From contig NC_013922.1 of NCBI RefSeq assembly GCF_000025625.1, positions 434,001-498,000 of the forward strand: DNA of 64,000 bases, given 5' to 3'. A program made the position numbers and the translations under genes. This DNA is from Natrialba magadii ATCC 43099. Its GTDB lineage: Archaea > Halobacteriota > Halobacteria > Halobacteriales > Natrialbaceae. Of the stretch, positions 1-64,000 are shown piece by piece. Under the pieces are notes generated by a model. That model had not been told where the DNA came from and did no database searches. It worked only from the letters and a program-made list of their open reading frames with translations. The number at the start of each line of letters is the position of its first letter. Position 1 is the first letter of the stretch.

Positions 1-1
1 C

Positions 2-634
2 GGTGGTATCGTCGCAACGACGTTCTCGAGTCACATCTCGCGTGTCACGAGCCTCGTCGAGTTCGCCAAGGATATCGGCCGACAGCCAGTCCTCCTCGGG
101 CGCTCGATGGAGAAGTACTCCGGCACCGCAGAGCGACTCGACTTCGTCGACTTCCCGGACGACCTCGGCATGTTCGGTCACCGCAAGTCCGTCGACCGCA
201 CGTTCAAGCGGATCATGAACGAGGGCAAGGAGAACTTCCTGCCCGTCGTGACGGGCCACCAGGGCGAGCCACGCGCGATGCTCACCCGCATGGCCCGCGG
301 CGAGACGCCGTACGAACTGGACGACGGCGACAAGGTCGTCTTCTCCGCTCGCGTGATCCCGGAGCCGACCAACGAGGGCCAGCGCTACCAGGCCGAAAAG
401 CTGCTCGGCATGCAGGGCGCTCGCGTCTACGACGACATTCACGTCTCCGGCCACCTGAATCAGGAGGGCCACTACAAGATGCTCGACGCACTGCAGCCCC
501 AGAACATCATCCCGGCCCACCAGGACCTGAAGGGACTGTCGGGCTACGTCAAGCTCTGTGAGAGCGAGGGGTACCAGATGGGACGAGACATCCACGTCTC
601 GCGCAACGGCAACCTCATCCAGCTTGTCGAGTGA
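2..634 (+). CDS. rnj: Ribonuclease J, archaeal type (3' part only)
   Basis: The last 210 codons of a metallo-beta-lactamase/beta-CASP ribonuclease; the reading frame is open from base 2 and the N-terminal zinc-site motifs lie outside the window. Visible are the beta-CASP stretch ([14 protein letters not shown], then [11 protein letters not shown]), a [10 protein letters not shown] segment, and the C-terminal motif [15 protein letters not shown] with IIPAHQDL, whose histidines are typical of RNase J family motifs. By family it is a 5'-3' exoribonuclease/endonuclease in RNA turnover. The stop codon lies one base before the ATG of the prenyl synthase, so the two are probably cotranscribed. The family is clear; the full length and start cannot be seen. 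Confidence 0.9.
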
Positions 635-635
635 T

Positions 636-1685
636 ATGACGACCTCCAAGGCACGAGAAGAGACGGTACTCGAGGCGGTCCGAGCGCGACGGGAACTCGT
701 CAACGAGGCGATCCCCGAAGAGCTCCCAGTACAACAGCCCGAACGGCTCTACGAAGCCTCGCGGTACCTGCTCGATGCAGGCGGTAAACGGCTGCGTCCG
801 GCCGTCCTACTCGCGGCGGCGGAAGCACTCGCAGACGTCGAGCCACTGTCGACCGACTACCGATCGTTCCCGACGCTCTCCGGTGAGGAGATCGACATGA
901 TGGACGCTGCAGTCAGCGTCGAGGTTATCCAGTCGTTCACGCTGATTCACGACGACATCATGGACGATGACGACCTGCGTCGCGGCGTTCCCGCCGTCCA
1001 CCGCGAGTACGATCTCGAGACGGCCATCCTGGCCGGCGATACACTCTACTCGAAGGCGTTCGAGATCATGCTCGAGACAGGTGCAGATCCGTCCCGTATG
1101 GTCGACGCACTCGACGTACTCGCGACCACCTGTACGAAGATCTGTGAGGGCCAGGCCCTCGACGTTACCTTCGAAAAGCGCGACAACGTCGCGCCCGAGG
1201 AGTACCTCGAGATGGTCGAACAGAAGACTGCAGTCCTCTATGCTGCGTCTGCCTGCCTCCCAGCAATCTTGCAGGGGGCCGACCAGGAGACGATCGACGC
1301 ACTCTACGGCTACGGCCTCGACATCGGCCGCGCGTTCCAGATTCAGGACGACGTGCTCGACCTGACCGTTCCGAGTGACAAACTCGGGAAACAACGCGGC
1401 AGCGACCTTGTCGAGGAGAAACAGACCCTCATCACCGTCCACGCCCGCGAGCAAGGCGTCGACATCGAGGGACTCGTCGACACCGAGGATGTCGACGCCG
1501 TCACCGAGGCGGAAATCGACGACGCCGTCGCCGAACTCGAGAAGGTAGGCTCGATCGACTACGCCAACGAGACTGCTCGCGACCTGGTCGAACAGGGGAA
1601 GAATCGCCTCAGCGTGCTGCCGGACAACGAGGCTCGCGAGTTGCTGTGTGAGATCGCAGATTACCTGATCGAACGCAGCTACTGA
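636..1685 (+). CDS. idsA: Geranylgeranyl/polyprenyl diphosphate synthase
   Basis: 349-residue trans-isoprenyl diphosphate synthase that condenses isopentenyl diphosphate with allylic diphosphates to make the C20 (or longer) precursor of archaeal ether lipids. Both aspartate-rich motifs are present: LIHDDIMDDDDLRRG near residue 106 and FQIQDDVLD near residue 238, plus the GGKRLRP substrate motif near residue 50. An insertion (about residues 75-90, DYRSFPTLSGEEID) lies between the first helices. ATG 636 follows the RNase J stop by one base; longer in-frame starts would lie inside RNase J and are rejected. RNase J next to idsA is a familiar haloarchaeal order. Confidence 0.93.
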   Translation: MTTSKAREETVLEAVRARRELVNEAIPEELPVQQPERLYEASRYLLDAGGKRLRPAVLLAAAEALADVEPLSTDYRSFPTLSGEEIDMMDAAVSVEVIQSFTLIHDDIMDDDDLRRGVPAVHREYDLETAILAGDTLYSKAFEIMLETGADPSRMVDALDVLATTCTKICEGQALDVTFEKRDNVAPEEYLEMVEQKTAVLYAASACLPAILQGADQETIDALYGYGLDIGRAFQIQDDVLDLTVPSDKLGKQRGSDLVEEKQTLITVHAREQGVDIEGLVDTEDVDAVTEAEIDDAVAELEKVGSIDYANETARDLVEQGKNRLSVLPDNEARELLCEIADYLIERSY

Positions 1686-1736
1686 CTCGCAGACAAGTCA
1701 CCACAAGCACAGCACTGCTTCCGTTTCTGCTGTGTA

Positions 1737-2951
1737 CTACCTGTTCGTGACCTCCTGGTCTTTCTCTGGCTCTGTCCGCTCCGTCCGCTCCGTTCGCCCT
1801 GTCTGGGACTCTCCCGCCTCGGACTCGAGTCCCCTCTCCCCTTCCATCGACCCCATCGACGTCACCCGAAAGCCACGATCCCCGCGCGCCTGATGCGTTC
1901 GCTGAGGATACGGAATCGTAATCGCTTCGCGCTCGAAGGCATCCTTGATCGCGTCGATGACAGTCGTCTGGGCTTGCCAGACCCGTCGGCGCTTCGGGTT
2001 CTCGATCCAGAACTGTAACTCGAGTACGACGGCGGAGTCGCCGAAGCGTTTGGAGACGACCTGGGGTTCTTTGAGCGGGCTGATGATGTCGATGTCGTCG
2101 ATGGCGTCTCGGATGACGGTTCGGGCGCGGTGGAGGTCGGTGTCGTAGTCGACGCCGAGTTCGATGTCGACACGCAGGCGATTGCTTCGCGAGTAGTTGA
2201 TGAGTTCGTTCGAGGTGAGTTCGTCGTTTGGGACGAGGACGTGCTCGTCGTTGAACGTCCGGATTTTCGTGTGCGAGATGGTGATGTCCTGGACGATACC
2301 GGCGGTCTTGCGGTCGTTCTGGTTTGCGACCTCGATCCAGTCGCCGGCCCGGAAGGGGCGGGTAAAGAGGAGGAGGAAGCCGGCGACGAACGCGGCGACG
2401 GTTTTCTGGGCGGCCAGCCCGAAGATGGCGCTGACGACGCCAGCGCTGAGGATAAGATTCGTCAGTTCGATCCCCCAGATCGACATGACAACGAGGCCGG
2501 CAACGGCGACGATGCCGGCATCGGCTGTGTGGTAGGCGACCTCTTTCTGGTGGTTCGTGATGAGGTCTTCCCGGTAGAGCCGGTCGAACGAGCGGTTGAC
2601 CATTCGAACGAGGAGGTAACTGGCGACGAGAATCGCAATCGACACTGCTCCACGGATGCCGGTGAAGCGGTCGAGGAAGATGGCGTCGAGGACCTCGTCG
2701 AAGACGAACGAGAGCGCCCAGATGTCGGCGAGCACGTAGGCTGCGACGACCACGCTGCCGGCGAGGACGGCCATCTCGATCGCTTCGGCGGCGTTTCGCG
2801 TATAGCGGTCGCCGAGAAGGTTTCTGAGACTCCGAATCAGTACGAACAGGGCGACGAGTGCGAAAATAACGGCGATGCTAGTCAACAGTTGTAGTGGCGG
2901 AGAGCCGTAGAGTACGTCCTGTATCCAGTCGCGGTAGAGGGAGAACGTCAT
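1737..2951 (-). CDS. Small-conductance mechanosensitive channel (MscS family)
   Basis: 404-residue membrane protein. Hydrophobic segments run through the first 200 residues and end in the pore-helix signature VVSAIFGLAAQKTVAAF, followed by FTRPFRAGDWIEV, the start of the MscS beta domain. The cytosolic vestibule domain follows (VPNDELTSNELINYSR, about residues 235-345). The last 50 residues are an acidic low-complexity tail with TERTERTE repeats. By family it opens under membrane tension to release osmolytes. It is convergent with idsA (51 bases apart) and divergent from gltX. The function is inferred from family membership only. Confidence 0.9.
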   Translation of the reverse strand: MTFSLYRDWIQDVLYGSPPLQLLTSIAVIFALVALFVLIRSLRNLLGDRYTRNAAEAIEMAVLAGSVVVAAYVLADIWALSFVFDEVLDAIFLDRFTGIRGAVSIAILVASYLLVRMVNRSFDRLYREDLITNHQKEVAYHTADAGIVAVAGLVVMSIWGIELTNLILSAGVVSAIFGLAAQKTVAAFVAGFLLLFTRPFRAGDWIEVANQNDRKTAGIVQDITISHTKIRTFNDEHVLVPNDELTSNELINYSRSNRLRVDIELGVDYDTDLHRARTVIRDAIDDIDIISPLKEPQVVSKRFGDSAVVLELQFWIENPKRRRVWQAQTTVIDAIKDAFEREAITIPYPQRTHQARGDRGFRVTSMGSMEGERGLESEAGESQTGRTERTERTEPEKDQEVTNR

Positions 2952-2989
2952 TTCGGGAGTGGCGTTCGTTGCCCTGCCGTTCTAAGGGT

Positions 2990-3175
2990 GTTACTTGCGT
3001 GCGACGGTTCCCGCTGGTGGGAGTGTGTGCCGGGCCGGCCCGAGATAATCCGAACTGACTCGAACCGACCCCAACCGAGCGAACCGGACCGAATCGAACC
3101 CTATCCGAAGGATCGAATCGACCCCGACCGAACGAACCGGACCGAATCGAACCCAACCGAGCGACCCGACACCGC
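2990..3175. repeat. Degenerate GAACCG-rich repeats upstream of gltX
   Basis: The intergenic stretch between the MscS gene and gltX is dominated by near-repeats of CGAACCGGACCGAATCGAAC. An exact 22-base copy occurs at 3080-3101 and again at 3133-3154, a 53-base period, with shorter cousins in between. No convincing reading frame fits the stretch. It could be expanded noncoding repeat or leader RNA of gltX. Confidence 0.7.
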
Positions 3176-3210
3176 GGAGGTTTTGGTCCGTGCATGAATA
3201 CCCTCCAGTA

Positions 3211-4932
3211 ATGAACGACGATCTCCGCGAACGGATCGAGCGCGAAGCCGAGAAACACGCGCTGTTGAACGCCGTCAAACACGAAAGCGACGCCAACGTC
3301 GGCGCCATCATGGGGCCGCTGATGGGCGAAAACCCCGACTTCCGCGAGCACGGCGACGAGATTCCGGGCGTCATCGGCGGCGTCATCGGCCAGGTCAACG
3401 ACCTCTCCTACGACGAAAAGCGCGAGCGACTCGAGGACCTCGCGCCCGAGGAACTCGCGGAAATCGAGGCCGAGGACGAGGGGGACGAACACGACCTGCC
3501 ATCGCTTCCCAATGCTGAAGAGTACGACGAGATCCGCATGCGCTGTGCGCCGAACCCGAACGGCCCGTGGCACATCGGCCACGCGCGGATGCCTGCCGTT
3601 ATCGGCACCTACCGCGACCGCTACGACGGCTGGTTCTGCGTCCGCTTCGACGACACAGACCCCGAGACGAAACGACCGGACCTCGACGCCTACGATGCGA
3701 TTCTCTCGGATCTCGACGACTACCTCGGCTTCGAGCCGGACGAGATCTACCGCGCGAGCGACCGACTCGAGACGTACTATGAGCATGCCCGCGAACTGAT
3801 CGACCTGGGCGGAGCCTACACCTGCTCCTGTTCGGGCGATGAGTTCTCGGAACTGAAGAACTCGGGCGAACCGTGTCCGCACCGCGACAAAGACGTTGAA
3901 ACGGTCCGCTCGGAGTTCGAGGACATGGTCGCCGGCGAGTACGAGAGTGGCGAGATGGTCCTTCGTGTAAAGACCGACATCGAGCACAAGAACCCCGCGC
4001 TGCGTGACTGGGTCGCCTTCCGGATGATTGACACCCCCCACCCACGCGAGGAGGCAAGCGAGTACCGCTGCTGGCCGATGCTCGACTTCCAGTCCGGTGT
4101 CGACGATCACCTGATCGGCATCACCCACATCATCCGAGGCATCGACCTGCAGGACTCGGCCAAGCGCCAGCAGTTCGTCTACGACTACTTCGGCTGGGAG
4201 TACCCCGAAGTCGTCCACTGGGGCCACGTCCAGGTCGACGCCTTCGACGTGAAGGTGAGCACCTCGACAATTTCGGAACTGATCGAGGACGGCGAACTCG
4301 ACGGCTGGGACGACCCACGCGCACCGACGCTCAAGAGTCTGCGCCGCCGCGGCATCCGCGGCCAGGCCATCGTCGACGCGATGGTCGAACTCGGCACCTC
4401 GACCAGCGACGTCGACCTCGCGATGAGTTCCGTCTACGCGAACAACCGCGACCTGGTTGACGACGAGACCGACCGCCGATTCCTCGTCCGTGACGGCGTC
4501 GAACTCCCACTCGGCGGTAGTCCGCCAGTAGAGGCCAATCCACCGCTGCACCCCAACCACGAGGAACGTGGCGTCCGCGACATTCCCGTCGGCGATGCCG
4601 TGCTACTCGAGTCCGACGACCTGCCGGCCCGCGAGGAGCGCATCTGGCTCAAGGGGCTTGGCTGTTTCCAGTACACCCGCGATACGCTCCAGTACACCGG
4701 CGAGGATATCGACGTCGTCCGCGAGGGTGACGTCGACGTTATCCACTGGGTGCCGGCAGCCGAGAGCGTGCCCGTCCGGTTGCGGACCATGACGGGCGAC
4801 GTTTCCGGGCAGGCCGAACCTGAGGTGGGTGCACTCGAGTCGGACGAACTGGTGCAGTTCGAGCGCGTCGGCTTCGCTCGGATTGACCGCCACGAGGAGG
4901 AGGAGACAGTCGCGTACTACACCCACGGCTAA
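3211..4932 (+). CDS. gltX: Glutamate--tRNA ligase (archaeal GluRS)
   Basis: 573-residue class I aminoacyl-tRNA synthetase charging tRNA-Glu (and possibly tRNA-Gln for later transamidation). The catalytic site shows APNPNGPWHIGHAR (HIGH motif, about residue 120) and the KMSKS equivalent AFDVKVSTSTI near residue 347. The C-terminal half is the archaeal/eukaryotic beta-barrel anticodon-binding type. An N-terminal helical region of about 100 residues is usual for archaeal GluRS. ATG 3211 is chosen; a GTG at 3190 would add seven residues. Its substrate tRNA-Glu(CTC) is also in this window (24937-25011). Confidence 0.95.
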   Translation: MNDDLRERIEREAEKHALLNAVKHESDANVGAIMGPLMGENPDFREHGDEIPGVIGGVIGQVNDLSYDEKRERLEDLAPEELAEIEAEDEGDEHDLPSLPNAEEYDEIRMRCAPNPNGPWHIGHARMPAVIGTYRDRYDGWFCVRFDDTDPETKRPDLDAYDAILSDLDDYLGFEPDEIYRASDRLETYYEHARELIDLGGAYTCSCSGDEFSELKNSGEPCPHRDKDVETVRSEFEDMVAGEYESGEMVLRVKTDIEHKNPALRDWVAFRMIDTPHPREEASEYRCWPMLDFQSGVDDHLIGITHIIRGIDLQDSAKRQQFVYDYFGWEYPEVVHWGHVQVDAFDVKVSTSTISELIEDGELDGWDDPRAPTLKSLRRRGIRGQAIVDAMVELGTSTSDVDLAMSSVYANNRDLVDDETDRRFLVRDGVELPLGGSPPVEANPPLHPNHEERGVRDIPVGDAVLLESDDLPAREERIWLKGLGCFQYTRDTLQYTGEDIDVVREGDVDVIHWVPAAESVPVRLRTMTGDVSGQAEPEVGALESDELVQFERVGFARIDRHEEEETVAYYTHG

Positions 4933-5054
4933 TGGGTGGTGGATAAAGAAAGCAGAATTGACTGGACCGCGGTGGTTTCGCGGGCTGTCGTCGTGCTGAA
5001 TCCGTCGCGGTGTGAGTTCAGGCGGAGATGCGATCTGCGAACGGTTGGACGAGA

Positions 5055-5726
5055 TTATTCGTCGTCGTTCTCGTCGTCGCCGTTCTCGTCGTCGCCGTTC
5101 TCGTCGTTACCGGTATCGTCGTTGCCGTTCTCGTCATCGCCGTTGTCGTCGTTACCGTTCTCGTCGTCGCCGTTATCCTCCGCTTCGTCATCCTCGTCGC
5201 CGTTCTCTGCCTCTACGATTTCGAACGCACCACGCATCGTCCCGTCGTGCGGTCGGCAGACGTACTCGGCGATTTCGTCGGTCGCTTCGAACTCGATGAA
5301 CTGATCGTCGCCACCTTCGTCTACTTCGTCGGTCTCGTAGTCATCGACGACCTCGTCATCTTCGTCGACGAGTTCGATGTTGTGGGTACTTCCGTCGCCC
5401 ACTTCCCAACCGATCTCGTACTCTTCACCCTCCTCAAGGGTGATCGTCGGGTTCTCTTCGTCTTCGATCTCTTCCGGTTCGATACCGATCCAGCCCGGTG
5501 TTTGTGCATCGAGTTCGATGACGGTGCCGGGTTCAATCGCCTCGCCGTTTTCGTCGTCTGGCTCGTCGTTTTCGTCGTCCGTTACTGGCTCGTCGTCATC
5601 GTCGTCCGGTGCCGGCTCATCGTTCCCGTTCCCGTTGTCTGCACACCCTGCGAGGAATGCTCCCGCACCGACAGCACCCGAAACCTTGAGAATTGTTCGC
5701 CGAGTCGTGGGGTTGTTTTCTGCCAT
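5055..5726 (-). CDS. Halocyanin-like blue copper lipoprotein
   Basis: 223-residue secreted type I copper protein. The N-terminus is a twin-arginine signal with lipobox (TTRRTILKVSG to FLAGC, lipidated Cys28). The cupredoxin domain (about residues 65-175) keeps the copper ligands His115 (STHN) and Cys157, His160, Met164 in YVCRPHDGTM. It should carry electrons at the outer membrane face. The domain sits between an acidic linker and a C-terminal tail of about 45 residues made of DENGDD/GNDD repeats. On the minus strand a TTTAAC box near 5750-5756 lies about 28 bases before the start, fitting a leaderless mRNA. The function is inferred from the ligand set. Confidence 0.85.
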   Translation of the reverse strand: MAENNPTTRRTILKVSGAVGAGAFLAGCADNGNGNDEPAPDDDDDEPVTDDENDEPDDENGEAIEPGTVIELDAQTPGWIGIEPEEIEDEENPTITLEEGEEYEIGWEVGDGSTHNIELVDEDDEVVDDYETDEVDEGGDDQFIEFEATDEIAEYVCRPHDGTMRGAFEIVEAENGDEDDEAEDNGDDENGNDDNGDDENGNDDTGNDENGDDENGDDENDDE

Positions 5727-5852
5727 GTTTGTCCCTACACCGCCGAGGGATGTTAAATCAAATCCGGCGAACTGATGACATTCCCAACTTCCGAATCGAG
5801 TTACGCATCATTTTAAAACAAACATTCAATTCTTGACGACAATCCTCGCCCG

Positions 5853-6017
5853 CTACTCGAGTAGCTCGTCACCACTATCAGGACTGGGGTCTGCGACCAC
5901 GCCGTCCTGGCGACCGAGCACGCGGGCGTGGGGGGCACAGACGAGGCGGTTGTCGTCCCAGGGGATATGCAATTCGACGGTGCCAGCCCGCTCACAGTCC
6001 GGTTCGGTACACTCCAT
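5853..6017 (-). CDS. Small zinc-finger-like protein, 54 residues
   Basis: A short ORF. The protein starts MECTEPDCERAGTVELHIPW and continues DDNRLVCAPHARVLGRQDG before an acidic tail ending in ELLE. Cys3, Cys8, Cys27 and His30 form a plausible zinc knuckle (CxxxxC...CxxH). Codon use matches its neighbours, and the ORF fills the gap between the halocyanin and the DUF456 protein. Small zinc proteins of this size are common in haloarchaea. No function can be assigned. Confidence 0.65.
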   Translation of the reverse strand: MECTEPDCERAGTVELHIPWDDNRLVCAPHARVLGRQDGVVADPSPDSGDELLE

Positions 6018-6087
6018 AGCGGCGAAACGGTGGCAAGTGACTCAGTCTTTTGGTGGCGTTCGCGGCTTTCGATCGGTCAGAACGGGC

Positions 6088-6573
6088 TCAAAAGACGAAG
6101 ACACCGATGAGGAAGCCAAACAGGATCGACACCGTCAACAGTGCCTGCACTGCCGTCGATGCCAGAATACCAAGCGTCGCGTAGATTGCCGACCGGGTGC
6201 TTCGGTTGACATCGCCAGCCCGGACGAATTCGACGACGAAGACGGTTCCAAACAGACCGACGAGCAGGCCAAGCGGGCCGGTGACGAGCATCAGTAGAAT
6301 CCCGACGACGGCGGCGAGCCCCGTCGTGGTCCACGAGGCACCGCCCGCTCGTGCCGCGATCGATCCCGCGAAGTACTCGACGAACAGCGTCACGAGTCCG
6401 AGTATCGTCAACACGATCATCGTAATCGTTCCCGGCTCCGCGAAGTTTGACTGCCACCAGTAGAAGTAGACTCCCGATAGCGAGAGCAAACCACCTGGAA
6501 CGAGCGGGACGAGCGTTCCGACGACGCCGGCAGCGAGCAGCGCAACCGCGACGAGCAAGACCACGTCCACCAT
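6088..6573 (-). CDS. DUF456 family membrane protein
   Basis: 161-residue integral membrane protein with four or five hydrophobic segments (VVLLVAVALLAAGVVGTLVPLVPGGLLSL, then TITMIVLTILGLVTLFVEYFAG, LAAVVGILLMLVTGPLGLLVGLFG and a C-terminal segment). The VPLVPGGLL loop and the glycine-rich GLLVGLFGTVFVVEF segment are typical of DUF456. ATG 6573 is chosen because upstream in-frame codons run into the divergent SDR gene and lack hydrophobic character. The function of the family is unknown. Confidence 0.8.
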   Translation of the reverse strand: MVDVVLLVAVALLAAGVVGTLVPLVPGGLLSLSGVYFYWWQSNFAEPGTITMIVLTILGLVTLFVEYFAGSIAARAGGASWTTTGLAAVVGILLMLVTGPLGLLVGLFGTVFVVEFVRAGDVNRSTRSAIYATLGILASTAVQALLTVSILFGFLIGVFVF

Positions 6574-6694
6574 GTCCCACTCGACACACGCCCGCGCCAA
6601 AGCCGTACCGCCTCCCAACGCCAACAGCACCTCTGGGTGCCAACGCCGGATTTCCTCCAGTACAGTTACATACACTGGGTGACCAGCAGGTGAC

Positions 6695-7468
6695 ATGACA
6701 ACAGCGCCAGCAGCCACGGACCACTCGGAACAGCCACGGGGTGCCATCATCGTCGGTGCCTCGTCGGGTATCGGCGCGGCACTTGCCCACGAACTCGCCG
6801 CCGACGGCTACGAGGTCGGCCTCACAGCCCGTCGAACGGAGCAACTGAAAGCCGTCGGCGGCGAACTCCCGACGAAGGCCTACGTCGCCACGATGGACGT
6901 CACCGACACCGAAACCGCTCGCGAGCACTTCTTCGAACTCGCCGACGCAATGCCGTCCGTCGACCTCGTCGTCATCAGCGCCGGTGTCGGCGATGCGAAC
7001 TACGCACTCGAGTGGGAGACCGAGCGCCAGACGGTCGACGTCAACGTGCGCGGCTTTACGGCGATTGCGACGGCGGCGATGGAGTATTTCGAGTCTCGAA
7101 CGGACGACAGTTCGGATCCACACGGACACCTCGTCGGACTGTCCTCGGTCGCAGCCCACTTCGGAAACGGTGGCACGCAGGCCTACAACGCCTCGAAAGC
7201 GTACGTCTCGCGCTATCTCGAGGGGCTACGGAGTCGGCAGGCCGGCAACGACGCGAACGTGACGATCACGACCATCGAACCGGGATTCGTCGACACCGAC
7301 CTCTCGTACGGCTCGTTCTGGGAGTGCTCCCCGGAAACTGCTGCGAGCCAGATTGCCGACGCGATCCGCGAGGAGCGCGACCACGCCTACGTCACCCGCC
7401 GCTGGCGGCTGGTCGCGTGGGTGTTGAAGGCGCTTCCCGAGTCGGCGATTCGACGGCTGTTTGCCTGA
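6695..7468 (+). CDS. Short-chain dehydrogenase/reductase (SDR)
   Basis: 257-residue Rossmann-fold oxidoreductase. The cofactor motif GASSGIGAAL (about residues 22-31) is followed by TARRTEQ at the end of beta-2. The catalytic pair is seen in YNASKAY (YxxxK), with SSVAAHF supplying the active-site serine. It probably acts on an alcohol or ketone using NAD(P)H; substrate unknown. ATG 6695 opens divergently from the DUF456 gene, with 121 bases between the two starts. The C-terminus (WVLKALPESAIRRLF) may touch the membrane, as in other haloarchaeal SDRs. Confidence 0.85.
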   Translation: MTTAPAATDHSEQPRGAIIVGASSGIGAALAHELAADGYEVGLTARRTEQLKAVGGELPTKAYVATMDVTDTETAREHFFELADAMPSVDLVVISAGVGDANYALEWETERQTVDVNVRGFTAIATAAMEYFESRTDDSSDPHGHLVGLSSVAAHFGNGGTQAYNASKAYVSRYLEGLRSRQAGNDANVTITTIEPGFVDTDLSYGSFWECSPETAASQIADAIREERDHAYVTRRWRLVAWVLKALPESAIRRLFA

Positions 7469-7478
7469 CCGCTGTCGA

Positions 7479-7634
7479 TTAGTCTGTTGGGGAGGTCGCG
7501 GTACCAGAACCGACGAACACGCCGGCTATGGAGATAAAGACGCCGAGATACGCTACTCACCAGGCACCTTCGCCGAGGAATATTGCGAGCAGCACGAAGG
7601 TAATGCCAAGCAGCCCGAGCCTCACACCAAGCAT
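7479..7634 (-). pseudogene. Tiny two-helix membrane protein interrupted by TGA
   Basis: On the minus strand an ATG at 7634 starts MLGVRLGLLGITFVLLAIFL, reads to Trp25, meets TGA at 7559-7557, then continues in the same frame as VAYLGVFISIAGVFVGSG to a TAA at 7481-7479. The two halves each form one hydrophobic helix, and together look like a 51-residue hairpin membrane protein. Either the gene is broken by a nonsense change, or only the first 25 residues are made. The case rests on hydrophobicity and frame continuity, not on a recognised family. Confidence 0.4.
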
Positions 7635-7719
7635 ATCCGTTGATCGGTCCGGACCAGAGATGATTGTTACTATTTCGTGACGCCCGTTCTACAGCTTCTA
7701 CCGCATCTTCCCCCTCTCT

Positions 7720-10098
7720 TCACCCGTCGGTAAACCGGTCCCGGACGTCCATCGCCACCTCACTGCCGTACTCATCGACCAGCGGCTGGAACGCCTCCCC
7801 AAGCGCGCGCATACACTGTCCGGCCGAGGGGTACTCGAGTCGATCCGCCACTGTCGCCAACTCCCGACCTTGCAACACGCGCAGGACGAAGAGCCGCTCC
7901 TGGCGTGTGGTCAGCGCAACGCTAGCCGGCTCTTCGATGAAGTACCGGATCACCAGCTCACGGAACGGACCGGGATCCACGTCGAACAATCCGGGGCCGT
8001 AGGCTGCGCCGGCGACGACACGCCAGTCGTGGTCGCCAAGCGCCAGCGGCGGTGCGGCCTCGCTCGCGGTCGCTCGCAACATTGCCCGTGCAACGTCGGG
8101 ATCCAGATCCGCGAGCGAGTCCGAACACAGCGCCGCGAAGCGGCGGGCGAACCACGCTGCGTGGCGATTGTGCAACTCCCGTCCCGCCTCGTTCGTGGGG
8201 TCCAGCATGAGCGCCGAGTACTCCCCGCTCGCGTCGTTACGCGTCGTCGAAACGTGCACCGTCCGGAAGCCGTTCGCCCGCCAGAACTCGAGTAGCCCCG
8301 GCGTCGCGCCGAAGCCGGTGCCGAGCCAGTCTACTGTTGGAGCGAATTCATCACGGATACACTCGAGTAGCCGTGAGCCAAGTCCTCGCGAGCGGGCCTC
8401 GTGGTGGGTCGCGATGCGAACGATGCGGATCCCGGCCGGCTTACTCGCGGATTCGTCGCGCAACTGGCTCGTGAGCACGTCCGGGAGCATGTTCCCGCGG
8501 ACGCGGCCGCCCTCGTACATCATCGCCCGCGTGTCGGCGTCCAGGTTCCCCTCGCGAGCGAGCAGGGCGACGCTGACGACGTGGCCGTCCTGCACCAGCG
8601 CGCGTGCCTCGAGGTTCGGCGCGTCGAGCAACCGGGCGAGGTCGTTCGGCTCGGTCCGGTAGTGGGCGAGCACGAGCAGGCCGAAGGCCTCACGAAGGAG
8701 GTGGTCGTCCGCGAGCAGGTCGTCGGACTCGAGTACCTGATAGTCGACGCCTTCGGGTGTGGCGTCGGCGACGAGCGAGGTGACTGGCGGCCGTGCGTCG
8801 AGCAAGAGCGCGCGAAAGGCCCACACCTCGAGCGGGTCGCCTGCTGCGTACCGGATCGGCTCAGTGAGTGTGTAGTCGCTGACCTCGTGGGCGCTCTCGG
8901 TGAGTCGATCCCGAAATCGGACCGAGAATCCGCGGCCGGCACCTTCGTAGCCGTGGACCGTCGTCGTGAACGCGACCCGGTCGGCAGCGAGGAACGACTC
9001 GAGTCGCGATACTGGGAGTGCGGCGGCTTCGTCGACGATCACGATATCGGCGGCGTCCAGTTGCGCTACTGCCTCTCTTGGCTCTCGAAACCAGACGCGA
9101 CCGTCCGCGCTCGTCGCTATGTCGCGAGGCGTCTCCTGCGGATCCGTCCGAATAGTCGTATCTGGATCGCAGTCGGCGACGAGTTCACCGGCGCGGGCGA
9201 ACAGTTCTGCCGTGTTTCGGAACGCCGGTGCAGTGACGAGAACGGAGTCGCCATCGAGTGCGAACCCCCCAGCAGCAAGTCCCGCGGCGCTCGACTTCCC
9301 GCGGCCGCGGTCGGCCTCTAAGACGACAGCTCGCTCGGAGTCCGAGAGCGCTTCGAACGTCACGAGCGCCTCGCGCTGATCCCCGGTGAGACAGGTGTCG
9401 TAAGCGGCTGCCGGAAATGCCGTGTGCGACGGGATGGCGCTTCCGTCTCCGGTATCAGTATCAGTATCAGTATCGGTATCAGTATCAGTATGGGTATTGG
9501 TACCGCCGTCATCAGCCGGCTTCCAGACCGGCGCCGGATTCGTCACTCCCGTGTCGGTAACCTCGTACGGGCCGAGTTCGGTCGGGTCGTCCGGAACACC
9601 GGTCGAATCGGTGTCGTCGAACTCGACGATCCCAATCCCGCGGTGCTCGCGAAGCGTCTCAACGAGTCGGCTTCTGAAGCGGCCCGTCACGTCACCCGTC
9701 GTGAACGGCGGCACCGCCAGCGACTCGTCGAACGTCGTGGTCTGGTCGGGCCAGTACTCGAGTTCGGGTGCGAGCACGAGCAGGAAGCCACCGCCGTCGA
9801 TGGTGCCGATAGTGCGACCGAGCGCGTTCGGCTGGAGATCTGCGTGTGCGTCGAGGATGAGCAGCTGGCGAGTTGTGCCGAGCAGTTCCGTCGTATGCTG
9901 TTGTGTAATCTGCTCGCAGCGAAGGCGGTCGTCGGGGCCGACGAGCGTCGTGTCCGTGATGGCGACGGGCAGCGTCGAGAGGATGGACTCGAGACAGGCG
10001 TAGCCGCGTTCGCGGTCGCCGCTGAGGACGAGGGCGCGCCGTTCGGTGGTGTCCTGAGCCTCGCGGTAGAGCTCGGTCGCGAGGGAAGCGACGTTCAT
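7720..10098 (-). CDS. tmcA: tRNA(Met) cytidine acetyltransferase TmcA
   Basis: 792-residue RNA N4-cytidine acetyltransferase that makes ac4C in RNA (the wobble base of elongator tRNA-Met in the bacterial enzyme) using acetyl-CoA and ATP. An N-terminal domain (LVLSGDRERGYACLES) precedes a helicase-like ATPase with a P-loop (EADRGRGKSSAAGL) and DEAA box (IVIVDEAAALP). A GNAT domain follows (RIATHHEARSRGLGSRLL). An inserted linker encodes Asp-Thr repeats (DTDTDTDTDTD) from a hexanucleotide repeat at 9451-9494. ATG 10098 is chosen because MNVASLATELYREAQ matches the family start; an upstream start would add 26 residues from the palindromic region. Confidence 0.92.
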   Translation of the reverse strand: MNVASLATELYREAQDTTERRALVLSGDRERGYACLESILSTLPVAITDTTLVGPDDRLRCEQITQQHTTELLGTTRQLLILDAHADLQPNALGRTIGTIDGGGFLLVLAPELEYWPDQTTTFDESLAVPPFTTGDVTGRFRSRLVETLREHRGIGIVEFDDTDSTGVPDDPTELGPYEVTDTGVTNPAPVWKPADDGGTNTHTDTDTDTDTDTDTGDGSAIPSHTAFPAAAYDTCLTGDQREALVTFEALSDSERAVVLEADRGRGKSSAAGLAAGGFALDGDSVLVTAPAFRNTAELFARAGELVADCDPDTTIRTDPQETPRDIATSADGRVWFREPREAVAQLDAADIVIVDEAAALPVSRLESFLAADRVAFTTTVHGYEGAGRGFSVRFRDRLTESAHEVSDYTLTEPIRYAAGDPLEVWAFRALLLDARPPVTSLVADATPEGVDYQVLESDDLLADDHLLREAFGLLVLAHYRTEPNDLARLLDAPNLEARALVQDGHVVSVALLAREGNLDADTRAMMYEGGRVRGNMLPDVLTSQLRDESASKPAGIRIVRIATHHEARSRGLGSRLLECIRDEFAPTVDWLGTGFGATPGLLEFWRANGFRTVHVSTTRNDASGEYSALMLDPTNEAGRELHNRHAAWFARRFAALCSDSLADLDPDVARAMLRATASEAAPPLALGDHDWRVVAGAAYGPGLFDVDPGPFRELVIRYFIEEPASVALTTRQERLFVLRVLQGRELATVADRLEYPSAGQCMRALGEAFQPLVDEYGSEVAMDVRDRFTDG
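9451..9494. repeat. (TATCAG)n hexanucleotide repeat inside tmcA
   Basis: About seven units of TATCAG with one TATCGG variant, in frame within tmcA, where on the minus strand they encode an Asp-Thr run in an interdomain linker. Because the unit is six bases, gain or loss of units would not shift the frame. Confidence 0.85.
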
Positions 10099-10161
10099 AG
10101 TCGCTGTTTGGACGCGAGGCCGTAATACTGTATGATCACCGGTCGGCTGCCACCGATCAAC

Positions 10162-10251
10162 TGCTATAGTAGCCACTGCAAGTCACTGCACACCTGATCG
10201 CCAGCCTGCTCGGCGATCAGTGTGTCAATAGTTGCAGTTGTTACTATAGTC
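10162..10251. repeat. Palindromic element (MITE-like)
   Basis: A 90-base imperfect palindrome between tmcA and the L7Ae operon. The outer ends are CTATAGTA (10164-10171) and TACTATAG (10242-10249). The inner stem CTGATCGCC/GGCGATCAG (10194-10202 and 10212-10220) is perfect around a nine-base loop. Between them ACTGCAA/TTGCAGT and CACAC/GTGTG also pair. The overall arms of about 39 bases suggest a small nonautonomous element or a large hairpin, and possibly a barrier between the divergent genes. It encodes nothing. Confidence 0.7.
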
Positions 10252-10297
10252 ATCGAGGACTGTGCGTCCAGGTCACACTCGTCCAGCGTTTTGAACA

Positions 10298-10310
10298 CGC
10301 TTTTAAGGGG
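10298..10310 (+). promoter_or_regulatory. Promoter of the rpl7ae operon
   Basis: TTTTAAG at 10301-10307 resembles a haloarchaeal TATA box. Transcription would begin about 25 bases downstream, near 10330, giving an unusually long 5' leader of about 190 bases before the L7Ae start. Confidence 0.5.
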
Positions 10311-10320
10311 GGCAACGTTA

Positions 10321-10522
10321 CTGACGTAGTACACCCTACGCGGGGTTGATGATGCTCCTAGCCTTACAGGACCGCCGCCGGGCACAGCCCGGCCTGGGGT
10401 TCGGTTTCCGGAGCCGGAGTCGATGCCGAATTCACACCTAATTCGATTCTGGGAACGGAACACAGGCCGAACCCTCGAGGGCAGGGGAGCGCGAGCCCAC
10501 GTGTAGGAGAGGTGAACAACCA
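10321..10522 (+). promoter_or_regulatory. Structured 5' leader of rpl7ae, possible K-loop
   Basis: Roughly 200 bases without an ORF but rich in hairpins. CGTAG/CTACG is at 10325-10340, and GGGG-TTGATGATG-CTCC at 10342-10358 has the UGA...GA content of a kink-loop. GCCGGGC/GCCCGGC with an ACA loop is at 10377-10393, and CGAATT/AATTCG at 10427-10445. A Shine-Dalgarno-like AGGAGAGGT lies at 10505-10513. Because the first gene encodes the kink-turn binding protein L7Ae, a site for autoregulation is plausible; such autoregulation is known in Sulfolobus. An embedded guide RNA is the alternative. No known RNA family was recognised. Confidence 0.45.
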
Positions 10523-10885
10523 ATGTCAGTCTACGTCACAACCGACATCCCAGCAGACCTCGCAGATGACGCCCTTGAGGCGCTCGAGGTCGCACGAGAC
10601 ACCGGACGAGTAAAGAAAGGAACGAACGAAACCACGAAGGCGATCGAGCGCGGCAACGCCGAGCTCGTTTTCGTCGCTGAAGACGTCTCCCCCGAGGAGA
10701 TCGTCATGCACCTCCCAGAACTCGCCGACGAGAAGGGTATTCCTGTCGTCTTTATCGAGACCCAGGACGACGTCGGCCACGCTGCAGGCCTCGAGGTTGG
10801 CTCGGCCGCTGCAGCCATCGTCGACACCGGAGAGGCCGAAGGCGACGTCGAAGACATCGCCGGCAAGGTCGAGGACCTCGACTGA
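10523..10885 (+). CDS. rpl7ae: Ribosomal protein L7Ae
   Basis: 120-residue kink-turn RNA-binding protein of the 50S subunit, also a core part of box C/D and H/ACA RNPs and of archaeal RNase P. Family signatures include [17 protein letters not shown] (about residues 32-48) and [18 protein letters not shown], followed by the [19 protein letters not shown] loop that contacts the kink-turn. First gene of a four-gene operon; length is normal for the family. Confidence 0.97.
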
Positions 10886-10896
10886 GGTGATCAGAG

Positions 10897-11121
10897 ATGA
10901 GTGCTGAAGAGGAAGAAAGCGGCTCCACGCCCGCCGAGGTCATCGAGATCGTCGGCAAAACCGGCATGCACGGAGAGGCCATGCAGGTCAAATGCCGGAT
11001 TCAAGAGGGCGAGAATCAGGGACGAATCATCACCCGTAACTGTCTCGGACCGGTCCGCGAAGGGGACGTACTCCAGCTTCGCGAGACCGCCCGCGAGGCG
11101 GACTCCATCGGAGGACAGTAA
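10897..11121 (+). CDS. rps28e: Ribosomal protein S28e
   Basis: 74-residue OB-fold protein of the small ribosomal subunit. The core [22 protein letters not shown] and the invariant C-terminal pattern [22 protein letters not shown] identify it. It begins 11 bases after the L7Ae stop, and its own stop lies three bases before the L24e start, so the genes are cotranscribed. An acidic N-terminal extension (SAEEEESGS) is a salt adaptation. Confidence 0.97.
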
Positions 11122-11124
11122 CCA

Positions 11125-11520
11125 ATGGTCGAGAAACGCACCTGCGACTACACGGGCGAAGAGATCGAACCCGGCACGGGCATCATGTACGTCCGCAACG
11201 ACGGTACCGTGCTTCACTTCGTCGACTCGAAAGCGGAGAAGAACTACAAGCTCGGTCGCGAACCGCGCGATCTCGAGTGGACCGAGGAAGGACGTGCCGG
11301 CAAGGGTCCAGCCCAGGCCGACACGACCGCCGACGAGGAAACCGATCAGGACGAGGTCGTCGACGCAGGCGAAGACGAGGACCTCGCAACCGAGGAAGAC
11401 GTCGCCGACGACGAGGACGACGTTCCTGCCGGGGACGAAGCGGTCGACGAGACCGAATCGGATGCTGAGGCCGAGGCAGACGCCGACGCTGACGCAACCG
11501 ACGAGGAGAGTGAGGCCTAA
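11125..11520 (+). CDS. rpl24e: Ribosomal protein L24e with acidic tail
   Basis: 131 residues. The first 60 form the zinc-ribbon L24e domain ([22 protein letters not shown], then [21 protein letters not shown]). The canonical archaeal protein stops there. Here an acidic low-complexity extension of about 65 residues rich in Asp, Glu and Ala follows, as in many haloarchaea. Only one zinc-ligand cysteine (Cys7) is visible, so the metal site looks degenerate. Its TAA overlaps the ATG of ndk (TAATGA). Confidence 0.93.
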
Positions 11521-11984
11521 TGAGCGAGCACGAACGTACCTTCGTGATGGTCAAGCCCGACGCCTTCGCGCGTGGACTCGTGGGCGAGGTCATCTCCCGA
11601 CTCGAGGAACGCGGACTGAAGCTCGTCGGCATCAAGGTCGAAACGATGCCTCGCGAACGTGCCGAAGAGCACTACGGTGAACACGAGGACAAGCCGTTCT
11701 ACGACGACCTCGTTGACTTCATCACCTCCGGCCCCGTCGTCCCGATGGTCTGGGAAGGACAGGACGCGACGCGTCAGGTCCGCCAGATGATCGGCGAGAC
11801 GGACCCACTCGAGGCCGAGCCAGGAACGATCCGCGGCGACTACGCACTCGACCTCGGCCGGAACGTCGTTCACGCGGCAGACCACGAGGACGAGGGCGCA
11901 AACGAGCGCGAAATCGCGATCCACTTCGACGAAGACGAGCTGACCGAGTACGATCAGCACGACGCCGAGTGGCTCTACGAGTAA
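11520..11984 (+). CDS. ndk: Nucleoside diphosphate kinase
   Basis: 154-residue enzyme that balances nucleoside triphosphates by phosphate transfer through a phosphohistidine. Signatures are TFVMVKPDAFARGLVGEVISR at the N-terminus, FYDDLVDFITSGPVVPMVWEG, PGTIRGDYAL, and the active site GRNVVHAAD with His118. The start codon overlaps the L24e stop by one base, so translation is probably coupled. A ribosomal protein-ndk operon of this kind is common in euryarchaea. Confidence 0.97.
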   Translation: MSEHERTFVMVKPDAFARGLVGEVISRLEERGLKLVGIKVETMPRERAEEHYGEHEDKPFYDDLVDFITSGPVVPMVWEGQDATRQVRQMIGETDPLEAEPGTIRGDYALDLGRNVVHAADHEDEGANEREIAIHFDEDELTEYDQHDAEWLYE

Positions 11985-12277
11985 CGCTCACACTCCCGCT
12001 CACTGACTCGCGTCCAAGAAGTATCGCTATCGCACTGTTCTCCTGTTTCTACTGGTTGAGAGCTGCTGCCCTCGAGAGTGTTCGATCTGTGGCACGTCGT
12101 ACTGCATGTACTGTCCCTGTCATTGTCCGTTCGCATCTCCGAGCTGAAGACTGTTCTAGCAACAGACTTATTTCATTCCCATCGAACAGAAATTTAGGCC
12201 GTTCATTGAGACAGGTAGACGTAACATCTAATGTGTCGGCTGCAGTAGAGAGCCGTGGTGGTTTCGAATGGTAATCT
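11985..12277. other. Intergenic, no gene seen
   Basis: Less GC-rich spacer between ndk and the wHTH gene. It holds no convincing ORF on either strand. A TTATTT box near 12167 and an AAATTTA box near 12191 could belong to the promoter of the downstream gene. No tRNA-like or tandem-repeat structure was seen. Confidence 0.4.
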
Positions 12278-12706
12278 ATGGTAGGTGGTCTGTGGATGTG
12301 TAAGACAGGTCGGGAGTCAACACAACGGACAGTTGAGGCGACGCCGTCGCTCGATCTTATTTTCGAACTGCTATCGAACCGACGGCGACGGTACGCACTG
12401 TACCTGCTCTATGAGCAATCGGACGGTGTCGCAACGCTCGAGGAGCTCACCGACGCAATCGTCACGTTCGACCGGCAGTACGGAGACACACCGTCCAGTC
12501 ACCACGCGGCCCACGCTGACGAGCAACTCACAGCCGAAGACCAACACCAGGTTGTCAAGACCGAACTACAACACGTACATCTCCCGAAACTCGAGGATGC
12601 GGGCATTCTCGAGCACGACCGGCGCAGCCAGACAGTCCGGTACTGGTCCCAGCCGTCACTCGAGGAGTGGTTGGAACACGCTCATCACAAAGAACAGCAA
12701 GCATGA
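12278..12706 (+). CDS. Winged-helix protein (DUF7344-like)
   Basis: 142-residue soluble protein with a predicted winged helix: SLDLIFELLSNRRRRYALYLLYEQSDGVATLEELTDAI is the recognisable haloarchaeal pattern, followed by a second half (QVVKTELQHVHLPKLEDAGILEHDRRSQTVRYW) that forms the wing. The family, which I believe is DUF7344, is expanded in haloarchaea and presumed to act in transcription, but targets are unknown. Start at 12278 is the longest; Met7 (12296) is equally possible. No operon partner. Confidence 0.7.
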   Translation: MVGGLWMCKTGRESTQRTVEATPSLDLIFELLSNRRRRYALYLLYEQSDGVATLEELTDAIVTFDRQYGDTPSSHHAAHADEQLTAEDQHQVVKTELQHVHLPKLEDAGILEHDRRSQTVRYWSQPSLEEWLEHAHHKEQQA

Positions 12707-13082
12707 GCGGAATGTGGGTACGGGTACGGACACGGACACCAATCGCACCGTGAGTCAGGGCTGCCGAGACTGCACGCAAGAATTGTAGTGGGGGTAGAGC
12801 AGGGGTCGCGAGATACATCCAGAGAGTGCCATCGTTATTCTGGCCAATCGCGGCGGTCAATCGCGGATGTGTCGACGTGTGAGTAGTGTCGTCGCTGTGC
12901 CGCTAGTGTCGCTGATGTCACTGCCGCCACTGTCGTCGCTGAAAGGTTTAACACGTCACCTGATGACCACTCAGGTGGAGTCGGGGACAACTGGTTCCCG
13001 AACGTGATAGTGTGGTATGGTATCATTTCACTCCTGAACACTTAACAGGAGAGAAACCTAACCACTCACTAGGTGTTTACCC
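12707..13082. other. Intergenic region upstream of sod
   Basis: 376 bases without a credible gene; a 68-codon minus-strand ORF at 12835-13041 has no family pattern and is not called. Two short GGTACGGGTACGGACACGGACACC-like runs begin near 12716. GAAAGGTTTAAC at 12940-12951 has the look of a BRE/TATA pair but is about 130 bases from the sod ATG, so it may drive a long leader. Confidence 0.35.
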
Positions 13083-13685
13083 ATGACTGACCACGAACTT
13101 CCACCACTTCCATACGATTACGACGCACTGGAACCGTCGATCTCCGAGCAGGTCGTCACCTGGCACCACGACACGCACCATCAGGGCTACGTCAACGGCC
13201 TGAACTCGGCCGAGGAGACCCTCGCCGAAAACCGCGAGAGCGGTGACTTCGACTCGACGCCCGGTGCGCTTTCGAACGTTACCCACAACGGCTGTGGCCA
13301 CTACCTCCACACGCTGTTCTGGGAGAACATGTCGCCAGACGGTGGCGGCGAGCCAGCGGGCGACATCGCAGACCGTATCGAGGAGGACTTCGGCTCCTAC
13401 GAGGGCTGGAAGGGCGAATTCGAGGCCGCTGCCGGCGCTGCCGGTGGCTGGGCGCTGCTGGTATACGACCCAGTTGCGAAGCAGCTTCGCAACGTCGCAG
13501 TCGACAAGCACGACCAGGGCGCACTCTGGGGCTCCCACCCAATCCTCGCACTCGACGTCTGGGAGCACTCCTACTACTACGACTACGGTCCAGACCGCGG
13601 CAGCTTCATCGAGGGCTTCTTCGACGTGATCAACTGGGACTCGGTCGAGGACGAGTATCAGAAGTGCCTCGACCACTTCGAGTAA
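13083..13685 (+). CDS. sod: Superoxide dismutase (Mn/Fe type)
   Basis: 200-residue enzyme dismutating superoxide to oxygen and hydrogen peroxide. Metal ligands: His28 in VTWHHDTHHQGYVNGLN, the second His in GHYLHTLFWENM, and the Asp/His pair in LDVWEHSYYYDYG. Full-length by family standards. The cofactor is probably manganese, as in other haloarchaeal Sods, but sequence alone does not separate Mn from Fe. It is a single-gene unit. Confidence 0.96.
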   Translation: MTDHELPPLPYDYDALEPSISEQVVTWHHDTHHQGYVNGLNSAEETLAENRESGDFDSTPGALSNVTHNGCGHYLHTLFWENMSPDGGGEPAGDIADRIEEDFGSYEGWKGEFEAAAGAAGGWALLVYDPVAKQLRNVAVDKHDQGALWGSHPILALDVWEHSYYYDYGPDRGSFIEGFFDVINWDSVEDEYQKCLDHFE

Positions 13686-13847
13686 GTCGCACCGAGACGA
13701 GTAGCTGAAGCCAGCGGGCTGTGCGGTCCAATCTCGTGTTTTTGCGTCACTGACCGATGAGCGGCTGCGCTTGCACTTCTCGCCGAATCAAGCATAGTGT
13801 GAACAAGCACCACTGTTTATCAGCCCGGCCAACGACGCGGTCCATAT

Positions 13848-16800
13848 ATGGCTGCCGAGGAGAGACCCGAGTCTCCGTCCGAATCCGAACCCAGTTCCAC
13901 GTCTACGGTCGTCCCCGATGCCAACCCGCTCTCCACCACATCGACCGAGATGAGGACGGATACAGACACACCACAAACAGGACCACTCGCGAGCGCACTC
14001 GAGTCCGCCTGCCGTGGCGAGGTGCGTTTCGACGACTACACCCGCGTCCTCTACGCCACCGATGGCAGCATCTATCAGGCACAGCCGGCGGGCGTCGCTT
14101 TTCCGCGAGATGCGGACGATGTGCAGGCGGTCGTCCGCATTGCAGCCGAGCACGACATGCCACTCCTCCCGCGCGGTGCGGGGTCGTCGCTCGCTGGGCA
14201 GGCGGTCGGCCCTGGCTGTATCGTGCTCGACCTCTCGCGACACATGGACGAGATTCGGGAGATCGATCCGGCGGCAAGGTGCGCCACCGTTCAGCCTGGC
14301 GTCGTACAGGACGACCTCGACACCGCGCTCGAACCGCACGGGCTCAAGTTCGCACCCGACCCGGCTTCCTCGAACCGGGCGACAATCGGCGGCGGGATCG
14401 GGAACAACTCGACGGGCGCACACTCGGTTCGGTACGGAATCACGGACGCCTACGTCGAGGCGTGTGAGGTCGTTCTCGCGGATGGCTCACAGATCCGAAC
14501 GCGAGACATCGTGTTGGACAGCCCTGAGTGGGACCAGATCGTCTCGAAAGATGATCGCGAGGCCGCAATTTATCAAACCGTTCGAGCTGTCGTCGAGGAC
14601 AACGCCGACGAAATCGAAACGCGCTATCCCGACCTCAAACGCAGCGTCAGCGGCTACAACCTCCAGAAGGTGCTCAGGACCACCGAACAGGGCGAGCGGG
14701 TGATCAACCTCTCGAAGCTCATCGTCGGCGCAGAGGGGACCCTTGGCGTCGTCGTCGAAGCCGACCTCTCGCTCGTTACCCGCCCCGAGGAGACCGCACT
14801 CCTCGTCTGCTGTTACGACGACCTCCTCGAGTCACTCGCCGCTGTGCCCCGGGCACTCGAGTCCAACGCCAGCGCGGTCGAACTCATGGACGAGGACGTG
14901 TTCCGACTGGCCGCAGAGTCGTCGGAGTACGCCGAGTTCGCCGAGCCGATTCCGGACGGGACTGTGGCCGCGCTCATGCTGGAGTTCGACTCGGAGGTGG
15001 TCGACGACTTGCCGGGCGCGGTCGAGCGTGCCCGTGTAGAACTCGTCGAATCGGGGGCTGGGGTCGAGTCGCTCGAGGCGTTCGACGCCGACGAGCAGGA
15101 TCGCCTCTGGAAGCTCCGGAAGGCTGCGATTCCGCTGTTGATGAGCATGGCGGGAGATCCGAAGCCGTACCCGTTCGTCGAGGATGCCTCGGTTCCACCG
15201 GCAGAACTCGCTGAGTACGTCGCCGGCTTTCAGGAGATTCTCGACGCCCACGACACGAGAGCGTCGTACTTCGCCCATGCGGGCGCGGGGACGCTGCACA
15301 TCCGGCCCGTGCTGAACCTCAAAGACGAAGACGGCGTCGAGACCATGCGCTCAATCGCCGAGGACGTGACCTCGCTCGCGCTCGAACACGGCGGCTCGTT
15401 CTCCGGGGAGCACGGGGACGGGCTCGCCCGGACCGAATTCAACCCCAAACTGTACGGTCCCGACCTCTGGGCTGCGTTCAAAGACATCAAGTCCGCATTC
15501 GATCCTGACTGGTGCATGAATCCGGGGAAGGTCGTCTACCGTGAGTCGGAGCCGACGGATATCCGCGACAATCTTCGGTACGGGCCAGACTACGCAACGC
15601 TCGAACCCCGAACGGCGCTCGACTTCGATTCGGAGGGCGGCTTTTCCCACCTCGTCGAACTCTGTAACGGCTGTGGGACCTGCCGCCAGACCGACAGCGA
15701 CGTGATGTGTCCGACCTACCGGGCGACCGGCGAGGAAATCGCGACGACGCGCGGCCGGGCCAACCTGCTCCGGGCGGCGATCAGCGGCGAACTCGATCCC
15801 GAAGCGCTCTACGACGACCGGTTCCAGTCTGAGGTGCTGGACCTCTGTATCGGTTGCAAGGGCTGTCAGAGCGACTGCCCGACCGGCGTCGACCTGGCGA
15901 AGCTCAAAGCCGAGGTGAAACACCAGTATTACGACCGCGAGGGCGTCGGCCTGCGCGAGCGCCTGTTCGCGAACATCGACCGCCTTGCCGCACTGGGGAG
16001 CGCCACCGCGCCGCTTGCGAACCGCGCCACAGCAGTTCCCGGTGCGCGACGGGTACTCGAGAAGACCCTCGGCATCGCCACCGAGCGAACCCTGCCCTCG
16101 TTTCGGCGTGAGTCGCTGGTCGACTGGTTCACAGCCCGCGGTCCGCAGGTCGATCCCGGGGACGCAGTAGCCGGCGTCGTCCTCTATCCGGACACGTACA
16201 CGAACTACTCGAATCCGGAGCCCGGACAGGCTGCCGTCGAGCTACTGGAGGCTGCGAACGTCCACGTCCGGATTCCGGATCTCGGGCCGACGGGCAGGGC
16301 CGCCTACTCGCAGGGGCTGCTCGACGACGCCAGCCGACGGGCCGAGACGCTGCTCGGGGAACTCGAGTCGTTCCTCGAACAGGGCTGGTCGGTGCTCTTT
16401 CTCGAGCCGTCCGACGCGTCGATGGTGGTCGACGAGTACCGCTCGCTGCTCGGCGACGAGTACAGCGAGCGAGTCGACCGTCTTGCGGCGAACGCCTACG
16501 GCGTCTGTGAGTTCATCGACACGCACCGCCTCGACGACAGGATCGCGTTCGACTCGAGTGCGACGGCCGAGGGGCTGACGTATCACGGGCATTGCCACCA
16601 GAAGGCTCGCGGTGCAGACCACCACGCTGTCGGCGTCCTTCGGCGGGCCGGCTACGCGGTCGACCCAGTCGACTCTGGCTGCTGTGGTATGGCTGGCAGC
16701 TTTGGTTACGAGGCCGAGCAGTACGACCTCTCGCGGGCAATCGGCTCGCTACTGCAGGAGAAGCTCACAGCGAGTGCGGGGACGACTGTCGTCGCACCGG

Positions 16801-16892
16801 GCACCTCCTGTCGGACACAGATCGGCGACTTCGAGGGCGCAGGGCGGCCGGCGCACCCGGTCGAACTGCTCACTCGTGCGCTTGCAGACTGA
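13848..16892 (+). CDS. dld: FAD-linked oxidase/Fe-S protein, D-lactate dehydrogenase type
   Basis: 1014 residues, a fusion of two parts. Residues about 80-560 are a PCMH-type FAD domain (PLLPRGAGSSLAGQAVGPG, SNRATIGGGIGNNSTGAHS) plus the FAD-oxidase C domain (HIRPVLNLKD, GEHGDGLART). Residues about 600-1000 are a GlpC-like part with two ferredoxin motifs (LCNGCGTC near 605; CIGCKGCQSDCP near 666) and a cysteine-rich CCG domain (GHCHQKA; GCCGMAGSFGYE near 943). Such proteins oxidise D-lactate or a related 2-hydroxy acid and pass electrons to the respiratory chain. Glycolate or 2-hydroxyglutarate are alternative substrates. Confidence 0.85.
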   Translation: MAAEERPESPSESEPSSTSTVVPDANPLSTTSTEMRTDTDTPQTGPLASALESACRGEVRFDDYTRVLYATDGSIYQAQPAGVAFPRDADDVQAVVRIAAEHDMPLLPRGAGSSLAGQAVGPGCIVLDLSRHMDEIREIDPAARCATVQPGVVQDDLDTALEPHGLKFAPDPASSNRATIGGGIGNNSTGAHSVRYGITDAYVEACEVVLADGSQIRTRDIVLDSPEWDQIVSKDDREAAIYQTVRAVVEDNADEIETRYPDLKRSVSGYNLQKVLRTTEQGERVINLSKLIVGAEGTLGVVVEADLSLVTRPEETALLVCCYDDLLESLAAVPRALESNASAVELMDEDVFRLAAESSEYAEFAEPIPDGTVAALMLEFDSEVVDDLPGAVERARVELVESGAGVESLEAFDADEQDRLWKLRKAAIPLLMSMAGDPKPYPFVEDASVPPAELAEYVAGFQEILDAHDTRASYFAHAGAGTLHIRPVLNLKDEDGVETMRSIAEDVTSLALEHGGSFSGEHGDGLARTEFNPKLYGPDLWAAFKDIKSAFDPDWCMNPGKVVYRESEPTDIRDNLRYGPDYATLEPRTALDFDSEGGFSHLVELCNGCGTCRQTDSDVMCPTYRATGEEIATTRGRANLLRAAISGELDPEALYDDRFQSEVLDLCIGCKGCQSDCPTGVDLAKLKAEVKHQYYDREGVGLRERLFANIDRLAALGSATAPLANRATAVPGARRVLEKTLGIATERTLPSFRRESLVDWFTARGPQVDPGDAVAGVVLYPDTYTNYSNPEPGQAAVELLEAANVHVRIPDLGPTGRAAYSQGLLDDASRRAETLLGELESFLEQGWSVLFLEPSDASMVVDEYRSLLGDEYSERVDRLAANAYGVCEFIDTHRLDDRIAFDSSATAEGLTYHGHCHQKARGADHHAVGVLRRAGYAVDPVDSGCCGMAGSFGYEAEQYDLSRAIGSLLQEKLTASAGTTVVAPGTSCRTQIGDFEGAGRPAHPVELLTRALAD

Positions 16893-16962
16893 TTTGACCA
16901 CACACAGCAGGCACGAGAACGAACGCTTTAGGCGTCTGACCGGTGTACGTGTGAGCGAACGA

Positions 16963-17235
16963 ATGCCCGTACCCAAATCCGAATTCGACAGCCTGCCACC
17001 GTGTGACTTCTACACGCCCGCGGAACTGCTCGAGGACGACCAGATGTACACCGTCTACGAAATCGCTCGCATGCTCCAGGGGCTCGAGTCCGACGCCGAG
17101 ATCGATCAGGAGACCGAGGCAATCCTGCTCGACTGGGCGATTCCGTGGATCATGACCAACGCCCCAGAGCTCGTGGTTGCCGAACCGCGAAGCGACGACG
17201 AACCCGGCTACTACGGGTTGAAGACGGACGAGTAG
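16963..17235 (+). CDS. Conserved haloarchaeal protein (DUF5827-like)
   Basis: 90 residues, starting MPVPKSEFDSLPPCDFYTPA, then LLEDDQMYTVYEIARMLQGL and a Trp-rich middle (LLDWAIPWIMTN). It is soluble, acidic and mostly helical. Its TAG is immediately followed by the ATG of the ATPase gene, so the pair is one transcription unit, and small protein plus ATPase probably act together. A GTG at 16951 is an alternative start. The function is unknown; the family name is from memory. Confidence 0.75.
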   Translation: MPVPKSEFDSLPPCDFYTPAELLEDDQMYTVYEIARMLQGLESDAEIDQETEAILLDWAIPWIMTNAPELVVAEPRSDDEPGYYGLKTDE

Positions 17236-18099
17236 ATGCTTCTGCTCGTCGTTGGTGCCGACCGAGTCGACGCCGGCAAAACCACGTTCTCGGTCGGCCT
17301 GCTCGAACGCACCGGCGCTCGCGGCTACAAACCGCGCGCGGGCAACGACTTCTGGTTCGACCACGACGACTGCCAGCGCGCGCTCGCAGACGGACGACTC
17401 TACGGCAAGGACGCTGCTCGACTCGCCGCCGCCGAAAACAGAGGGCGAGATCCCGAAGCCCTCAATCCCGTCCACCGACTCTGGCGGCCGACACCCAGCG
17501 ACGGGGCCGGCCTCCTCGGTCGCCACGACCGCGAGTTCGTCGTCGACCGGATCGGCCGCGGCGAGGACGCGCTCTACGTCCGAAACGCGACTGCCGAGAC
17601 GCCCGCAGCCGTCTCCGAGGCGCTCCCACTTGAGGACGCGACTCCCGTCGAGACCGTCGAGGAGTTCAACACCCTCGCCGAGGAGCGCTACGTTCCAGCG
17701 TTCGCGGACCTCGCTACGGAAATCGAGACGACGGATGTCGCCGTCGTCGAATCCTACAGCGACATCGCCCAGCCGCTCCAGTCGCTCGACCCCGCGGCCG
17801 TGACGGCGGTTGCAGCCGTCGAACCCGGTCGCGTCCGCATCTACCCCGGCGACCGCTACTGCCGGGCCTGCGAAATCGCGAGTTCCAGCCCGAAAGACGG
17901 CGCGCTCGAAAAGCGCGTGCCGGACGTACTCGAGTACCTCGACCCGCTCGATCGGGTGTCGTTGCCGCCGCTGGGGAGCGACGCGCGGGCTGATCCGTCG
18001 ACCATCGCCGATGCGTACAGCGAAGCGTACGACGCGTTGCTGGCTGCGGCCCGCCAGGGGAGTCGGCCGCCAGACCGCTCGGCAGGCGCTTCACGGTAG
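17236..18099 (+). CDS. Predicted P-loop ATPase
   Basis: 287 residues. The N-terminus MLLLVVGADRVDAGKTTFSVG is a deviant Walker A of the SIMIBI type (GxxxxDAGKTT), as in dethiobiotin synthetase-like proteins, with VAVVESYSDI acting as a Walker B/switch strand. Two cysteines (RYCRACEIA) near residue 213 could bind metal. It starts directly after the stop of the 90-residue protein. Nothing links it to biotin or cobalamin synthesis in this neighbourhood, so only ATPase/GTPase is called. Confidence 0.7.
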   Translation: MLLLVVGADRVDAGKTTFSVGLLERTGARGYKPRAGNDFWFDHDDCQRALADGRLYGKDAARLAAAENRGRDPEALNPVHRLWRPTPSDGAGLLGRHDREFVVDRIGRGEDALYVRNATAETPAAVSEALPLEDATPVETVEEFNTLAEERYVPAFADLATEIETTDVAVVESYSDIAQPLQSLDPAAVTAVAAVEPGRVRIYPGDRYCRACEIASSSPKDGALEKRVPDVLEYLDPLDRVSLPPLGSDARADPSTIADAYSEAYDALLAAARQGSRPPDRSAGASR

Positions 18100-18218
18100 G
18101 CGTCGGTTCGCTGCTTCGCCCCTCCGCCCCCGACCCGTGACACTACGAGCTGTGTGAGCGATCAGCACGCTGCTCGCCGAACGATCAACTTACAACCACA
18201 GAGTGTAACCACTGGGTG

Positions 18219-19382
18219 ATGAGACGACGAACGTTCGTCGGTACACTCGGTGGGGGAGCCATCGCTGGCTTTGCAGGCTGTCTCTCGCGCGAGGATACTG
18301 ACGACGAGAACGGAGATGCGAACGGCGACGCGAACGGTGGGTCGAACGGCGACGAACAAACACCCGACCCAGAGCCCGAGAACCCCGATCTGGAGGGCAC
18401 CCTCGAGGTCGTCTCCTACGAATCGATGATCGACGAGGAGACCGCGGCAGGTCCGTGGCTCAAAGAGGCCTTCGAGAGCGAGTTTCCCGACGCCGAACTC
18501 GAGTGGACGCTGCTGCCGGATCAGGGGATCAACTACTACATCAACAGTGCCGAGCAGGGCGAGTCGATCGACGCTGACGTTTACCTCGGCCTGAACATCG
18601 ACGATCTGGTGAGTGTCGACGACAATCTTGCGGAGGGCGGTCTGTTCCGCGAACTCAACACGGACCGGATCGAGCGCTCGGGTCGCATCCGCGACGGTCT
18701 CGACATGGGCGACCCACACGACCGCGTGCTGGCGTACGATACGGGCTACATCAGCCTCGTTTACGACGAGACCGAGGTCGACGAACCCCAGACGTTCGAA
18801 GACCTTCTCGAGTCGGAGTACGAAGAGTCGCTACTCGCCCAGAACGCACAGACCTCGGATCCCGGTCAGGCCTTCTTGCTCTGGACGATCGATGCGTTCG
18901 GTGAGGACGGCTACCTCGACTACTGGGCGGACCTCGAGGACAACGGTGTGCGGGTTCTCGATAGCTGGAACGACTCCTACAACGGCGCGTACATGAACGA
19001 GGAGCGCCCGATGGTCGTCTCCTACTCGACCGATCAGGTGTTCGCTTCCGCCAGCGGTCACGACCTCAGCCGTCACCAGGTCGGCTTCCTGAACGATCAG
19101 GGCTATGCGAACCCCGAAGGGATGGCGATCTTCGAGGACGCAACACAGGTCGACCTCGCCTACGCGTTCCTCGACTTCGTGCTCTCGAATTCGGCTCAGG
19201 CTGAAATTGCGGAGCGAAACGTCCAGTTCCCGGCAGTCGAGGACGAGCACGTCGATCTCGACGACGAGTTCGACGAGTACGCCCACGTGCCGCCGGAAGC
19301 GGTGACGATCGGGTACGACGACCTCCGTGGAAACCTGGACGGCTGGGTCGACGACTGGGCACGCGAGTACGCGAGCCAGTAA
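18219..19382 (+). CDS. thiB: Thiamine-type ABC transporter substrate-binding lipoprotein
   Basis: 387 residues. A twin-arginine lipoprotein signal (MRRRTFVGTLGGGAIAGFAGC) is followed by an Asp/Asn-rich linker and a periplasmic-binding fold of the iron/thiamine/putrescine class (LEVVSYESMIDEETAAGPWLKEAFESEF; VLAYDTGYISLVYDETEVD; WNDSYNGAYMNEERPMVVSYSTD). The match to ThiB/TbpA-like proteins is good, but substrate assignment within this class is often wrong. Followed by permease and ATPase genes. ATG 18219 is chosen; the GTG just before it adds one residue. Confidence 0.8.
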   Translation: MRRRTFVGTLGGGAIAGFAGCLSREDTDDENGDANGDANGGSNGDEQTPDPEPENPDLEGTLEVVSYESMIDEETAAGPWLKEAFESEFPDAELEWTLLPDQGINYYINSAEQGESIDADVYLGLNIDDLVSVDDNLAEGGLFRELNTDRIERSGRIRDGLDMGDPHDRVLAYDTGYISLVYDETEVDEPQTFEDLLESEYEESLLAQNAQTSDPGQAFLLWTIDAFGEDGYLDYWADLEDNGVRVLDSWNDSYNGAYMNEERPMVVSYSTDQVFASASGHDLSRHQVGFLNDQGYANPEGMAIFEDATQVDLAYAFLDFVLSNSAQAEIAERNVQFPAVEDEHVDLDDEFDEYAHVPPEAVTIGYDDLRGNLDGWVDDWAREYASQ

Positions 19383-19385
19383 CGC

Positions 19386-21389
19386 GTGTCCCGGTCGGTG
19401 CCGTCGGATCGGTCGGACCACTCGGCTCCGTCGGACCACTCGGCTCCGTCGGGTCGAGACGCCGAACCGGAGAGCGACGGCACTGGAGACGACGATGACG
19501 GCAACGTGAAACAGACAGGAGCACAGCGCTGGATCGAATCCCACGCGCTCACCCTGACGGCACTCGGAACCGCTGCGGTACTCGCAGTGATGCTGTACCT
19601 CCCGACGGGGATCGTGTTGACGAACGCGGTCGTCGAGGACGGCGTCCCGACGCTCGCGCCGTTCGTTGAGGTCCTCACGGATCCGTTCTACTTCGGCGCG
19701 CTGGCGGACGTGTTCGCGGACCCGCTCGCGATCGGTGAGCACCTGCAGTCGCTCGCGGGCTGGATCGCGGGCATCTCGGTCTCGTTGACGGTTGTGTTCA
19801 GCGTTCCGCTCCCGTCCGTGAGTCTGGAGATTCCGATTCCGTGGCTTGCCATCGACATACCTGGCGTTCGACAGGGACTGTTCGGATTTACGGCGTATCA
19901 GGCCGCGCTCTCGACGGTTGCGAGCGTCGCAATCGGGCTCCCGGCAGCGTACGTCCTCGCGAACTACGAGTTCTACGGTCGGCAGACGCTTCGTTCACTG
20001 ACAATTCTCCCGTTCGTTCTGCCGGGCATCATGGTCGCTGTCGGCTTCTACGCGATGTTCGGCCGCTCCGGAACGCTGAACACGATCCTGGGCGGGGTCG
20101 GCCTCGGTCCGTTCGCGTTCGTCGAGTCGAACCCGCTCGCGATCGTTATCCTGGCTCATGCCTTCTACAACGCGCCGCTGGTCGCCCGGATCACCGTCGC
20201 CGCCTGGGAATCGGTCGACGTACGGGCCGTCGAAACCGCTCGCAGCCTCGGCGCGAGCGAGCGCCGCGCCTTTCGAGACGTGGTCGTCCCACAGCTTGCA
20301 CCTGCCGTGCTCACCGGCGCGCTGTTGACGTTCATCTTCACGTTCATGACGTTCCCCATCGTGCTCGCACTCGGCGGCCTCCAGCTTGCAACCGTCGAGG
20401 TCTGGATCTACGACCGCATCCAGCGTCTGGACTACACCGAGGCCGCGACGCTGGCCGTTCTCGAGACGATTCTCTCCCTTGGACTGACCTACGCCTATCT
20501 TCGCTACGAGTCCGCACAGACGGGCCTCTCACAGGCAGCGTCGCCGCCGCCAAAGGAGGCGCTGTTTCCCGACCTGCAAACGACTCTGTCGCCGCGACGG
20601 CTCGCGATTCTCGGCTATGGGCTCGTCGCGCTCGTCCTCTTCGTTGGCCCGCTCATCAGTCTCGTCATCGGGAGCGTTACGGATGGGAGTGGGTTTACAC
20701 TACGAAACTACGCGTTTCTGCTGGAGCGCCAACTCGAGGGCGAGAGCTTTCAGACCCAGCCGTGGCCCGCGATCCGGAACTCCCTACTGTTCGGCGTCGC
20801 GACGTTGTTCATCGCGGTGCCGATGGGAATCGTGATTTCGGTGCTGACGGTGCGTGCGGGTCGGAGTGGAACGATTATCGATACGCTTGCGATGTTGCCA
20901 CTTGCCGTCAGCGGTGTCGTCTTCGGCATCGGGCTCCTGCAGGGGCTCGTCTTCGGCATCTCGCTGCCGGGCGGCTGGCAGTTCCAGGTGACCGGTGCGG
21001 TCGCTATCGTCGTCGCCCACGCGGTTGCGGCGTATCCGTTCGTCACCCGGAACGTCTCGCCGCTGCTCTCAAGTCTCGACCCAGCGATGGTCGAATCTGC
21101 ACGTGCACTCGGGGCCTCGCGCTTCCGAGCGCTGCTCGACATCGAACTGCCACTCGTCGCGAGCGGGATCGTCGCCGGCGCAGCCTTCGCCTTCGCCATC
21201 TCGATCGGCGAGTTCTCTTCGACGGTGATTTTGGCCAGCGGGAGCGAGAGCTACACGATGCCCGTCGCCGTCGAACGCTATCTCGGCCGTCGGTCCGGTC
21301 CCGCGATTGCAATGGGGACGCTACTGCTGCTCGTCACGGCAGCCAGTTTCGTCGTCATCGACCGCGTCGGCGGGAGGTACGAACTGTGA
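19386..21389 (+). CDS. thiP: ABC transporter permease, ThiP/SfuB-type duplicated
   Basis: 667 residues with two homologous transmembrane domains of the binding-protein-dependent type. Each has an EAA-like loop: EsvdVRAVETARSLGASERRAFRDVVVPQL in the first half and ARALGASRFRALLDIELPLV in the second. A tandem permease in one chain is the ThiP arrangement. It begins at GTG 19386, three bases after the thiB stop. The first 40 residues are a hydrophilic stretch with a duplicated SDHSAP repeat; a later GTG (19506) could be the true start. The stop overlaps the ATPase start. Confidence 0.82.
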   Translation: MSRSVPSDRSDHSAPSDHSAPSGRDAEPESDGTGDDDDGNVKQTGAQRWIESHALTLTALGTAAVLAVMLYLPTGIVLTNAVVEDGVPTLAPFVEVLTDPFYFGALADVFADPLAIGEHLQSLAGWIAGISVSLTVVFSVPLPSVSLEIPIPWLAIDIPGVRQGLFGFTAYQAALSTVASVAIGLPAAYVLANYEFYGRQTLRSLTILPFVLPGIMVAVGFYAMFGRSGTLNTILGGVGLGPFAFVESNPLAIVILAHAFYNAPLVARITVAAWESVDVRAVETARSLGASERRAFRDVVVPQLAPAVLTGALLTFIFTFMTFPIVLALGGLQLATVEVWIYDRIQRLDYTEAATLAVLETILSLGLTYAYLRYESAQTGLSQAASPPPKEALFPDLQTTLSPRRLAILGYGLVALVLFVGPLISLVIGSVTDGSGFTLRNYAFLLERQLEGESFQTQPWPAIRNSLLFGVATLFIAVPMGIVISVLTVRAGRSGTIIDTLAMLPLAVSGVVFGIGLLQGLVFGISLPGGWQFQVTGAVAIVVAHAVAAYPFVTRNVSPLLSSLDPAMVESARALGASRFRALLDIELPLVASGIVAGAAFAFAISIGEFSSTVILASGSESYTMPVAVERYLGRRSGPAIAMGTLLLLVTAASFVVIDRVGGRYEL

Positions 21390-22477
21390 CCGAACTCCGT
21401 CTCTCGGACGTCTCGAAGCGATACGGTGCTGCCGGAACGAGTGCCACCGCCGGCGACGAGAGTGAAACGATCGCCCTGCAGAACGTCGACCTCACCGTTC
21501 GCGACGGCGAGTTCTTCACGCTCGTCGGCCCGTCCGGTTGTGGCAAGACGACCACGCTGCGGACCATCGCCGGCTTTGAGGAGCCGACAACCGGCACCGT
21601 CGCCTTCGACGGCGAGCCGGTGACTGACGTCCCACCAGAGGAACGGGACATCGGCATCGTCTTCCAGAGCTACGCGCTCTTTCCCCACCTTTCGGTCGCC
21701 GAGAACGTCAGCTACGGACTCAAGTTTCGCGAGCCTCCGGGGGGCATGTCCGTCGACGAGCGCGTTCAGGAGCTACTCAAGTTAGTCGACCTCGAGGGAA
21801 TGGGTGAACGCAACCCAACCCAGCTCTCGGGCGGCCAGCAACAGCGGGTCGCACTCGCTCGTGCGCTCGCGCCGGCACCGGCGCTTCTCCTGCTCGACGA
21901 GCCGATGAGCGCGCTCGACGCCAGATTGCGCGAGTCGCTTCGTCGCCAGCTCTCACGGATTCAGTCCGAACTCGAGATTACGACGATTTACGTCACCCAC
22001 GATCAGGCGGAGGCGCTTGCTATCTCCGACCGGGTGGCGGTGATGCACGACGGTGCCGTCGAACAGGTCGGCCGACCACAGCAGATCTACCACGAACCCG
22101 AGACGCGGTTCGTCGCCGAGTTCGTCGGTGACAACAACGTCTTCGATGGAGACGTCGTCGACCACGACGGTACCCTGGCGACTGTCACGGTTTCGGGTCC
22201 GGCTGGCGACGCCGCCGATATCGAATTTGAACTCGCGGGCGTTCCGTCGAGCGCGAGTCGTGTCACCGCCTGCGTGCGGCCGGGGCAACTCTCTCGAGAC
22301 GCCTCGCAGAATCAGTTCCGGGTTACAGTCGAGACGACGGAGTTCCTCGGCGAGCGCGTCCGTGTCCACGGCCAGTGGAACGGTCTCCCGATCGTGTTAC
22401 GGCTCGCAGATACCCCCACAGACTCGTGTCACGTTGGATTCGACCCGGCGGCTGCGCATATCGTCGCCGTCGACTGA
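21386..22477 (+). CDS. ABC transporter ATP-binding protein (thiamine/iron type)
   Basis: 363 residues from GTG 21386, which overlaps the permease TGA (GTGA). Walker [14 protein letters not shown]-loop [11 protein letters not shown], signature [17 protein letters not shown], Walker [12 protein letters not shown] and switch histidine THDQAEAL are all intact. A C-terminal TOBE-like domain follows. The frame stays open far upstream inside thiP, but the overlapping reading there is arginine-rich shadow. It completes a three-gene importer; FbpC-like iron or CysA-like specificity cannot be excluded. Confidence 0.88.
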
Positions 22478-22557
22478 GACGGCTCGTTGTACGGGTTCTA
22501 GTGGTCACTCCGATGGGGTAGCAATCGCCGGTCTCGTACTCCAGCGGACCGTCTGAC

Positions 22558-23136
22558 TTACGCTCGCCGAGCCATCTGTCCCGCCAGCTCGACGTGATCG
22601 TACGGCTCGCTCGTCACGCTTGGGCCGTGCCCCGTGTGCATTTCGGCGAGGGATGTATCGATGGACTCGAGTACCCGGTCGATGCTCTCGATCAGTGTCT
22701 GGCGGTCGCCTTCCGGGAGATCCGTGCGGCCGAAGCTCCCGTTCTGGAAGACCAGATCGCCGGCGAAGAGGATGCCTGCGTCGGCGGCGTAGAAACAGAG
22801 GTGGTCGTCCTTGTGGCCGGGCGTGTGGAGCGCAGTGTACTCGTCGTCGCCGAGCGTGAGGGTTGCACCGTCCTCGATCGCGTGGTCGACGGCGTCGATC
22901 GTGTCGTCGTAGCCCCAGACATCGACGTCGAATGCGTCCGTGACTGCAGCAACGTTGCCGACGTGGTCACGGTGGGTATGCGTGAGGACGACGGCGTCGA
23001 GACCGTCGACTCGAGACTGGATCGCGTCGACGACATCGAAGTTCGCACCGGTATCGACCAGCACGGTTCGGTTCCCCTCGACGAGAAAGACGTTGCTCGT
23101 AAACGCTTGCACACCCTGTGCGAGGTTGTGAATCAT
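22558..23136 (-). CDS. MBL-fold metallo-hydrolase (glyoxalase II-like)
   Basis: 192 residues. Zinc-binding motif THTHRDHVGN (HxHxDH) near residue 52, then HTPGHKDDHLCF, a bridging Asp in FAGDLVFQ and a terminal His in HTGHGPS. The small size and FLVEGNRTVLVDTGAN start fit the glyoxalase II/persulfide-hydrolase branch. The substrate is unknown. The gene is convergent with the ABC operon and divergent from the next gene. Confidence 0.85.
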   Translation of the reverse strand: MIHNLAQGVQAFTSNVFLVEGNRTVLVDTGANFDVVDAIQSRVDGLDAVVLTHTHRDHVGNVAAVTDAFDVDVWGYDDTIDAVDHAIEDGATLTLGDDEYTALHTPGHKDDHLCFYAADAGILFAGDLVFQNGSFGRTDLPEGDRQTLIESIDRVLESIDTSLAEMHTGHGPSVTSEPYDHVELAGQMARRA

Positions 23137-23349
23137 AGCGGTGCCTACGAAAGCGAGCGGTTTGTGCGTATCGACACGATTGACTGATGTGAGTCGGGTT
23201 CTGGATCTCTTGGCTGGTGGGCCTCGCGGCTGGCGGGCCTCGCGGTTCGTTGACTTCGTTGTCGAACCTCCCCGATCACGAACAGGTCTCTCGACCGGCG
23301 GTTCTCGTATTCACAAGCATTTTTAGCTCCGGCACGTAGTGAGCAACGA

Positions 23350-24747
23350 ATGCATCGGTCGGTTTCCATCGGATTCGTCGCGCTCGCAGCTTTCCTGGTT
23401 GTGCTCGGTATCGGTGCGATCGCTGTGCTGGGTGCACCAGTGGCGGCTGGATCCGATTTCGGTGCCAGTGGCGGTGCCGGTACCGATTCCGGCGGCGACC
23501 ACATCACCACGGCCGATGACTACGCTGGACACGCTGTGACACAGCAATCGGTACAGCCTACCCAGCAACAGTACGTTCCCGATTCGCGCGAGTTCGATTC
23601 GACGACGTTCGAGATCACGGTCCACGAGAACGGGAGTGCAACCTGGACGTTCCGCTACGAACAACAACTCGAGGAGAGCGGAAACGAGACGGACACGAAC
23701 ACGCCGGCAAACTTCGAGGCGTTCGCCGAGGAGTTCGAATCCGAGGAGACAGAGTTCTACCAGCGGTTCGTCGATCAGGCGACGTTGCTCACAGAGAGAG
23801 GGACTGAGAGTACGGATCGCGAGATGGAAGCGACCGACTTCGAGCGCCGCGCAGCAGTCGAGGGACAGATCAATCCACGGGGTGTCGTCGAAATGTCGTT
23901 CACGTGGCACGGGTTTGCCGTGACGGAAAACGACACGCTCGTAATCGGTGATGTCTTCCAGAGCATGTACCTGGCGAGCGATCAGTCGATCGACGTCCAG
24001 CCCGGTGGCGATCTCGTCTTCGAACACGCCGAGCCCAATCCCGAGTACGTCGGCACGACACTCTCGGATGCTAACACGGTCCGCTGGCAAGGTGAACACG
24101 AGTTCCTCGCCGGCCACCCACGCGTCGTCTTCACATATCCTGAGGGAAGCTCCGGTGGTACCGCCGACACAAGTGTTCCACTTCTCGACGGTCAGACCAC
24201 CGGACTGCTCGCGCTGGCGTTCGCCCTCGTGCTCGCAGCTGGGCTCGTCCTCGCTGGATTCTGGTACCGTACTCGAGACGGGGCCGCTGACGAGGAGCAG
24301 GGCAGTATACCCCCCATTCCAGGATTCGGTGGTGAGACAAGCGGCAGAACAGACGGCGCTGACGGAACGGCGTCACAGCTAGATGATGCAGGTACTGCCG
24401 GAAATTCGTCCGGTAGCCCGGACTCGGGAACCACTACTACTACTACTACTACTTCCGACCAGACGGAGTCAGCCGGGACGGCAGCGACGCCGGAGCCGCT
24501 TTCGGAGGGTGACCTGTTGACCGACGAGGACCGGGTCGTCAAACTCATCCGCGAGAACGGCGGCCGAATGAAACAGGTTAATATCGTCGACGAAACCGGC
24601 TGGTCGAAATCCAAGGTGAGTATGTTGCTCTCGGAGATGGAAGACGACGGGATGATCAGCAAACTCCGTGTCGGTCGCGAGAACATCATCAGTCTCGAGG
24701 GTTTCGAGCCGGAAGCGACGAAGTCGCCGTTCGACGAGTCGCAGTGA
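23350..24747 (+). CDS. Membrane-anchored protein with C-terminal winged helix
   Basis: 465 residues. A signal/anchor segment (VSIGFVALAAFLVVLGIGAIAVLG) leads an extracytoplasmic domain (about residues 50-275). A second transmembrane helix (GLLALAFALVLAAGLVLAGFWY) and a Gly/Thr-rich linker with a Thr run follow. The cytosolic C-terminus is a winged helix: DRVVKLIRENGGRMKQVNIVDETGWSKSKVSMLLSEMEDDGMI. The layout suggests an outside-sensing transcription regulator (haloarchaeal DUF7343/DUF7345-like families). A CATTTTTAGC box near 23322 lies 28 bases before ATG. Signal and target genes are unknown. Confidence 0.8.
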   Translation: MHRSVSIGFVALAAFLVVLGIGAIAVLGAPVAAGSDFGASGGAGTDSGGDHITTADDYAGHAVTQQSVQPTQQQYVPDSREFDSTTFEITVHENGSATWTFRYEQQLEESGNETDTNTPANFEAFAEEFESEETEFYQRFVDQATLLTERGTESTDREMEATDFERRAAVEGQINPRGVVEMSFTWHGFAVTENDTLVIGDVFQSMYLASDQSIDVQPGGDLVFEHAEPNPEYVGTTLSDANTVRWQGEHEFLAGHPRVVFTYPEGSSGGTADTSVPLLDGQTTGLLALAFALVLAAGLVLAGFWYRTRDGAADEEQGSIPPIPGFGGETSGRTDGADGTASQLDDAGTAGNSSGSPDSGTTTTTTTTSDQTESAGTAATPEPLSEGDLLTDEDRVVKLIRENGGRMKQVNIVDETGWSKSKVSMLLSEMEDDGMISKLRVGRENIISLEGFEPEATKSPFDESQ

Positions 24748-24756
24748 CAGCGAGGT

Positions 24757-24812
24757 TGCGACCTGCGACCTGCGACCTGCGACCTGTGACGTGTGACGTG
24801 TAGCGTGTGACG
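24757..24812. repeat. Heptanucleotide tandem repeat
   Basis: Eight head-to-tail seven-base units: four TGCGACC, then TGTGACG-type variants. It starts nine bases after the stop codon of the winged-helix membrane protein. A seven-base unit cannot be coding in a stable frame. It may have spread by slippage. Confidence 0.9.
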
Positions 24813-24936
24813 CGAGTCGCTTCCATCCCGTCTGTTGTCCACTGACGTGTGATGCTAGCGCACTCTGGCGTCGAAACGGAATGCTTAAACATCGTAGTGC
24901 GCTACGTAAAAGTACGTTCGCGACGAACCGCGACGG

Positions 24937-25011
24937 GCTCCGATGGTGTAGTCCGGCCAATCATATTGCCCTCTCACGGCAATGACCAGGGTTCGAATCC
25001 CTGTCGGAGCA
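24937..25011 (+). tRNA. tRNA-Glu (CTC)
   Basis: Cloverleaf visible: acceptor GCTCCGA pairs with TCGGAGC (25004-25010), the anticodon stem TTGCC/GGCAA encloses CTCTCAC with anticodon CTC at 24973-24975, and the T arm is CAGGG-TTCGAAT-CCCTG. Discriminator base A at 25011. CCA is not encoded and there is no intron. Its 3' part is the left attachment site of an integrated element. Confidence 0.95.
24968..25011 (+). repeat. attL: 3' end of tRNA-Glu
   Basis: 44 bases from the anticodon stem to the discriminator, matched at 30361-30404 with two mismatches (at 25000 and 25010). The first 32 bases are identical. The tRNA folds correctly with this copy, so the incoming element rebuilt the gene's 3' end. 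Confidence 0.85.
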
Positions 25012-25109
25012 TCTTACCCCTTCGCCTTCTTGTGGTTTTCACCGTGCACTAACCAGAGGTAAATGTATGTTCACGGGTAATGCGGTTCAGTTGGTGCATC
25101 GACCCCGAC

Positions 25110-25181
25110 GCCGTCTTGCGATTCCGCTGCGTCGTGGGGCAATGAAGTTCAAGGGGAAAAATCGGCCGCCGTCTTGCGATT
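25110..25181. repeat. Direct repeats before the integrase gene
   Basis: GCCGTCTTGCGATT occurs at 25110-25123 and again at 25168-25181, a 58-base spacing, between attL and the integrase start. Three GGCAATG copies lie in the same stretch. Position and form suit arm-type binding sites for the integrase or an accessory factor. Confidence 0.55.
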
Positions 25182-25230
25182 GGCGAAATCGAGAGGCAAT
25201 GGTCTGGGTTCCCGTCACGGAGGTCAGGCA

Positions 25231-26358
25231 ATGAAAGACGCCGACCAGGCAACCGACCCCCTCGAAGACATCACGCTCATCCATGGGCCGACAGAAGAAT
25301 TACTAAATGAGCGACAGTACCTTGACTACCGGAGTGAGCGAGAACAGTGCCTTGAGTGGCTGCTCGCATTCGGCATCGATCCGAAGACAGCTGACGGGTA
25401 CGCAAAAACAACCGTCAGCAATCGCGCGTACCGAATGGGGCAGTTCTACCGCTGGGTTTGGGAGCAAGAAGGCGGATACACGACGAACCTCACTCACGAC
25501 CACGCTGACAATTACTTGCGTCACTTAGCCGGGCAACAAAAATCAAACGCGCACAAGAATTCGTGCCGGAAGGCCCTGATGATGCTCTACAAGTGGCGCC
25601 ATCATCAACGCGGTGCAGACAAGTGGGAGCCAGAGATTACGTTTTCGCGGAAAAACCAGTCAACGACGCCACGGGATTACTTAACACGCGGAGAGCGGAC
25701 TGCCATCCGCGACGCGTCATTAGAGTACGGAAGTGTTCCTCGTCGTGATAGCGTCTACGGTGACGAACGAGACCGGTGGGTTGCGTACCTGGCGCAACGA
25801 TTTGAGAAGCCGAAAGCAGACGTGACGGAAGCGGACTGGGAACGCGCGAACAAGTGGAAGACACCAAGTCTTGTCGCCGCGAGCCTCGATGGTGGGCTTC
25901 GCCCGATCGAGGTTGAACGCGCACGAACGTCATGGGTTGACGTCGATAATGGTGTGCTTCGAATCCCGAAAGAAGAATCCTCGAAGAATGCGGAGCACTG
26001 GATCGTCAGTCTTCAGACCCAGACTGTCGAGATGCTGGATCGGTGGTTGACGCAACGAGCGACGATCGAAAAATACGATGACACGGATGCGCTTTGGTTG
26101 ACGAGGCGGAGCAATCCGTACCAGTCCGCGTCGCTTCGAAGTTTGCTCCACCAGCTCTGTGAAATTGCAGACATCTCCACTGAGAACCGCCAGATGAGTT
26201 GGTACGCCATCAGGCACTCGACAGGAACCTACATGGCTCGTGAGGAGGGACTCGCGGCCGCTCAGACTCAACTCCGCCACAAGTCGCCAGAAACGACGAT
26301 GAAGTACGATCAAGCTCCAATCGAAGATCGGAAGAACGCGTTAGATCGAATGGGGTAG
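25231..26358 (+). CDS. Tyrosine recombinase/integrase
   Basis: 375 residues. An N-terminal SAM-like DNA-binding region (DPLEDITLIHGPTEELL, RAYRMGQFYRWVWEQ) precedes the catalytic domain. Arg224 (GGLRPIEV), the box-II arginine Arg328 (WYAIRHSTGT), a histidine in LRHKSPETT and the nucleophile Tyr359 (TMKYDQA) are in place. The first His of the usual HxxR is Tyr, which I believe is common in haloarchaeal integrases. ATG 25231 follows a good GGAGGT six bases upstream; an earlier in-frame start at 25174 would cut into a direct repeat. It most likely integrated this element into tRNA-Glu. Confidence 0.92.
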   Translation: MKDADQATDPLEDITLIHGPTEELLNERQYLDYRSEREQCLEWLLAFGIDPKTADGYAKTTVSNRAYRMGQFYRWVWEQEGGYTTNLTHDHADNYLRHLAGQQKSNAHKNSCRKALMMLYKWRHHQRGADKWEPEITFSRKNQSTTPRDYLTRGERTAIRDASLEYGSVPRRDSVYGDERDRWVAYLAQRFEKPKADVTEADWERANKWKTPSLVAASLDGGLRPIEVERARTSWVDVDNGVLRIPKEESSKNAEHWIVSLQTQTVEMLDRWLTQRATIEKYDDTDALWLTRRSNPYQSASLRSLLHQLCEIADISTENRQMSWYAIRHSTGTYMAREEGLAAAQTQLRHKSPETTMKYDQAPIEDRKNALDRMG

Positions 26359-26378
26359 TTCGGCTCTGTTGAAATCCT
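26359..26378. repeat. Left inverted repeat (IS6-like end)
   Basis: TTCGGCTCTGTTGAAATCCT directly after the integrase stop; its reverse complement with one mismatch lies at 29920-29939. GGCTCTGTTGAAA resembles the ends of IS6-family insertion sequences (compare IS26 GGCACTGTTGCAAA). No transposase gene lies inside. Confidence 0.7.
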
Positions 26379-26594
26379 CTTCTTTTGAGAACTGTTCGGG
26401 TGAATCTACTGCACACTACGGTTGCGAACCTAACGCGATTACTTCTATCAGCTAATAGATGTGTTTAGGGAGCCGTGCTTACATGACGCCGAGAAATGCG
26501 CTGTCTCATCATGAACCAAAGATGCGTGTCGTGAGAATCGCCGACTATGTTTGTGAATGTATTGCATGACATTTTACCACAATATGGTATCGTC
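26379..26594. other. A/T-rich spacer, no gene seen
   Basis: Spacer between the left inverted repeat and the first small-ORF promoter. Clearly less GC-rich than the chromosome. No ORF with family character was found; it may be decayed insertion-sequence DNA. Confidence 0.4.
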
Positions 26595-26595
26595 A

Positions 26596-26611
26596 TGAAA
26601 ACGTTAATACG
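26596..26611 (+). promoter_or_regulatory. Promoter of small ORF 1
   Basis: TGAAAACGTTAATAC: a purine-rich BRE followed by TTAATAC (26604-26610), with the ATG of the small ORF 26-32 bases downstream, the geometry of a leaderless haloarchaeal transcript. Confidence 0.6.
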
Positions 26612-26635
26612 CACTGAAAATCCGTATTCGACTGT

Positions 26636-26806
26636 ATGCGTAATCAAGACGCAATTTTCGATACAAAGCAGCATATCAGTACTACCAGGGATATCCGTGG
26701 CCAGCCACTTTCCGAACTAGTGCTCAGCCTGCTCGACAGCGCCTTTGCCGGCGTCCTTTGTGGGTCTGAACGGAGGAACCGATATGGAGAACGCAAGGCA
26801 CGCTGA
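26636..26806 (+). CDS. Small ORF 1 (56 residues), related to small ORF 2
   Basis: Starts MRNQDAIFDTKQHIS and contains LSELVLSLLDSAFAGVLCG. The stretch SLLDSAFAGV matches SLLDSAFSGV in the 47-residue ORF before mgtE, and the DNA similarity continues through a GGAGGAAC ribosome site into an overlapping ATG. Both ORFs sit 26-34 bases after a TATA box. Here the overlapped downstream frame (ATG 26784) ends after 32 residues (MENARHAEQAASLRIKHTFG...), so this copy seems to be the remnant of a duplicated leader-plus-gene unit. It may be a leader peptide; unproven. Confidence 0.5.
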   Translation: MRNQDAIFDTKQHISTTRDIRGQPLSELVLSLLDSAFAGVLCGSERRNRYGERKAR

Positions 26807-26882
26807 GCAAGCCGCTTCCTTGCGGATCAAGCACACCTTCGGATCTGAAAGTCACGACCACGGACACGTCGTTCCAGAGTAA
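26784..26882 (+). pseudogene. Truncated gene after small ORF 1
   Basis: ATG 26784, preceded by GGAGG at 26772-26776, opens a 32-residue frame that overlaps the end of small ORF 1 just as mgtE overlaps small ORF 2. It ends in HDHGHVVPE and has no recognisable domain. Probably the 5' stub of a lost gene. The 250 bases that follow carry no credible ORF. Confidence 0.35.
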
Positions 26883-27091
26883 CCAATGTCTCTTGAGCGA
26901 CGTGTCCGGCTTTGCCAGCGACTGCTACCTCGGACGTGTTGGAACGGGTGGCAGGTGACACGAAGAGCCATGCGGCTGCTGCGGTGTCGATCTGCCCACC
27001 TCCGTTGAACGGCAGAGCTACCCCACTATACGCCCCAGCGGACCTCGCGTCCGCCCTGTAGGTCACCCCTCGCGCATTCATTCCATGATTA

Positions 27092-27108
27092 AAATCGTTG
27101 TATTTAAT
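27092..27108 (+). promoter_or_regulatory. Promoter of small ORF 2/mgtE
   Basis: AAAATCGTTGTATTTAATA: A-rich BRE-like stretch and TTTAATA (27103-27109) about 28 bases before ATG 27135, again suggesting a leaderless start. Confidence 0.6.
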
Positions 27109-27134
27109 ACAGACAACTTCTCATCCCAAACCGT

Positions 27135-27278
27135 ATGTGGGAATCCAATCACCACTCACAGCTGAACAGTGCGGAGAGCTCCACGATCCCGACCCTCGAA
27201 GAACAAGTTCGCAGCCTGCTTGACAGCGCGTTCTCCGGCGTCTTCTCGCCAGCTCAGGAGGAACACTATGACTGCTAA
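27135..27278 (+). CDS. Small ORF 2 (47 residues) overlapping mgtE
   Basis: Starts MWESNHHSQLNSAESS and continues TIPTLEEQVRSLLDSAFSGV to end HYDC. Its last codons overlap the mgtE start: mgtE ATG is at 27268 while this frame stops at 27278. A strong AGGAGG (27256-27261) for mgtE lies inside it. Ribosomes finishing this ORF would sit on the mgtE initiation region, so translational coupling or leader-peptide control is plausible. The SLLDSAF motif is shared with small ORF 1. No known family recognised. Confidence 0.55.
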   Translation: MWESNHHSQLNSAESSTIPTLEEQVRSLLDSAFSGVFSPAQEEHYDC

Positions 27279-27996
27279 CACACCCGCAGACGAGTTTGAG
27301 AACGAGACCGAAGAATCGACAGCAAACGAAGATGTGGAACTGCTCGCTGACGGCGGAGTCACCGACACCGGAGCCAAGACCACTGGTGGCGGGATCTCTA
27401 TTCGTGGTGAGAATATCAAGGACGCGGAGCTGACGCGCAGTGAGCTCATCCTCTCCTCGTCACTGCCAAAGAAAATTTGGCTCCGCCTTCCGTGGTTGCT
27501 TGTTGCACTGGCTGGTGGCCTTCTGGCTGGCGGGGTTATTGGTACTGCTGAAGGTACACTGGAGGCAGCCGAGATCGCACTGCTGGCCATTTTCGTCCCA
27601 GTGATCATGGACATGGGTGGTAACGTCGGTACCCAGGCGTCCACAATCTTCGTCCGTGGACTCGCAACCGGACACATTGATGACAAGAACGCGATGAAAC
27701 ATCTCGCCCGAGAGGGCGTCTTTGGAGTCGTCATCGGCCTCATTATCGGGACCATTGCCGCAACCATCGCACTGGTCTGGCAGGATAATGCAGCGCTGTC
27801 GATGGTGCTGTTCACCGCTCTGTTGACGGTCTGTACGGTCGCCAGTGTGTTTGGATATCTCATTCCGTGGGTCGCACACAAGCTGGGATTCGACCCTGCT
27901 GCGGTTTCCGACCCCGTTGTGACGACGTTCAAAGACCTTACCGCCGTGCTCATCTACTTCGGCTTGGCAATCTGGCTGCTCCCGGGGGCGCTATAA
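27268..27996 (+). CDS. MgtE-type Mg2+ channel, membrane domain only
   Basis: 242 residues. After about 95 hydrophilic residues come five hydrophobic segments with MgtE signatures: FVPVIMDMGGNVGTQASTIFVRGLATG and the last helix DPVVTTFKDLTAVLIYFGLAIWLL, whose TTFKD aspartate corresponds to the selectivity-filter position. The cytosolic N domain and CBS pair of normal MgtE are absent from this chain; a separate CBS-pair gene follows three bases later. By family it moves Mg2+ (perhaps Mn2+ or Co2+) into the cell. ATG 27268 with AGGAGG is firm. Confidence 0.88.
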   Translation: MTANTPADEFENETEESTANEDVELLADGGVTDTGAKTTGGGISIRGENIKDAELTRSELILSSSLPKKIWLRLPWLLVALAGGLLAGGVIGTAEGTLEAAEIALLAIFVPVIMDMGGNVGTQASTIFVRGLATGHIDDKNAMKHLAREGVFGVVIGLIIGTIAATIALVWQDNAALSMVLFTALLTVCTVASVFGYLIPWVAHKLGFDPAAVSDPVVTTFKDLTAVLIYFGLAIWLLPGAL

Positions 27997-27998
27997 AG

Positions 27999-28415
27999 AT
28001 GACCGGAACCGTTTCCGAACTCGTCTCAGACGAGTTTCAGACCGCAGACCCCACGACCACCGTTGACGAGGCTATCGACCTCTTCCGCGACCGAACACCG
28101 TCGGAAGAAACGACGCTGTATTACCTGTACATCGTTGACGGCGACGAACTCAGTGGGGTTGTCTCGCTCAACGAGTTGCTGAATGCCGAACGAACGGTTT
28201 CAGTCGGGGAAGTCATGGCGAGCGATATCCGGACGGTTTCGACCGACTCACCGGTGGCTGACGCAGTGGACATCATCTCCGAACAGGGGTTCCCTGCGTT
28301 GCCGGTAGTTGATGGTTCGAAACTCGTCGGCGTCATCCGAGCGAGTGACCTGATTGACGCAGCCGAAGAGGAAGAGACGCTCACCGCGCTGAAAAAAGCC
28401 GGCTTCTGGGTGTAA
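27999..28415 (+). CDS. CBS-pair protein, MgtE regulatory domain as separate chain
   Basis: 138 residues, two CBS motifs: ADPTTTVDEAIDLFRD with YYLYIVDGDELSGVVSLNELL, then MASDIRTVSTDSPVADAVDIISEQGFPALPVVDGSKLVGVIRASDLID. These are typical of the CBS pair inside MgtE, where Mg2+ binding closes the channel. It starts two bases after the mgtE stop, so the two are almost surely one operon and probably one complex. The MgtE N-terminal superhelical domain is missing from both chains. Confidence 0.85.
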   Translation: MTGTVSELVSDEFQTADPTTTVDEAIDLFRDRTPSEETTLYYLYIVDGDELSGVVSLNELLNAERTVSVGEVMASDIRTVSTDSPVADAVDIISEQGFPALPVVDGSKLVGVIRASDLIDAAEEEETLTALKKAGFWV

Positions 28416-28644
28416 CACACCTCGCCCCGGCCTATCCAGAGGCAACGTTCCTCCACCGGGAGTGGTCGTGTATATCGACAGCCGAACACTGATGATACCT
28501 GGCTTTCTGGCCGCTATCAGATAGGTGCGATCCTGTGAGATCCGCCTGTGTTGGCGCTGCTGACGGTCAAGCGATGTAGCCCAATATTGGAACGACACTA
28601 CCAGCGATGTTCACTCCACTGACTCAAGCTCACAACACAACACT
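28416..28644. other. Spacer between CBS gene and PhoU gene
   Basis: 229 bases, no ORF of note. AATATTGG near 28582 could be part of a promoter for the PhoU gene. No T-rich terminator is obvious. Confidence 0.3.
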
Positions 28645-29313
28645 ATGCCGCGAGAAAGCTACCAACAAGAACTCAAGACGCTCCGTGAGGCGGTAATCGA
28701 GATGGGCGAGCTCGTCCACACGCAGTTCGACCGCTCTGTGACAGCCCTCGCTGACCACGATACGGAGTTAGCCCGCCAAGTCATCGAAAGCGAAGAACGA
28801 ATCAACGAGCGCTATCTCAAGATCGAACGCAAATGCATCGACCTGCTGGGACTTCAACAACCGGTTGCCAGCGACCTTCGGTTCGTCGCCGCGTCGTTCA
28901 AGATTAGCACCGAACTCGAACGTATTGGTGACATCGCGGTGAAGATCGCCGAACGGACGGAAGCCGGCCTACCGGCGATGGACCCCGATGTCGATATTCC
29001 ATCGATGGCCCAGGAGAGTGCGACGATGGTCGCCGATGCAATCGACGCCTTCGGAGCTGCCGACACGAACGCATGTCGAGAAATCATCGCCCGCGACGAC
29101 CAGATTGATCAACTCGCAAAACACGCGAGCCGACAGGTCTTCGGCGAAACAACCACCCTCGACACCGAAGCCGTCAACCCCGACGAGTACCATGAAGACG
29201 TTCTCCGGCTCTTGCTCACCATCACTGACATTGAGCAAGTCGCCGATCACGCGACGAACATCGCTGCTCGGACAGTCTATATGGCGACCGGGGACGACAG
29301 TCTCCTTGAATAA
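28645..29313 (+). CDS. PhoU-domain protein of the integrated element
   Basis: 222 residues of two three-helix PhoU repeats, each with the acidic metal-binding pattern: LQQPVASDLRFVAASFKISTELERIGDIAVKIAE and RLLLTITDIEQVADHATNIAARTVYM. It is clearly related to the chromosomal PhoU at 50752-51423 (both start SYQ..L..LRE and share LQQPVASDLRF). PhoU proteins usually modulate phosphate uptake or signalling. Here no phosphate transporter is nearby, and the partner may be the MgtE/CBS pair. Normal length, no damage. Confidence 0.87.
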   Translation: MPRESYQQELKTLREAVIEMGELVHTQFDRSVTALADHDTELARQVIESEERINERYLKIERKCIDLLGLQQPVASDLRFVAASFKISTELERIGDIAVKIAERTEAGLPAMDPDVDIPSMAQESATMVADAIDAFGAADTNACREIIARDDQIDQLAKHASRQVFGETTTLDTEAVNPDEYHEDVLRLLLTITDIEQVADHATNIAARTVYMATGDDSLLE

Positions 29314-29330
29314 TACCACCTCACTGGGTT

Positions 29331-29774
29331 TTAGGAACCTCGTTCTGGTGTCTTTGGGCTTCGTTCACAGCCAGTACCCTGCTTGGTCGTCTGTTCGTCG
29401 AGAGTGTCGATGATGTTATTCGCCCGAACGACGCCGCTGAACTGGCCCGATTCATCGACGACGGGAAGTATGGCAAACCCGTTCTCGATGAATTGATGAA
29501 CCGCGTGCTGTAGCGAATCCGGCGTGGTGACGGTCACGAGATCGGTCGTCATAATTTCGGAGACTGGGTCGCTGCCCTTTGCGTTCAGTAGTTCCCGCAT
29601 TGAGACGACGCCCACGAGTTCGCCATTGTTTCGCACGTAGACATAATAGACGGAAACGCCGTCATCAACAGGTGGAAACTCCCGTACTTCGGTGATCACC
29701 TGATCGACGGTGACCTCCGTGTTGACACTCACCGTCTGGTCGCTACTGATAGTGTGAGGTGTGGGTTGAGCCAT
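29331..29774 (-). CDS. CBS-pair protein 2
   Basis: 147 residues, convergent with the PhoU gene (17 bases between stops). Two CBS motifs: VTVDQVITEVREFPPVDDGVSVYYVYVRNNGELVGVVSMRELLNAKG and MTTDLVTVTTPDSLQHAVHQFIENGFAILPVVDESGQFSGVVRANNIID. It parallels the first CBS protein in length and order (both have GVVS.(N/R)ELLNA), so the two are paralogues. A CTTTAAC box about 30 bases before the start on the minus strand suggests its own leaderless promoter. It may be a second regulatory subunit for the split channel. Confidence 0.83.
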   Translation of the reverse strand: MAQPTPHTISSDQTVSVNTEVTVDQVITEVREFPPVDDGVSVYYVYVRNNGELVGVVSMRELLNAKGSDPVSEIMTTDLVTVTTPDSLQHAVHQFIENGFAILPVVDESGQFSGVVRANNIIDTLDEQTTKQGTGCERSPKTPERGS

Positions 29775-29919
29775 GAATAGAGGCCAGCAGCGAGGTAGTT
29801 AAAGCTCACAGGGCGTATCGATTTCGCACTAATCATAACCAAAACCGGAGGTCGATGGTCGTTCTGGTAACTACTTGCCCTGTACTTACCGCACAGGGTG
29901 CCAAAACTATCATGTTCTA

Positions 29920-29939
29920 AGGGTTTCAACAGAGCCGAA
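29920..29939. repeat. Right inverted repeat (IS6-like end)
   Basis: Reverse complement of 26359-26378 with one mismatch (19 of 20). Together they bound a cassette of about 3.6 kb. Outside both ends, GGTAGT-like sequence continues the similarity after a two-base offset. Confidence 0.7.
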
Positions 29940-30360
29940 CACTACCGTGTGACTGATCACTGGTACACAGACTCGGTACAGAATCGTGGTCCAAGGTTAT
30001 GGGCCAGATGTCTGGGTGCTGGATCGTAGTATTGAGCACTATTGCGAACCGGTTACTCTCACAGAACTGATAGGGAGAATTCGAGTAACGGTCCAGAACA
30101 CGGGTTACGTTGAACCGATAATATCTATGGATCGGTGTTGAAATAATGCCGGTTTGGTGCCCAATTTGACCCACCAGGGTATTCATTTGCGTCTACTCCA
30201 TTCTGCCAGATCTCGTTAGGATAGGTCCCCCATCCCATTGAGGCAATCAACTGGGTGCCTTTTAAGTCTGCAGCCCATAGTAGCGCTCACACGGCTGAAA
30301 ACCATGGTCTAAGCGAACGGGCAATTAAGTGAGACGGGAATTGTCAGAAAGGCTAAGTTA
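29940..30360. other. A/T-rich tail of the integrated element
   Basis: No ORF with recognisable character on either strand; short minus-strand frames have no family pattern. Base composition is foreign to the surrounding chromosome. Probably decayed DNA of the element. Confidence 0.4.
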
Positions 30361-30404
30361 GCCCTCTCACGGCAATGACCAGGGTTCGAATCTCTGTCGG
30401 AGTA
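30361..30404 (+). repeat. attR: duplicated tRNA-Glu 3' end
   Basis: Copies 24968-25011 with two C-to-T differences, one in the T stem and one in the acceptor stem, so the stretch can no longer serve as a tRNA end. It marks the right boundary of the integrated element. Confidence 0.85.
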
Positions 30405-30783
30405 CTTCTTTACTTCCACTACGTCATCGAGCCACCGCAGTCGTTGGGTCTCAGAATCGGGAGCCGCATCTGACTCTCTCGCGTCTGGTTCGGGACGCAC
30501 TCGAGACGCACCAGACTCAATCCATGCCGGCCCGAAGTTGAACGGTGGTGTGAGTGATTTATATGCTGTCCAGAATACTAATCTCTGAAAATTGTTTTCT
30601 AACCGTAGTAAATATTGACTCCATACTGACTGTCAGTCCCTACTGGACCTGTCGATACAAATAAACGAAGCACGTCGTGTCAACAGTTCACTCTGACCGT
30701 CGGTAACTATCACGGAAAACGATGGATGACGGGTGTTTGAGGGCCTGCAAGGCTTTTTTACCGTCCGACCACACGTCTCTGCT
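30405..30783. other. Intergenic region before ppc
   Basis: 379 bases without a gene. A run of TTTTTTA at 30752-30758 is 26-32 bases before ATG 30784 and is the likely ppc TATA box. The stretch 30540-30720 is A/T-rich and may still hold decayed mobile DNA. Confidence 0.45.
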
Positions 30784-33480
30784 ATGCAACTTCACAACAG
30801 GGATGTCCGACAGGATGTCCGGGAACTCGGCGCGCTGCTCGGCGACGTTCTCGAGGACCAGACCTCCCGACAGGCCTTCGAGACGGTTGAGTCGTGTCGC
30901 CGGGCGGCGATCGATTACCGAGCCGGTGAACTCGAGTCCCGCGAGTCACTTATCACCGAACTCGAGGGATTGTCGCCACACCAGCAGCGTATCGTCGCCC
31001 GAGGGTTCACCTCGTATTTCGAGCTAATCAACCTGGCCGAAGAGCGCGAGCGGGTGCGCTCGATTCGCACCGAGTCCCAGGCGGGGACACTCGAGGACAG
31101 CCTCGAAACGGCGGCGGCAGAACTCGGCGAGGAGGACATCGAAACCGTTCAACAGGTACTCGACGACGTGCTGATCGAGCCGACGTTTACGGCGCATCCG
31201 ACCGAGGCGCGACGCAAGACGGTCAAGTCGAAGCTACGCGCTATTTCGATGGCACTCGAGACGCTCGACGAACGGCTGTTGACCGACAAGGAATCGGGAC
31301 AGATCTGGGCGGCTATCGACTCGGAGGTAACGAGCCTCTGGCAGACGCCGCAAGTTCGCAACCGTCAGCCTGAACCGGAGGACGAGGCCCGAAACGTGCA
31401 GTGGTACCTGCAGAACACGCTGTTCGATGTGGTCGGCGAGATCTACGACGAGTTCGCCGACGCGATCGACGAGGAGGTGGCGAGCGACATCGACATTCCG
31501 AAGCTGTTCGAGTTCCGCTCGTGGGCCGGCAGCGACCGGGACGGGAACCCCTACGTGACGCCGGACGTGACCGCGCGGACGCTCGAACGCCAGCGGTCGG
31601 TCGTCCTCGACCGCTACCGCGAGCAGCTCAAACGGCTCTCTGGTGTGTTGAGCCAGGACGGGAGCCGGATCGACCCCGGCTCCGAATTTCAGGCCGCACT
31701 CGAGTCGGATCGCGAGCGGTTGCCGGGAGCCGCCAAGACTGCGGCGGAACGCTACCCGGACGAACCCTACCGGCAGAAGCTCAAGCTGATGCGTGAACGT
31801 CTGGATCGGGTGGGCGATGTTCGACCGGGCGGCTACGACGACGCCGAGGAACTGCGAGCAGACCTCACGACCATCGCCACGAGTCTGCGAGACAACGGCG
31901 CGGCGAGCGTCGTCGAGGCCCATGTCGACCCGATTCGGCGGCAGGTCGCCACGTTCGACTTCTCGCTCGCGAGTCTCGACCTGCGAGATCATCAGCAAAA
32001 ACACACCGACGCGATCGCGGAGGCACTCGAGTCCGAGGGGATTGACTACCACGCCCTGTCCGAAGAGGAACGGGCGGAGCTGTTGACCGACGCAATCTTG
32101 CAGGACGAGCCGGTGATCGACCTGGCTGATGCCGTAAGCGACGACCTCTCGGACGATTCTGCACGCGTTCTGCGACTGTTCGATAGCCTCGCCGACTGGC
32201 AACGCGAGTACGGCGTCGAGGCGATCGACACCTACTGCATCTCGATGACTGAGGAGCCGAGCCACGTCCTCGAGGTGCTGTTCCTGGCCGACCAGGCCGG
32301 CGTCGTCTCCTTGCCGGAACACTGTGGCATCGACGTCGTCCCGCTGCTCGAGACCGAGTACGCGCTCTCGGGGGCGCGCCGGATCATGGGCTCACTGTTC
32401 GAGAACGAGGCCTACGCACAGGCGCTCGAAGCGCGCGGGCGCACCCAGGAGATCATGCTTGGCTACTCCGACTCGAACAAGGAGAACGGCTTCCTGGCGG
32501 CGAACTGGTCGCTGTACAAGAACCAGCGCCGGCTGGGTGAGATCTGCGACGATCACGACGTGAGGATGCGGCTGTTCCACGGCCGTGGCGGCTCCATCTC
32601 GCGGGGTGGCGGGCCGATGAACGAAGCACTGCTCGCGCTGCCAAACAGCACCGTGACGGGCCAGGTCAAGTTCACCGAACAGGGCGAGGCGATCGCCGAG
32701 AAGTACGCCAACCCGCGCATCGCCGAGCGTAATATCGAGCAGATGCTCAACGCCCAGCTTCGGGCGCGCCTCTACGCGAAAGACCAGCCCGAAGACGAGA
32801 TTCGGGAGGAGTGGATCGAGGCGATGGAGACGATGGCCGACGCGGCCCGCCGCGAGTACCGCGACCTCCTGGAGAGCGACGGCTTCGTCCGGTACTTCGA
32901 ACAGGCGACGCCGATCACCGTCATCGAGGACCTCGACCTGGGGTCGCGGCCCGCCTCGCGGTCGGGCGAGCGCACCGTCGAAGACCTGCGGGCGATTCCG
33001 TGGGTGTTCTCCTGGACCCAGTCCCGGTGCATCCTGCCGGGCTGGTACGCCATTGCGACGGGTATCGATGCGTACCTCGACGACGGTGGCGACGTGGAAA
33101 CCCTCCAGACGATGTACGAGGAATGGCCGTTCTTCCGAACCACGCTCGACAACGCCGCGCTCTCGCTCTCGCGGACCGAACTCGAGATCGCCGAGCAGTA
33201 CGCGGCCCTCGCGGACGACGACCTGCGCGAACAGTTCTTCCCGCGCCTGACCGGCGAGTACGAGCGCGCAGCCGACCTGATCACCGAGATCGGCCAGCGT
33301 GACCAGCTTCACACCCGCGACTGGCTGGGTGAGAACCTGGAGCGACGAAACCCCTACGTCGATCCGCTGAACTTGCTCCAGACGCACCTGCTCGACCAAA
33401 CCCACCGGACTGACATCGAAGAACGAACACTCCGGCTCACGGTGAAGGGAATCGCGGCAGGGATGAAGAACACGGGGTAA
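30784..33480 (+). CDS. ppc: Phosphoenolpyruvate carboxylase
   Basis: 898-residue anaplerotic enzyme converting PEP and bicarbonate to oxaloacetate. Catalytic motifs: EPTFTAHPTEARRKTV (His near residue 137), GYSDSNKENGFLAANW, and the glycine-rich loop FHGRGGSISRGGGPMNEALLALP. The C-terminus MKNTG is the conserved end of the bacterial-type enzyme. ATG 30784 is favoured over GTG/TTG starts within the leader because MQLHNRDVRQDVRELG matches the family and a TATA box sits at the right distance. It supplies oxaloacetate while the malic enzyme at 61547-63802 does the reverse flow. Confidence 0.96.
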   Translation: MQLHNRDVRQDVRELGALLGDVLEDQTSRQAFETVESCRRAAIDYRAGELESRESLITELEGLSPHQQRIVARGFTSYFELINLAEERERVRSIRTESQAGTLEDSLETAAAELGEEDIETVQQVLDDVLIEPTFTAHPTEARRKTVKSKLRAISMALETLDERLLTDKESGQIWAAIDSEVTSLWQTPQVRNRQPEPEDEARNVQWYLQNTLFDVVGEIYDEFADAIDEEVASDIDIPKLFEFRSWAGSDRDGNPYVTPDVTARTLERQRSVVLDRYREQLKRLSGVLSQDGSRIDPGSEFQAALESDRERLPGAAKTAAERYPDEPYRQKLKLMRERLDRVGDVRPGGYDDAEELRADLTTIATSLRDNGAASVVEAHVDPIRRQVATFDFSLASLDLRDHQQKHTDAIAEALESEGIDYHALSEEERAELLTDAILQDEPVIDLADAVSDDLSDDSARVLRLFDSLADWQREYGVEAIDTYCISMTEEPSHVLEVLFLADQAGVVSLPEHCGIDVVPLLETEYALSGARRIMGSLFENEAYAQALEARGRTQEIMLGYSDSNKENGFLAANWSLYKNQRRLGEICDDHDVRMRLFHGRGGSISRGGGPMNEALLALPNSTVTGQVKFTEQGEAIAEKYANPRIAERNIEQMLNAQLRARLYAKDQPEDEIREEWIEAMETMADAARREYRDLLESDGFVRYFEQATPITVIEDLDLGSRPASRSGERTVEDLRAIPWVFSWTQSRCILPGWYAIATGIDAYLDDGGDVETLQTMYEEWPFFRTTLDNAALSLSRTELEIAEQYAALADDDLREQFFPRLTGEYERAADLITEIGQRDQLHTRDWLGENLERRNPYVDPLNLLQTHLLDQTHRTDIEERTLRLTVKGIAAGMKNTG

Positions 33481-33534
33481 GCAGACCTTCGGTGGCGGTA
33501 CGTACTCGAGTTTTCAGTCGCTCTCTATCCGACT

Positions 33535-34497
33535 CTACGCTGTCGACTCCTCGACCGTCGGCACCGGCACCGACTCCAGCACACCGTTGACGACCTGTGT
33601 CTTCGCGACGCCGTTAACCGTCGCATCCGGCGTTAGCACCAGTCTGTGGGCCAGCACCGGCTGGGCAACGCGCTTGATGTCGTCCGGCGTCACGTACGAC
33701 CGGCCGACGATCGTCGCATACGCCCGCGCCGCCTCGAACAGTCGCTGAGTTCCACGCGGCGAGACGCCCGTCTCGACGCGCCCGTCGGCACGCGTTGCGC
33801 GAGCGAGTGCGGCAACGTACTCGAGTAGGTCTTCGTCGACCCGCACCGTCTCGGGCACGGTCCGAAGCTGTTCGACCTGGTCGGGTTCGAGGACGGCCTC
33901 GACGGACGGACTGGTCGTTTCTCGGTTGGCGCGGCGGCGGAGGAGTTCGACCTCGCCGGCTTCGTCGGGGTAGCCCATCGACGTTTTGACGAGGAAGCGG
34001 TCGACCTGTGCTTCGGGGAGCGGGAAGGTTCCCTCCTGTTCGATGGGGTTCTGGGTGGCGATGACGACGAACGGGTCCGGGAGCTGGCGGGTTTCGCCGT
34101 CGACAGTGACCTGGCCTTCCTCCATGGCCTCGAGGAGGGCGGCCTGGGTTTTCGGCGGCGCGCGGTTGATCTCATCGGCGAGGACGACGTTCGCGAAGAT
34201 GGGGCCGGCGTTGAACTCGAAGGCGCGCTCGCGTTCGTTGAAGATGTGGGTGCCGGTGACGTCGGCGGGGAGCAGATCGGGGGTGAACTGGATGCGCGAG
34301 AACGAGAGGCCGAGTGCGGTGGCGACACTGCGGGCAGTGAGCGTCTTGCCGGTGCCGGGGACGTCCTCGACGAGGACGTGGCCGCGACCGACGACGCCGA
34401 CGAGGATGTCTTCGGGGAACGCACGATCGCAGATGACGGCGTCGTCGATGGTCTGGAGGACGGCCGAACACTCGCTACTGGCCTGGGTGACGTCCAT
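33535..34497 (-). CDS. MoxR-family AAA+ ATPase
   Basis: 320 residues. Walker A EDVPGTGKTLTARS, Walker B VLADEINRAPPKTQAALLEAMEEGQVTVDG, sensor 1 VVIATQNPIEQEGTFPLPEAQVDRF and the C-terminal lid GVSPRGTQRLFEAARAYA are all textbook MoxR. Such chaperones usually mature a von Willebrand/DUF58 partner encoded beside them; no such partner lies in this window. ATG 34497 is chosen; a start at 34599 adds an atypical 34-residue stretch. Confidence 0.92.
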   Translation of the reverse strand: MDVTQASSECSAVLQTIDDAVICDRAFPEDILVGVVGRGHVLVEDVPGTGKTLTARSVATALGLSFSRIQFTPDLLPADVTGTHIFNERERAFEFNAGPIFANVVLADEINRAPPKTQAALLEAMEEGQVTVDGETRQLPDPFVVIATQNPIEQEGTFPLPEAQVDRFLVKTSMGYPDEAGEVELLRRRANRETTSPSVEAVLEPDQVEQLRTVPETVRVDEDLLEYVAALARATRADGRVETGVSPRGTQRLFEAARAYATIVGRSYVTPDDIKRVAQPVLAHRLVLTPDATVNGVAKTQVVNGVLESVPVPTVEESTA

Positions 34498-34684
34498 GGA
34501 AACGCCGTCGGCCGCTCGTGTCAAATGAGTTTCGCTCCCGGAGAGTTCCGTCGTGCGTGGGTGTCCGTGGCGCGTTCGCTCCGAAATCTCGCTCACCACC
34601 GTTCGACAGAGTGTCCGTGAACTCCTCGCAAACTGCGAAAGAGATCGAAACCGGTAAAAACGATACCCCTGTACAAACAGGTGA

Positions 34685-34769
34685 GCCGAGATAGCCTAGC
34701 CCGGCCAAGGCGGCAGATTCGAAATCTGCTGTCCTCACGGACTCGGGAGTTCAAATCTCCCTCTCGGCG
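34685..34769 (+). tRNA. tRNA-Ser (CGA)
   Basis: 85 bases with a long variable arm, as serine tRNAs need. Acceptor GCCGAGA/TCTCGGC, anticodon stem GCAGA/TCTGC around TTCGAAA giving anticodon CGA at 34720-34722, T arm with GGTTCAAATC-like loop (GGAG-TTCAAAT-CTCC), discriminator G. No intron. Confidence 0.93.
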
Positions 34770-35111
34770 CTTCTACAGCGACCACCACCGACGAGCGACG
34801 CGTGGCGCGAAGCGCCACGATGATCGAGCGGTGAAACCGCGAGAGGCGTGGCGGCGCGAGTCATCCGGTCGCTGTGAACGACCTCGGAGATTTGAATCAG
34901 GGAGGCCGCACGCTCGCGAACGAAGTAAGCGAGACCGTCCGACTGTGGTTCAAATCTCCCTCTCAGCGTTTTCCGCGAACTGACACCACTGAGCACCGCG
35001 TAGCGTGTGCTCAGAATCCGTGAGTGGAAACGTTCACGGGAATGTGAACGAGGCCAGACGCGCGCAACGAAGTGAGCACGTCTGGGCGTTGTTCAAATCT
35101 CCCTCTCGGCG
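34749..35111 (+). repeat. Three copies of the tRNA-Ser 3' end
   Basis: The last 21 bases of the tRNA (34749-34769) recur at 34948-34968 with one mismatch and exactly at 35091-35111. Before each extra copy lies a GCGAACGAAGTAAGC-like stretch. An inverted GGAGATTTGAA at 34886-34896 pairs with TTCAAATCTCC at 34949-34959. This looks like nested attachment-site scars of past insertions at this tRNA. No ORF in the 620 bases between tRNA and the Fe-S gene. Confidence 0.75.
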
Positions 35112-35391
35112 CGTTTGGGGTGTGTTGTGTTCTCCTCCTCGCAACGCACACAGCGCCACCACTGACACTCCAATTTTGCGCTCAGTATGCACGGGACTCG
35201 AGTACCGCGTGTCCTGTCTGGCCAAGCGATCGCCGAGCGGTGTGAAAGCGGAATCACTTGGCCGTCGGTCGACACTGTCGCCGTCATCTGCAGGGTAACG
35301 CCTTATTCACGTTGGTCTGGTCGATGGTTGTGTCAGTGAGTACCAATGGGAACGGCTGTATTCGACCGACGACGGGAGGTGAGCAGCGGCA

Positions 35392-36888
35392 ATGACTGAC
35401 GCTGGCGAGCGAGACGACGAGAAGTCACACGAAGAGTCCACCGCCACCGTCGATCGGACCGAGATCGACGGGGAGACACAATCACCGGACGAACTAACCG
35501 ACACCGGCGAGTTATTCCATCCGTTAGGAGAGGACGTCCAGACCGATTTCCGGGAGATGCTCGAGGACACCGAGTACGACGCGGATCTCGGGATGGAGAT
35601 GGCTCGAGACGCGATGCGGCTCACGAAGGGCGAACTCTCGGAAGAGGAGTTCTACGACCGGTATCACGACGATGTCGTCGAGGAGTTCGGTGAGGACGAG
35701 CGTCCGATGGCCGAACGAATCGAAGAGGCCCGCGAGAACGGCACCCTCGACGATGCGCTGTCACGGTTCGGGACGGACGACGAATCTCGCCGTGACGTGA
35801 TCAAAAAGATGGGCGCCGGTGCAGGTGCGTTCGGGCTCACGGCCTGGGGTGCGTCGAGCGGTGATGAACGGGAGCCAACCGTCGGTGCGGTACAGGATGA
35901 CGACGAGGAAAACGGTGCGACTGGTGACGATACCCAGTGGGGGATGGTACTCGACCTCGAAACCTGTGACGGGTGTCTGGCCTGTGTCGTCGCTTGCAAC
36001 GACGAACACAACTGGGACGAAGGCGCGAACTGGATGTACATTCTCGCCTACGATGACGGCACCGTCGAGTCGCCAGACGCAGAGGAGTACGACGACACGC
36101 GGGATTTCAACTACCTGATTCGGCCCTGTCAGCACTGTACCGACGCCCCCTGTGAGAAGGTCTGTCCGACCACGGCTCGCCACACGCGTGAAAACGGCGG
36201 ACTCGTCCTGACGGATTACGACGTCTGTATCGGCTGTCGATACTGCCAGGTCGCCTGTCCCTATGGCGTGAACTACTTCCAGTGGGGGGAACCCGATGTA
36301 GAGGCACCGTCGGAGGAACTCGAGGAGGACATGATGTACGACGAGCGCGGCCGCTGGGTGAGCGGGCGCGGGCCGCGCGGCGTCATGGAGAAGTGTATCT
36401 TCGATCCGGCCCGACAGGACGGCCAGATGGGCGAGGAGATGGTCGGGACGACCGCCTGCGAGGACGCGTGTCCGCCGGGTGCGATCCAGTTCGGGGACAT
36501 GAACGACCCCGAGAGCCCTCCCCAGCAGTACATCGAGAACGTGCCGCTCGCGAGGGCACTGGAGCACGATCCAGACGACGAAGAGCTTCAGGAGGCGATC
36601 GCGATCGTCGAGGGCGAAGAAGAGGCCGCTGACGAGGACGATGACGACGACGATGGCATGACCGAGGAGGAAGCGATCCGACTGCTCCGCGGCGAGTACG
36701 GTGACAACGATTCCTCGTTCAAGCTGTTAGAGGAGTTCGGCACGAACCCGAACGTTATCTACCTCGGGAACGAGCCCGGACCCGACGCCGAGCAAGTTCC
36801 TGGCCCGGTCGCCTACGATGACGTCGGACAGGTCGATGACCGGATGGACGTTACCGACGAGCGAACGGTCGGTGGTCTCGACCTCTGA
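35392..36888 (+). CDS. Fe-S electron-transfer subunit (DmsB/NrfC/HybA type), orphan
   Basis: 498 residues. An acidic region of about 125 residues precedes a twin-arginine-like stretch (DESRRDVIKKMGAGAGAFGLTAWG, near 131-150). A ferredoxin module follows with four Cys clusters (ETCDGCLACVVACND; RPCQHCTDAPCEKVCP; DVCIGCRYCQVACPYG; EKCIF with CEDACPPGAI), for up to four [4Fe-4S] centres. Such subunits pair with a molybdopterin catalytic subunit and a membrane anchor, but neither is encoded nearby. A Tat motif so far from the N-terminus is odd: either translation starts later or the region has another role. Confidence 0.82.
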   Translation: MTDAGERDDEKSHEESTATVDRTEIDGETQSPDELTDTGELFHPLGEDVQTDFREMLEDTEYDADLGMEMARDAMRLTKGELSEEEFYDRYHDDVVEEFGEDERPMAERIEEARENGTLDDALSRFGTDDESRRDVIKKMGAGAGAFGLTAWGASSGDEREPTVGAVQDDDEENGATGDDTQWGMVLDLETCDGCLACVVACNDEHNWDEGANWMYILAYDDGTVESPDAEEYDDTRDFNYLIRPCQHCTDAPCEKVCPTTARHTRENGGLVLTDYDVCIGCRYCQVACPYGVNYFQWGEPDVEAPSEELEEDMMYDERGRWVSGRGPRGVMEKCIFDPARQDGQMGEEMVGTTACEDACPPGAIQFGDMNDPESPPQQYIENVPLARALEHDPDDEELQEAIAIVEGEEEAADEDDDDDDGMTEEEAIRLLRGEYGDNDSSFKLLEEFGTNPNVIYLGNEPGPDAEQVPGPVAYDDVGQVDDRMDVTDERTVGGLDL

Positions 36889-36902
36889 GACGCTGAGTAC
36901 CC

Positions 36903-36962
36903 GTCTCCGTCTCTGTTTCTGTCTCTGTTTCCGTTTCCGTTTCCGTTTCCGTTTTCGTCTCT
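36903..36962. repeat. Pyrimidine-rich hexamer repeat
   Basis: About ten six-base units of the type GTTTCC or GTCTCT in the 126-base gap between the Fe-S gene and a small membrane protein gene. The T-richness could also serve as a transcription terminator for the Fe-S gene. Confidence 0.75.
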
Positions 36963-37014
36963 CTCAGTCGTTCGGACTCGTTGCGTTCATAATGATTCAC
37001 TCGTACGGATTCGT

Positions 37015-37218
37015 ATGAACACTCGTGGCCGCCTTTTCGTCGGCCTCCTCTGGCTCGGTGTCGCTGGTTTGATGGCGACGACGATCCTCGTCGAACCCGG
37101 TTTTTCCGCATCGGTGAGTGAACTCGTTCGACTGTTTGTCGTTGCGCTCGCACTCTTTCTGGCCGTCGTCTACCTGTTCGATCCGTGGGGTGTGCTGAGT
37201 CGTCAGCCGTTTCACTGA
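37015..37218 (+). CDS. Small two-helix membrane protein, 67 residues
   Basis: MNTRGRLFVGLLWLGVAGLM begins the first hydrophobic helix, a short polar loop (VEPGFSASVSEL) follows, then VRLFVVALALFLAVVYLF and a C-terminal WGVLSRQPFH. Two transmembrane helices with both ends likely on the same side. Codon use is normal for the region. No function can be named. Confidence 0.65.
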   Translation: MNTRGRLFVGLLWLGVAGLMATTILVEPGFSASVSELVRLFVVALALFLAVVYLFDPWGVLSRQPFH

Positions 37219-37288
37219 CACTGACACTGACACCGGCACCGACACTGACACTGACACCGACCCTCATACTGCCACCGACACAGTCACC
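37213..37288. repeat. (TGACAC)n hexamer repeat
   Basis: Around ten units of TGACAC/CGACAC type start just before the stop of the small membrane protein and fill most of the gap to the convergent LeuA gene. Confidence 0.75.
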
Positions 37289-37317
37289 AATACTGGTGCT
37301 GACAACGTGTTTCTCAC

Positions 37318-38853
37318 TCAGTCATCCGCCGGCGCGAGCGGCCGCTGATCGACCGCGAGCAACCGATCGAGCGCATCGACCATCGCTTCGACGCTCGCGC
37401 GCGTGATGTCCGCCTCGCTTCGGGCAACCGTCACCGAGCGATCGTTTCGCACCATCGTTACCTCGACAGTGACGACTGCGTCCGTCCCGCCCGTCACCGC
37501 GTCGACGTGGTAGGACTCGAGTTCGGCGTCGGCTGAGGAGCCAAGCGCTTCCCGGATCGCGGAGACGGCCGCGTCGACGGGACCGGAGCCAGTGCCGCTT
37601 GCGACCCGTTCCTCGCCGTCCACATCGAGACGGATGCTCGCTGTGGGAACGGCTCCGCCGCTCGTCGCCGTCAGGTCGAGCAGGTCGACGACGCGCTCGC
37701 GGTCGTCGCCGGTGACGTCCTCGGCGATGGCGAGCAGGTCGGCGTCCGTGACGCGCCGGCCGCGGTCGCCGAGTTCGGTAACCCGCGTTGCAATCTCGCC
37801 GACCTCGTCGTCGCTCGCCTCGACGTCGTGCTCCTCGAGTGTGGCCGCCACACCAGCCCGGCCGGTGTGCTTGCCGAGGGCGAGTCGGCGCTCGCGGCCG
37901 ACGGTTTCGGGTGCGTAGGGCTCGTACATCTTGTCATCCTTCAGGGTGCCGTCCGTGTGGATGCCGCTCTCGTGGGTGAACGCGTTCTCGCCGATGACGG
38001 CCTTGTTTGGCGGGAGTTCGACGCCGGTCGCCCGCGAGACGCGCTGGGCGAGACCGTACAGCGACTCGAGGTCGACTGTCTCGACGTCGTACACGTGCGA
38101 GAGTGCGATGGCGACCTCCTCGAGTGCGACGTTGCCGGCGCGCTCGCCAAGACCGTTGACCGTGCAGTGGACGAGATCCGCGCCGGCGGAAACGGCGGCG
38201 AGCGCGTTCGCCACGCCGAGGCCGAGGTCGTCGTGCGTGTGCGCGCTGACCGGCCCGAGTTCGGCGAGCCGCGAGACGGCTGCCGTCGTATGTTCCGGTC
38301 CGGTGTGACCGACCGTGTCGGCGAAGCAGAATCGGTCTGCACCCGCGTCAAGCGAGGTTTCGGCCAGTTCTGCGAGGTAGTCGAGATCCGCGCGGGAGCC
38401 GTCCTCGCCGATCACCTCGACCCAGAGGTCGTGGTCGGTCGCGTACTCGACCAGTTCAGCCGTCGTCGCGAGATTGTCCTCACGCGAGGTGCCAACCTTT
38501 CCTTCGACGTGGCGGTCACTCGAGGGCACGACGATGTGAACGCCGTCGACGTCGCACTCGAGTGCCAGGTCGACGTCGGCTCGAATGCCACGACAGAAGC
38601 TGGTGACGAGTGCGTCGAGGTCGAGGTCGGTGACGCGGGAGATGGCGCGTCGTTCGCCGGCACCGGTGCAGGCGCTGCCGGCTTCGATGACGCTGACGCC
38701 GGCACGCTCGAGGGAACGGGCGAGTTCGACCTTTTCGTCGGGCGAGAGCGAGACGCCGGGTGCCTGTTCGCCGTCGCGGAGGGTGGTGTCGAGGAGTCGG
38801 ACGGTGCGGTCTGGGTCGATCGTCTGGTCGGGGGTTGGTGTCTGCGAGTGCAT
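37318..38853 (-). CDS. leuA: 2-isopropylmalate synthase/citramalate synthase family
   Basis: 511 residues of the DRE-TIM metallolyase superfamily. The start RLLDTTLRDGEQAPGVSLSP is the signature, with metal site HTHDDLGLGVANALAA and NGLGERAGNVALEEV. Residues about 390-500 are the LeuA dimerisation/allosteric domain (TASIRLDVDGEERVASGTG). It condenses acetyl-CoA with 2-oxoisovalerate (leucine) or with pyruvate (citramalate, isoleucine). The two are hard to separate by eye, so the symbol is tentative. No other branched-chain gene is adjacent. Confidence 0.85.
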   Translation of the reverse strand: MHSQTPTPDQTIDPDRTVRLLDTTLRDGEQAPGVSLSPDEKVELARSLERAGVSVIEAGSACTGAGERRAISRVTDLDLDALVTSFCRGIRADVDLALECDVDGVHIVVPSSDRHVEGKVGTSREDNLATTAELVEYATDHDLWVEVIGEDGSRADLDYLAELAETSLDAGADRFCFADTVGHTGPEHTTAAVSRLAELGPVSAHTHDDLGLGVANALAAVSAGADLVHCTVNGLGERAGNVALEEVAIALSHVYDVETVDLESLYGLAQRVSRATGVELPPNKAVIGENAFTHESGIHTDGTLKDDKMYEPYAPETVGRERRLALGKHTGRAGVAATLEEHDVEASDDEVGEIATRVTELGDRGRRVTDADLLAIAEDVTGDDRERVVDLLDLTATSGGAVPTASIRLDVDGEERVASGTGSGPVDAAVSAIREALGSSADAELESYHVDAVTGGTDAVVTVEVTMVRNDRSVTVARSEADITRASVEAMVDALDRLLAVDQRPLAPADD

Positions 38854-39330
38854 TGAAGTGGGGTTTGTGGCTGTGGTTGTCGTTGTCGTTGTCGTTGTCG
38901 TTGTGGGTGTGACTGTGTCCGTGGCCGCAGTCGTGCTCGTCTCTGTGGGTCCGTCGCTGTCGTCTGTGCCAGCGCTGGCGCTCCCGTCGTCGGTAGCGTT
39001 GGTGTCGCTGGCAGCGTCAGCATCATCAGCAGCGACGGCACTGTCAACAGCGTCGATACCAGTGTCAGTTACCGTTGGTTCAGATGAAACAGAAGCAGCG
39101 TTAGTGGTCGTGTCAGCAGCAGTCTCAGTACTACCGCGAAGGACCGAAGCGAAACTACGTGTGCCGTATAATTTCGCGTCCAGCCGGATCGCTCCGACTT
39201 CCTCTATCCTCCGGCGATGAGACAGACGCAGAATCTCGTGCCATTGTACCTCGGTCTACTGTGGCACACGTTCTTAAGCACGTCGGCGACGGTACTTTCT
39301 GCGCCGTCCTCTCAACCCGTTTTCACGACG
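38854..39330 (-). promoter_or_regulatory. Leader and promoter of the LeuA-type gene
   Basis: 477 bases without a called gene. On the minus strand GCGAAATTATAC (39164-39175) reads as BRE plus TATA and would give a leader of about 290 bases. The leader stays open in the LeuA frame for over 130 codons (Thr/Asp/Ala-rich) but has no start codon. It includes a (GTTGTC)n repeat at 38875-38905 (plus-strand reading). It may be an attenuator-like leader, or an N-terminal extension with an unusual start. Confidence 0.45.
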
Positions 39331-39699
39331 CTACTCGTCGAGCAGCGCAATCTCGTCACCCGGCTCGACAGCAGCCGCAGCGCCGGCGGGTAACTCGAGT
39401 ATCGTGTCTGCGTGCTCACGGGCAAAGCCACGCCACGGGCGAAGTTGCTCGACGCGCTGGACGACGCCGTCGGCGACCCAGATGACGTCGAGCGGGACGA
39501 AGACGAACAGCATGTGGACGTCGCGGGTACTTGCGTTGCCGAAGCGGAAGGCGAGTGCGAAGTCCTCAGGGAGCGAGCGACGGAACATGAGACCGCGGGT
39601 CTGTGCGAGCAGGGAGTCTGCGAGGTCGATCTGGGTGGCGAGCGTTGTCCGGTCGTCTGGGGATGCAACTGAGCCGTCAGCGGCGTGAACGAGACGCAC
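39331..39699 (-). CDS. DUF192 family protein
   Basis: 122 residues. DUF192 signatures: DSLLAQTRGLMFRRSLPEDFALAFRFGN, then RDVHMLFVFVPLDVIWVADG and ADTILELPAGAAAAVEPGDEI. The start is uncertain: GTG 39699 (VRLVHAADGS) fits the family's usual beginning. A TTG at 39738 would add a short hydrophobic segment (AVFLLVA), and longer frames overlap the transducer gene. The family is small and beta-rich, often secreted, with no assigned reaction. Confidence 0.75.
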   Translation of the reverse strand: MRLVHAADGSVASPDDRTTLATQIDLADSLLAQTRGLMFRRSLPEDFALAFRFGNASTRDVHMLFVFVPLDVIWVADGVVQRVEQLRPWRGFAREHADTILELPAGAAAAVEPGDEIALLDE

Positions 39700-39816
39700 G
39701 ACTGGGCGTCGGCGTGCAACGAGCAAAAAGACTGCCAAAACGACGGCTACTGACTGTGGGTCGTCGGCTGTGACCCGTTGTCGTCGTATCCGTGGCCGTG
39801 GGGCGTAGGCGGGATC

Positions 39817-39845
39817 GTAACCGTTACCGTTACCGTTACCGTTAC
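39817..39845. repeat. (CCGTTA)n hexamer repeat
   Basis: Nearly five perfect CCGTTA units just before, and slightly into, the 3' end of the transducer gene. Confidence 0.85.
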
Positions 39846-42421
39846 TCCGCCTGGTCGTCGGTGAATTCGAAGACGCTGGCTTCGGTGTCAGCGTCTTCGT
39901 CGCTGTTGGCGTTGGCAGTAGTTCCGTCGGCGTCAGTAGTTCCGTCAACGTTGCCGTCGCCGTCGTCGATATCGTCGCTGCCGTCTGTCATGCCAGCGGA
40001 CGCAGACGTGATGGCGCTTGCTTCCTCACCAGCCACTGCCGCATCGAGCAACGCCGCATCTTCGGCGTCTGCAGTCGCATCCGTTTCGAATCGGTCGAGT
40101 GCCGCCGAAAGCGTCGTCGCCTGCTGGCTCAGCTGCTGGGCCGAGCCGGTCACTTCCGTCAGTGCGCTCGTCTGCTCTTCGGCAGCCGCGGCGACCGTCT
40201 CGGCCTCCGCGGTCGTCTCCTCGGAAATCGAGGCGACTTCGTCGACCATCGCGACGACCTCCTGGGTCGAGGCCGCCTGCTGCTCCGTCGCCGCCGAAAT
40301 CTCCTGCACGCCGTCGTTCGTCTCCTGGGCGTACGTGGCAATCTCTTCGAGGTCGTCGACGACAGCCGTCACGAGGTCGTTCACGCGCTCGATTTCGTCG
40401 GTCGTCTGGTCGACCTCCGTCGCAGAGCGCGCCGTCTGGGATTCGACCGCCTCGAGTCGCTCGTCGATCTGCTCTGCAGCCACCTTGACGTCCTGGGAGA
40501 GCTCCTTGACCTCCTCGGCAACCGTGCTGAAGCCGCCCGTATCGCCGTCGCTGGCCGAGCGAGAGGCCTCGATAGAAGCGTTCAGTGCGAGCATGTTCGT
40601 CTGTGCCGCAATCTCGGTAATCGTTTCCGTGAGCTCTGCAATCTGGTCGACCTGCATCTCGAGTTCCTCGAACTCCTCGACGACTGCCTGGTGTTCGTCT
40701 TCGAGGTCCTCACAGGCGTCGATCGCTTCCTGTGCGGTATCGCTGCCGTCGCGGCTCGTGTTGGCCGTCCGTTCGGCGAGCGTCGCGACCTGACTCGAGG
40801 AGGCCGCGATTTCTTCGGTCGTCGTCGAGAGCGTGTTGAGTTCGCTGTCGATCGACTGCAGCGACTGGTGCTGCCGGTCCGCACCGTCGGAGATTTCCTG
40901 CACTGAGGCGCTGACCTCCGCACTTGCAGTCTGGACCTCCTCGCTCGAAGCGGTCACCTGTTCGGAGGCCGTGGCGACGTCGGTCGCGAACTGCGAGAGT
41001 TGGTCGACGGTCGTCTCGAGTTCCCCGAGCATCTCGTTGAACTCGGTGGCGATCTCTCCCATCGCCTCGTTCTCGCTTTCGGGATCCATTCGAGCCGTGA
41101 GGTCGCCGTCTGCGGCGGTCTGCATCACCGTACTGTATTCGTCGGCCTTCTGTTCGAGGTGGGCGTTCATCCGACCAACCCGTTCACGTTCGTCTTCGGC
41201 CTCAGCACGAGCGTCTTCTGCTTCCCGGAGCGAGTTCTTCAGCTCGTCTCGCATCGAATCGAAGCCGTCGTAGAGACGGCCGATGTTGTCGATCCGGTTG
41301 GACTCGAGTTCGACGTCGAGATTACCCGACTCCATCTGTTTTGCCTTCTCCGTGAGTCGGTCGATCGACCCGGCGGTATTGCGCCCGATAACGGCACCGA
41401 GGACGGCGATGATGAGTACGCTTGCGAGCGTGATCAGCGCGCCAAACTGGCCAATCGAGTCGACGACGCCGAGTGCCTGATCTTCGGTGGTGTGGACGAG
41501 CACGGTCCAATCCTCGCCGGTGGTGTAGTAGCCGACAACGTAGCCGTCGGGTGAGAAGTTGTACGGCTCCTGCTGGAGCACGTCAGTTGGCGCGTCGTCG
41601 AATCGGAGCGCACCGAGTGAGTCTTCCTCGGCAGCGTCGAGGAGTTCCGCGTTGCCGTACGTCTCGCCGAAGGCGGTGTTCTCGGGATCGCTGCCGTAGC
41701 CGAGGTACGCGTCGTCTGCAATGATCTGTCCCTCGTCGTCGACGATGGTGACGACGGTTTCAGACTGCCAGACGGTCGGCGAGTTCGACGAGCGGTCGGC
41801 CAGATCGAACGTGAGCACGACCGCCCGATCAGTGCCGGGAATGCCAACGTAGTACGAACGAACGGGCCGCTCGTCGAAGACGAGCGAGACATCGTCCTCG
41901 ATCAGATATGGATCGGTCCGCTGGACCGTGTACGCCGAGGCCGACTCGAGTTCGTCCGTCTCCGGGAACGCGAGGTCGTCGAGCGAAGAGGCGTTCTCGG
42001 TGCCTGCGAGGACGTCGCCGGAGTCAGTGCTGGTGTCGACGTAGAGTGCGTTCACTCTGGTGTTCTCCGGGAGTTCGTTGTAGACGTCTTCGAGGTAGCT
42101 ATCTATCGCTTCGAGGTCCTCGGTCTCGGTGCCACTAGCCTGTTCGTCGTCCTGTGAGGCAGCGAAAATCGGTGCCTGTGCCGTCGAGAGCAACAGCTGG
42201 TCGTTGCGGTCGTTCCAGTTGTCAATCTCGGTTGCTTCCTGAACGGCCTGATCCTGCTGGTCAGTGAGCACCGTCTGCTCGACGGTATCAGTAATCATCG
42301 ACGTTTCGACGATGCCGATGGCACCGACTGAGAGCCCGATGACGAGCAGTACAATTCCAAACTTGAGTGCATATCGCCGTCTGATGAACGACGGAACGAG
42401 CCGCCGTATCCCACTACTCAT
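39842..42421 (-). CDS. Methyl-accepting chemotaxis transducer (Htr)
   Basis: 859 residues. An N-terminal helix (LKFGIVLLVIGLSVGAIGIVE) is followed by a dCache-like extracellular domain (about 40-325). A second membrane helix (ALITLASVLIIAVLGAVIG) leads to HAMP (GNLDVELESNRIDNIGRLYDGFDSM) and a long coiled coil. The hairpin tip EIAAQTNMLALNASIEASRSASDGDTGGFSTVAEEVKELSQ is conserved. Glu/Gln pairs for methylation flank it. It should sense a small molecule and signal to CheA. ATG 42421 is preferred over GTG 42430. The acidic tail is low complexity. Confidence 0.93.
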   Translation of the reverse strand: MSSGIRRLVPSFIRRRYALKFGIVLLVIGLSVGAIGIVETSMITDTVEQTVLTDQQDQAVQEATEIDNWNDRNDQLLLSTAQAPIFAASQDDEQASGTETEDLEAIDSYLEDVYNELPENTRVNALYVDTSTDSGDVLAGTENASSLDDLAFPETDELESASAYTVQRTDPYLIEDDVSLVFDERPVRSYYVGIPGTDRAVVLTFDLADRSSNSPTVWQSETVVTIVDDEGQIIADDAYLGYGSDPENTAFGETYGNAELLDAAEEDSLGALRFDDAPTDVLQQEPYNFSPDGYVVGYYTTGEDWTVLVHTTEDQALGVVDSIGQFGALITLASVLIIAVLGAVIGRNTAGSIDRLTEKAKQMESGNLDVELESNRIDNIGRLYDGFDSMRDELKNSLREAEDARAEAEDERERVGRMNAHLEQKADEYSTVMQTAADGDLTARMDPESENEAMGEIATEFNEMLGELETTVDQLSQFATDVATASEQVTASSEEVQTASAEVSASVQEISDGADRQHQSLQSIDSELNTLSTTTEEIAASSSQVATLAERTANTSRDGSDTAQEAIDACEDLEDEHQAVVEEFEELEMQVDQIAELTETITEIAAQTNMLALNASIEASRSASDGDTGGFSTVAEEVKELSQDVKVAAEQIDERLEAVESQTARSATEVDQTTDEIERVNDLVTAVVDDLEEIATYAQETNDGVQEISAATEQQAASTQEVVAMVDEVASISEETTAEAETVAAAAEEQTSALTEVTGSAQQLSQQATTLSAALDRFETDATADAEDAALLDAAVAGEEASAITSASAGMTDGSDDIDDGDGNVDGTTDADGTTANANSDEDADTEASVFEFTDDQAE

Positions 42422-42563
42422 TGTGCTCACCTTCTTCTAACAATTCTTATGTCTGACGAAGCTACTGTCTGTGATTATGATATTTGTTCTCACCCACCGT
42501 TACACACATCCTCACTCGGCTCCGTTGGGTTCAAGCCATTTGCGACCATTTGACGCGGTGAGG

Positions 42564-43115
42564 ATGGAGCGAACGCCAAACGGCACTCCCGTCGGCGTCG
42601 ACGACCCCTACGAATTCGTGGGTGTCTGTGACTACCTTACCGGTGAGGGAACGTGTCGGTACGCTTTCGATCACTACGAGCACGACCCCGAGTTCGCTCG
42701 CGAGCGCGCCAGTGAGGAGTACGAGTGTCCCGTCGTCGACCCCGAAACCGACGACACCTGGGTGGACTGCCCGCATTTCCGGTCGCGAAACCGCGACCGC
42801 GAGTGTGTCCGCTGTGACCTCGCCGAAAAGCGACTCGCCCACGACGACGAGCGGCCGCTTCTCGAGGAGCACCACCTGTCCTATGCCCGCGACGGTGAGA
42901 CGCTCTCACACGAGATTACGATCTATCTCTGCCGGTGGTGTCACGCGAAGGTCCACAACTCGTGGGCGCGGATCACCGACGACGCCGCGCCAGACCCCGA
43001 GGCACTGGCCGAACTCGAAGGTCGGCGCAGTCGGGAACTCGAGGAGTTGAGTTTCGAGTCAGCAGCGGAGCGATACGAACGGGGCGAACGAAACGATCGA
43101 GACAAGGACGGTTAA
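42564..43115 (+). CDS. Cysteine-rich conserved haloarchaeal protein
   Basis: 183 residues. Cysteines occur in groups (GVCDYLTGEGTCRY; WVDCPHF; RECVRCDLAEKR; LCRWCHAKVHNSWAR). The latter half with LLEEHHLSYA and LCRWCHAKVHN resembles the zinc/histidine layout of an HNH fold. I believe it corresponds to the DUF7097 family. A degraded or noncatalytic HNH domain is the closest description. It overlaps the next, convergent gene by four bases. Confidence 0.7.
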   Translation: MERTPNGTPVGVDDPYEFVGVCDYLTGEGTCRYAFDHYEHDPEFARERASEEYECPVVDPETDDTWVDCPHFRSRNRDRECVRCDLAEKRLAHDDERPLLEEHHLSYARDGETLSHEITIYLCRWCHAKVHNSWARITDDAAPDPEALAELEGRRSRELEELSFESAAERYERGERNDRDKDG

Positions 43116-43309
43116 TCGAGAATATCGCCGACGCGGCGCGGTTCGCCCTGCAGATTCGGCTGTTCGGCGACGATTTTGAGCACTTCGTGGTCCGTTACGT
43201 CGTAATAGGATTTCTCCGTGGCTTCCTCGATGAGGTCTCGTTCGAGGCGGAACTCGGTACCTTCGTAGACGACATCGACGCCATCGTCGTCGAACGCGAG
43301 CGTTGTCAT
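43112..43309 (-). CDS. Small conserved haloarchaeal protein (DUF5800-like)
   Basis: 65 residues, starting MTTLAFDDDGVDVVYEGTEF, then RLERDLIEEATEKSYYDVTDHEVLKIVAEQPNL. Predicted helix-rich, acidic. The upstream in-frame start at 43390 adds sequence lacking family character and is rejected. Function unknown. Confidence 0.75.
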   Translation of the reverse strand: MTTLAFDDDGVDVVYEGTEFRLERDLIEEATEKSYYDVTDHEVLKIVAEQPNLQGEPRRVGDILD

Positions 43310-43463
43310 GTCCTGCTCTATGCCGTGGGGGGTGTAAAAGGGTCCGGACCGGACGCTCTCGGTCGACGCCACAGGCCTGGCGAGTAGCATGATACCGCAC
43401 AGACAGGAGTCTGACGGGCGGCAGACGACGCGCGAGGTTTATTACCGGCCACCCATATTGGAT

Positions 43464-44333
43464 GTGAGTGTGGCCGGACATAGGGATCCGCTCGACGAAC
43501 TCGTCGTTCCCGACGGGACCGAAGCCAAGGAAGTCGCCCTCGAGACCGACGGAGACGTCCTTATCGGAAGCCGCTCGACGATCGAGTTCGGCGTGCGCGG
43601 ACGCAACGTGCTCGCCGGCGAAAACGTCACCGTGGAAGGCGAGATCGAAGCCGAAGGCGACTGCCGACTCGACATGTGGTGTGACGTTGCAGAGAACGTC
43701 CTCGTCGGACAGGACGCCTACATCGGCGAACGGGTCCACATCGCCGGCGAACTGAAGGTCGCGGGTGACCTGGACATCGGCGACGACGTCGACATCGAGG
43801 AAGGCTTCGAGGCCAACGGCTGGATCGTCATCCGGAACCCGATGCCGACGATCGTCCTCATGTTCGTCTACCTCAAACACCTGCTTTTGATCGGCGAGGA
43901 AGACACCGCTCAGCGGCTCATCTCCGAACTCGTCGACGAAGACGACGACGAGGACGACCCCGAGACCGACCCACTCGTCATCCCACGCAACGCGACTGTC
44001 GGCGACGACGCCTGGCGCGTCTCGACACCCGCAACGCTCGGCGACGACTGTCGACTCCACGGCAACGTCCGCGCCGAAACGATCGACGTGGGTCGCGCGT
44101 GCAACGTTTTCGGTAGCCTCCGCGCCCGCGGCGACGTCACCGTCGGCGAGGAAACGCGCATCCACGGCGACCTGACCACCCGCGACGGCGACGTGGTGCT
44201 CACCAACGACGCGCGCGTCCTCGGCGACGTCTCCTGTGCCAATCTCGAACTCGGCCCCGGTGCCGAAATCGACGGCACGATTCGCGCCGACGGCGAAATT
44301 ACGATGGAGACTGGCGAACGCGAACTCGAGTAG
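43464..44333 (+). CDS. Polymer-forming (bactofilin-like) protein
   Basis: 289 residues from GTG 43464 (VSVAGHRDPLDELVVPDGTE). The chain is mostly short beta repeats with regular valine/glycine spacing (NVLVGQDAYIGERVHIAGELKVAGDLDIGDDVDIEEGF), the pattern of a beta-helix as in bactofilins. A short hydrophobic insert (PTIVLMFVYLKHLLLIG) at about residues 130-146 interrupts it and may touch membrane. A second beta-helical stretch follows (TLGDDCRLHGNVRAETIDVGRACNVFGSLRARGDVTV). It may form a cytoskeletal or envelope scaffold. A start at 43389 cannot be excluded. Confidence 0.75.
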   Translation: MSVAGHRDPLDELVVPDGTEAKEVALETDGDVLIGSRSTIEFGVRGRNVLAGENVTVEGEIEAEGDCRLDMWCDVAENVLVGQDAYIGERVHIAGELKVAGDLDIGDDVDIEEGFEANGWIVIRNPMPTIVLMFVYLKHLLLIGEEDTAQRLISELVDEDDDEDDPETDPLVIPRNATVGDDAWRVSTPATLGDDCRLHGNVRAETIDVGRACNVFGSLRARGDVTVGEETRIHGDLTTRDGDVVLTNDARVLGDVSCANLELGPGAEIDGTIRADGEITMETGERELE

Positions 44334-44475
44334 GCCCCGAACCGACCGGGGTTTCCTGCCTACGGTCGGCTTACTGTCTCGCAGACGGATTCTCACCCCC
44401 AGTCTTAATAGCAGCACTGTGGATACGCGAGATGAGTATGCGAATGACAATCACACAACAGACACGGAGGCGCGT

Positions 44476-45378
44476 ATGCGGTCCATCGTCCTGACCAAGG
44501 GCGTCCCGGACTTCTCGGATGGCGCCGTCTCGTTCAACGAGGAGGGCCATCTGGAGCGCGGGAAGACACCGACGGTGATGAACCCGAACGACGCGTTCGC
44601 ACTCGAGGCGGCCCTGCAGACGCGGGTCCGCCACGGCGGTCACGTCTCGGGGATGAGCATGGGGCCGCCGGGCTACGCGGAAGTACTCGAGGGGGCAATG
44701 GAATCGGTGTATACCGACGACAGCTACCTCCTTTCGGACCGGGAACTCGCCGCCTCGGACACGTGGGCGACGGCGATCACCCTGAGTGCGGGCATCGAGA
44801 CCTATCAGGAGGAAGTTGGCGACGTCGACCTGCTCTTTGCGGGGTTCAAAACGGCGGACGGCGAGACGGGCCAGACCGGGCCACAGACGGCGTGGGCACT
44901 CGACTGGCCGATCGTCACGCACGTCATCGCGCTCGATATCGATCCGGACGAGCGCCTGCTTCGTGCGAAGCGACTCGTCGAGGGCGACGTTGACGAGATC
45001 GAGACGGTCGAGGCACCGCTGCCGTGTATGGTCGTCACGGACCCTGAGTTCGAGCCGACCTACCGGAAGGCCTCTCACCGACTGACCCACAAACGGCTTC
45101 GCAAGGAGACCCAGAACCGCGCGGCTGCCCACGACCGACACCTGACGACGTGGGATCACGAGGACCTGAACCTGGATCCGGACTACATCGGCCTCGATGG
45201 CTCGCCGACGATCGTTTCGTCGGTCGACCCGATCCCGAAGGCACCCTCTGAGCGGGAGGCGACGATGGTCGATCCCAGCGATTCGGAGGGGATGAACGAG
45301 GTTCTTGGCGAGTTCCAGCCCTACGCGGCGACGACGAACGGTGCAGACGGACCGAACGCAGCGGAGGGAGGTGACTAA
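44476..45378 (+). CDS. fixA: Electron transfer flavoprotein subunit beta (FixA)
   Basis: 300 residues. Typical start MRSIVLTKGVPDFSDGAVSF, then NPNDAFALEAALQTR, and the Etf-beta core DVDLLFAGFKTADGETGQTGPQTAWALDWPIVTHV. The C-terminus (PIPKAPSEREATMVDP) matches the end of archaeal FixA. ATG 44476 has a GGAGG six bases upstream. The next gene begins two bases after the stop. With FixB it forms the FAD-binding heterodimer that feeds FixCX. Confidence 0.9.
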   Translation: MRSIVLTKGVPDFSDGAVSFNEEGHLERGKTPTVMNPNDAFALEAALQTRVRHGGHVSGMSMGPPGYAEVLEGAMESVYTDDSYLLSDRELAASDTWATAITLSAGIETYQEEVGDVDLLFAGFKTADGETGQTGPQTAWALDWPIVTHVIALDIDPDERLLRAKRLVEGDVDEIETVEAPLPCMVVTDPEFEPTYRKASHRLTHKRLRKETQNRAAAHDRHLTTWDHEDLNLDPDYIGLDGSPTIVSSVDPIPKAPSEREATMVDPSDSEGMNEVLGEFQPYAATTNGADGPNAAEGGD

Positions 45379-45380
45379 TC

Positions 45381-47108
45381 GTGGCACTCGATCCGGACGA
45401 CTACTCGGTCGACGAACTGCGCGAGGAACTGGACACGGTCGACGAGACCGACGAACTGCAGGCGATTCTCGAGGCCGAACAGGCGGGGAGAGATCGAAAG
45501 ACGGCTCGGGAAGCGGTACACCGGCGGCTCGAAGCTGTCGGTGCGGACGTCGCTGGCGATGCAGGTGGAAGCGACAACGGTAGCGACGACGCAGCCGGCG
45601 GCGTCGAGGAGGGGACAGAAACCGAAGGCGAGTACGAGGAGACGAAGGAAACGGTTGGCGACGAGGCGGAAGGTGAGCCAGTCGACGAGGTCGAAGACGA
45701 GGACGAACCGGCCGTCGACGACGAGGGCGCGGCAGGCGAAGTCGACGAACCACAGACCCGCGACAAGAAACACGTCCGGGCGCTCGCCGACGGCCACTAC
45801 GAGGACATGTGGGTCTTCTGTGAGACACAACAGGGCGACCTCCTCGAGGTCTCCCGCGAAATGCTCGGCAAGGCGCGCGAACTGATGGACCAGTTCGCCG
45901 AGGAGTATGGTGAGGAGGAGCGTGTCGTCGCGTTCCTGATGGGCGACGACTGCGAGGAACTTGCCGAGGAGTGCATTGCCTACGGCGCTGACGTCGCGGT
46001 CTACCACGACGATGATCGACTCGAACGGTTCCTGCACAAGCCCTACACCGAGATTTCGTCGCACATGGCCCGCGGCGAGGGAACCGTCGAGAGCACGGAC
46101 TGGCGCGACTACGACAAGCCGCGGTACGTCCTGTTCCCGGCGACGAACAACGGACGGGACCTCTCGGCGAAGGTGCAGGCCGAACTCGACTCCGGGCTCG
46201 CCTCGGACTGTTCGGATCTCTTCATCGAGGAGAACGAAGTCTCGAATCCCGTCAAGACTGGCGAACCTGGCGTCAAGAAGACCTTCGAGAAGGTCCTGCA
46301 CATGAAGCGGCCCGACTTCTCGGGCTTCGAGTACTCGACGATCCTCTGTCTGGACAATCCCGGTCGGGAGTTCCACCCACAGGGTGCGTCGATCATCCCT
46401 GGAAGCTTCGACCCCATCGAACCCGATTACGATCGCGACGGGCTCGTGGTCGAACACGACATGGAACTGGACGACGACTGGTTCCGCGTCGAGATTACGG
46501 AGTACGACCAACTCGAGGCCGGCGTCGATCTGACGGGCCACGACGTGGTCGTCTGTCTCGGTCGCGGCATTGCAGACGACCCCACTGAAGGGATGGAACT
46601 CGGCCTCGATCTGGTCGACGCGTTCGAGGACGCCGAACTCGGCATCACGCGGGGCATCGTCACCTCCTCCTATCAGTTCGACGGTCACGTCGAGCAGTAC
46701 GCGAAGGAGGAGCGTCAGATCGGCGAGACGGGCCAGGTCGTCGCGCCCGACCTCTACATCGCGGCTGGTGTGTCGGGTGCTGTCCAGCACAAGGTCGGGA
46801 TGGACGAGTCGGACACCATTGTCTCGATCAACACGGACCCAGACGCGCGTATTCGGGACTTTAGCGACTACTTCGTTGAGGGCGACCTCTTCGAGGTTCT
46901 CCCCGAACTCGCCGACGCAGTCGGGTCGGGTGAGCTGGCACCCGAAGCGGTCGCGGACGGGAGTGGCGAGACGGCTGCGGACGACAGCGGCGAGACGGCT
47001 GCGGACGACAGCGGCGAGACGGCTGCGGACGACAGCGGCGAGACGGCAGAGGACGGCGAGCCAGATGACGGTGCTGACACTGCAACTGGAGGTGAGACTG
47101 ATGACTGA
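45381..47108 (+). CDS. fixB: Electron transfer flavoprotein subunit alpha (FixB), extended
   Basis: 575 residues, well above the usual 320-350. Residues about 130-490 are the Etf-alpha core, with FAD motifs VVVCLGRGIADD, SSYQFDGHVEQYAKEERQIGETGQVVAPDLYIAAGVSGAVQHKVGM and INTDPDARIRDFSDYFVEGDLFEVLPEL. The N-terminal 125 residues are an acidic low-complexity region after a helical DDYSVDELREELDTVDETDEL segment. The C-terminal 55 residues come from a 24-base tandem repeat (DDSGETAA units). GTG 45381 is the start. Confidence 0.9.
   Translation: MALDPDDYSVDELREELDTVDETDELQAILEAEQAGRDRKTAREAVHRRLEAVGADVAGDAGGSDNGSDDAAGGVEEGTETEGEYEETKETVGDEAEGEPVDEVEDEDEPAVDDEGAAGEVDEPQTRDKKHVRALADGHYEDMWVFCETQQGDLLEVSREMLGKARELMDQFAEEYGEEERVVAFLMGDDCEELAEECIAYGADVAVYHDDDRLERFLHKPYTEISSHMARGEGTVESTDWRDYDKPRYVLFPATNNGRDLSAKVQAELDSGLASDCSDLFIEENEVSNPVKTGEPGVKKTFEKVLHMKRPDFSGFEYSTILCLDNPGREFHPQGASIIPGSFDPIEPDYDRDGLVVEHDMELDDDWFRVEITEYDQLEAGVDLTGHDVVVCLGRGIADDPTEGMELGLDLVDAFEDAELGITRGIVTSSYQFDGHVEQYAKEERQIGETGQVVAPDLYIAAGVSGAVQHKVGMDESDTIVSINTDPDARIRDFSDYFVEGDLFEVLPELADAVGSGELAPEAVADGSGETAADDSGETAADDSGETAADDSGETAEDGEPDDGADTATGGETDD
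46953..47048. repeat. 24-base tandem repeat in fixB
   Basis: Four units, three almost identical (46977-47000, 47001-47024, 47025-47048), each encoding ADDSGETA in frame. Codon-multiple length keeps the frame, so the FixB tail can vary in length. Confidence 0.9.
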
Positions 47109-48786
47109 TTCAAGCGAGGCAGACCGAGAACACTACGAGGCCGTCGTCGTCGGCTGCGGTCCCGGCGGCGCTGCGGCAGCTGCACGACTCGCAGACCACG
47201 GTATCGAAACGCTCGTGCTCGAACGAGGAACGGATGCGGGCTCGAAGAACGTCTCCGGCGGCCTGATCTACGCCGAGGACTCCGCTCCTTACACGATCGA
47301 CGACCTGTTCGACGGCTTCCGTGAGGAAGCCTCCGAACGGCCCGTCACGGACTACTACATCCACAACGTGGCCGGGAACAAGGTCAAGAGCTACGATCTG
47401 ACCGACCTTCACGAGGACGACACCGACTGGTGTGACGCCGTCCTCCGTCGGCCGATGGACTCCTGGCTCGCAGAGCGCGTCCACGAGAAGACCAGCGAGA
47501 CCGGCGGCGGGGTCCTGACGAACGTGCGGGTGAACGGCCTCCTGCGAGAGCGCGGCCGCATCGTCGGCGTCACCTGTGACGAACTCGATCCGATCGAGGC
47601 CGACATCGTCATCGCCGCCGACGGCGTCAACTCCGAACTCGCCCGTGAGGCGGGCCTGATGGACTGGGAAGACCCGAACGAGTGGTTCCAGGGCGTCAAG
47701 GCCGTCGTCGAGATGGAGCCCGGCGTGATCGACGACCGGTTCGATATCGACGAGGACGAGGGTGTCGCGCACCTGTTCTCGGGCGACCTCTTCGAGGATG
47801 TTCGCGGCGGCGGCTTTCTCTACACGAACGAGGAGTCGCTGTCTATCGGGACCGTCTTTCACCTCGACAGCCTCGTCGAGCAGCAGGCAGAACCGCACGA
47901 ACTGCTCGACGCCTTGCTCACCCACCCGCTGCTCGCGCGGTGGCTCGGCGACGAGTACGACGAGCGCGAATACTCGGCGAAACTTGTCCCCGACTCGAAG
48001 AAGGTCGCTCATCGCGAGCCCTACCAGGACCGACTCGTTCTGGTCGGCGACGCCGCGGGCCAGATGCAGGCTCAGGGGCCGATCATCAAGGGAATGAACC
48101 ACGCCGTCACCGCGGGCGCGCTCGCTGCCGACGCCTTCGCAGTCACGCGTGGGAACGCAGACCCGGCCGCTGCGGGCCGGCGGTACACCCAGATGCTCGA
48201 GGACTCTGGCACGATGGACAAACTTCGGCCGCGGCGGTACGACCTCGCACGAACCGTCGGTGAGCGCGACCGAGTGACCGATGCGGTCGAACGAGTGCTC
48301 GACTCCCGCGTTGGCTCGCTCGCAATCGGCAACCCGGTCGCGGACCGCCTGCTCCAGCGAGCGTACAACTCGCCGTTCCTCGTCTCGATGCTGCCCGACA
48401 CGCGAACGGGCTACGTCACCCTGCCGTCGATCATCGGAGACGAACACGGGCGAACGCTGCACTGGGAGAGTTCGGTTGAACCGCCGACGCTCGACGAGCG
48501 GATCGGTGACCTCACCTACGACACGGACGTCGGCAACCCGCACATCGAGGTACGAGACACGTCCTACGAGGCCAGCGGCGCAGCAGTGTACGCCTGCCCG
48601 GTCAGCGCCGAGGACTTCGGCGGCGGCTGCTACCGCTCCGAAGAAGTCAAACGCAACGGCACCGCAGCAACCGTCGTCAGCCTCGACACCCAGCCCTGCG
48701 TCGAGTGTGGTACCTGCGCCGTCGTCGCCGACACCGAGTGGGAACACCCCCGCGGCGGCAAGGGCGTCGAGTTCCGCGAGGGATAA
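47101..48786 (+). CDS. fixC: Etf:quinone oxidoreductase FixC fused to FixX ferredoxin
   Basis: 561 residues. N-terminal FAD motif AVVVGCGPGGAAAAARLADHG, substrate/FAD motif VLVGDAAGQMQAQGPIIKGMNHAV (near 320). A C-terminal ferredoxin-like part (about 495-561) with CPVSAEDFGGGCYR and CVECGTCAVVA resembles FixX. Fusion of the two is seen here directly. Function by family: takes electrons from the FixAB flavoprotein to menaquinone. It overlaps the fixB stop by eight bases, so translation is coupled. Confidence 0.9.
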   Translation: MTDSSEADREHYEAVVVGCGPGGAAAAARLADHGIETLVLERGTDAGSKNVSGGLIYAEDSAPYTIDDLFDGFREEASERPVTDYYIHNVAGNKVKSYDLTDLHEDDTDWCDAVLRRPMDSWLAERVHEKTSETGGGVLTNVRVNGLLRERGRIVGVTCDELDPIEADIVIAADGVNSELAREAGLMDWEDPNEWFQGVKAVVEMEPGVIDDRFDIDEDEGVAHLFSGDLFEDVRGGGFLYTNEESLSIGTVFHLDSLVEQQAEPHELLDALLTHPLLARWLGDEYDEREYSAKLVPDSKKVAHREPYQDRLVLVGDAAGQMQAQGPIIKGMNHAVTAGALAADAFAVTRGNADPAAAGRRYTQMLEDSGTMDKLRPRRYDLARTVGERDRVTDAVERVLDSRVGSLAIGNPVADRLLQRAYNSPFLVSMLPDTRTGYVTLPSIIGDEHGRTLHWESSVEPPTLDERIGDLTYDTDVGNPHIEVRDTSYEASGAAVYACPVSAEDFGGGCYRSEEVKRNGTAATVVSLDTQPCVECGTCAVVADTEWEHPRGGKGVEFREG

Positions 48787-48840
48787 GCGTGAGTCTGCAG
48801 CAATTCCGGTGTCGTTCGCCGTCAGGCAGAGGGTCGCGCC

Positions 48841-49296
48841 ATGAGTGAGTACGGCCCTCAAATCGCTGCGCTCGCCCGCCGCGCCGAGCGCGAGCACGCT
48901 GCACTCCACCGCGGAAACGAACCTCTCGGACCGACGTTCGCACCCCAATACCTCCGTGAGGGCGTCGGCCAGGCCATCGCAGTCTACATCGACGCCCGCA
49001 CCGGCGGTCGCCCCGCTCCACTCTCGCCAGCCGAACTTGACTCTCTCGAGTGCGCGATGAATCGCTGGCTCGAGTGCTACGCGCGCTGTCACGGTTCGGT
49101 ACTCGAGTCGGATGTCAGTATCAGGACCGCCGCGGAGGTGTTGCTCGAGACGCGGAACATCGACGACGTCGGGCAGTTGTTGACAGGTGTGCCGGCGCGT
49201 CGGGCAGACGATGATGCGGACGAGCACCAGACCAACCGAGAGACCGAACACGAGGGCGACAGCGAACGCAAATCGTCTGCGCGTTCCGAATCGTAA
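48841..49296 (+). CDS. Conserved haloarchaeal protein after fixCX (DUF8055-like)
   Basis: 151 residues, starting MSEYGPQIAALARRAEREHA, helical throughout, with FAPQYLREGVGQAIAVYIDARTGGRPAPLSPAELDSLE and ECAMNRWLECYARCHG. The last 45 residues are acidic and disordered. It starts 54 bases after fixCX and probably belongs to the same transcript, but nothing shows what it does. The family name is from memory. Confidence 0.65.
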   Translation: MSEYGPQIAALARRAEREHAALHRGNEPLGPTFAPQYLREGVGQAIAVYIDARTGGRPAPLSPAELDSLECAMNRWLECYARCHGSVLESDVSIRTAAEVLLETRNIDDVGQLLTGVPARRADDDADEHQTNRETEHEGDSERKSSARSES

Positions 49297-49368
49297 CCAA
49301 CCGCGTATCAGCCATCGAAACAGGGACGAGCGCCGGACAGTCACCACAATCGACCCGTCCGAACAGTC

Positions 49369-50055
49369 ATGACGCTCGTGCACGGAAACGTATCCATACC
49401 CGTGTCCCTCATCATCGAGTACGAACTGCGAACGCCGATCCTCGAATCGGCAGGCCAAGTCGTCCGAAGGCTCGAGTTAGAGGAACTCTACGGCACACAG
49501 GACGGAACGTCGAAATTGCTTTTCTGGGCGTTCGCCGACGATTTCGACGCGTTCGAGGATGCGCTCGCATCCGACGGGACGGTCGAAAGTCACACGAGAC
49601 TCGAGTCCTTCACTGATCGCAGCCTGTACGGCGTCACGCTCACCGATGAGGCAGCGGCAAAGCTAACCTACCCGTTAGCTGCCGAGTACAACGTCGCGAT
49701 CATCGACATCACGCTCACCGACGAGATCGTCGTGAGTGCTCGCGTTCCATCCCGAGAGGCCTTACTCGAGTACCGAAAGCGCTGTCTCGAGAAGGGAGTC
49801 GGGTTTCGGGTACGCCGTATTTACCGTGAGAACGAGGCCGAGGCCGAGACCGAAACGGAACGGTACGGCCTCACCGAGCATCAGCGCGAGGCGCTGCAGA
49901 CGGCGCTCGACAGCGGATACTTCGACGTACCCCGGAAGGCGACGCTCTCGGAAATTGCGGACGAACTTGGCATTTCAGATCAGGCACTCTCAGCCCGGCT
50001 CCGGCGCGGGCAGGCGAACCTACTTTGGCAGACAATCGCAGGCGAGACTAGTTAA
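49369..50055 (+). CDS. HTH-10 (bacterio-opsin activator-type) regulator
   Basis: 228 residues. The C-terminal HTH-10 domain is clear: YGLTEHQREALQTALDSGYFDVPRKATLSEIADELGISDQALSARLRRGQANL. The N-terminal half (about 150 residues, LIIEYELRTPILESAGQVV, then LLFWAFADDFDAFEDAL) is the usual partner domain of this family. Probably a transcriptional regulator, perhaps of the Fix cluster just upstream or the HalOD1 gene downstream; the target is inference only. Confidence 0.85.
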   Translation: MTLVHGNVSIPVSLIIEYELRTPILESAGQVVRRLELEELYGTQDGTSKLLFWAFADDFDAFEDALASDGTVESHTRLESFTDRSLYGVTLTDEAAAKLTYPLAAEYNVAIIDITLTDEIVVSARVPSREALLEYRKRCLEKGVGFRVRRIYRENEAEAETETERYGLTEHQREALQTALDSGYFDVPRKATLSEIADELGISDQALSARLRRGQANLLWQTIAGETS

Positions 50056-50108
50056 AAGGTTGGCCACCCAATGAACGCCCTTTCCCGGTTGCCGTTCGTT
50101 CATTCGGT

Positions 50109-50450
50109 ATGAAACAGACTGCTCACTCGTCCACGGATACGACCGAAACTACGGCAGCGGAACCAACACCCGCTGAGGGTCGGTTTACTTACCAGGCTGA
50201 ACCGGACCAGCCACCAAGCGTCGCCATCGTTTCCGCAATTGCTGAACAGGAAGACCTCGACGTCCTTTCTGTCGCGGACGAACTCGAACCACTCTACAAC
50301 GTCGTCGACCCGACGGCGCTCGACGCGCTCTTCGATGTCTCGAGTGACGCTCCCGAACTCGACCGTGCGGGTGGCAGCGTCACGTTCGCCTATGCAGGCC
50401 GAACGGTGACGGTCGATACGACTGGCCGTGTCATCCTCGAACGCACCTAA
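50109..50450 (+). CDS. HalOD1 output-domain protein
   Basis: 113 residues. After a disordered start rich in Thr and Pro comes PPSVAIVSAIAEQEDLDVLSVADELEPLYNVVDPTALDALFD, the typical haloarchaeal HalOD1 pattern, ending VTFAYAGRTVTVDTTGRVIL. HalOD1 domains are presumed signalling outputs. It follows the HTH-10 gene by 53 bases in the same direction. Confidence 0.82.
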   Translation: MKQTAHSSTDTTETTAAEPTPAEGRFTYQAEPDQPPSVAIVSAIAEQEDLDVLSVADELEPLYNVVDPTALDALFDVSSDAPELDRAGGSVTFAYAGRTVTVDTTGRVILERT

Positions 50451-50495
50451 GGTTCGCAACGAGCGTGTAGAGTCGCCAGTCGTCAGTCGTCAACT

Positions 50496-50586
50496 GGATG
50501 CCGGATGCTGGATGCCGGACGCCGAATGCCGGATGCCGAATGCCGAATGCTGGATGCTGGATGCTGGATGCTGGATGCTGGGTGCG
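50496..50586. repeat. Heptanucleotide tandem repeat (GGATGCT)n
   Basis: Twelve seven-base units of GGATGCC/GGATGCT/GAATGCC type plus a decayed thirteenth, starting 46 bases after the HalOD1 stop. The last four full units are identical, hinting at recent slippage. Confidence 0.92.
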
Positions 50587-50693
50587 CCGAGTCCCAAATC
50601 GCTTTCTTCTCGTCCTCTGTCCCACTGTCAGTAAGAGTCCCCACAACTCACCACCAGTCACGGGCCCGTTCCCGTTCCACATATTGTGGTGCC

Positions 50694-50744
50694 ACACCAC
50701 GACACACCACGACACACCACTCCACACCACGCCACACCACTGTG
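50694..50744. repeat. ACACCAC-rich repeat before phoU stop
   Basis: ACACCACGAC and ACACCACTCC units repeat about five times up to the phoU stop. No gene lies in the 301 bases between the HalOD1 gene and phoU; they hold this and the heptamer repeat. Confidence 0.75.
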
Positions 50745-50751
50745 AACTCAC

Positions 50752-51423
50752 TCAATAAATCAGTTCGTCGTCGTTCTCCACCATATACAGCGTCCGTGCG
50801 GCAATGTTGACCGCGTGGTCACCAACCCGCTCTAGATCCCGAATCGTGAGCAACAGCCGAGAAACATCCTGGAGCAACCGCTCGACTTCGTCGGGGGACT
50901 CGAGTTCCCGTTCGATGAGGTCGCGGACGACGATTTCGCTTGCCCGTTCGGCGAAGTGGTCGAGGTCGTCGTCGCGATCTGCTAGCTGCCGACAGCCGTC
51001 GGTGTCCTCGGTGTCGTAAGCGACCATGGCGTCCTCGATCATATCGAGGGTCATCTCGCCCATTTCCTGGACGTCCACGTCGGGGAAGAGATTGTGTCTG
51101 GCGTTGAGGGTGTACTCGCCGAGGTTGACCGCGAGATCGCCGATCCGCTCTAGGTCGGTGATGATCTTGAACGAGGCAGCGATGAATCGGAGGTCACTCG
51201 CGACAGGCTGTTGGAGCGCGAGCAGTTCGATACACTGCTGCTCGAGGTCGAGATACATCTGGTTGACCTCGCTGTCGCCGGTGATCACTTCGTTCGCGAG
51301 GTCCTCGTCTTTCTGTTCTAAGGCGTCGAGCCCCATGCGAAGTCGTTCCATCACGACTTCGCTCATGTAGAGGATGTCCTCGCGGAGTTCCGTGAGCTTC
51401 TCCTGGTACGATTGTCTGGCCAT
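50752..51423 (-). CDS. phoU: Phosphate signalling protein PhoU
   Basis: 223 residues, two PhoU helical bundles with the repeated metal motif (LQQPVASDLRFIAASFKIITDLERIGDLAVNLGE; RLLLTIRDLERVGDHAVNIAARTLYM). It should restrain Pst uptake when phosphate is plentiful. It is on the same strand as pstSCAB but split from pstB by an HNH gene on the other strand, so it needs its own promoter. AATATTTATC (about 51449-51457) lies some 30 bases before ATG 51423. Longer upstream frames are a shadow of the HNH gene. Confidence 0.93.
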   Translation of the reverse strand: MARQSYQEKLTELREDILYMSEVVMERLRMGLDALEQKDEDLANEVITGDSEVNQMYLDLEQQCIELLALQQPVASDLRFIAASFKIITDLERIGDLAVNLGEYTLNARHNLFPDVDVQEMGEMTLDMIEDAMVAYDTEDTDGCRQLADRDDDLDHFAERASEIVVRDLIERELESPDEVERLLQDVSRLLLTIRDLERVGDHAVNIAARTLYMVENDDELIY

Positions 51424-51612
51424 ACTGCAGACAGCACGCCGGTCACTGATAAATATTGGTAGCGGTCGGCACGTTGTGCAACGGTTTCGGGCACCTGTTG
51501 TCGCATGCGCGTTCAGGTGTAATACGTGTCGAAATCCGACAGACGGCGCGCCAGACCGGGAAATCGCTGTCGGTGCGCCTTTGCAACTCCGCCACGTAGG
51601 GGTCTGAAAGCG

Positions 51613-52461
51613 ATGGGTGATGGGACCATCTCGGGATCGAATCGAGACGAGTCCGTTTACACAGGTTCGAGCGACCGCGGTGACGACAGCCGTAGCGATG
51701 ACAACCGTCGCAACGGTGACGACAGCGACAACGGGAACGACGACAGCGACCACGGACACGACGACAACCGTGGCTACGGCGACGGCTGGGAGGAACTCCG
51801 CCAGCAAACACTTCGCCGGGACAACTACGCCTGCACCCGCTGCGGCGCAGACGACCGCACGCTCCAGGCCCACCACATCGTCCCGCGCTCCGCCGGCGGC
51901 CCCGACGAACTCGAGAACCTCCTTACGCTCTGTCGACCCTGCCACGGCGTCATCCACCAGCACAACAGCGCCTTCGACGACGTTCGCGACGACGCACCGC
52001 TCTTTCCCGAGCGAACCGCACCCGACCCCGTCGCCCGGTTGCGGACGCCGGCCGATCAGTGCTGTACACGCTGTGGGGCCGAACGCAGCGATCCGACCGA
52101 ACTCGTCGCCTGGACGGACGTGCCAGCTAGCGACGACGCCCGCCCGGCCCCGCCGCACGTTACTCTCTGTAAACCCTGTGCCGGACTGCTTCTCGAGTGC
52201 GACCTGGCGTGCGAGGAAGCCGCCCTCACTGCGAACCACACGATTTCGGTGCACGAACTCGCGGCTCGCCGACCCGATGCGTCCGTTCGACCGAGCGCCT
52301 TTGCGCTCTCACAAGTTGCAGTTCGACGCGAGCCACGGACGCTCCGCGAGCGCGTCGTCGACGACACGCCGTTGCGATTTCTGCTGAATCACCGCGGTGT
52401 CCGTCTGGCGCTGCTCGTCGTGATCGGCTACGTGGCATTGTTCGTCGTGCTGGCGCTGTAG
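51613..52461 (+). CDS. HNH endonuclease-like protein with C-terminal membrane helix
   Basis: 282 residues. The N-terminal 55 are Asp/Asn/Ser-rich. The HNH core is WEELRQQTLRRDNYACTRCG, LQAHHIVPRSAGGPDELENLLTLCRPCHGVIH, with catalytic HH and CxxC zinc knuckles. A second zinc-like site follows (CCTRCGAE; LCKPCAGLLLECDLACEE). The extreme C-terminus, RLALLVVIGYVALFVVLAL, is a membrane helix, unusual for a nuclease. It sits opposite the Pst genes. ATG 51613 is chosen over a start at 51526. Nuclease activity is inferred only. Confidence 0.78.
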   Translation: MGDGTISGSNRDESVYTGSSDRGDDSRSDDNRRNGDDSDNGNDDSDHGHDDNRGYGDGWEELRQQTLRRDNYACTRCGADDRTLQAHHIVPRSAGGPDELENLLTLCRPCHGVIHQHNSAFDDVRDDAPLFPERTAPDPVARLRTPADQCCTRCGAERSDPTELVAWTDVPASDDARPAPPHVTLCKPCAGLLLECDLACEEAALTANHTISVHELAARRPDASVRPSAFALSQVAVRREPRTLRERVVDDTPLRFLLNHRGVRLALLVVIGYVALFVVLAL

Positions 52462-52491
52462 CTACGATCCAGCCTGTCGTGTGGGTGAAAC

Positions 52492-52570
52492 CTGCAACCG
52501 AGACGTAACAAGACAAACTCGAGACTGCAACCGAGACGTAACAAGACAAACTCGAGACGCAACAAGACAG
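52492..52570. repeat. 33-base tandem repeat
   Basis: A 33-base unit (52492-52524) is repeated exactly at 52525-52557, and a third, partial copy begins after it. A second pair, starting ACAGAACAAACCGCA, lies at about 52567 and 52605. All are in the gap between the stops of the HNH and pstB genes. Confidence 0.85.
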
Positions 52571-52639
52571 AACAAACCGCACCGAAACGCCAGCGGATGG
52601 GCTGACAGAACAAACCGCATCGAGACTCCAGAGAACGGC

Positions 52640-53677
52640 CTATCCGAACTTGCCCGTAATGTAATCCTCGACCCGGTCGCTCTCGGGATTCTCGAAGATT
52701 TTGCTCGTGTCGTTGAACTCAACGAGGTGGCCCCCCGTGAGGAAGACCGCCGTCTTATCCGAGATGCGGGCCGCCTGCTGCATGTTGTGCGTGACGATCG
52801 CAACCGTGTACTCCTGGGCTAACTCCTCGACCAGATCCTCGATCTTCGAGGTCGCAACCGGGTCGAGCGCAGAGGCCGGCTCGTCCATCAGGATTACTTC
52901 CGGATCCGTCGCAATCGCACGGGCGATACAGAGGCGCTGTTGTTGCCCGCCCGAGAGATCCAGTCCGCTCTCGTCTAACTGGTCTTCGACCTCGTCCAGC
53001 AACGCCGCACGCTCGAGTGCGGTCAGTACTTTTTCCTCGACGTTTTCGTCCTTGCCCTGCACCCGGAGGCCGTAGGCGACGTTGTCGAAGATGCTCTTCG
53101 GGAACGGGTTCGGCTTCTGGAAGACCATGCCGATCTTGCGACGGAGGGCGACGGGGTCGACGTCGTCTTCATAGACGTTCTTCCCGTGGAAGTGGAGATC
53201 TCCCTCGACGCGAGCCACGTCGATGAGGTCGTTCATCCGGTTGATCGAGCGCAGGAACGTCGACTTCCCACAGCCGGAGGGGCCGATGAGGGCCGTGACT
53301 TCCTTCTCGGGGATGTCCATGTTGATCCCGTGGAGGGCCTGCGTGTCGCCGTAGAAGACGTCCAGATCGCGGGCTTCGATGACGGCGTTGTCGACGCGGG
53401 GCGAGCCAAGCGGCTTATCGCCAGCCGGCATGGAGAGGCCGGCTCCCGACTCACCGGCTGCGGCCGTCTGTGCCGACGCAGCCGCGCTGGCACTTGAATC
53501 GGACGCCGACCGCTGGCGGTTCACCGATTCTGATTCGCTACTGGCCGCTGTGATTTCGGGCGGCTCCGTGTTCGCACTCCCAGGCGTGCCTGTGAGAGAT
53601 CCATCGTTTGCGTTTGGGCGGATCGACGATAGCGCCGATCGGAATCCAGCAAGTCGACCGTCCGTCTGGTCGCTCAT
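52640..53677 (-). CDS. pstB: Phosphate ABC transporter ATP-binding protein
   Basis: 345 residues. The ATPase (from about residue 97) has Walker [22 protein letters not shown], signature [16 protein letters not shown], Walker [14 protein letters not shown] and H-loop [26 protein letters not shown] identifies PstB. An extra N-terminal 95 residues, Ser/Ala-rich, lack homology to the ATPase fold. Unlike pstSCA it has its own upstream region (143 bases), which carries a conserved promoter element. Confidence 0.94.
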
Positions 53678-53701
53678 TACCACTGTTGTGCGGTCGGATG
53701 C

Positions 53702-53741
53702 CTAAATACCATACTATGTCATCTATATAGTGCTATAGTCG
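53702..53741 (-). promoter_or_regulatory. Pst promoter element before pstB
   Basis: TAAATACC, TACTATGT, ATCTATATA and CTATA blocks in the same order and spacing as at 56822-56861 before pstS. It includes TATA-like sequence on the minus strand 30-60 bases before ATG 53677. Probably a phosphate-responsive promoter; haloarchaeal pst promoters with such A/T-rich boxes are known in Halobacterium. Confidence 0.7.
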
Positions 53742-53820
53742 GACACAGTGACTGTGACAGTGGTGACTGGACGAGTGGGGTACTCGAGTAAAAACTACTG
53801 ACGGCGGTTGGCCAGCGTGA

Positions 53821-54834
53821 CTACGACCGTTTGTCGTACTTGTTCCGGATGAGGATCGCAACGGCGTTCATGAGCAGGAGGATCGTCAGCAGGACGACGA
53901 TCCCGGCTGCGGCGACGTGCTGGAACTCTGCTTCGGGCATCTTCGCCCACTCGTAGATCTGCATGGGCATTGCGCCGAACGAGCCCGTCGGATCCGTCAG
54001 ATCTGGTGGGGTGAACATCGTCGTCGCAGCACCGACCATCAGAATCGGTGCGGTTTCGCCGATTGCCCGGGAAAGCGAGAGGATGATCCCGGTCATGATT
54101 CCCGGCACGGCTTCCGGAAGCACGACGTTGCGGATGGTCTGCCACTTCGTTGCGCCTGCGCCGTAGGAGGCCTGTCGCATCGAGTCCGGTACCGCTCGCA
54201 GGGACTCCTGGGACTGGACGATGACGATCGGTAAGATGAGTAGCGTCAGCGTCAGCGCACCGGCGATGAGACTCGCGCCGGTCTGCATCGCGCGGACGAA
54301 CACGGCGAGTCCGAGCAGTCCGTAGACGATCGACGGGACGCCCGCGAGATTCGAGATGTTGGCCTCGATGAATCGTGTAAGGTTCGAATCAGGCGCGTAC
54401 TCCTCGAGATAGATCGCAGCGCCGACCCCCAGGAAGAGGGTGAAGATCGCCGTCATGATGATCAGGTAGATCGAGCCGATGATCATCGGGTACATGCCGC
54501 CGGGGCCGGTCGCCAGCTCGCCGTAGTTGCTCGGAACGTAGTTCTCGGCGATCTGGGACGGCGGATACGTCAGGAACTCCCAGGTGAGCCAGCCACGGGC
54601 CTCGAGGAGGACGTCCGCGAGGAGGGCGACCAGTGCGACGATGCCGACCATTGTCGCGGCGAAACACAGCCCGAGGAAGATCGTCCCGAGCTGGTGTTTG
54701 CGTTTGATCGACGAGCCGTCGAAGTCGAAGTCGAGGTCGTCGCCGTCGGGATCGCCGCCCGGACTCGAGGTCGTGGTCGTGGTCGTGGTCGTGGTCGTCG
54801 TGGTGCTCGTGTTTGTATCCGTGTTGGTACTCAT
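53821..54834 (-). CDS. pstA: Phosphate ABC transporter permease PstA
   Basis: 337 residues, six membrane segments, with the permease EAA loop [35 protein letters not shown] and a [12 protein letters not shown] stretch typical of PstA. The first 50 residues are hydrophilic and contain a run of 12 threonines coded by a GTGGTC-type repeat (54766-54806, plus-strand reading). ATG 54834 overlaps the pstC stop (ATGA). Confidence 0.93.
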
Positions 54835-55754
54835 TCGTATTCCTCCCGGTAGCGCGACCGAATCCACATACTGAGTACGTTCATCAGGAACGTCATCGCG
54901 AACAGCGTCAGACCAATCGCGAACAGGCTCTGGTAGCCGATCGAACCGACCGAGGCGTCACCGGTTCCGATCTCGACCATGTACGCCGTCATCGTCTGAA
55001 TCTCGGCGAACGGATTCATCGTCACCTGTGCGAGTGCGCCCGCTGCGAGTGTGACAGCCATCGTCTCGCCGATGGCCCGCGAAATCGCGAGCACGTACGC
55101 GGCGAGAATGCCCGATAGCGACGCCGGTAGCACGACCTGCGTCGAAACCTCGAACTTCGTTGCGCCCAGTCCGTAGGCGGCGTTGCGAAGCGAGTCGGGA
55201 ACGGACGACATCGCGTCCTCCGAGATCGACGAGACCATCGGGATGATCATGACGCCGACGACGATCGCCCCCGCAGCAGCGTTGAAGGTCCCCGTACCAG
55301 GGTATATTTGCTGGAGAATCGGGGTGATAAACGAAAGTGCGAAGAAGCCGTAGACGATGGTCGGAATCCCTGCGAGGATCTCGAGTGTTGGCTTCACCAC
55401 GCGGCGGACACGCGAGCTTGCGTATTCGGAGAGGTAGATCGCGGTCAGCGTGCCGATCGGAATCGCGATGAGCGCCGACCCGACCGTGATCATCATCGTC
55501 CCCCAGACGAGCGGCAACACGCCGAAGCTTGGGTTGTCAGCTGCCCGTGGTGACCAGTCGGTGCCTGTAAAGAACTCGGTGAGCGAGACGGTCGAAAAGA
55601 AATCCGTCGCGCCGTTGACCAGGACGAGCACAATCGCGAGTGTCGTCGCAACGGTAACAGCGGCACATCCAAAGAAGATGTAGCGAGCGAGCCGATCCCC
55701 GATCGTCCCCACGTCGTTTCCGTTCCGGCTGAGATCTATGGGTTCCGTACTCAT
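54831..55754 (-). CDS. pstC: Phosphate ABC transporter permease PstC
   Basis: 307 residues, six membrane segments; EAA loop [34 protein letters not shown], and [17 protein letters not shown]. The extracytoplasmic loop [30 protein letters not shown] is the PstC hallmark. Start overlaps the pstS stop by four bases (ATGA), so translation is coupled through pstS-C-A. Confidence 0.94.
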
Positions 55755-56797
55755 GTGTAGTCCTCGATTGCGGCCTCCAGTGTCTCCCGCTGGTCCGCGA
55801 TAGTTTCGTCGGGAACCGCGTAGAACTGGACCTCACGCGCAGTCTCCTGGGTGTTCTCGAGATAGAAGCGAACGAACTCGCGGTACTCCGGTCGAGCGAG
55901 TTCATCGCGTCGGACGTAGATGTACATCGGCCGAGAGAGCGGCTGGTAGGCCTCGGCTTCGATCGACTCCCGGGTGGGAACGATACAATCGTCCCACTCG
56001 TCGCCAGGGTCCTCACCATCCTCGTAATTGACCGCGATGAGCTCTGCGTCCGCCTCGTTCTCGTAGTAGTAGCCAGCCCCACCGAACCCGATCGTGTACT
56101 CGTTGCCCCTGACGCCACGAATGATGTTGTTGGTGTCGGGTGTGCCGCTGTAGTCGTTGCGGATGTTCCCGACGGATCCAGTGATGTGCTCAGTGAAGTA
56201 ATCGAACGTTCCAGAGGCGGCGTCGCGGCCGTAGAACGAAATTTCCTCGTCGGGCCACTCCTCGTCGGACTGCTCGGGCTCGAGATCGGCCCAGGTCTCG
56301 ATGTCCGAACCGCGCTCCCAGAGGTCGCCGAGTTCGTCGACGGTGAGACACTCACACCAGTCGTTGTCGGGGTGTTTCAGGAGTGCGATGCCGTCGAGGA
56401 CGACCTCGAGTTCGAGCCACTCGACGCCGTTCTCGCGACAGTGTTCGGCTTCCTCGTCCGTGATCGGCCGACTCGCGTTCTGGAGCGAGATTTCGCGTCG
56501 GGCGAACTGCTGGAAACCGGCACCGGTTCCCGAGGCGCTGACCGACGCCTGCACCCGATTGTTCTCCCACATGAACTGCTCGGCGACGAGAGCACTGTTC
56601 GGTCTGAGCGTATTCGAGCCGTCGATTCGAATTTCCCCCTCGAGCCCGCTGTCTTCCCCACGTGTGAGACAGCCTGCAAGGCCAGCGAGCGTCGAGCCGG
56701 AAACGCCGAGTAAAACGCGCCGACGGGTTGTCGACAGCGATCCGGAACCAGACCGCGACCCCCCATCAGAGCGACCTGTTATCGGCTCATTTCCCAT
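55751..56797 (-). CDS. pstS: Phosphate-binding lipoprotein PstS
   Basis: 348 residues. Tat lipoprotein signal: STTRRRVLLGVSGSTLAGLAGC, with lipidated Cys near 43. The fold shows EIRIDGSNTLRPNSALVAEQF, ASGTGAGFQQFARREISLQNASRPI and RDAASGTFDYFTEHI, which contain the phosphate-contacting Ser/Thr and Asp positions. First gene of pstSCA(B). Confidence 0.94.
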   Translation of the reverse strand: MGNEPITGRSDGGSRSGSGSLSTTRRRVLLGVSGSTLAGLAGCLTRGEDSGLEGEIRIDGSNTLRPNSALVAEQFMWENNRVQASVSASGTGAGFQQFARREISLQNASRPITDEEAEHCRENGVEWLELEVVLDGIALLKHPDNDWCECLTVDELGDLWERGSDIETWADLEPEQSDEEWPDEEISFYGRDAASGTFDYFTEHITGSVGNIRNDYSGTPDTNNIIRGVRGNEYTIGFGGAGYYYENEADAELIAVNYEDGEDPGDEWDDCIVPTRESIEAEAYQPLSRPMYIYVRRDELARPEYREFVRFYLENTQETAREVQFYAVPDETIADQRETLEAAIEDYT

Positions 56798-56821
56798 CGT
56801 TTGACTAGTGCGGAGATGACG

Positions 56822-56861
56822 TCTAAATACCCTACTATGTTATCTATATATCTCTATATGG
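56822..56861 (-). promoter_or_regulatory. Pst promoter element before pstS
   Basis: The A/T-rich block matches the one before pstB almost base for base (TAAATACC, TACTATGT, ATCTATATA). It lies 25-64 bases before ATG 56797 on the minus strand. The divergent regulator gene has a separate TTTATGCATA box (56970-56979). Confidence 0.72.
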
Positions 56862-56998
56862 GCCAATCGATGACAGTGTGGAACGGTTCTGCACAATATC
56901 CCTTCCCAGCGTATAATAACCTCTCTGCGGGAGAACAGCGCAATACGTCCTCCTATAGATCCACGTGGGTTTATGCATAGGCACGCAAAACTGGGGCT

Positions 56999-57994
56999 AT
57001 GGAGACGCGCAAGGTGCAGGTAACTGGCGGGTCAACGTATACCGTTTCGTTGCCCAAAACGTGGGCGACCGAGAACGACGTCAGCGCCGGGACAACGGTC
57101 GAGTTCTATCCAGAGGACGACGCACTGTTGCTCACTCCCCAGAGCGAAACGGATCGCCAGGAAGGAACGCTCGACGTCTCGGATCTCGAAGGTGAACGCC
57201 TGACTCGAGCCGTCATGACGATGTACGTCAGCGGCTTCGACATCATCCGCCTCGAAGCGAACCGGATCACAACTCACCAGCGCCGTGCAATCCGCAACGC
57301 AACTCAGAGCCTCGTCGGCGTCGAAGTACTGGAGGAAACAACTGACAGCGTCGTCATCCAAGACCTGCTCGACTCCTCTGAACTCTCGATCGTCAACGCC
57401 GTCTCGCGCATGCGACTCATCGCGAGTTCGATGCTCTCAGACGCCGTCACGGCCCTCATCGAAAACGACGACGACATCGCTCGCGACGTCATCCAGCGCG
57501 ACGACGACGTCGACCGCCTCTGGCTCGTCGTCTCGCGCATCTTCCGCGCCACGCTTCGCTCCCCCCGCGCCGCCGAAGAACTCGGCGTCCCCCGTGAGGA
57601 CTGCTTCGACTACCACTCGAGTGCACGCCAACTCGAGCGGGTTGCCGATCACGCGGCGAAGATCAGCAACCTTGCCCTCAAACTTGACGAGATTCCGGAG
57701 TCGGTTGCGGAGGGGCTGGTAGCGCTACAGGAGGATGCCTCGGACGTCCTCGAGAAGTCGATGGATGCGCTGGTTGCGGAGGAGTCGGCGGAGGCGAACG
57801 AGTTGGGCCATGCGGCTCGCGAGGCGGTGCTCGATATCGACGAGCATACGCGGACGATCGACGATATGTTGCGGGATCTCGAACCAGTGCAAGCGCAGTC
57901 GCTTGGGTTGATCGTGGACTCGTTATCGCGGAGTGCGGACTACGGTGGGAATATTGCGGAGACGGCGTTGCAGAAGGCAGCACCGCGGCCGTAG
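56999..57994 (+). CDS. AbrB/SpoVT and PhoU-domain regulator
   Basis: 331 residues. The N-terminal swapped-hairpin AbrB-type domain METRKVQVTGGSTYTVSLPKTWATENDVSAGTTVEFYPEDDALLL binds DNA; the rest is PhoU-like helices (SMLSDAVTALIENDDDIARDVIQRDDDVDRLWLVVSRIFR; HSSARQLERVADHAAKISNLAL). Such proteins are called phosphate uptake regulators. It is divergent from pstS, 201 bases apart, and well placed to control it. TTTATGCATA at 56970-56979 gives a leaderless start. Confidence 0.9.
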   Translation: METRKVQVTGGSTYTVSLPKTWATENDVSAGTTVEFYPEDDALLLTPQSETDRQEGTLDVSDLEGERLTRAVMTMYVSGFDIIRLEANRITTHQRRAIRNATQSLVGVEVLEETTDSVVIQDLLDSSELSIVNAVSRMRLIASSMLSDAVTALIENDDDIARDVIQRDDDVDRLWLVVSRIFRATLRSPRAAEELGVPREDCFDYHSSARQLERVADHAAKISNLALKLDEIPESVAEGLVALQEDASDVLEKSMDALVAEESAEANELGHAAREAVLDIDEHTRTIDDMLRDLEPVQAQSLGLIVDSLSRSADYGGNIAETALQKAAPRP

Positions 57995-58037
57995 TACGTT
58001 GTAGTCGTGGCGATAGCGTTCGAACTCCACGAAAGCC

Positions 58038-58955
58038 TTACCGGCTGAGGTAGGCGATCCCGTCCGGATGGAGACCGGTTTCGTACCGATCGATTTCTTC
58101 GAAGGCATCGACGTCGATGACGGAGACATCGTTCGTCTTGTTGTTGGCAACGAACGCCCGGTCACCGTCGGGTGCGAAGGTAGTGCCGCCGGGCCAGATT
58201 CCAACGGGGATCCGCGCAATCTCCCACGGTCGGCGCTCGCCATCACGGACGTGCTCTGTGTCGATCACGGAGACGTCGTTGGATTCTCGATTCGGGACGA
58301 ACGCGTAGCGTCCGTCCGGCGAGAGAACGACCCGGATCGGTGTCTCACTCAACAGCGCGACGTTCTCTTCTGCCAGGCTATCGGGATTCAGTACGGTAAG
58401 ACGTCCGTCGTCCTGATTGGCGACGAGCACCTGCCCCGTCTCGGGGTCGACACCAATCCCTTCCGGACTCTCGCCGACTGGTGGATCACCGACGATTCGC
58501 CGCTCGTCGGCGTCGATTACGGTGACGTTGTCGCTGCCGATGTTCGCAACGTAGGCTCGCTCCGCATCTGGCGAGAAGGTGACCATATGGGACTTGTCCT
58601 GATACGTCGGAAAATCGGCTAGCAGGTCCATCGTTTCGACGTCGAAGACGAACATGTGGCTGCTGTAGGTCGATGCCAACCAGAGTTCGCCCGCCGACTT
58701 TCGGACTGCAAGGCCGTGTGGGAAGTCGAACAGTTCGTGCTCGAACCGATCAACCACTTCGTGGGTTTCGTTGTCGAGCGCGAGGAGCGAGCCGCCGAGC
58801 GAGCAGGTGACGTACGAGCGTGCCCCGTCCGGGGAGACGGCCACTTCGTGGGGATTGAAGTCCGTCTCGACAGTCGCGGTCGTTTCACCCGTTTCCGGGT
58901 CGATGTACGAGACTGCATCAGCGTCCTTGTTGAGAACGATCAGGCGGTCGTCCAT
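58038..58955 (-). CDS. YVTN/NHL-type beta-propeller protein
   Basis: 305 residues of about seven beta-propeller blades, each with a pattern like AYVANIGSDNVTVID or FVPNRESNDVSVID. No signal peptide, so it is likely cytoplasmic. Such propellers bind partners; a lactonase-like activity is possible for some. ATG 58955 is chosen (MDDRLIVLNKDADAVSYID); GTG 58970 would add five residues. Confidence 0.82.
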   Translation of the reverse strand: MDDRLIVLNKDADAVSYIDPETGETTATVETDFNPHEVAVSPDGARSYVTCSLGGSLLALDNETHEVVDRFEHELFDFPHGLAVRKSAGELWLASTYSSHMFVFDVETMDLLADFPTYQDKSHMVTFSPDAERAYVANIGSDNVTVIDADERRIVGDPPVGESPEGIGVDPETGQVLVANQDDGRLTVLNPDSLAEENVALLSETPIRVVLSPDGRYAFVPNRESNDVSVIDTEHVRDGERRPWEIARIPVGIWPGGTTFAPDGDRAFVANNKTNDVSVIDVDAFEEIDRYETGLHPDGIAYLSR

Positions 58956-59106
58956 GAGTGATTCTTTCACACGGATCCGATAAACGTTGGTGTGCCGGAA
59001 CCGACCGCTACGCTATCCGTGACCACTGTAACTGATCGACGGCCGTCGCCGAAGAAATCAATTGAAATTCGGTGTGGAACTCGCTCTCACTCGCCGCGGG
59101 CACCAC

Positions 59107-59433
59107 TCAGAGCCACCGATCAGCAACGCGCGCGGCCAGTGGACCGGTGTCCAACTCGAGTTCCCGGTGGAACAGGTACTGTGCGAACGCCGGCAGCGCG
59201 GCGGTGATGCCGATGATACCGAGGACGGTCATTGGGGGGACAGTAGCGGTGGCGAGTGCGACCAGCCCACCGAGACCGAGCAGCGTGATCAGCAGCACGC
59301 TTGCCAGATACAAACGCGAGCGTACCGGGGCGGCAGCCTTCTCAGTGGCATCGTAAAGTGTGTACTCGTACAGACAGAGCACACCTGCGAGCGCGAGGGC
59401 CACCGAGAGGCCACCGGCAAACGAAGTGAGCAT
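59107..59433 (-). CDS. Small membrane protein, three helices
   Basis: 108 residues: LTSFAGGLSVALALAGVLCLYEY, then SRLYLASVLLITLLGLGGLVALATA and PMTVLGIIGITAALPAFAQYLF form three hydrophobic segments; the tail HRELELDTGPLAARVADRWL is cytosolic. The longer frame (59910) runs into S8e and is a shadow. Unknown function. Confidence 0.7.
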   Translation of the reverse strand: MLTSFAGGLSVALALAGVLCLYEYTLYDATEKAAAPVRSRLYLASVLLITLLGLGGLVALATATVPPMTVLGIIGITAALPAFAQYLFHRELELDTGPLAARVADRWL

Positions 59434-59614
59434 AGTATAACTCGACAGACGTTCTCGGCCGGCATAAAAGTAGGCTGTCATACCCGAAGCGAGTGCGGTT
59501 TCATCACCTGGTGGCACTGAGCGGGGCGAGCGCAGTCGCTCTGCGACGGAAGGGAAAGCTGTGAGAAACCGGAAACCGGAAACCGAAATACGGACCCGGA
59601 CTCGAGCAGCGACG

Positions 59615-59989
59615 TTAGTTGTCGAGCAGAACGGCGTTGACTTGTCCAGTCTGGCCGGGACGGGACGTAACGCGGGCCTCTCCTTCGGAGGTTGCGATGA
59701 CGGCACCCTTCGTGATGATGTTTCGGCGGACGTAGTTCGGGTTAGCGTCGTTCGCGATGACGTCTTCGATATCGGCCGAGAGCGTCTCGTCGTCGGCGTT
59801 GACGCTTGCGACGTTCGTCGCGAGTGCGCGCGTCTTCGTGTCGTTCCCGCGAACGTCGACGGTGCGGAAGCGCGGTTCGCCGACCTGCGTCTCGGTAGGC
59901 TGTCGGCCAAGTTCGTCCTTTCGCCGATTGCGAACGTTCTTCAGTCGACCGCCGGTGCGCTTTCGCGTAGAGCGTCCCTGATCTTGCAT
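59615..59989 (-). CDS. rps8e: Ribosomal protein S8e
   Basis: 124 residues. Start MQDQGRSTRKRTGGRLKNVRNRRKDELGR, then PTETQVGEPRFRTVDVRGNDTKTRALATNVASV and PNYVRRNIITKGAVI, all conserved in archaeal S8e. ATG 59989 is chosen because the family begins there; the longer frame upstream is not conserved. Single-gene unit. Confidence 0.96.
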   Translation of the reverse strand: MQDQGRSTRKRTGGRLKNVRNRRKDELGRQPTETQVGEPRFRTVDVRGNDTKTRALATNVASVNADDETLSADIEDVIANDANPNYVRRNIITKGAVIATSEGEARVTSRPGQTGQVNAVLLDN

Positions 59990-60083
59990 ACGCGAGGACA
60001 GTCCCGGCAAATACTTGAATGCACGCTTTCGCCTCGGCCAGAGGTGGCTGTAGTCTTGCGAGTAATATTGGTTCGAGCACCGC

Positions 60084-61430
60084 TCAGTCGTCCGAAACGA
60101 GACAGTACGCATGCCCGGGTTCGTCCATAACCGTCTCGGCATCGTCGTAATAGTTCGAAAATGCAGCGCGCTCTGCGTAATAGATCCGTCCGTCGACGGG
60201 AACCGGCGCACTGGTGACGCGCCCGCGATTCTCGACGCGCCAGCGCCGATCACCCGTCTCCTTATCCAGTGCGTACAGATGCGTATCGTAGGAGCCGGCG
60301 AGCACCGTCTCCGCCGTGACCGTTAGCGCACCGATCACGCGGCCATTGACGTCCGTCGACCAGATCTCCTCACCCGACGCGGCGTCGAGTGCGTAGACGT
60401 AGTTGTCGTCGCTGCCCATGTAGACAATCCCCTCTGCCACGTCGACCGCCGGATTCGACATAATCGAGGCACCCGTCTCGAACGACCACACCTCCGAGCC
60501 GTCCTCGAGATCCAGACAGTAGAAGTGGTTGTCCCACGTTCCGACGTAGCCGTAGCCGTCGTGGGCCGCGACCGTTCCCTTGATCTCTGCCCCCTCGCGG
60601 AACGCACCACCCTCACGCTCCTGACCATCGGCGTCGGCCTGAAACTCCCAGGTGTACTCGAGTGCCGGAAACTCCCAGCCGTAGACGACGCCGTCGTTCG
60701 AGCCGCCGACCATCCGGCCGGTTTCGAGGTCGATCGTCGGGGAAGGGTGGGGTTGGCCCCACATGCGGTCGTCGTACCAGAGCGGGTCGCCGGTGTCGGG
60801 ATCGATGGCCCAGATGGTGCCGGTGGAGGGCGAGCCGTACTCGGAGACGACGTAGAGGGTGCCATCGTGGAAGGCGGGACTCGAACCGATGGCGAGCGCG
60901 CCGTGTAAATCGTCGGCGCGGGTTCGCCAGACGATGTCGCCGCTGTCGGTGTCGAAAGCGTAGAGGTCGCCGTCGTAGCCGCCGATGTAGGCGGTGTCGC
61001 CGACGATGGCCGGTGAGCCGTGAAAGCCGAGGTCCGTCGCGCCGGTGAGCGTGGACCACTGCAGTTCGCCGTCGGGGGTGTAGGCGTGGACCCAGCCGCT
61101 GTCGCCGGCGATGATGATGGTTTCGCCGTCGGGTGTCGGTACGGGGCTCGACTTGGCGGCGGTGTGGGTGACGTAGTTGATCGGGAACGACCAGTTGACG
61201 CTGACCGACTCGGGGACGGTTTCCTCGGGGTAGTAGCCGAGTCGACGGAGGCCGTTCTGGAAGTGAGAGACGTCCTCGGTGCCGTCGAGTCGGTCGTCGA
61301 GCGCGGTCGGGAGGCTCACACAGCCTGCGATCCCCGCCGTTGCCGCCGCACCAGCCGCGCCGAGAAACCGTCGCCGTGCTGAATCGAGGTCACGGCCGGC
61401 CACCGACGTAGATCGGTTCGTGGGTCGCAT
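60084..61430 (-). CDS. PQQ-like beta-propeller lipoprotein
   Basis: 448 residues. Tat lipoprotein signal (SARRRFLGAAGAAATAGIAGC). Then repeats of the PQQ/BamB type, e.g. GDTAYIGGYDGDLYAFDTDSGDIVWRT, YVGTWDNHFYCLDLEDGSEVWSFETGASIMSNP and YMGSDDNYVYALDAASGEEIWSTDVNG. It should sit on the outer face of the membrane. Bound PQQ is not required in this family and no quinoprotein catalytic residues are evident. ATG 61430 is chosen. Confidence 0.85.
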   Translation of the reverse strand: MRPTNRSTSVAGRDLDSARRRFLGAAGAAATAGIAGCVSLPTALDDRLDGTEDVSHFQNGLRRLGYYPEETVPESVSVNWSFPINYVTHTAAKSSPVPTPDGETIIIAGDSGWVHAYTPDGELQWSTLTGATDLGFHGSPAIVGDTAYIGGYDGDLYAFDTDSGDIVWRTRADDLHGALAIGSSPAFHDGTLYVVSEYGSPSTGTIWAIDPDTGDPLWYDDRMWGQPHPSPTIDLETGRMVGGSNDGVVYGWEFPALEYTWEFQADADGQEREGGAFREGAEIKGTVAAHDGYGYVGTWDNHFYCLDLEDGSEVWSFETGASIMSNPAVDVAEGIVYMGSDDNYVYALDAASGEEIWSTDVNGRVIGALTVTAETVLAGSYDTHLYALDKETGDRRWRVENRGRVTSAPVPVDGRIYYAERAAFSNYYDDAETVMDEPGHAYCLVSDD

Positions 61431-61546
61431 GTAGTACTTCTGTGAGAGCACGACGGACGGACGCTAAAGACCGACGATTCGCTGCACGCGCTGCACGCGG
61501 CGAGTCGGAGACGGCACGAAAAGAGCGGGGGTCGTTACGCCTGGTC

Positions 61547-63802
61547 TTACTCCTGCTGGGCGTCCACGACCGCCACACTCGCGAGGTTCACGATATCCTT
61601 GACCTCGTCACCACGCTGGAGGACGTGGACCGGACGGTCCATCCCGACGAGCATCGGACCGATGGCGTCCGCGCCGCCGAGGCGCTGGAGCAGCTTGTAG
61701 CCGATGTTGCCCGACTCGAGGTTCGGGAAGACGAGCACGTTCGCGGGCTCGTCGAGCTCCGAGAAGCCGTAGGTTCCCTCCAGAATGTCGTCGACGACGG
61801 CGGTGTCGGCCTGCATCTCACCGTCGACGGGGAAGTCGACCTCGGGGTCGTCCTGCAGCATACGCGCCGCGTTTCGAGGTTTGCGAGTTCCTTCGTTGTC
61901 GACGCTCCCGAAGTTCGAGTATGAGAGCAAGGCTGCGCGAGGTTCGACGTTGAACCGGCGGGCGAGCATACCGGTTTGTTTCGTCACTTCGGCCAGCACC
62001 TCCTCGTCGGGGGCCTGGTTCACCGTCGCGTCGGCGACGAAGACGACACGGTTCTTGAACGTGAGCATGTAGACCCCTGCAGCGTAGTCGACGTCATCCG
62101 CGGTGCCGATTACCTGCAGCGGCGGGCGCAGCGCGGATGGGTAGTGATAGGAGAGTCCGGTCAGGAGGGCGTCGGCGTCACCCTGTTCGACCATGACGCT
62201 CCCGAAGTAGTTCGAATCGCCCTCGATGAGTTCGCCGGCCTCGGTTCGCGTGATTCCCTTTCGAGCGCGCAGTTCGTGCAGTCGGTCGGCGTAGTCCTCG
62301 TAGTCACCGACGGCAGGGTCTGCAACCTGGGGCTCGAAGTCCAGGCCGAGACTCGCGGCAGTCTGACGAATTTCGGACTCGTCACCGATGAGGATCGGAA
62401 CCGCGATTCCTTGCTCCTGAATCTGGTAGGCCGCCCGAATCATCTTCTCGTTTTCGCCCTCTGCGAGCGCGACCGTCTTCGGATCGCTCTTGGCCTTGTT
62501 GAGGACGACGCGCATCATCTCGCGGGACTTGCCGAGGCGGGCCTCGAGTTCCTCCTCGTACTCGTCGAGGTTGAGGTCCGTGCGGGCTGCGCCGGATTCG
62601 ATGGCGGCTCTGGCAACTGCTGGTGCGACCTGGAAGAGGACCCGCGGGTCGACCGGCTTCGGGATAATGTAATCCGGTCCGTACTGGATCGGGTCGTCGC
62701 CGTAGGCCTTGACGACCGCGTCGGGGACGTCTTGACGCGCGAGGTCTGCGAGCGCTTCGGCACAGGCCACTTTCATCTCCTCGTTGATCTCCGTCGCACG
62801 CACGTCGAGCGCGCCGCGGAAAATGAACGGGAAGCCGAGAACGTTGTTGACCTGATTCGGGTAGTCAGAGCGCCCAGTCGCCATGATTACGTCGTCGTCG
62901 CGGGCCGCCTTCGCCTCCTCGTAGCCGATTTCGGGGTCGGGGTTGGCCATCGCGAAGATGATCGGATCGCTGGCCATCGACTGGACCATCTCCTGGGAGA
63001 CGAGGCCGCCGATCGAGAGGCCGACGAAGACGTCCGCACCCTCCATTGCATCCGCGAGATCTCCCTCGGGGACGTCGCGGGCGAACTGGCGTTTGTACTC
63101 GTTGACACCGCCATCTTCGGCGCGGGCTTCGGTGATGATGCCCGAGGAGTCACACATCGTGATGTTCTCGGCCTGGCAGCCAAGCGAGACGTAGAAGCGC
63201 GCCGTCGCGATCGCGCTCGCACCCGCACCAGAGAAGACGATCTCCAGGTCTTCGAGGTCCTTGTCCGCGATGTCAGCCGCGTTGAGCAGCGCCGCACCGG
63301 AGATAATCGCAGTGCCGTGCTGGTCGTCGTGAAACACCGGAATGTCGATCTCCTCGCGCAGGCGCTCCTCGATGGTGAAACAGGCCGGTGCTGTGATGTC
63401 CTCGAGGTTGATGCCGCCGAAGGTCGGTTCCATCATCTTGACGGCCTCGACGAACTTGTGGGGGTCCTCCTCGTCGAGTTCGATGTCGAAAACGTCGATG
63501 TCGGCAAAGCGCTTGAACAGCACGCCCTTGCCCTCCATGACCGGCTTCGAGGCCTGTGCGCCGATATTGCCGAGTCCGAGAACGGCAGAACCGTTCGATA
63601 CGACGCCGACGAGATTCCCCTTCGCGGTATAAGTGTAGGCGTCGGTTTCGTCCTCCGCAATCTCCATACAGGGGGCAGCCACGCCGGGCGAGTACGCAAG
63701 CGAGAGGTCTCGCTGCGTGTTCGTCGATTTCGTCGTGGAAATTTCGATCTTACCCGGTGGATCTGTCAAGTGGTAATCTAACGCATCCTCGTCGAGTCCC
63801 AT
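61547..63802 (-). CDS. maeB: NADP-dependent malic enzyme with phosphotransacetylase-like domain
   Basis: 751 residues. Residues about 1-425 are malic enzyme ([59 protein letters not shown]). Residues about 430-751 resemble phosphate acetyltransferase ([42 protein letters not shown]), here usually a regulatory domain. It decarboxylates malate to pyruvate with NADP. ATG 63802 ([11 protein letters not shown]) is preferred over an earlier start at 63856. Confidence 0.95.
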
Positions 63803-63942
63803 ACCAGCCACAGTGCGGGCGACCACTAAAAACAATGCGAAGGCGGATATCGACAACTGTCGAATATTTCCGTCGTCGACCGGCCCGTTTCCGCGTTCCC
63901 CGATTCGACCGTTTTATACGGACCGCGCCAGTCAGGTGGGGT

Positions 63943-64000
63943 ATGGACGTCGCGCTTGGTGGGACGTTCGACCCCGTTCACGACGGCCACCGCCGGCTAT
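63943..64000 (+). CDS. coaD: Phosphopantetheine adenylyltransferase, 5' end
   Basis: The first 19 codons, MDVALGGTFDPVHDGHRRL, contain the nucleotidyltransferase motif GTFDPVHDGH (HxGH class), the start of archaeal PPAT in coenzyme A synthesis. The gene runs off the window. A TTTTATAC box at 63911-63918 lies about 28 bases before the ATG. Confidence 0.75.
   Translation, partial: MDVALGGTFDPVHDGHRRL

Follow-up and report, generated by a model that had tools for sequence, protein, structure and literature searches.

A small conserved ORF that overlaps the start of mgtE probably controls how much of the MgtE channel is made in Natrialbaceae. Such a leader ORF, found before both fused and split mgtE genes, was previously unfamiliar and was unexpected. 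We analyzed the split form in a window of 64,000 nucleotides of the soda-lake archaeon Natrialba magadii ATCC 43099 (contig NC_013922.1, positions 434,001 to 498,000), from a genome of 4.44 Mb with a chromosome of 3.75 Mb. In this window, two leader ORFs precede a TM-only mgtE on an integrated element that also carries CBS-pair genes and a phoU gene (positions are those of the window):

26636-26806, plus strand: leader ORF A, 56 codons, SD GGAGGAAC, further ATG at its end (profile match, E 5e-22)
26861-26909, plus strand: 18-bp hairpin between leader ORFs A and B (consensus pairing)
27103-27109, plus strand: TATA-like box TTTAATA, about 26-32 nt before leader ORF B (sequence)
27135-27278, plus strand: leader ORF B, 47 codons, stop inside mgtE (11-nt overlap)
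27268-27996, plus strand: mgtE, TM-only, 5-TM domain, lacking N domain, CBS and plug helix (PF01769, E 2e-35)
27999-28415, plus strand: cbs1, CBS pair with a degenerate plug helix (PF00571, two copies, E 2e-23)
28645-29313, plus strand: phoU, two PhoU domains, cassette-specific clade (PF01895 twice, E 8e-45)
29331-29774, minus strand: cbs2, second CBS pair, convergent with phoU (E 5e-19)

The TM-only MgtE (at least 76% identity) was present in six of 125 Natrialbaceae genomes, namely those of the window, Natronococcus amylolyticus, Natronococcus sp. A-GB1, Halobiforma nitratireducens, G088 and G079, and in no additional genome among 392 from the order, a set that overlaps the 125. All six carry the cassette in the order leader A, leader B, mgtE, (cbs1), phoU.

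Leader ORFs upstream of mgtE

Leader ORF A, intact in 6/6 cassettes, lies about 500 nt upstream of the related leader ORF B. The leader ORFs span 47-64 codons and encode a peptide with the N-terminal motif MLDTNHSS and the core TLEELxLDLLEGEFAGVI, which profile searches detected in 36 of 125 family genomes. Every family genome with a fused mgtE (32/32) has at least one copy, and the window genome has three, two in the cassette and one before its fused mgtE. In nearly all fused cases the leader terminates a short way into mgtE, whose SD and start codon fall within the last leader codons. In three genomes without a fused gene (G110, G113 and G117), a mini-ORF stands between the leader and an MgtE half-pair; two of them, G113 and G117, also show an ATGA overlap. 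In G116, a leader sits at a contig end.

The dN/dS values were 0.24 for leaders of fused genes, 0.26 for leader ORF B and 0.55 for leader ORF A, from pairs that are not independent, and the other two frames of the leader region were interrupted by stops in some sequences and were under no comparable constraint. A conserved short upstream ORF, as in a leader-peptide operon, is thus supported by its coding signature, and its translation is predicted. The leader ATG was preceded, at a distance of about 25-32 nt, by an A/T-rich TATA-like box (38 copies listed), a spacing of about 30 nt from which a leaderless mRNA is predicted. The leader belonged to no family in NCBIfam or PHROGs. The stretch described by an earlier note on this DNA begins at 27135, the ATG of leader ORF B; neither this overlapping ORF nor the conserved leader ORFs appeared in that note.

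Other candidates for control in this region were considered. Rfam matched tRNA only and hence no known riboswitch. An RNA switch in the leader of fused mgtE was rejected on account of a weak consensus fold, in which 2 of 23 pairs were changed on both sides. A programmed frameshift joining the leader to MgtE would fit the constant offset (+1), but it was set aside because a conserved slippery site was not noticed, while SD and ATG are conserved. In the hairpin between the two leaders, 91.7% of cells were paired, vs. 29-45% when it was slid by 1-3 columns, and its covariation was weak, slightly above that of shuffles among six related sequences.

Instead of being cis regulators, the leader ORFs might specify a small trans-acting protein, with MgtE stability as one conceivable target. 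Amino-acid selection acts along the whole leader, including the MLDTNHSS motif, and the core is predicted to be helical, both of which would suit such a protein. However, the one structured element in the model of leader B was a helix at residues 21-32, most of the chain being predicted as disordered. Moreover, an MgtE-superfamily gene always comes immediately after the leader, which overlaps the start of that gene or is chained to it, and no copy of the leader was found elsewhere: three weak order-level matches outside Natrialbaceae, inside or across unrelated genes, were rejected as chance. We consider a trans-acting protein unlikely and prefer the reading that the leader ORF acts in cis on mgtE.

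The TM-only channel and the CBS-pair proteins

PF01769 is the sole domain of the cassette MgtE, which covers the full model. Since, in addition, its TIGR00400 score (140 bits) is below the cut-off of 232.75, we regard the protein as a member of the TM superfamily and not as a full-length MgtE equivalog. It matched PDB entry 8h5e (E 1e-24), and its invariant D223 aligns with D432, the pore Mg2+-binding residue of Thermus MgtE. A structure model (mean pLDDT 72, pTM 0.66) made the helical membrane part visible, while the N-terminus of about 46-48 residues is acidic, disordered and of low confidence in the model; this tail could hold an unrecognised regulatory site.

A fused CBS-TM MgtE is kept by all six cassette genomes, including the window genome, where it is encoded at C1:2230506-2231090; counting the window genome, 32 family genomes have one. 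Residues 5-136 of CBS1 and residues 47-238 of the TM protein align contiguously to the fused MgtE, so the break falls behind the plug helix and the order has been permuted. By this alignment, CBS1 is the part split off a CBS-TM MgtE. In a 50-row tree the split TM clade was monophyletic (support 100/100) with a long stem, and it was nested among fused haloarchaeal CBS-TM MgtEs with a sister relation supported at 91/84. These data are most simply read as one origin of the split MgtE from a fused CBS-TM MgtE, with rapid change thereafter. Compared with the window copy, mgtE had dN/dS values of 0.10-0.22 and was thus constrained, even in cassettes where CBS1 has been lost.

The earlier note had correctly described an MgtE membrane domain devoid of N and CBS domains at 27268-27996, followed two bases later by a CBS-pair gene and then by a PhoU gene, as the coordinates and domain matches confirmed. 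It had further proposed that exchangeable CBS subunits gate the channel. On a reading of this kind, Mg2+ would gate the channel through separate CBS1 and CBS2 proteins that bind MgtE in trans, PhoU being one more subunit. In its favour, CBS1 is the matching CBS-plug half, its gene immediately follows mgtE in four genomes, and CBS1, like CBS2, has its best match in the CBS portion of TIGR00400. Where present, cbs1 also had a dN/dS of 0.31, indicative of purifying selection, so CBS1 must do something and the channel may still be regulated.

Nevertheless, the Mg2+ ligands speak against such gating. With residue numbers taken from an alignment to PDB 2yvx, E216, E258, D259 and the R187 equivalent were kept in 6/6 fused proteins compared, and the D226 equivalent was D except for E in one of them. 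In the four intact CBS1 copies, by contrast, E216 was replaced by A, E258 by L, M or I, and D259 by T or S (4/4 changed), D226 by G, and R187 by N or T, and the gating ligands E258/D259 were accordingly absent from the cassette MgtE/CBS1. In Thermus MgtE, the E258Q and D259N substitutions prevent the complete Mg2+-induced change (PMC5882242), and R187 touches the phosphates of ATP (PMC5529423). In addition, cbs1 has been lost from two of the six cassettes, being deleted in G088 and reduced to a multiply broken pseudogene remnant in N. amylolyticus. The second CBS pair that the earlier note had reported is real, although that note did not mention its strand: cbs2 lies on the minus strand, which makes one operon with mgtE, cbs1 and phoU impossible. 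It is linked to the cassette only in the window and in G088 (2/6), and its C-terminus in the window is frameshift-diverged from the G088 copy. Ligand loss, repeated loss of CBS1 and the state of CBS2 argue against CBS subunits as obligatory gates; the proposal of exchangeable gating subunits was not upheld, and we regard Mg2+ gating in trans by these proteins as quite improbable.

The cassette PhoU

The cassette PhoU matched TIGR02135 (E 3e-54; 183.8 bits vs. a cut-off of 130.25) and contains the E/DxxxD motifs ELERIGD and DIEQVAD. PhoU of this type (at least 79% identity) was found in exactly those 6 of 125 genomes that carry the split mgtE, and its gene was constrained (dN/dS 0.13-0.22). In the window, phoU starts 229 nt after cbs1, and since the cbs1-phoU spacing ranges from 70 to 250 nt across cassettes, phoU may have its own promoter. 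No pst gene was found within the element; a pst operon with its own phoU is located at 52.6-56.8 kb of the window.

PhoU might bind and gate the TM-only MgtE directly, in place of the lost CBS gate. Its presence in 6/6 cassettes, also where CBS1 was lost, would be in line with this, as would its divergent clade, with 48% identity to the two most similar PhoU proteins encoded elsewhere in the same genome. Yet phoU is a separate gene at a variable distance and no precedent was found in the open-licence literature, and direct gating by PhoU appears to us a poor prospect. Coupling of Mg2+ and phosphate through a function of PhoU in phosphate uptake would be plausible.

Mobility and distribution of the cassette

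The cassette of the window is part of a 5393-bp element that sits between tRNA-Glu and ppc and is delimited as follows:

24937-25011, plus strand: tRNA-Glu (CTC), integration target (ARAGORN, Rfam)
24968-25009, within tRNA-Glu: attL (42-bp repeat)
25231-26358, plus strand: tyrosine recombinase (integrase), ATG start (PF00589, E 9e-17; PHROG integrase, E 4e-24)
26362-26378, plus strand: IS terminus, left end of the cargo (repeat; IS resident in the same genome)
29920-29936, minus strand: IS terminus, right end of the cargo, inverted relative to the left end (repeat)
30361-30402, plus strand: attR, repeat of the tRNA-Glu 3' part (repeat search)

The two 42-bp att repeats match at 98%, the integrase has a possible alternative TTG start at 25174, and the G+C content of the element is 53-57%, vs. 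60-66% in its surroundings. An empty site was found in the Natrialba genome G044, where an identical tRNA-Glu abuts the ppc flank directly. Integrase, att repeats and empty site, the three features of a tRNA-targeted integrative element, were thus all present. The arrangements at this tRNA-Glu in G045 and G046 differ from that in G044, so the site looks like an integration hot spot. The IS terminus occurs in 16 copies in its own genome, some of which bound an IS of 1470 bp that encodes a DDE_Tnp_1 transposase and carries DUF4870 as a passenger. A clean IS-borne cassette was rejected: although both IS ends exist, the 8 bp next to them do not agree, so that recent transposition of the cargo as a single IS unit is not demonstrated. 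PADLOC gave no match to defence systems, and the search for plasmid-borne copies yielded no close relative, as no match reached 60% identity or covered more than about 55%.

Blast of the flanks distinguished four cassette contexts: the window; G088, where integrases flank both sides; the two Natronococcus cassettes, both of which adjoin aconitase; and H. nitratireducens together with G079. In the other chromosomal contexts, no integrase was found near the conserved unit. The tRNA-Glu, the integrase, the 42-bp repeat and the empty site in G044 bear out the integrated element of the earlier note, and these features together with the paired integrases of G088 agree with its view of a mobile cassette. 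Its four-gene homeostasis module held in part: the search for gene order that it had proposed, made in 125 family genomes, recovered mgtE and phoU in order in 6/6 cassettes, hence linked in six genomes and four contexts, whereas with cbs2 linked in 2/6 the unit does not comprise four genes. It is very unlikely that the cassette is a selfish or neutral passenger of IS- and integrase-borne housekeeping duplicates without dedicated function, for in spite of the IS ends, the att sites and the decay of CBS1 and CBS2 in places, mgtE and phoU are under strong purifying selection between genera and the unit is conserved also at chromosomal sites near which an integrase was not detected.

The named genomes that carry cassette or leader genes are mostly those of haloalkaliphiles or soda-lake bins, and soda brines are Mg2+-poor. 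For the haloalkaliphile Natronomonas pharaonis, a very low magnesium requirement has been described (PMC4931456).

Proposed mechanism

As a whole, the cassette may represent a mobile second Mg2+ channel of haloalkaliphilic Natrialbaceae that is less autoinhibited, has its translation controlled by leaders and is accompanied by a PhoU that adjusts phosphate uptake, a reading to which we give slightly less than an even chance. By homology and tree, the gene was split once from a fused CBS-TM MgtE, which separated the membrane channel from the CBS-plug part. The resulting channel lacks a covalent Mg2+-sensing clamp, and its CBS partner, by sequence, the Mg2+ ligands. With both lost, the channel is probably open at cytosolic Mg2+ concentrations that shut ordinary MgtE, which would be of use in Mg2+-poor brines, and control would have moved to the level of expression.

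The leader ORF would be the first thing translated on the predicted leaderless mRNA, and it covers the ribosome-binding site and start of mgtE; given this overlap, ribosome traffic through the leader may set mgtE translation in response to a putative signal. Coupling was strict in most of the overlapping gene pairs tested in Haloferax (PMC6728339), which favours leader-controlled translation of mgtE. The acidic core of the leader recalls mgtL, and the effect on mgtE could have either sign. PhoU, judged by its function elsewhere, would restrain or tune phosphate uptake to fit the Mg2+ supply.

More tentatively, and with some doubt on our side, the nascent-peptide leader on a leaderless mRNA could serve Natrialbaceae as a sensor of Mg2+ (or energy) for MgtE, the mobile version with its two leaders, deregulated channel and PhoU being a convergent counterpart of mgtL-mgtA and mgtCBR.

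Comparison with known systems

In the open-licence literature, we found no paper on an archaeal mgtE leader or on PhoU acting with MgtE, and the main text of the N. magadii genome paper mentions neither MgtE nor PhoU. Leader-peptide control of Mg2+ transport is known in enterobacteria, and no archaeal case was found in that literature. As the leader can be identified from its sequence, its distribution has been mapped and its gene pairing is consistent, nascent-peptide Mg2+ sensing by ribosomes becomes testable in archaea. Evolution has in effect cut the Mg2+-sensing clamp off the split channel and then partly discarded it, a natural experiment on what MgtE does in that state, and the co-inheritance of PhoU provides a testable case of Mg2+ and phosphate homeostasis coupled by horizontal transfer.

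The cassette channel has the same 5-TM fold as Thermus thermophilus MgtE (PDB 2yvx, 2zy9) and the equivalent of its pore Asp (D432), and CBS1 matches the CBS-plug region of that protein. In contrast to Thermus MgtE, the N domain is missing, the CBS-plug part is a separate downstream gene, and CBS1 lacks the Mg2/Mg3 ligands and has R187 replaced. The fused CBS-TM MgtEs of Natrialbaceae are the parent family and share the overlapping leader ORF with the cassette, but in them the CBS-plug part is fused before the TM domain with its ligands intact, a single leader is present and there is no link to the cassette-type phoU.

Among overlapping genes, the termination-reinitiation pairs of Haloferax (PMC6728339) likewise have a co-directed overlap of start and stop with downstream reinitiation, whereas the upstream ORF described here is a tiny conserved leader and the overlap is about 11-17 nt instead of ATGA or TGATG. 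In E. coli, a short acidic leader peptide also precedes a Mg2+ transporter gene (mgtL-mgtA), and ribosomes leave its acidic residues at low Mg2+ (PMC11282234); mgtL is, however, short with EPDP at its start, while the Natrialbaceae leader has 47-64 codons, overlaps the gene and has its acidic core internally. The Salmonella mgtCBR leader contains two short ORFs (PMC3641672), and MgtC acts on phosphate transport (PMC6658541). The cassette likewise joins a Mg2+ transporter with two short leader ORFs, but mgtCBR differs in its unrelated proteins and leaders, its bacterial transcription attenuation and its P-type ATPase, so that the likeness is one of design and not of descent.

Inverted copies of the insertion sequence and an implied rearrangement of the chromosome

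On the N. magadii chromosome (G000:C1), two of the copies of the resident 1470-bp insertion sequence (IS) lie in inverted orientation, at 805523-806993 and 1209444-1210914 (loci L099-L102), and their 8-bp flanks, tatcgaat and ggttataa, were swapped between the two copies. This exchange of flanks points to an inversion of the DNA separating the copies, and it implies that about 404 kb of the chromosome has been inverted.

In further Natrialba genomes, different insertions appear to occupy the tRNA-Glu/ppc site, near ppc in G045:C9 and G046:C1 (L121, L122).

mgtE leaders, half-genes and related sequences

Within leader A, an ATG opens an ORF of 28-33 codons that follows the leader (region 26807-27134) with no gene behind it; this ORF may be what is left of the start of another, second fused mgtE. 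In many Natrialbaceae the fused mgtE is adjoined by a divergently transcribed pair of MgtE half-genes of about 190 aa each:

L038, L039, L042, L063 and others, at about 7.0-8.2 kb: MgtE half-gene pair adjoining fused mgtE

In L085 (G117), L086 (G110) and L087 (G113), fused mgtE is absent, and the mgtE leader is followed by a mini-ORF chained to an MgtE half-gene pair.

Soda-lake bins labelled as Myxococcales, Thermoplasmata, Nealsonbacteria and Clostridia (L043, L049, L036, L061, L064) encode MgtE with 45-62% identity to haloarchaeal MgtE, which reflects either lateral transfer or misbinning.

Phosphate genes elsewhere in the window

About 21 kb from the element lie further phosphate genes:

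50752-57994 (including the adjoining fusion gene): pst-type phosphate ABC operon with ATPase, two permeases, PBP and its own PhoU ORF
56999-57994, divergent: MazE-type DNA-binding/PhoU fusion adjoining the operon
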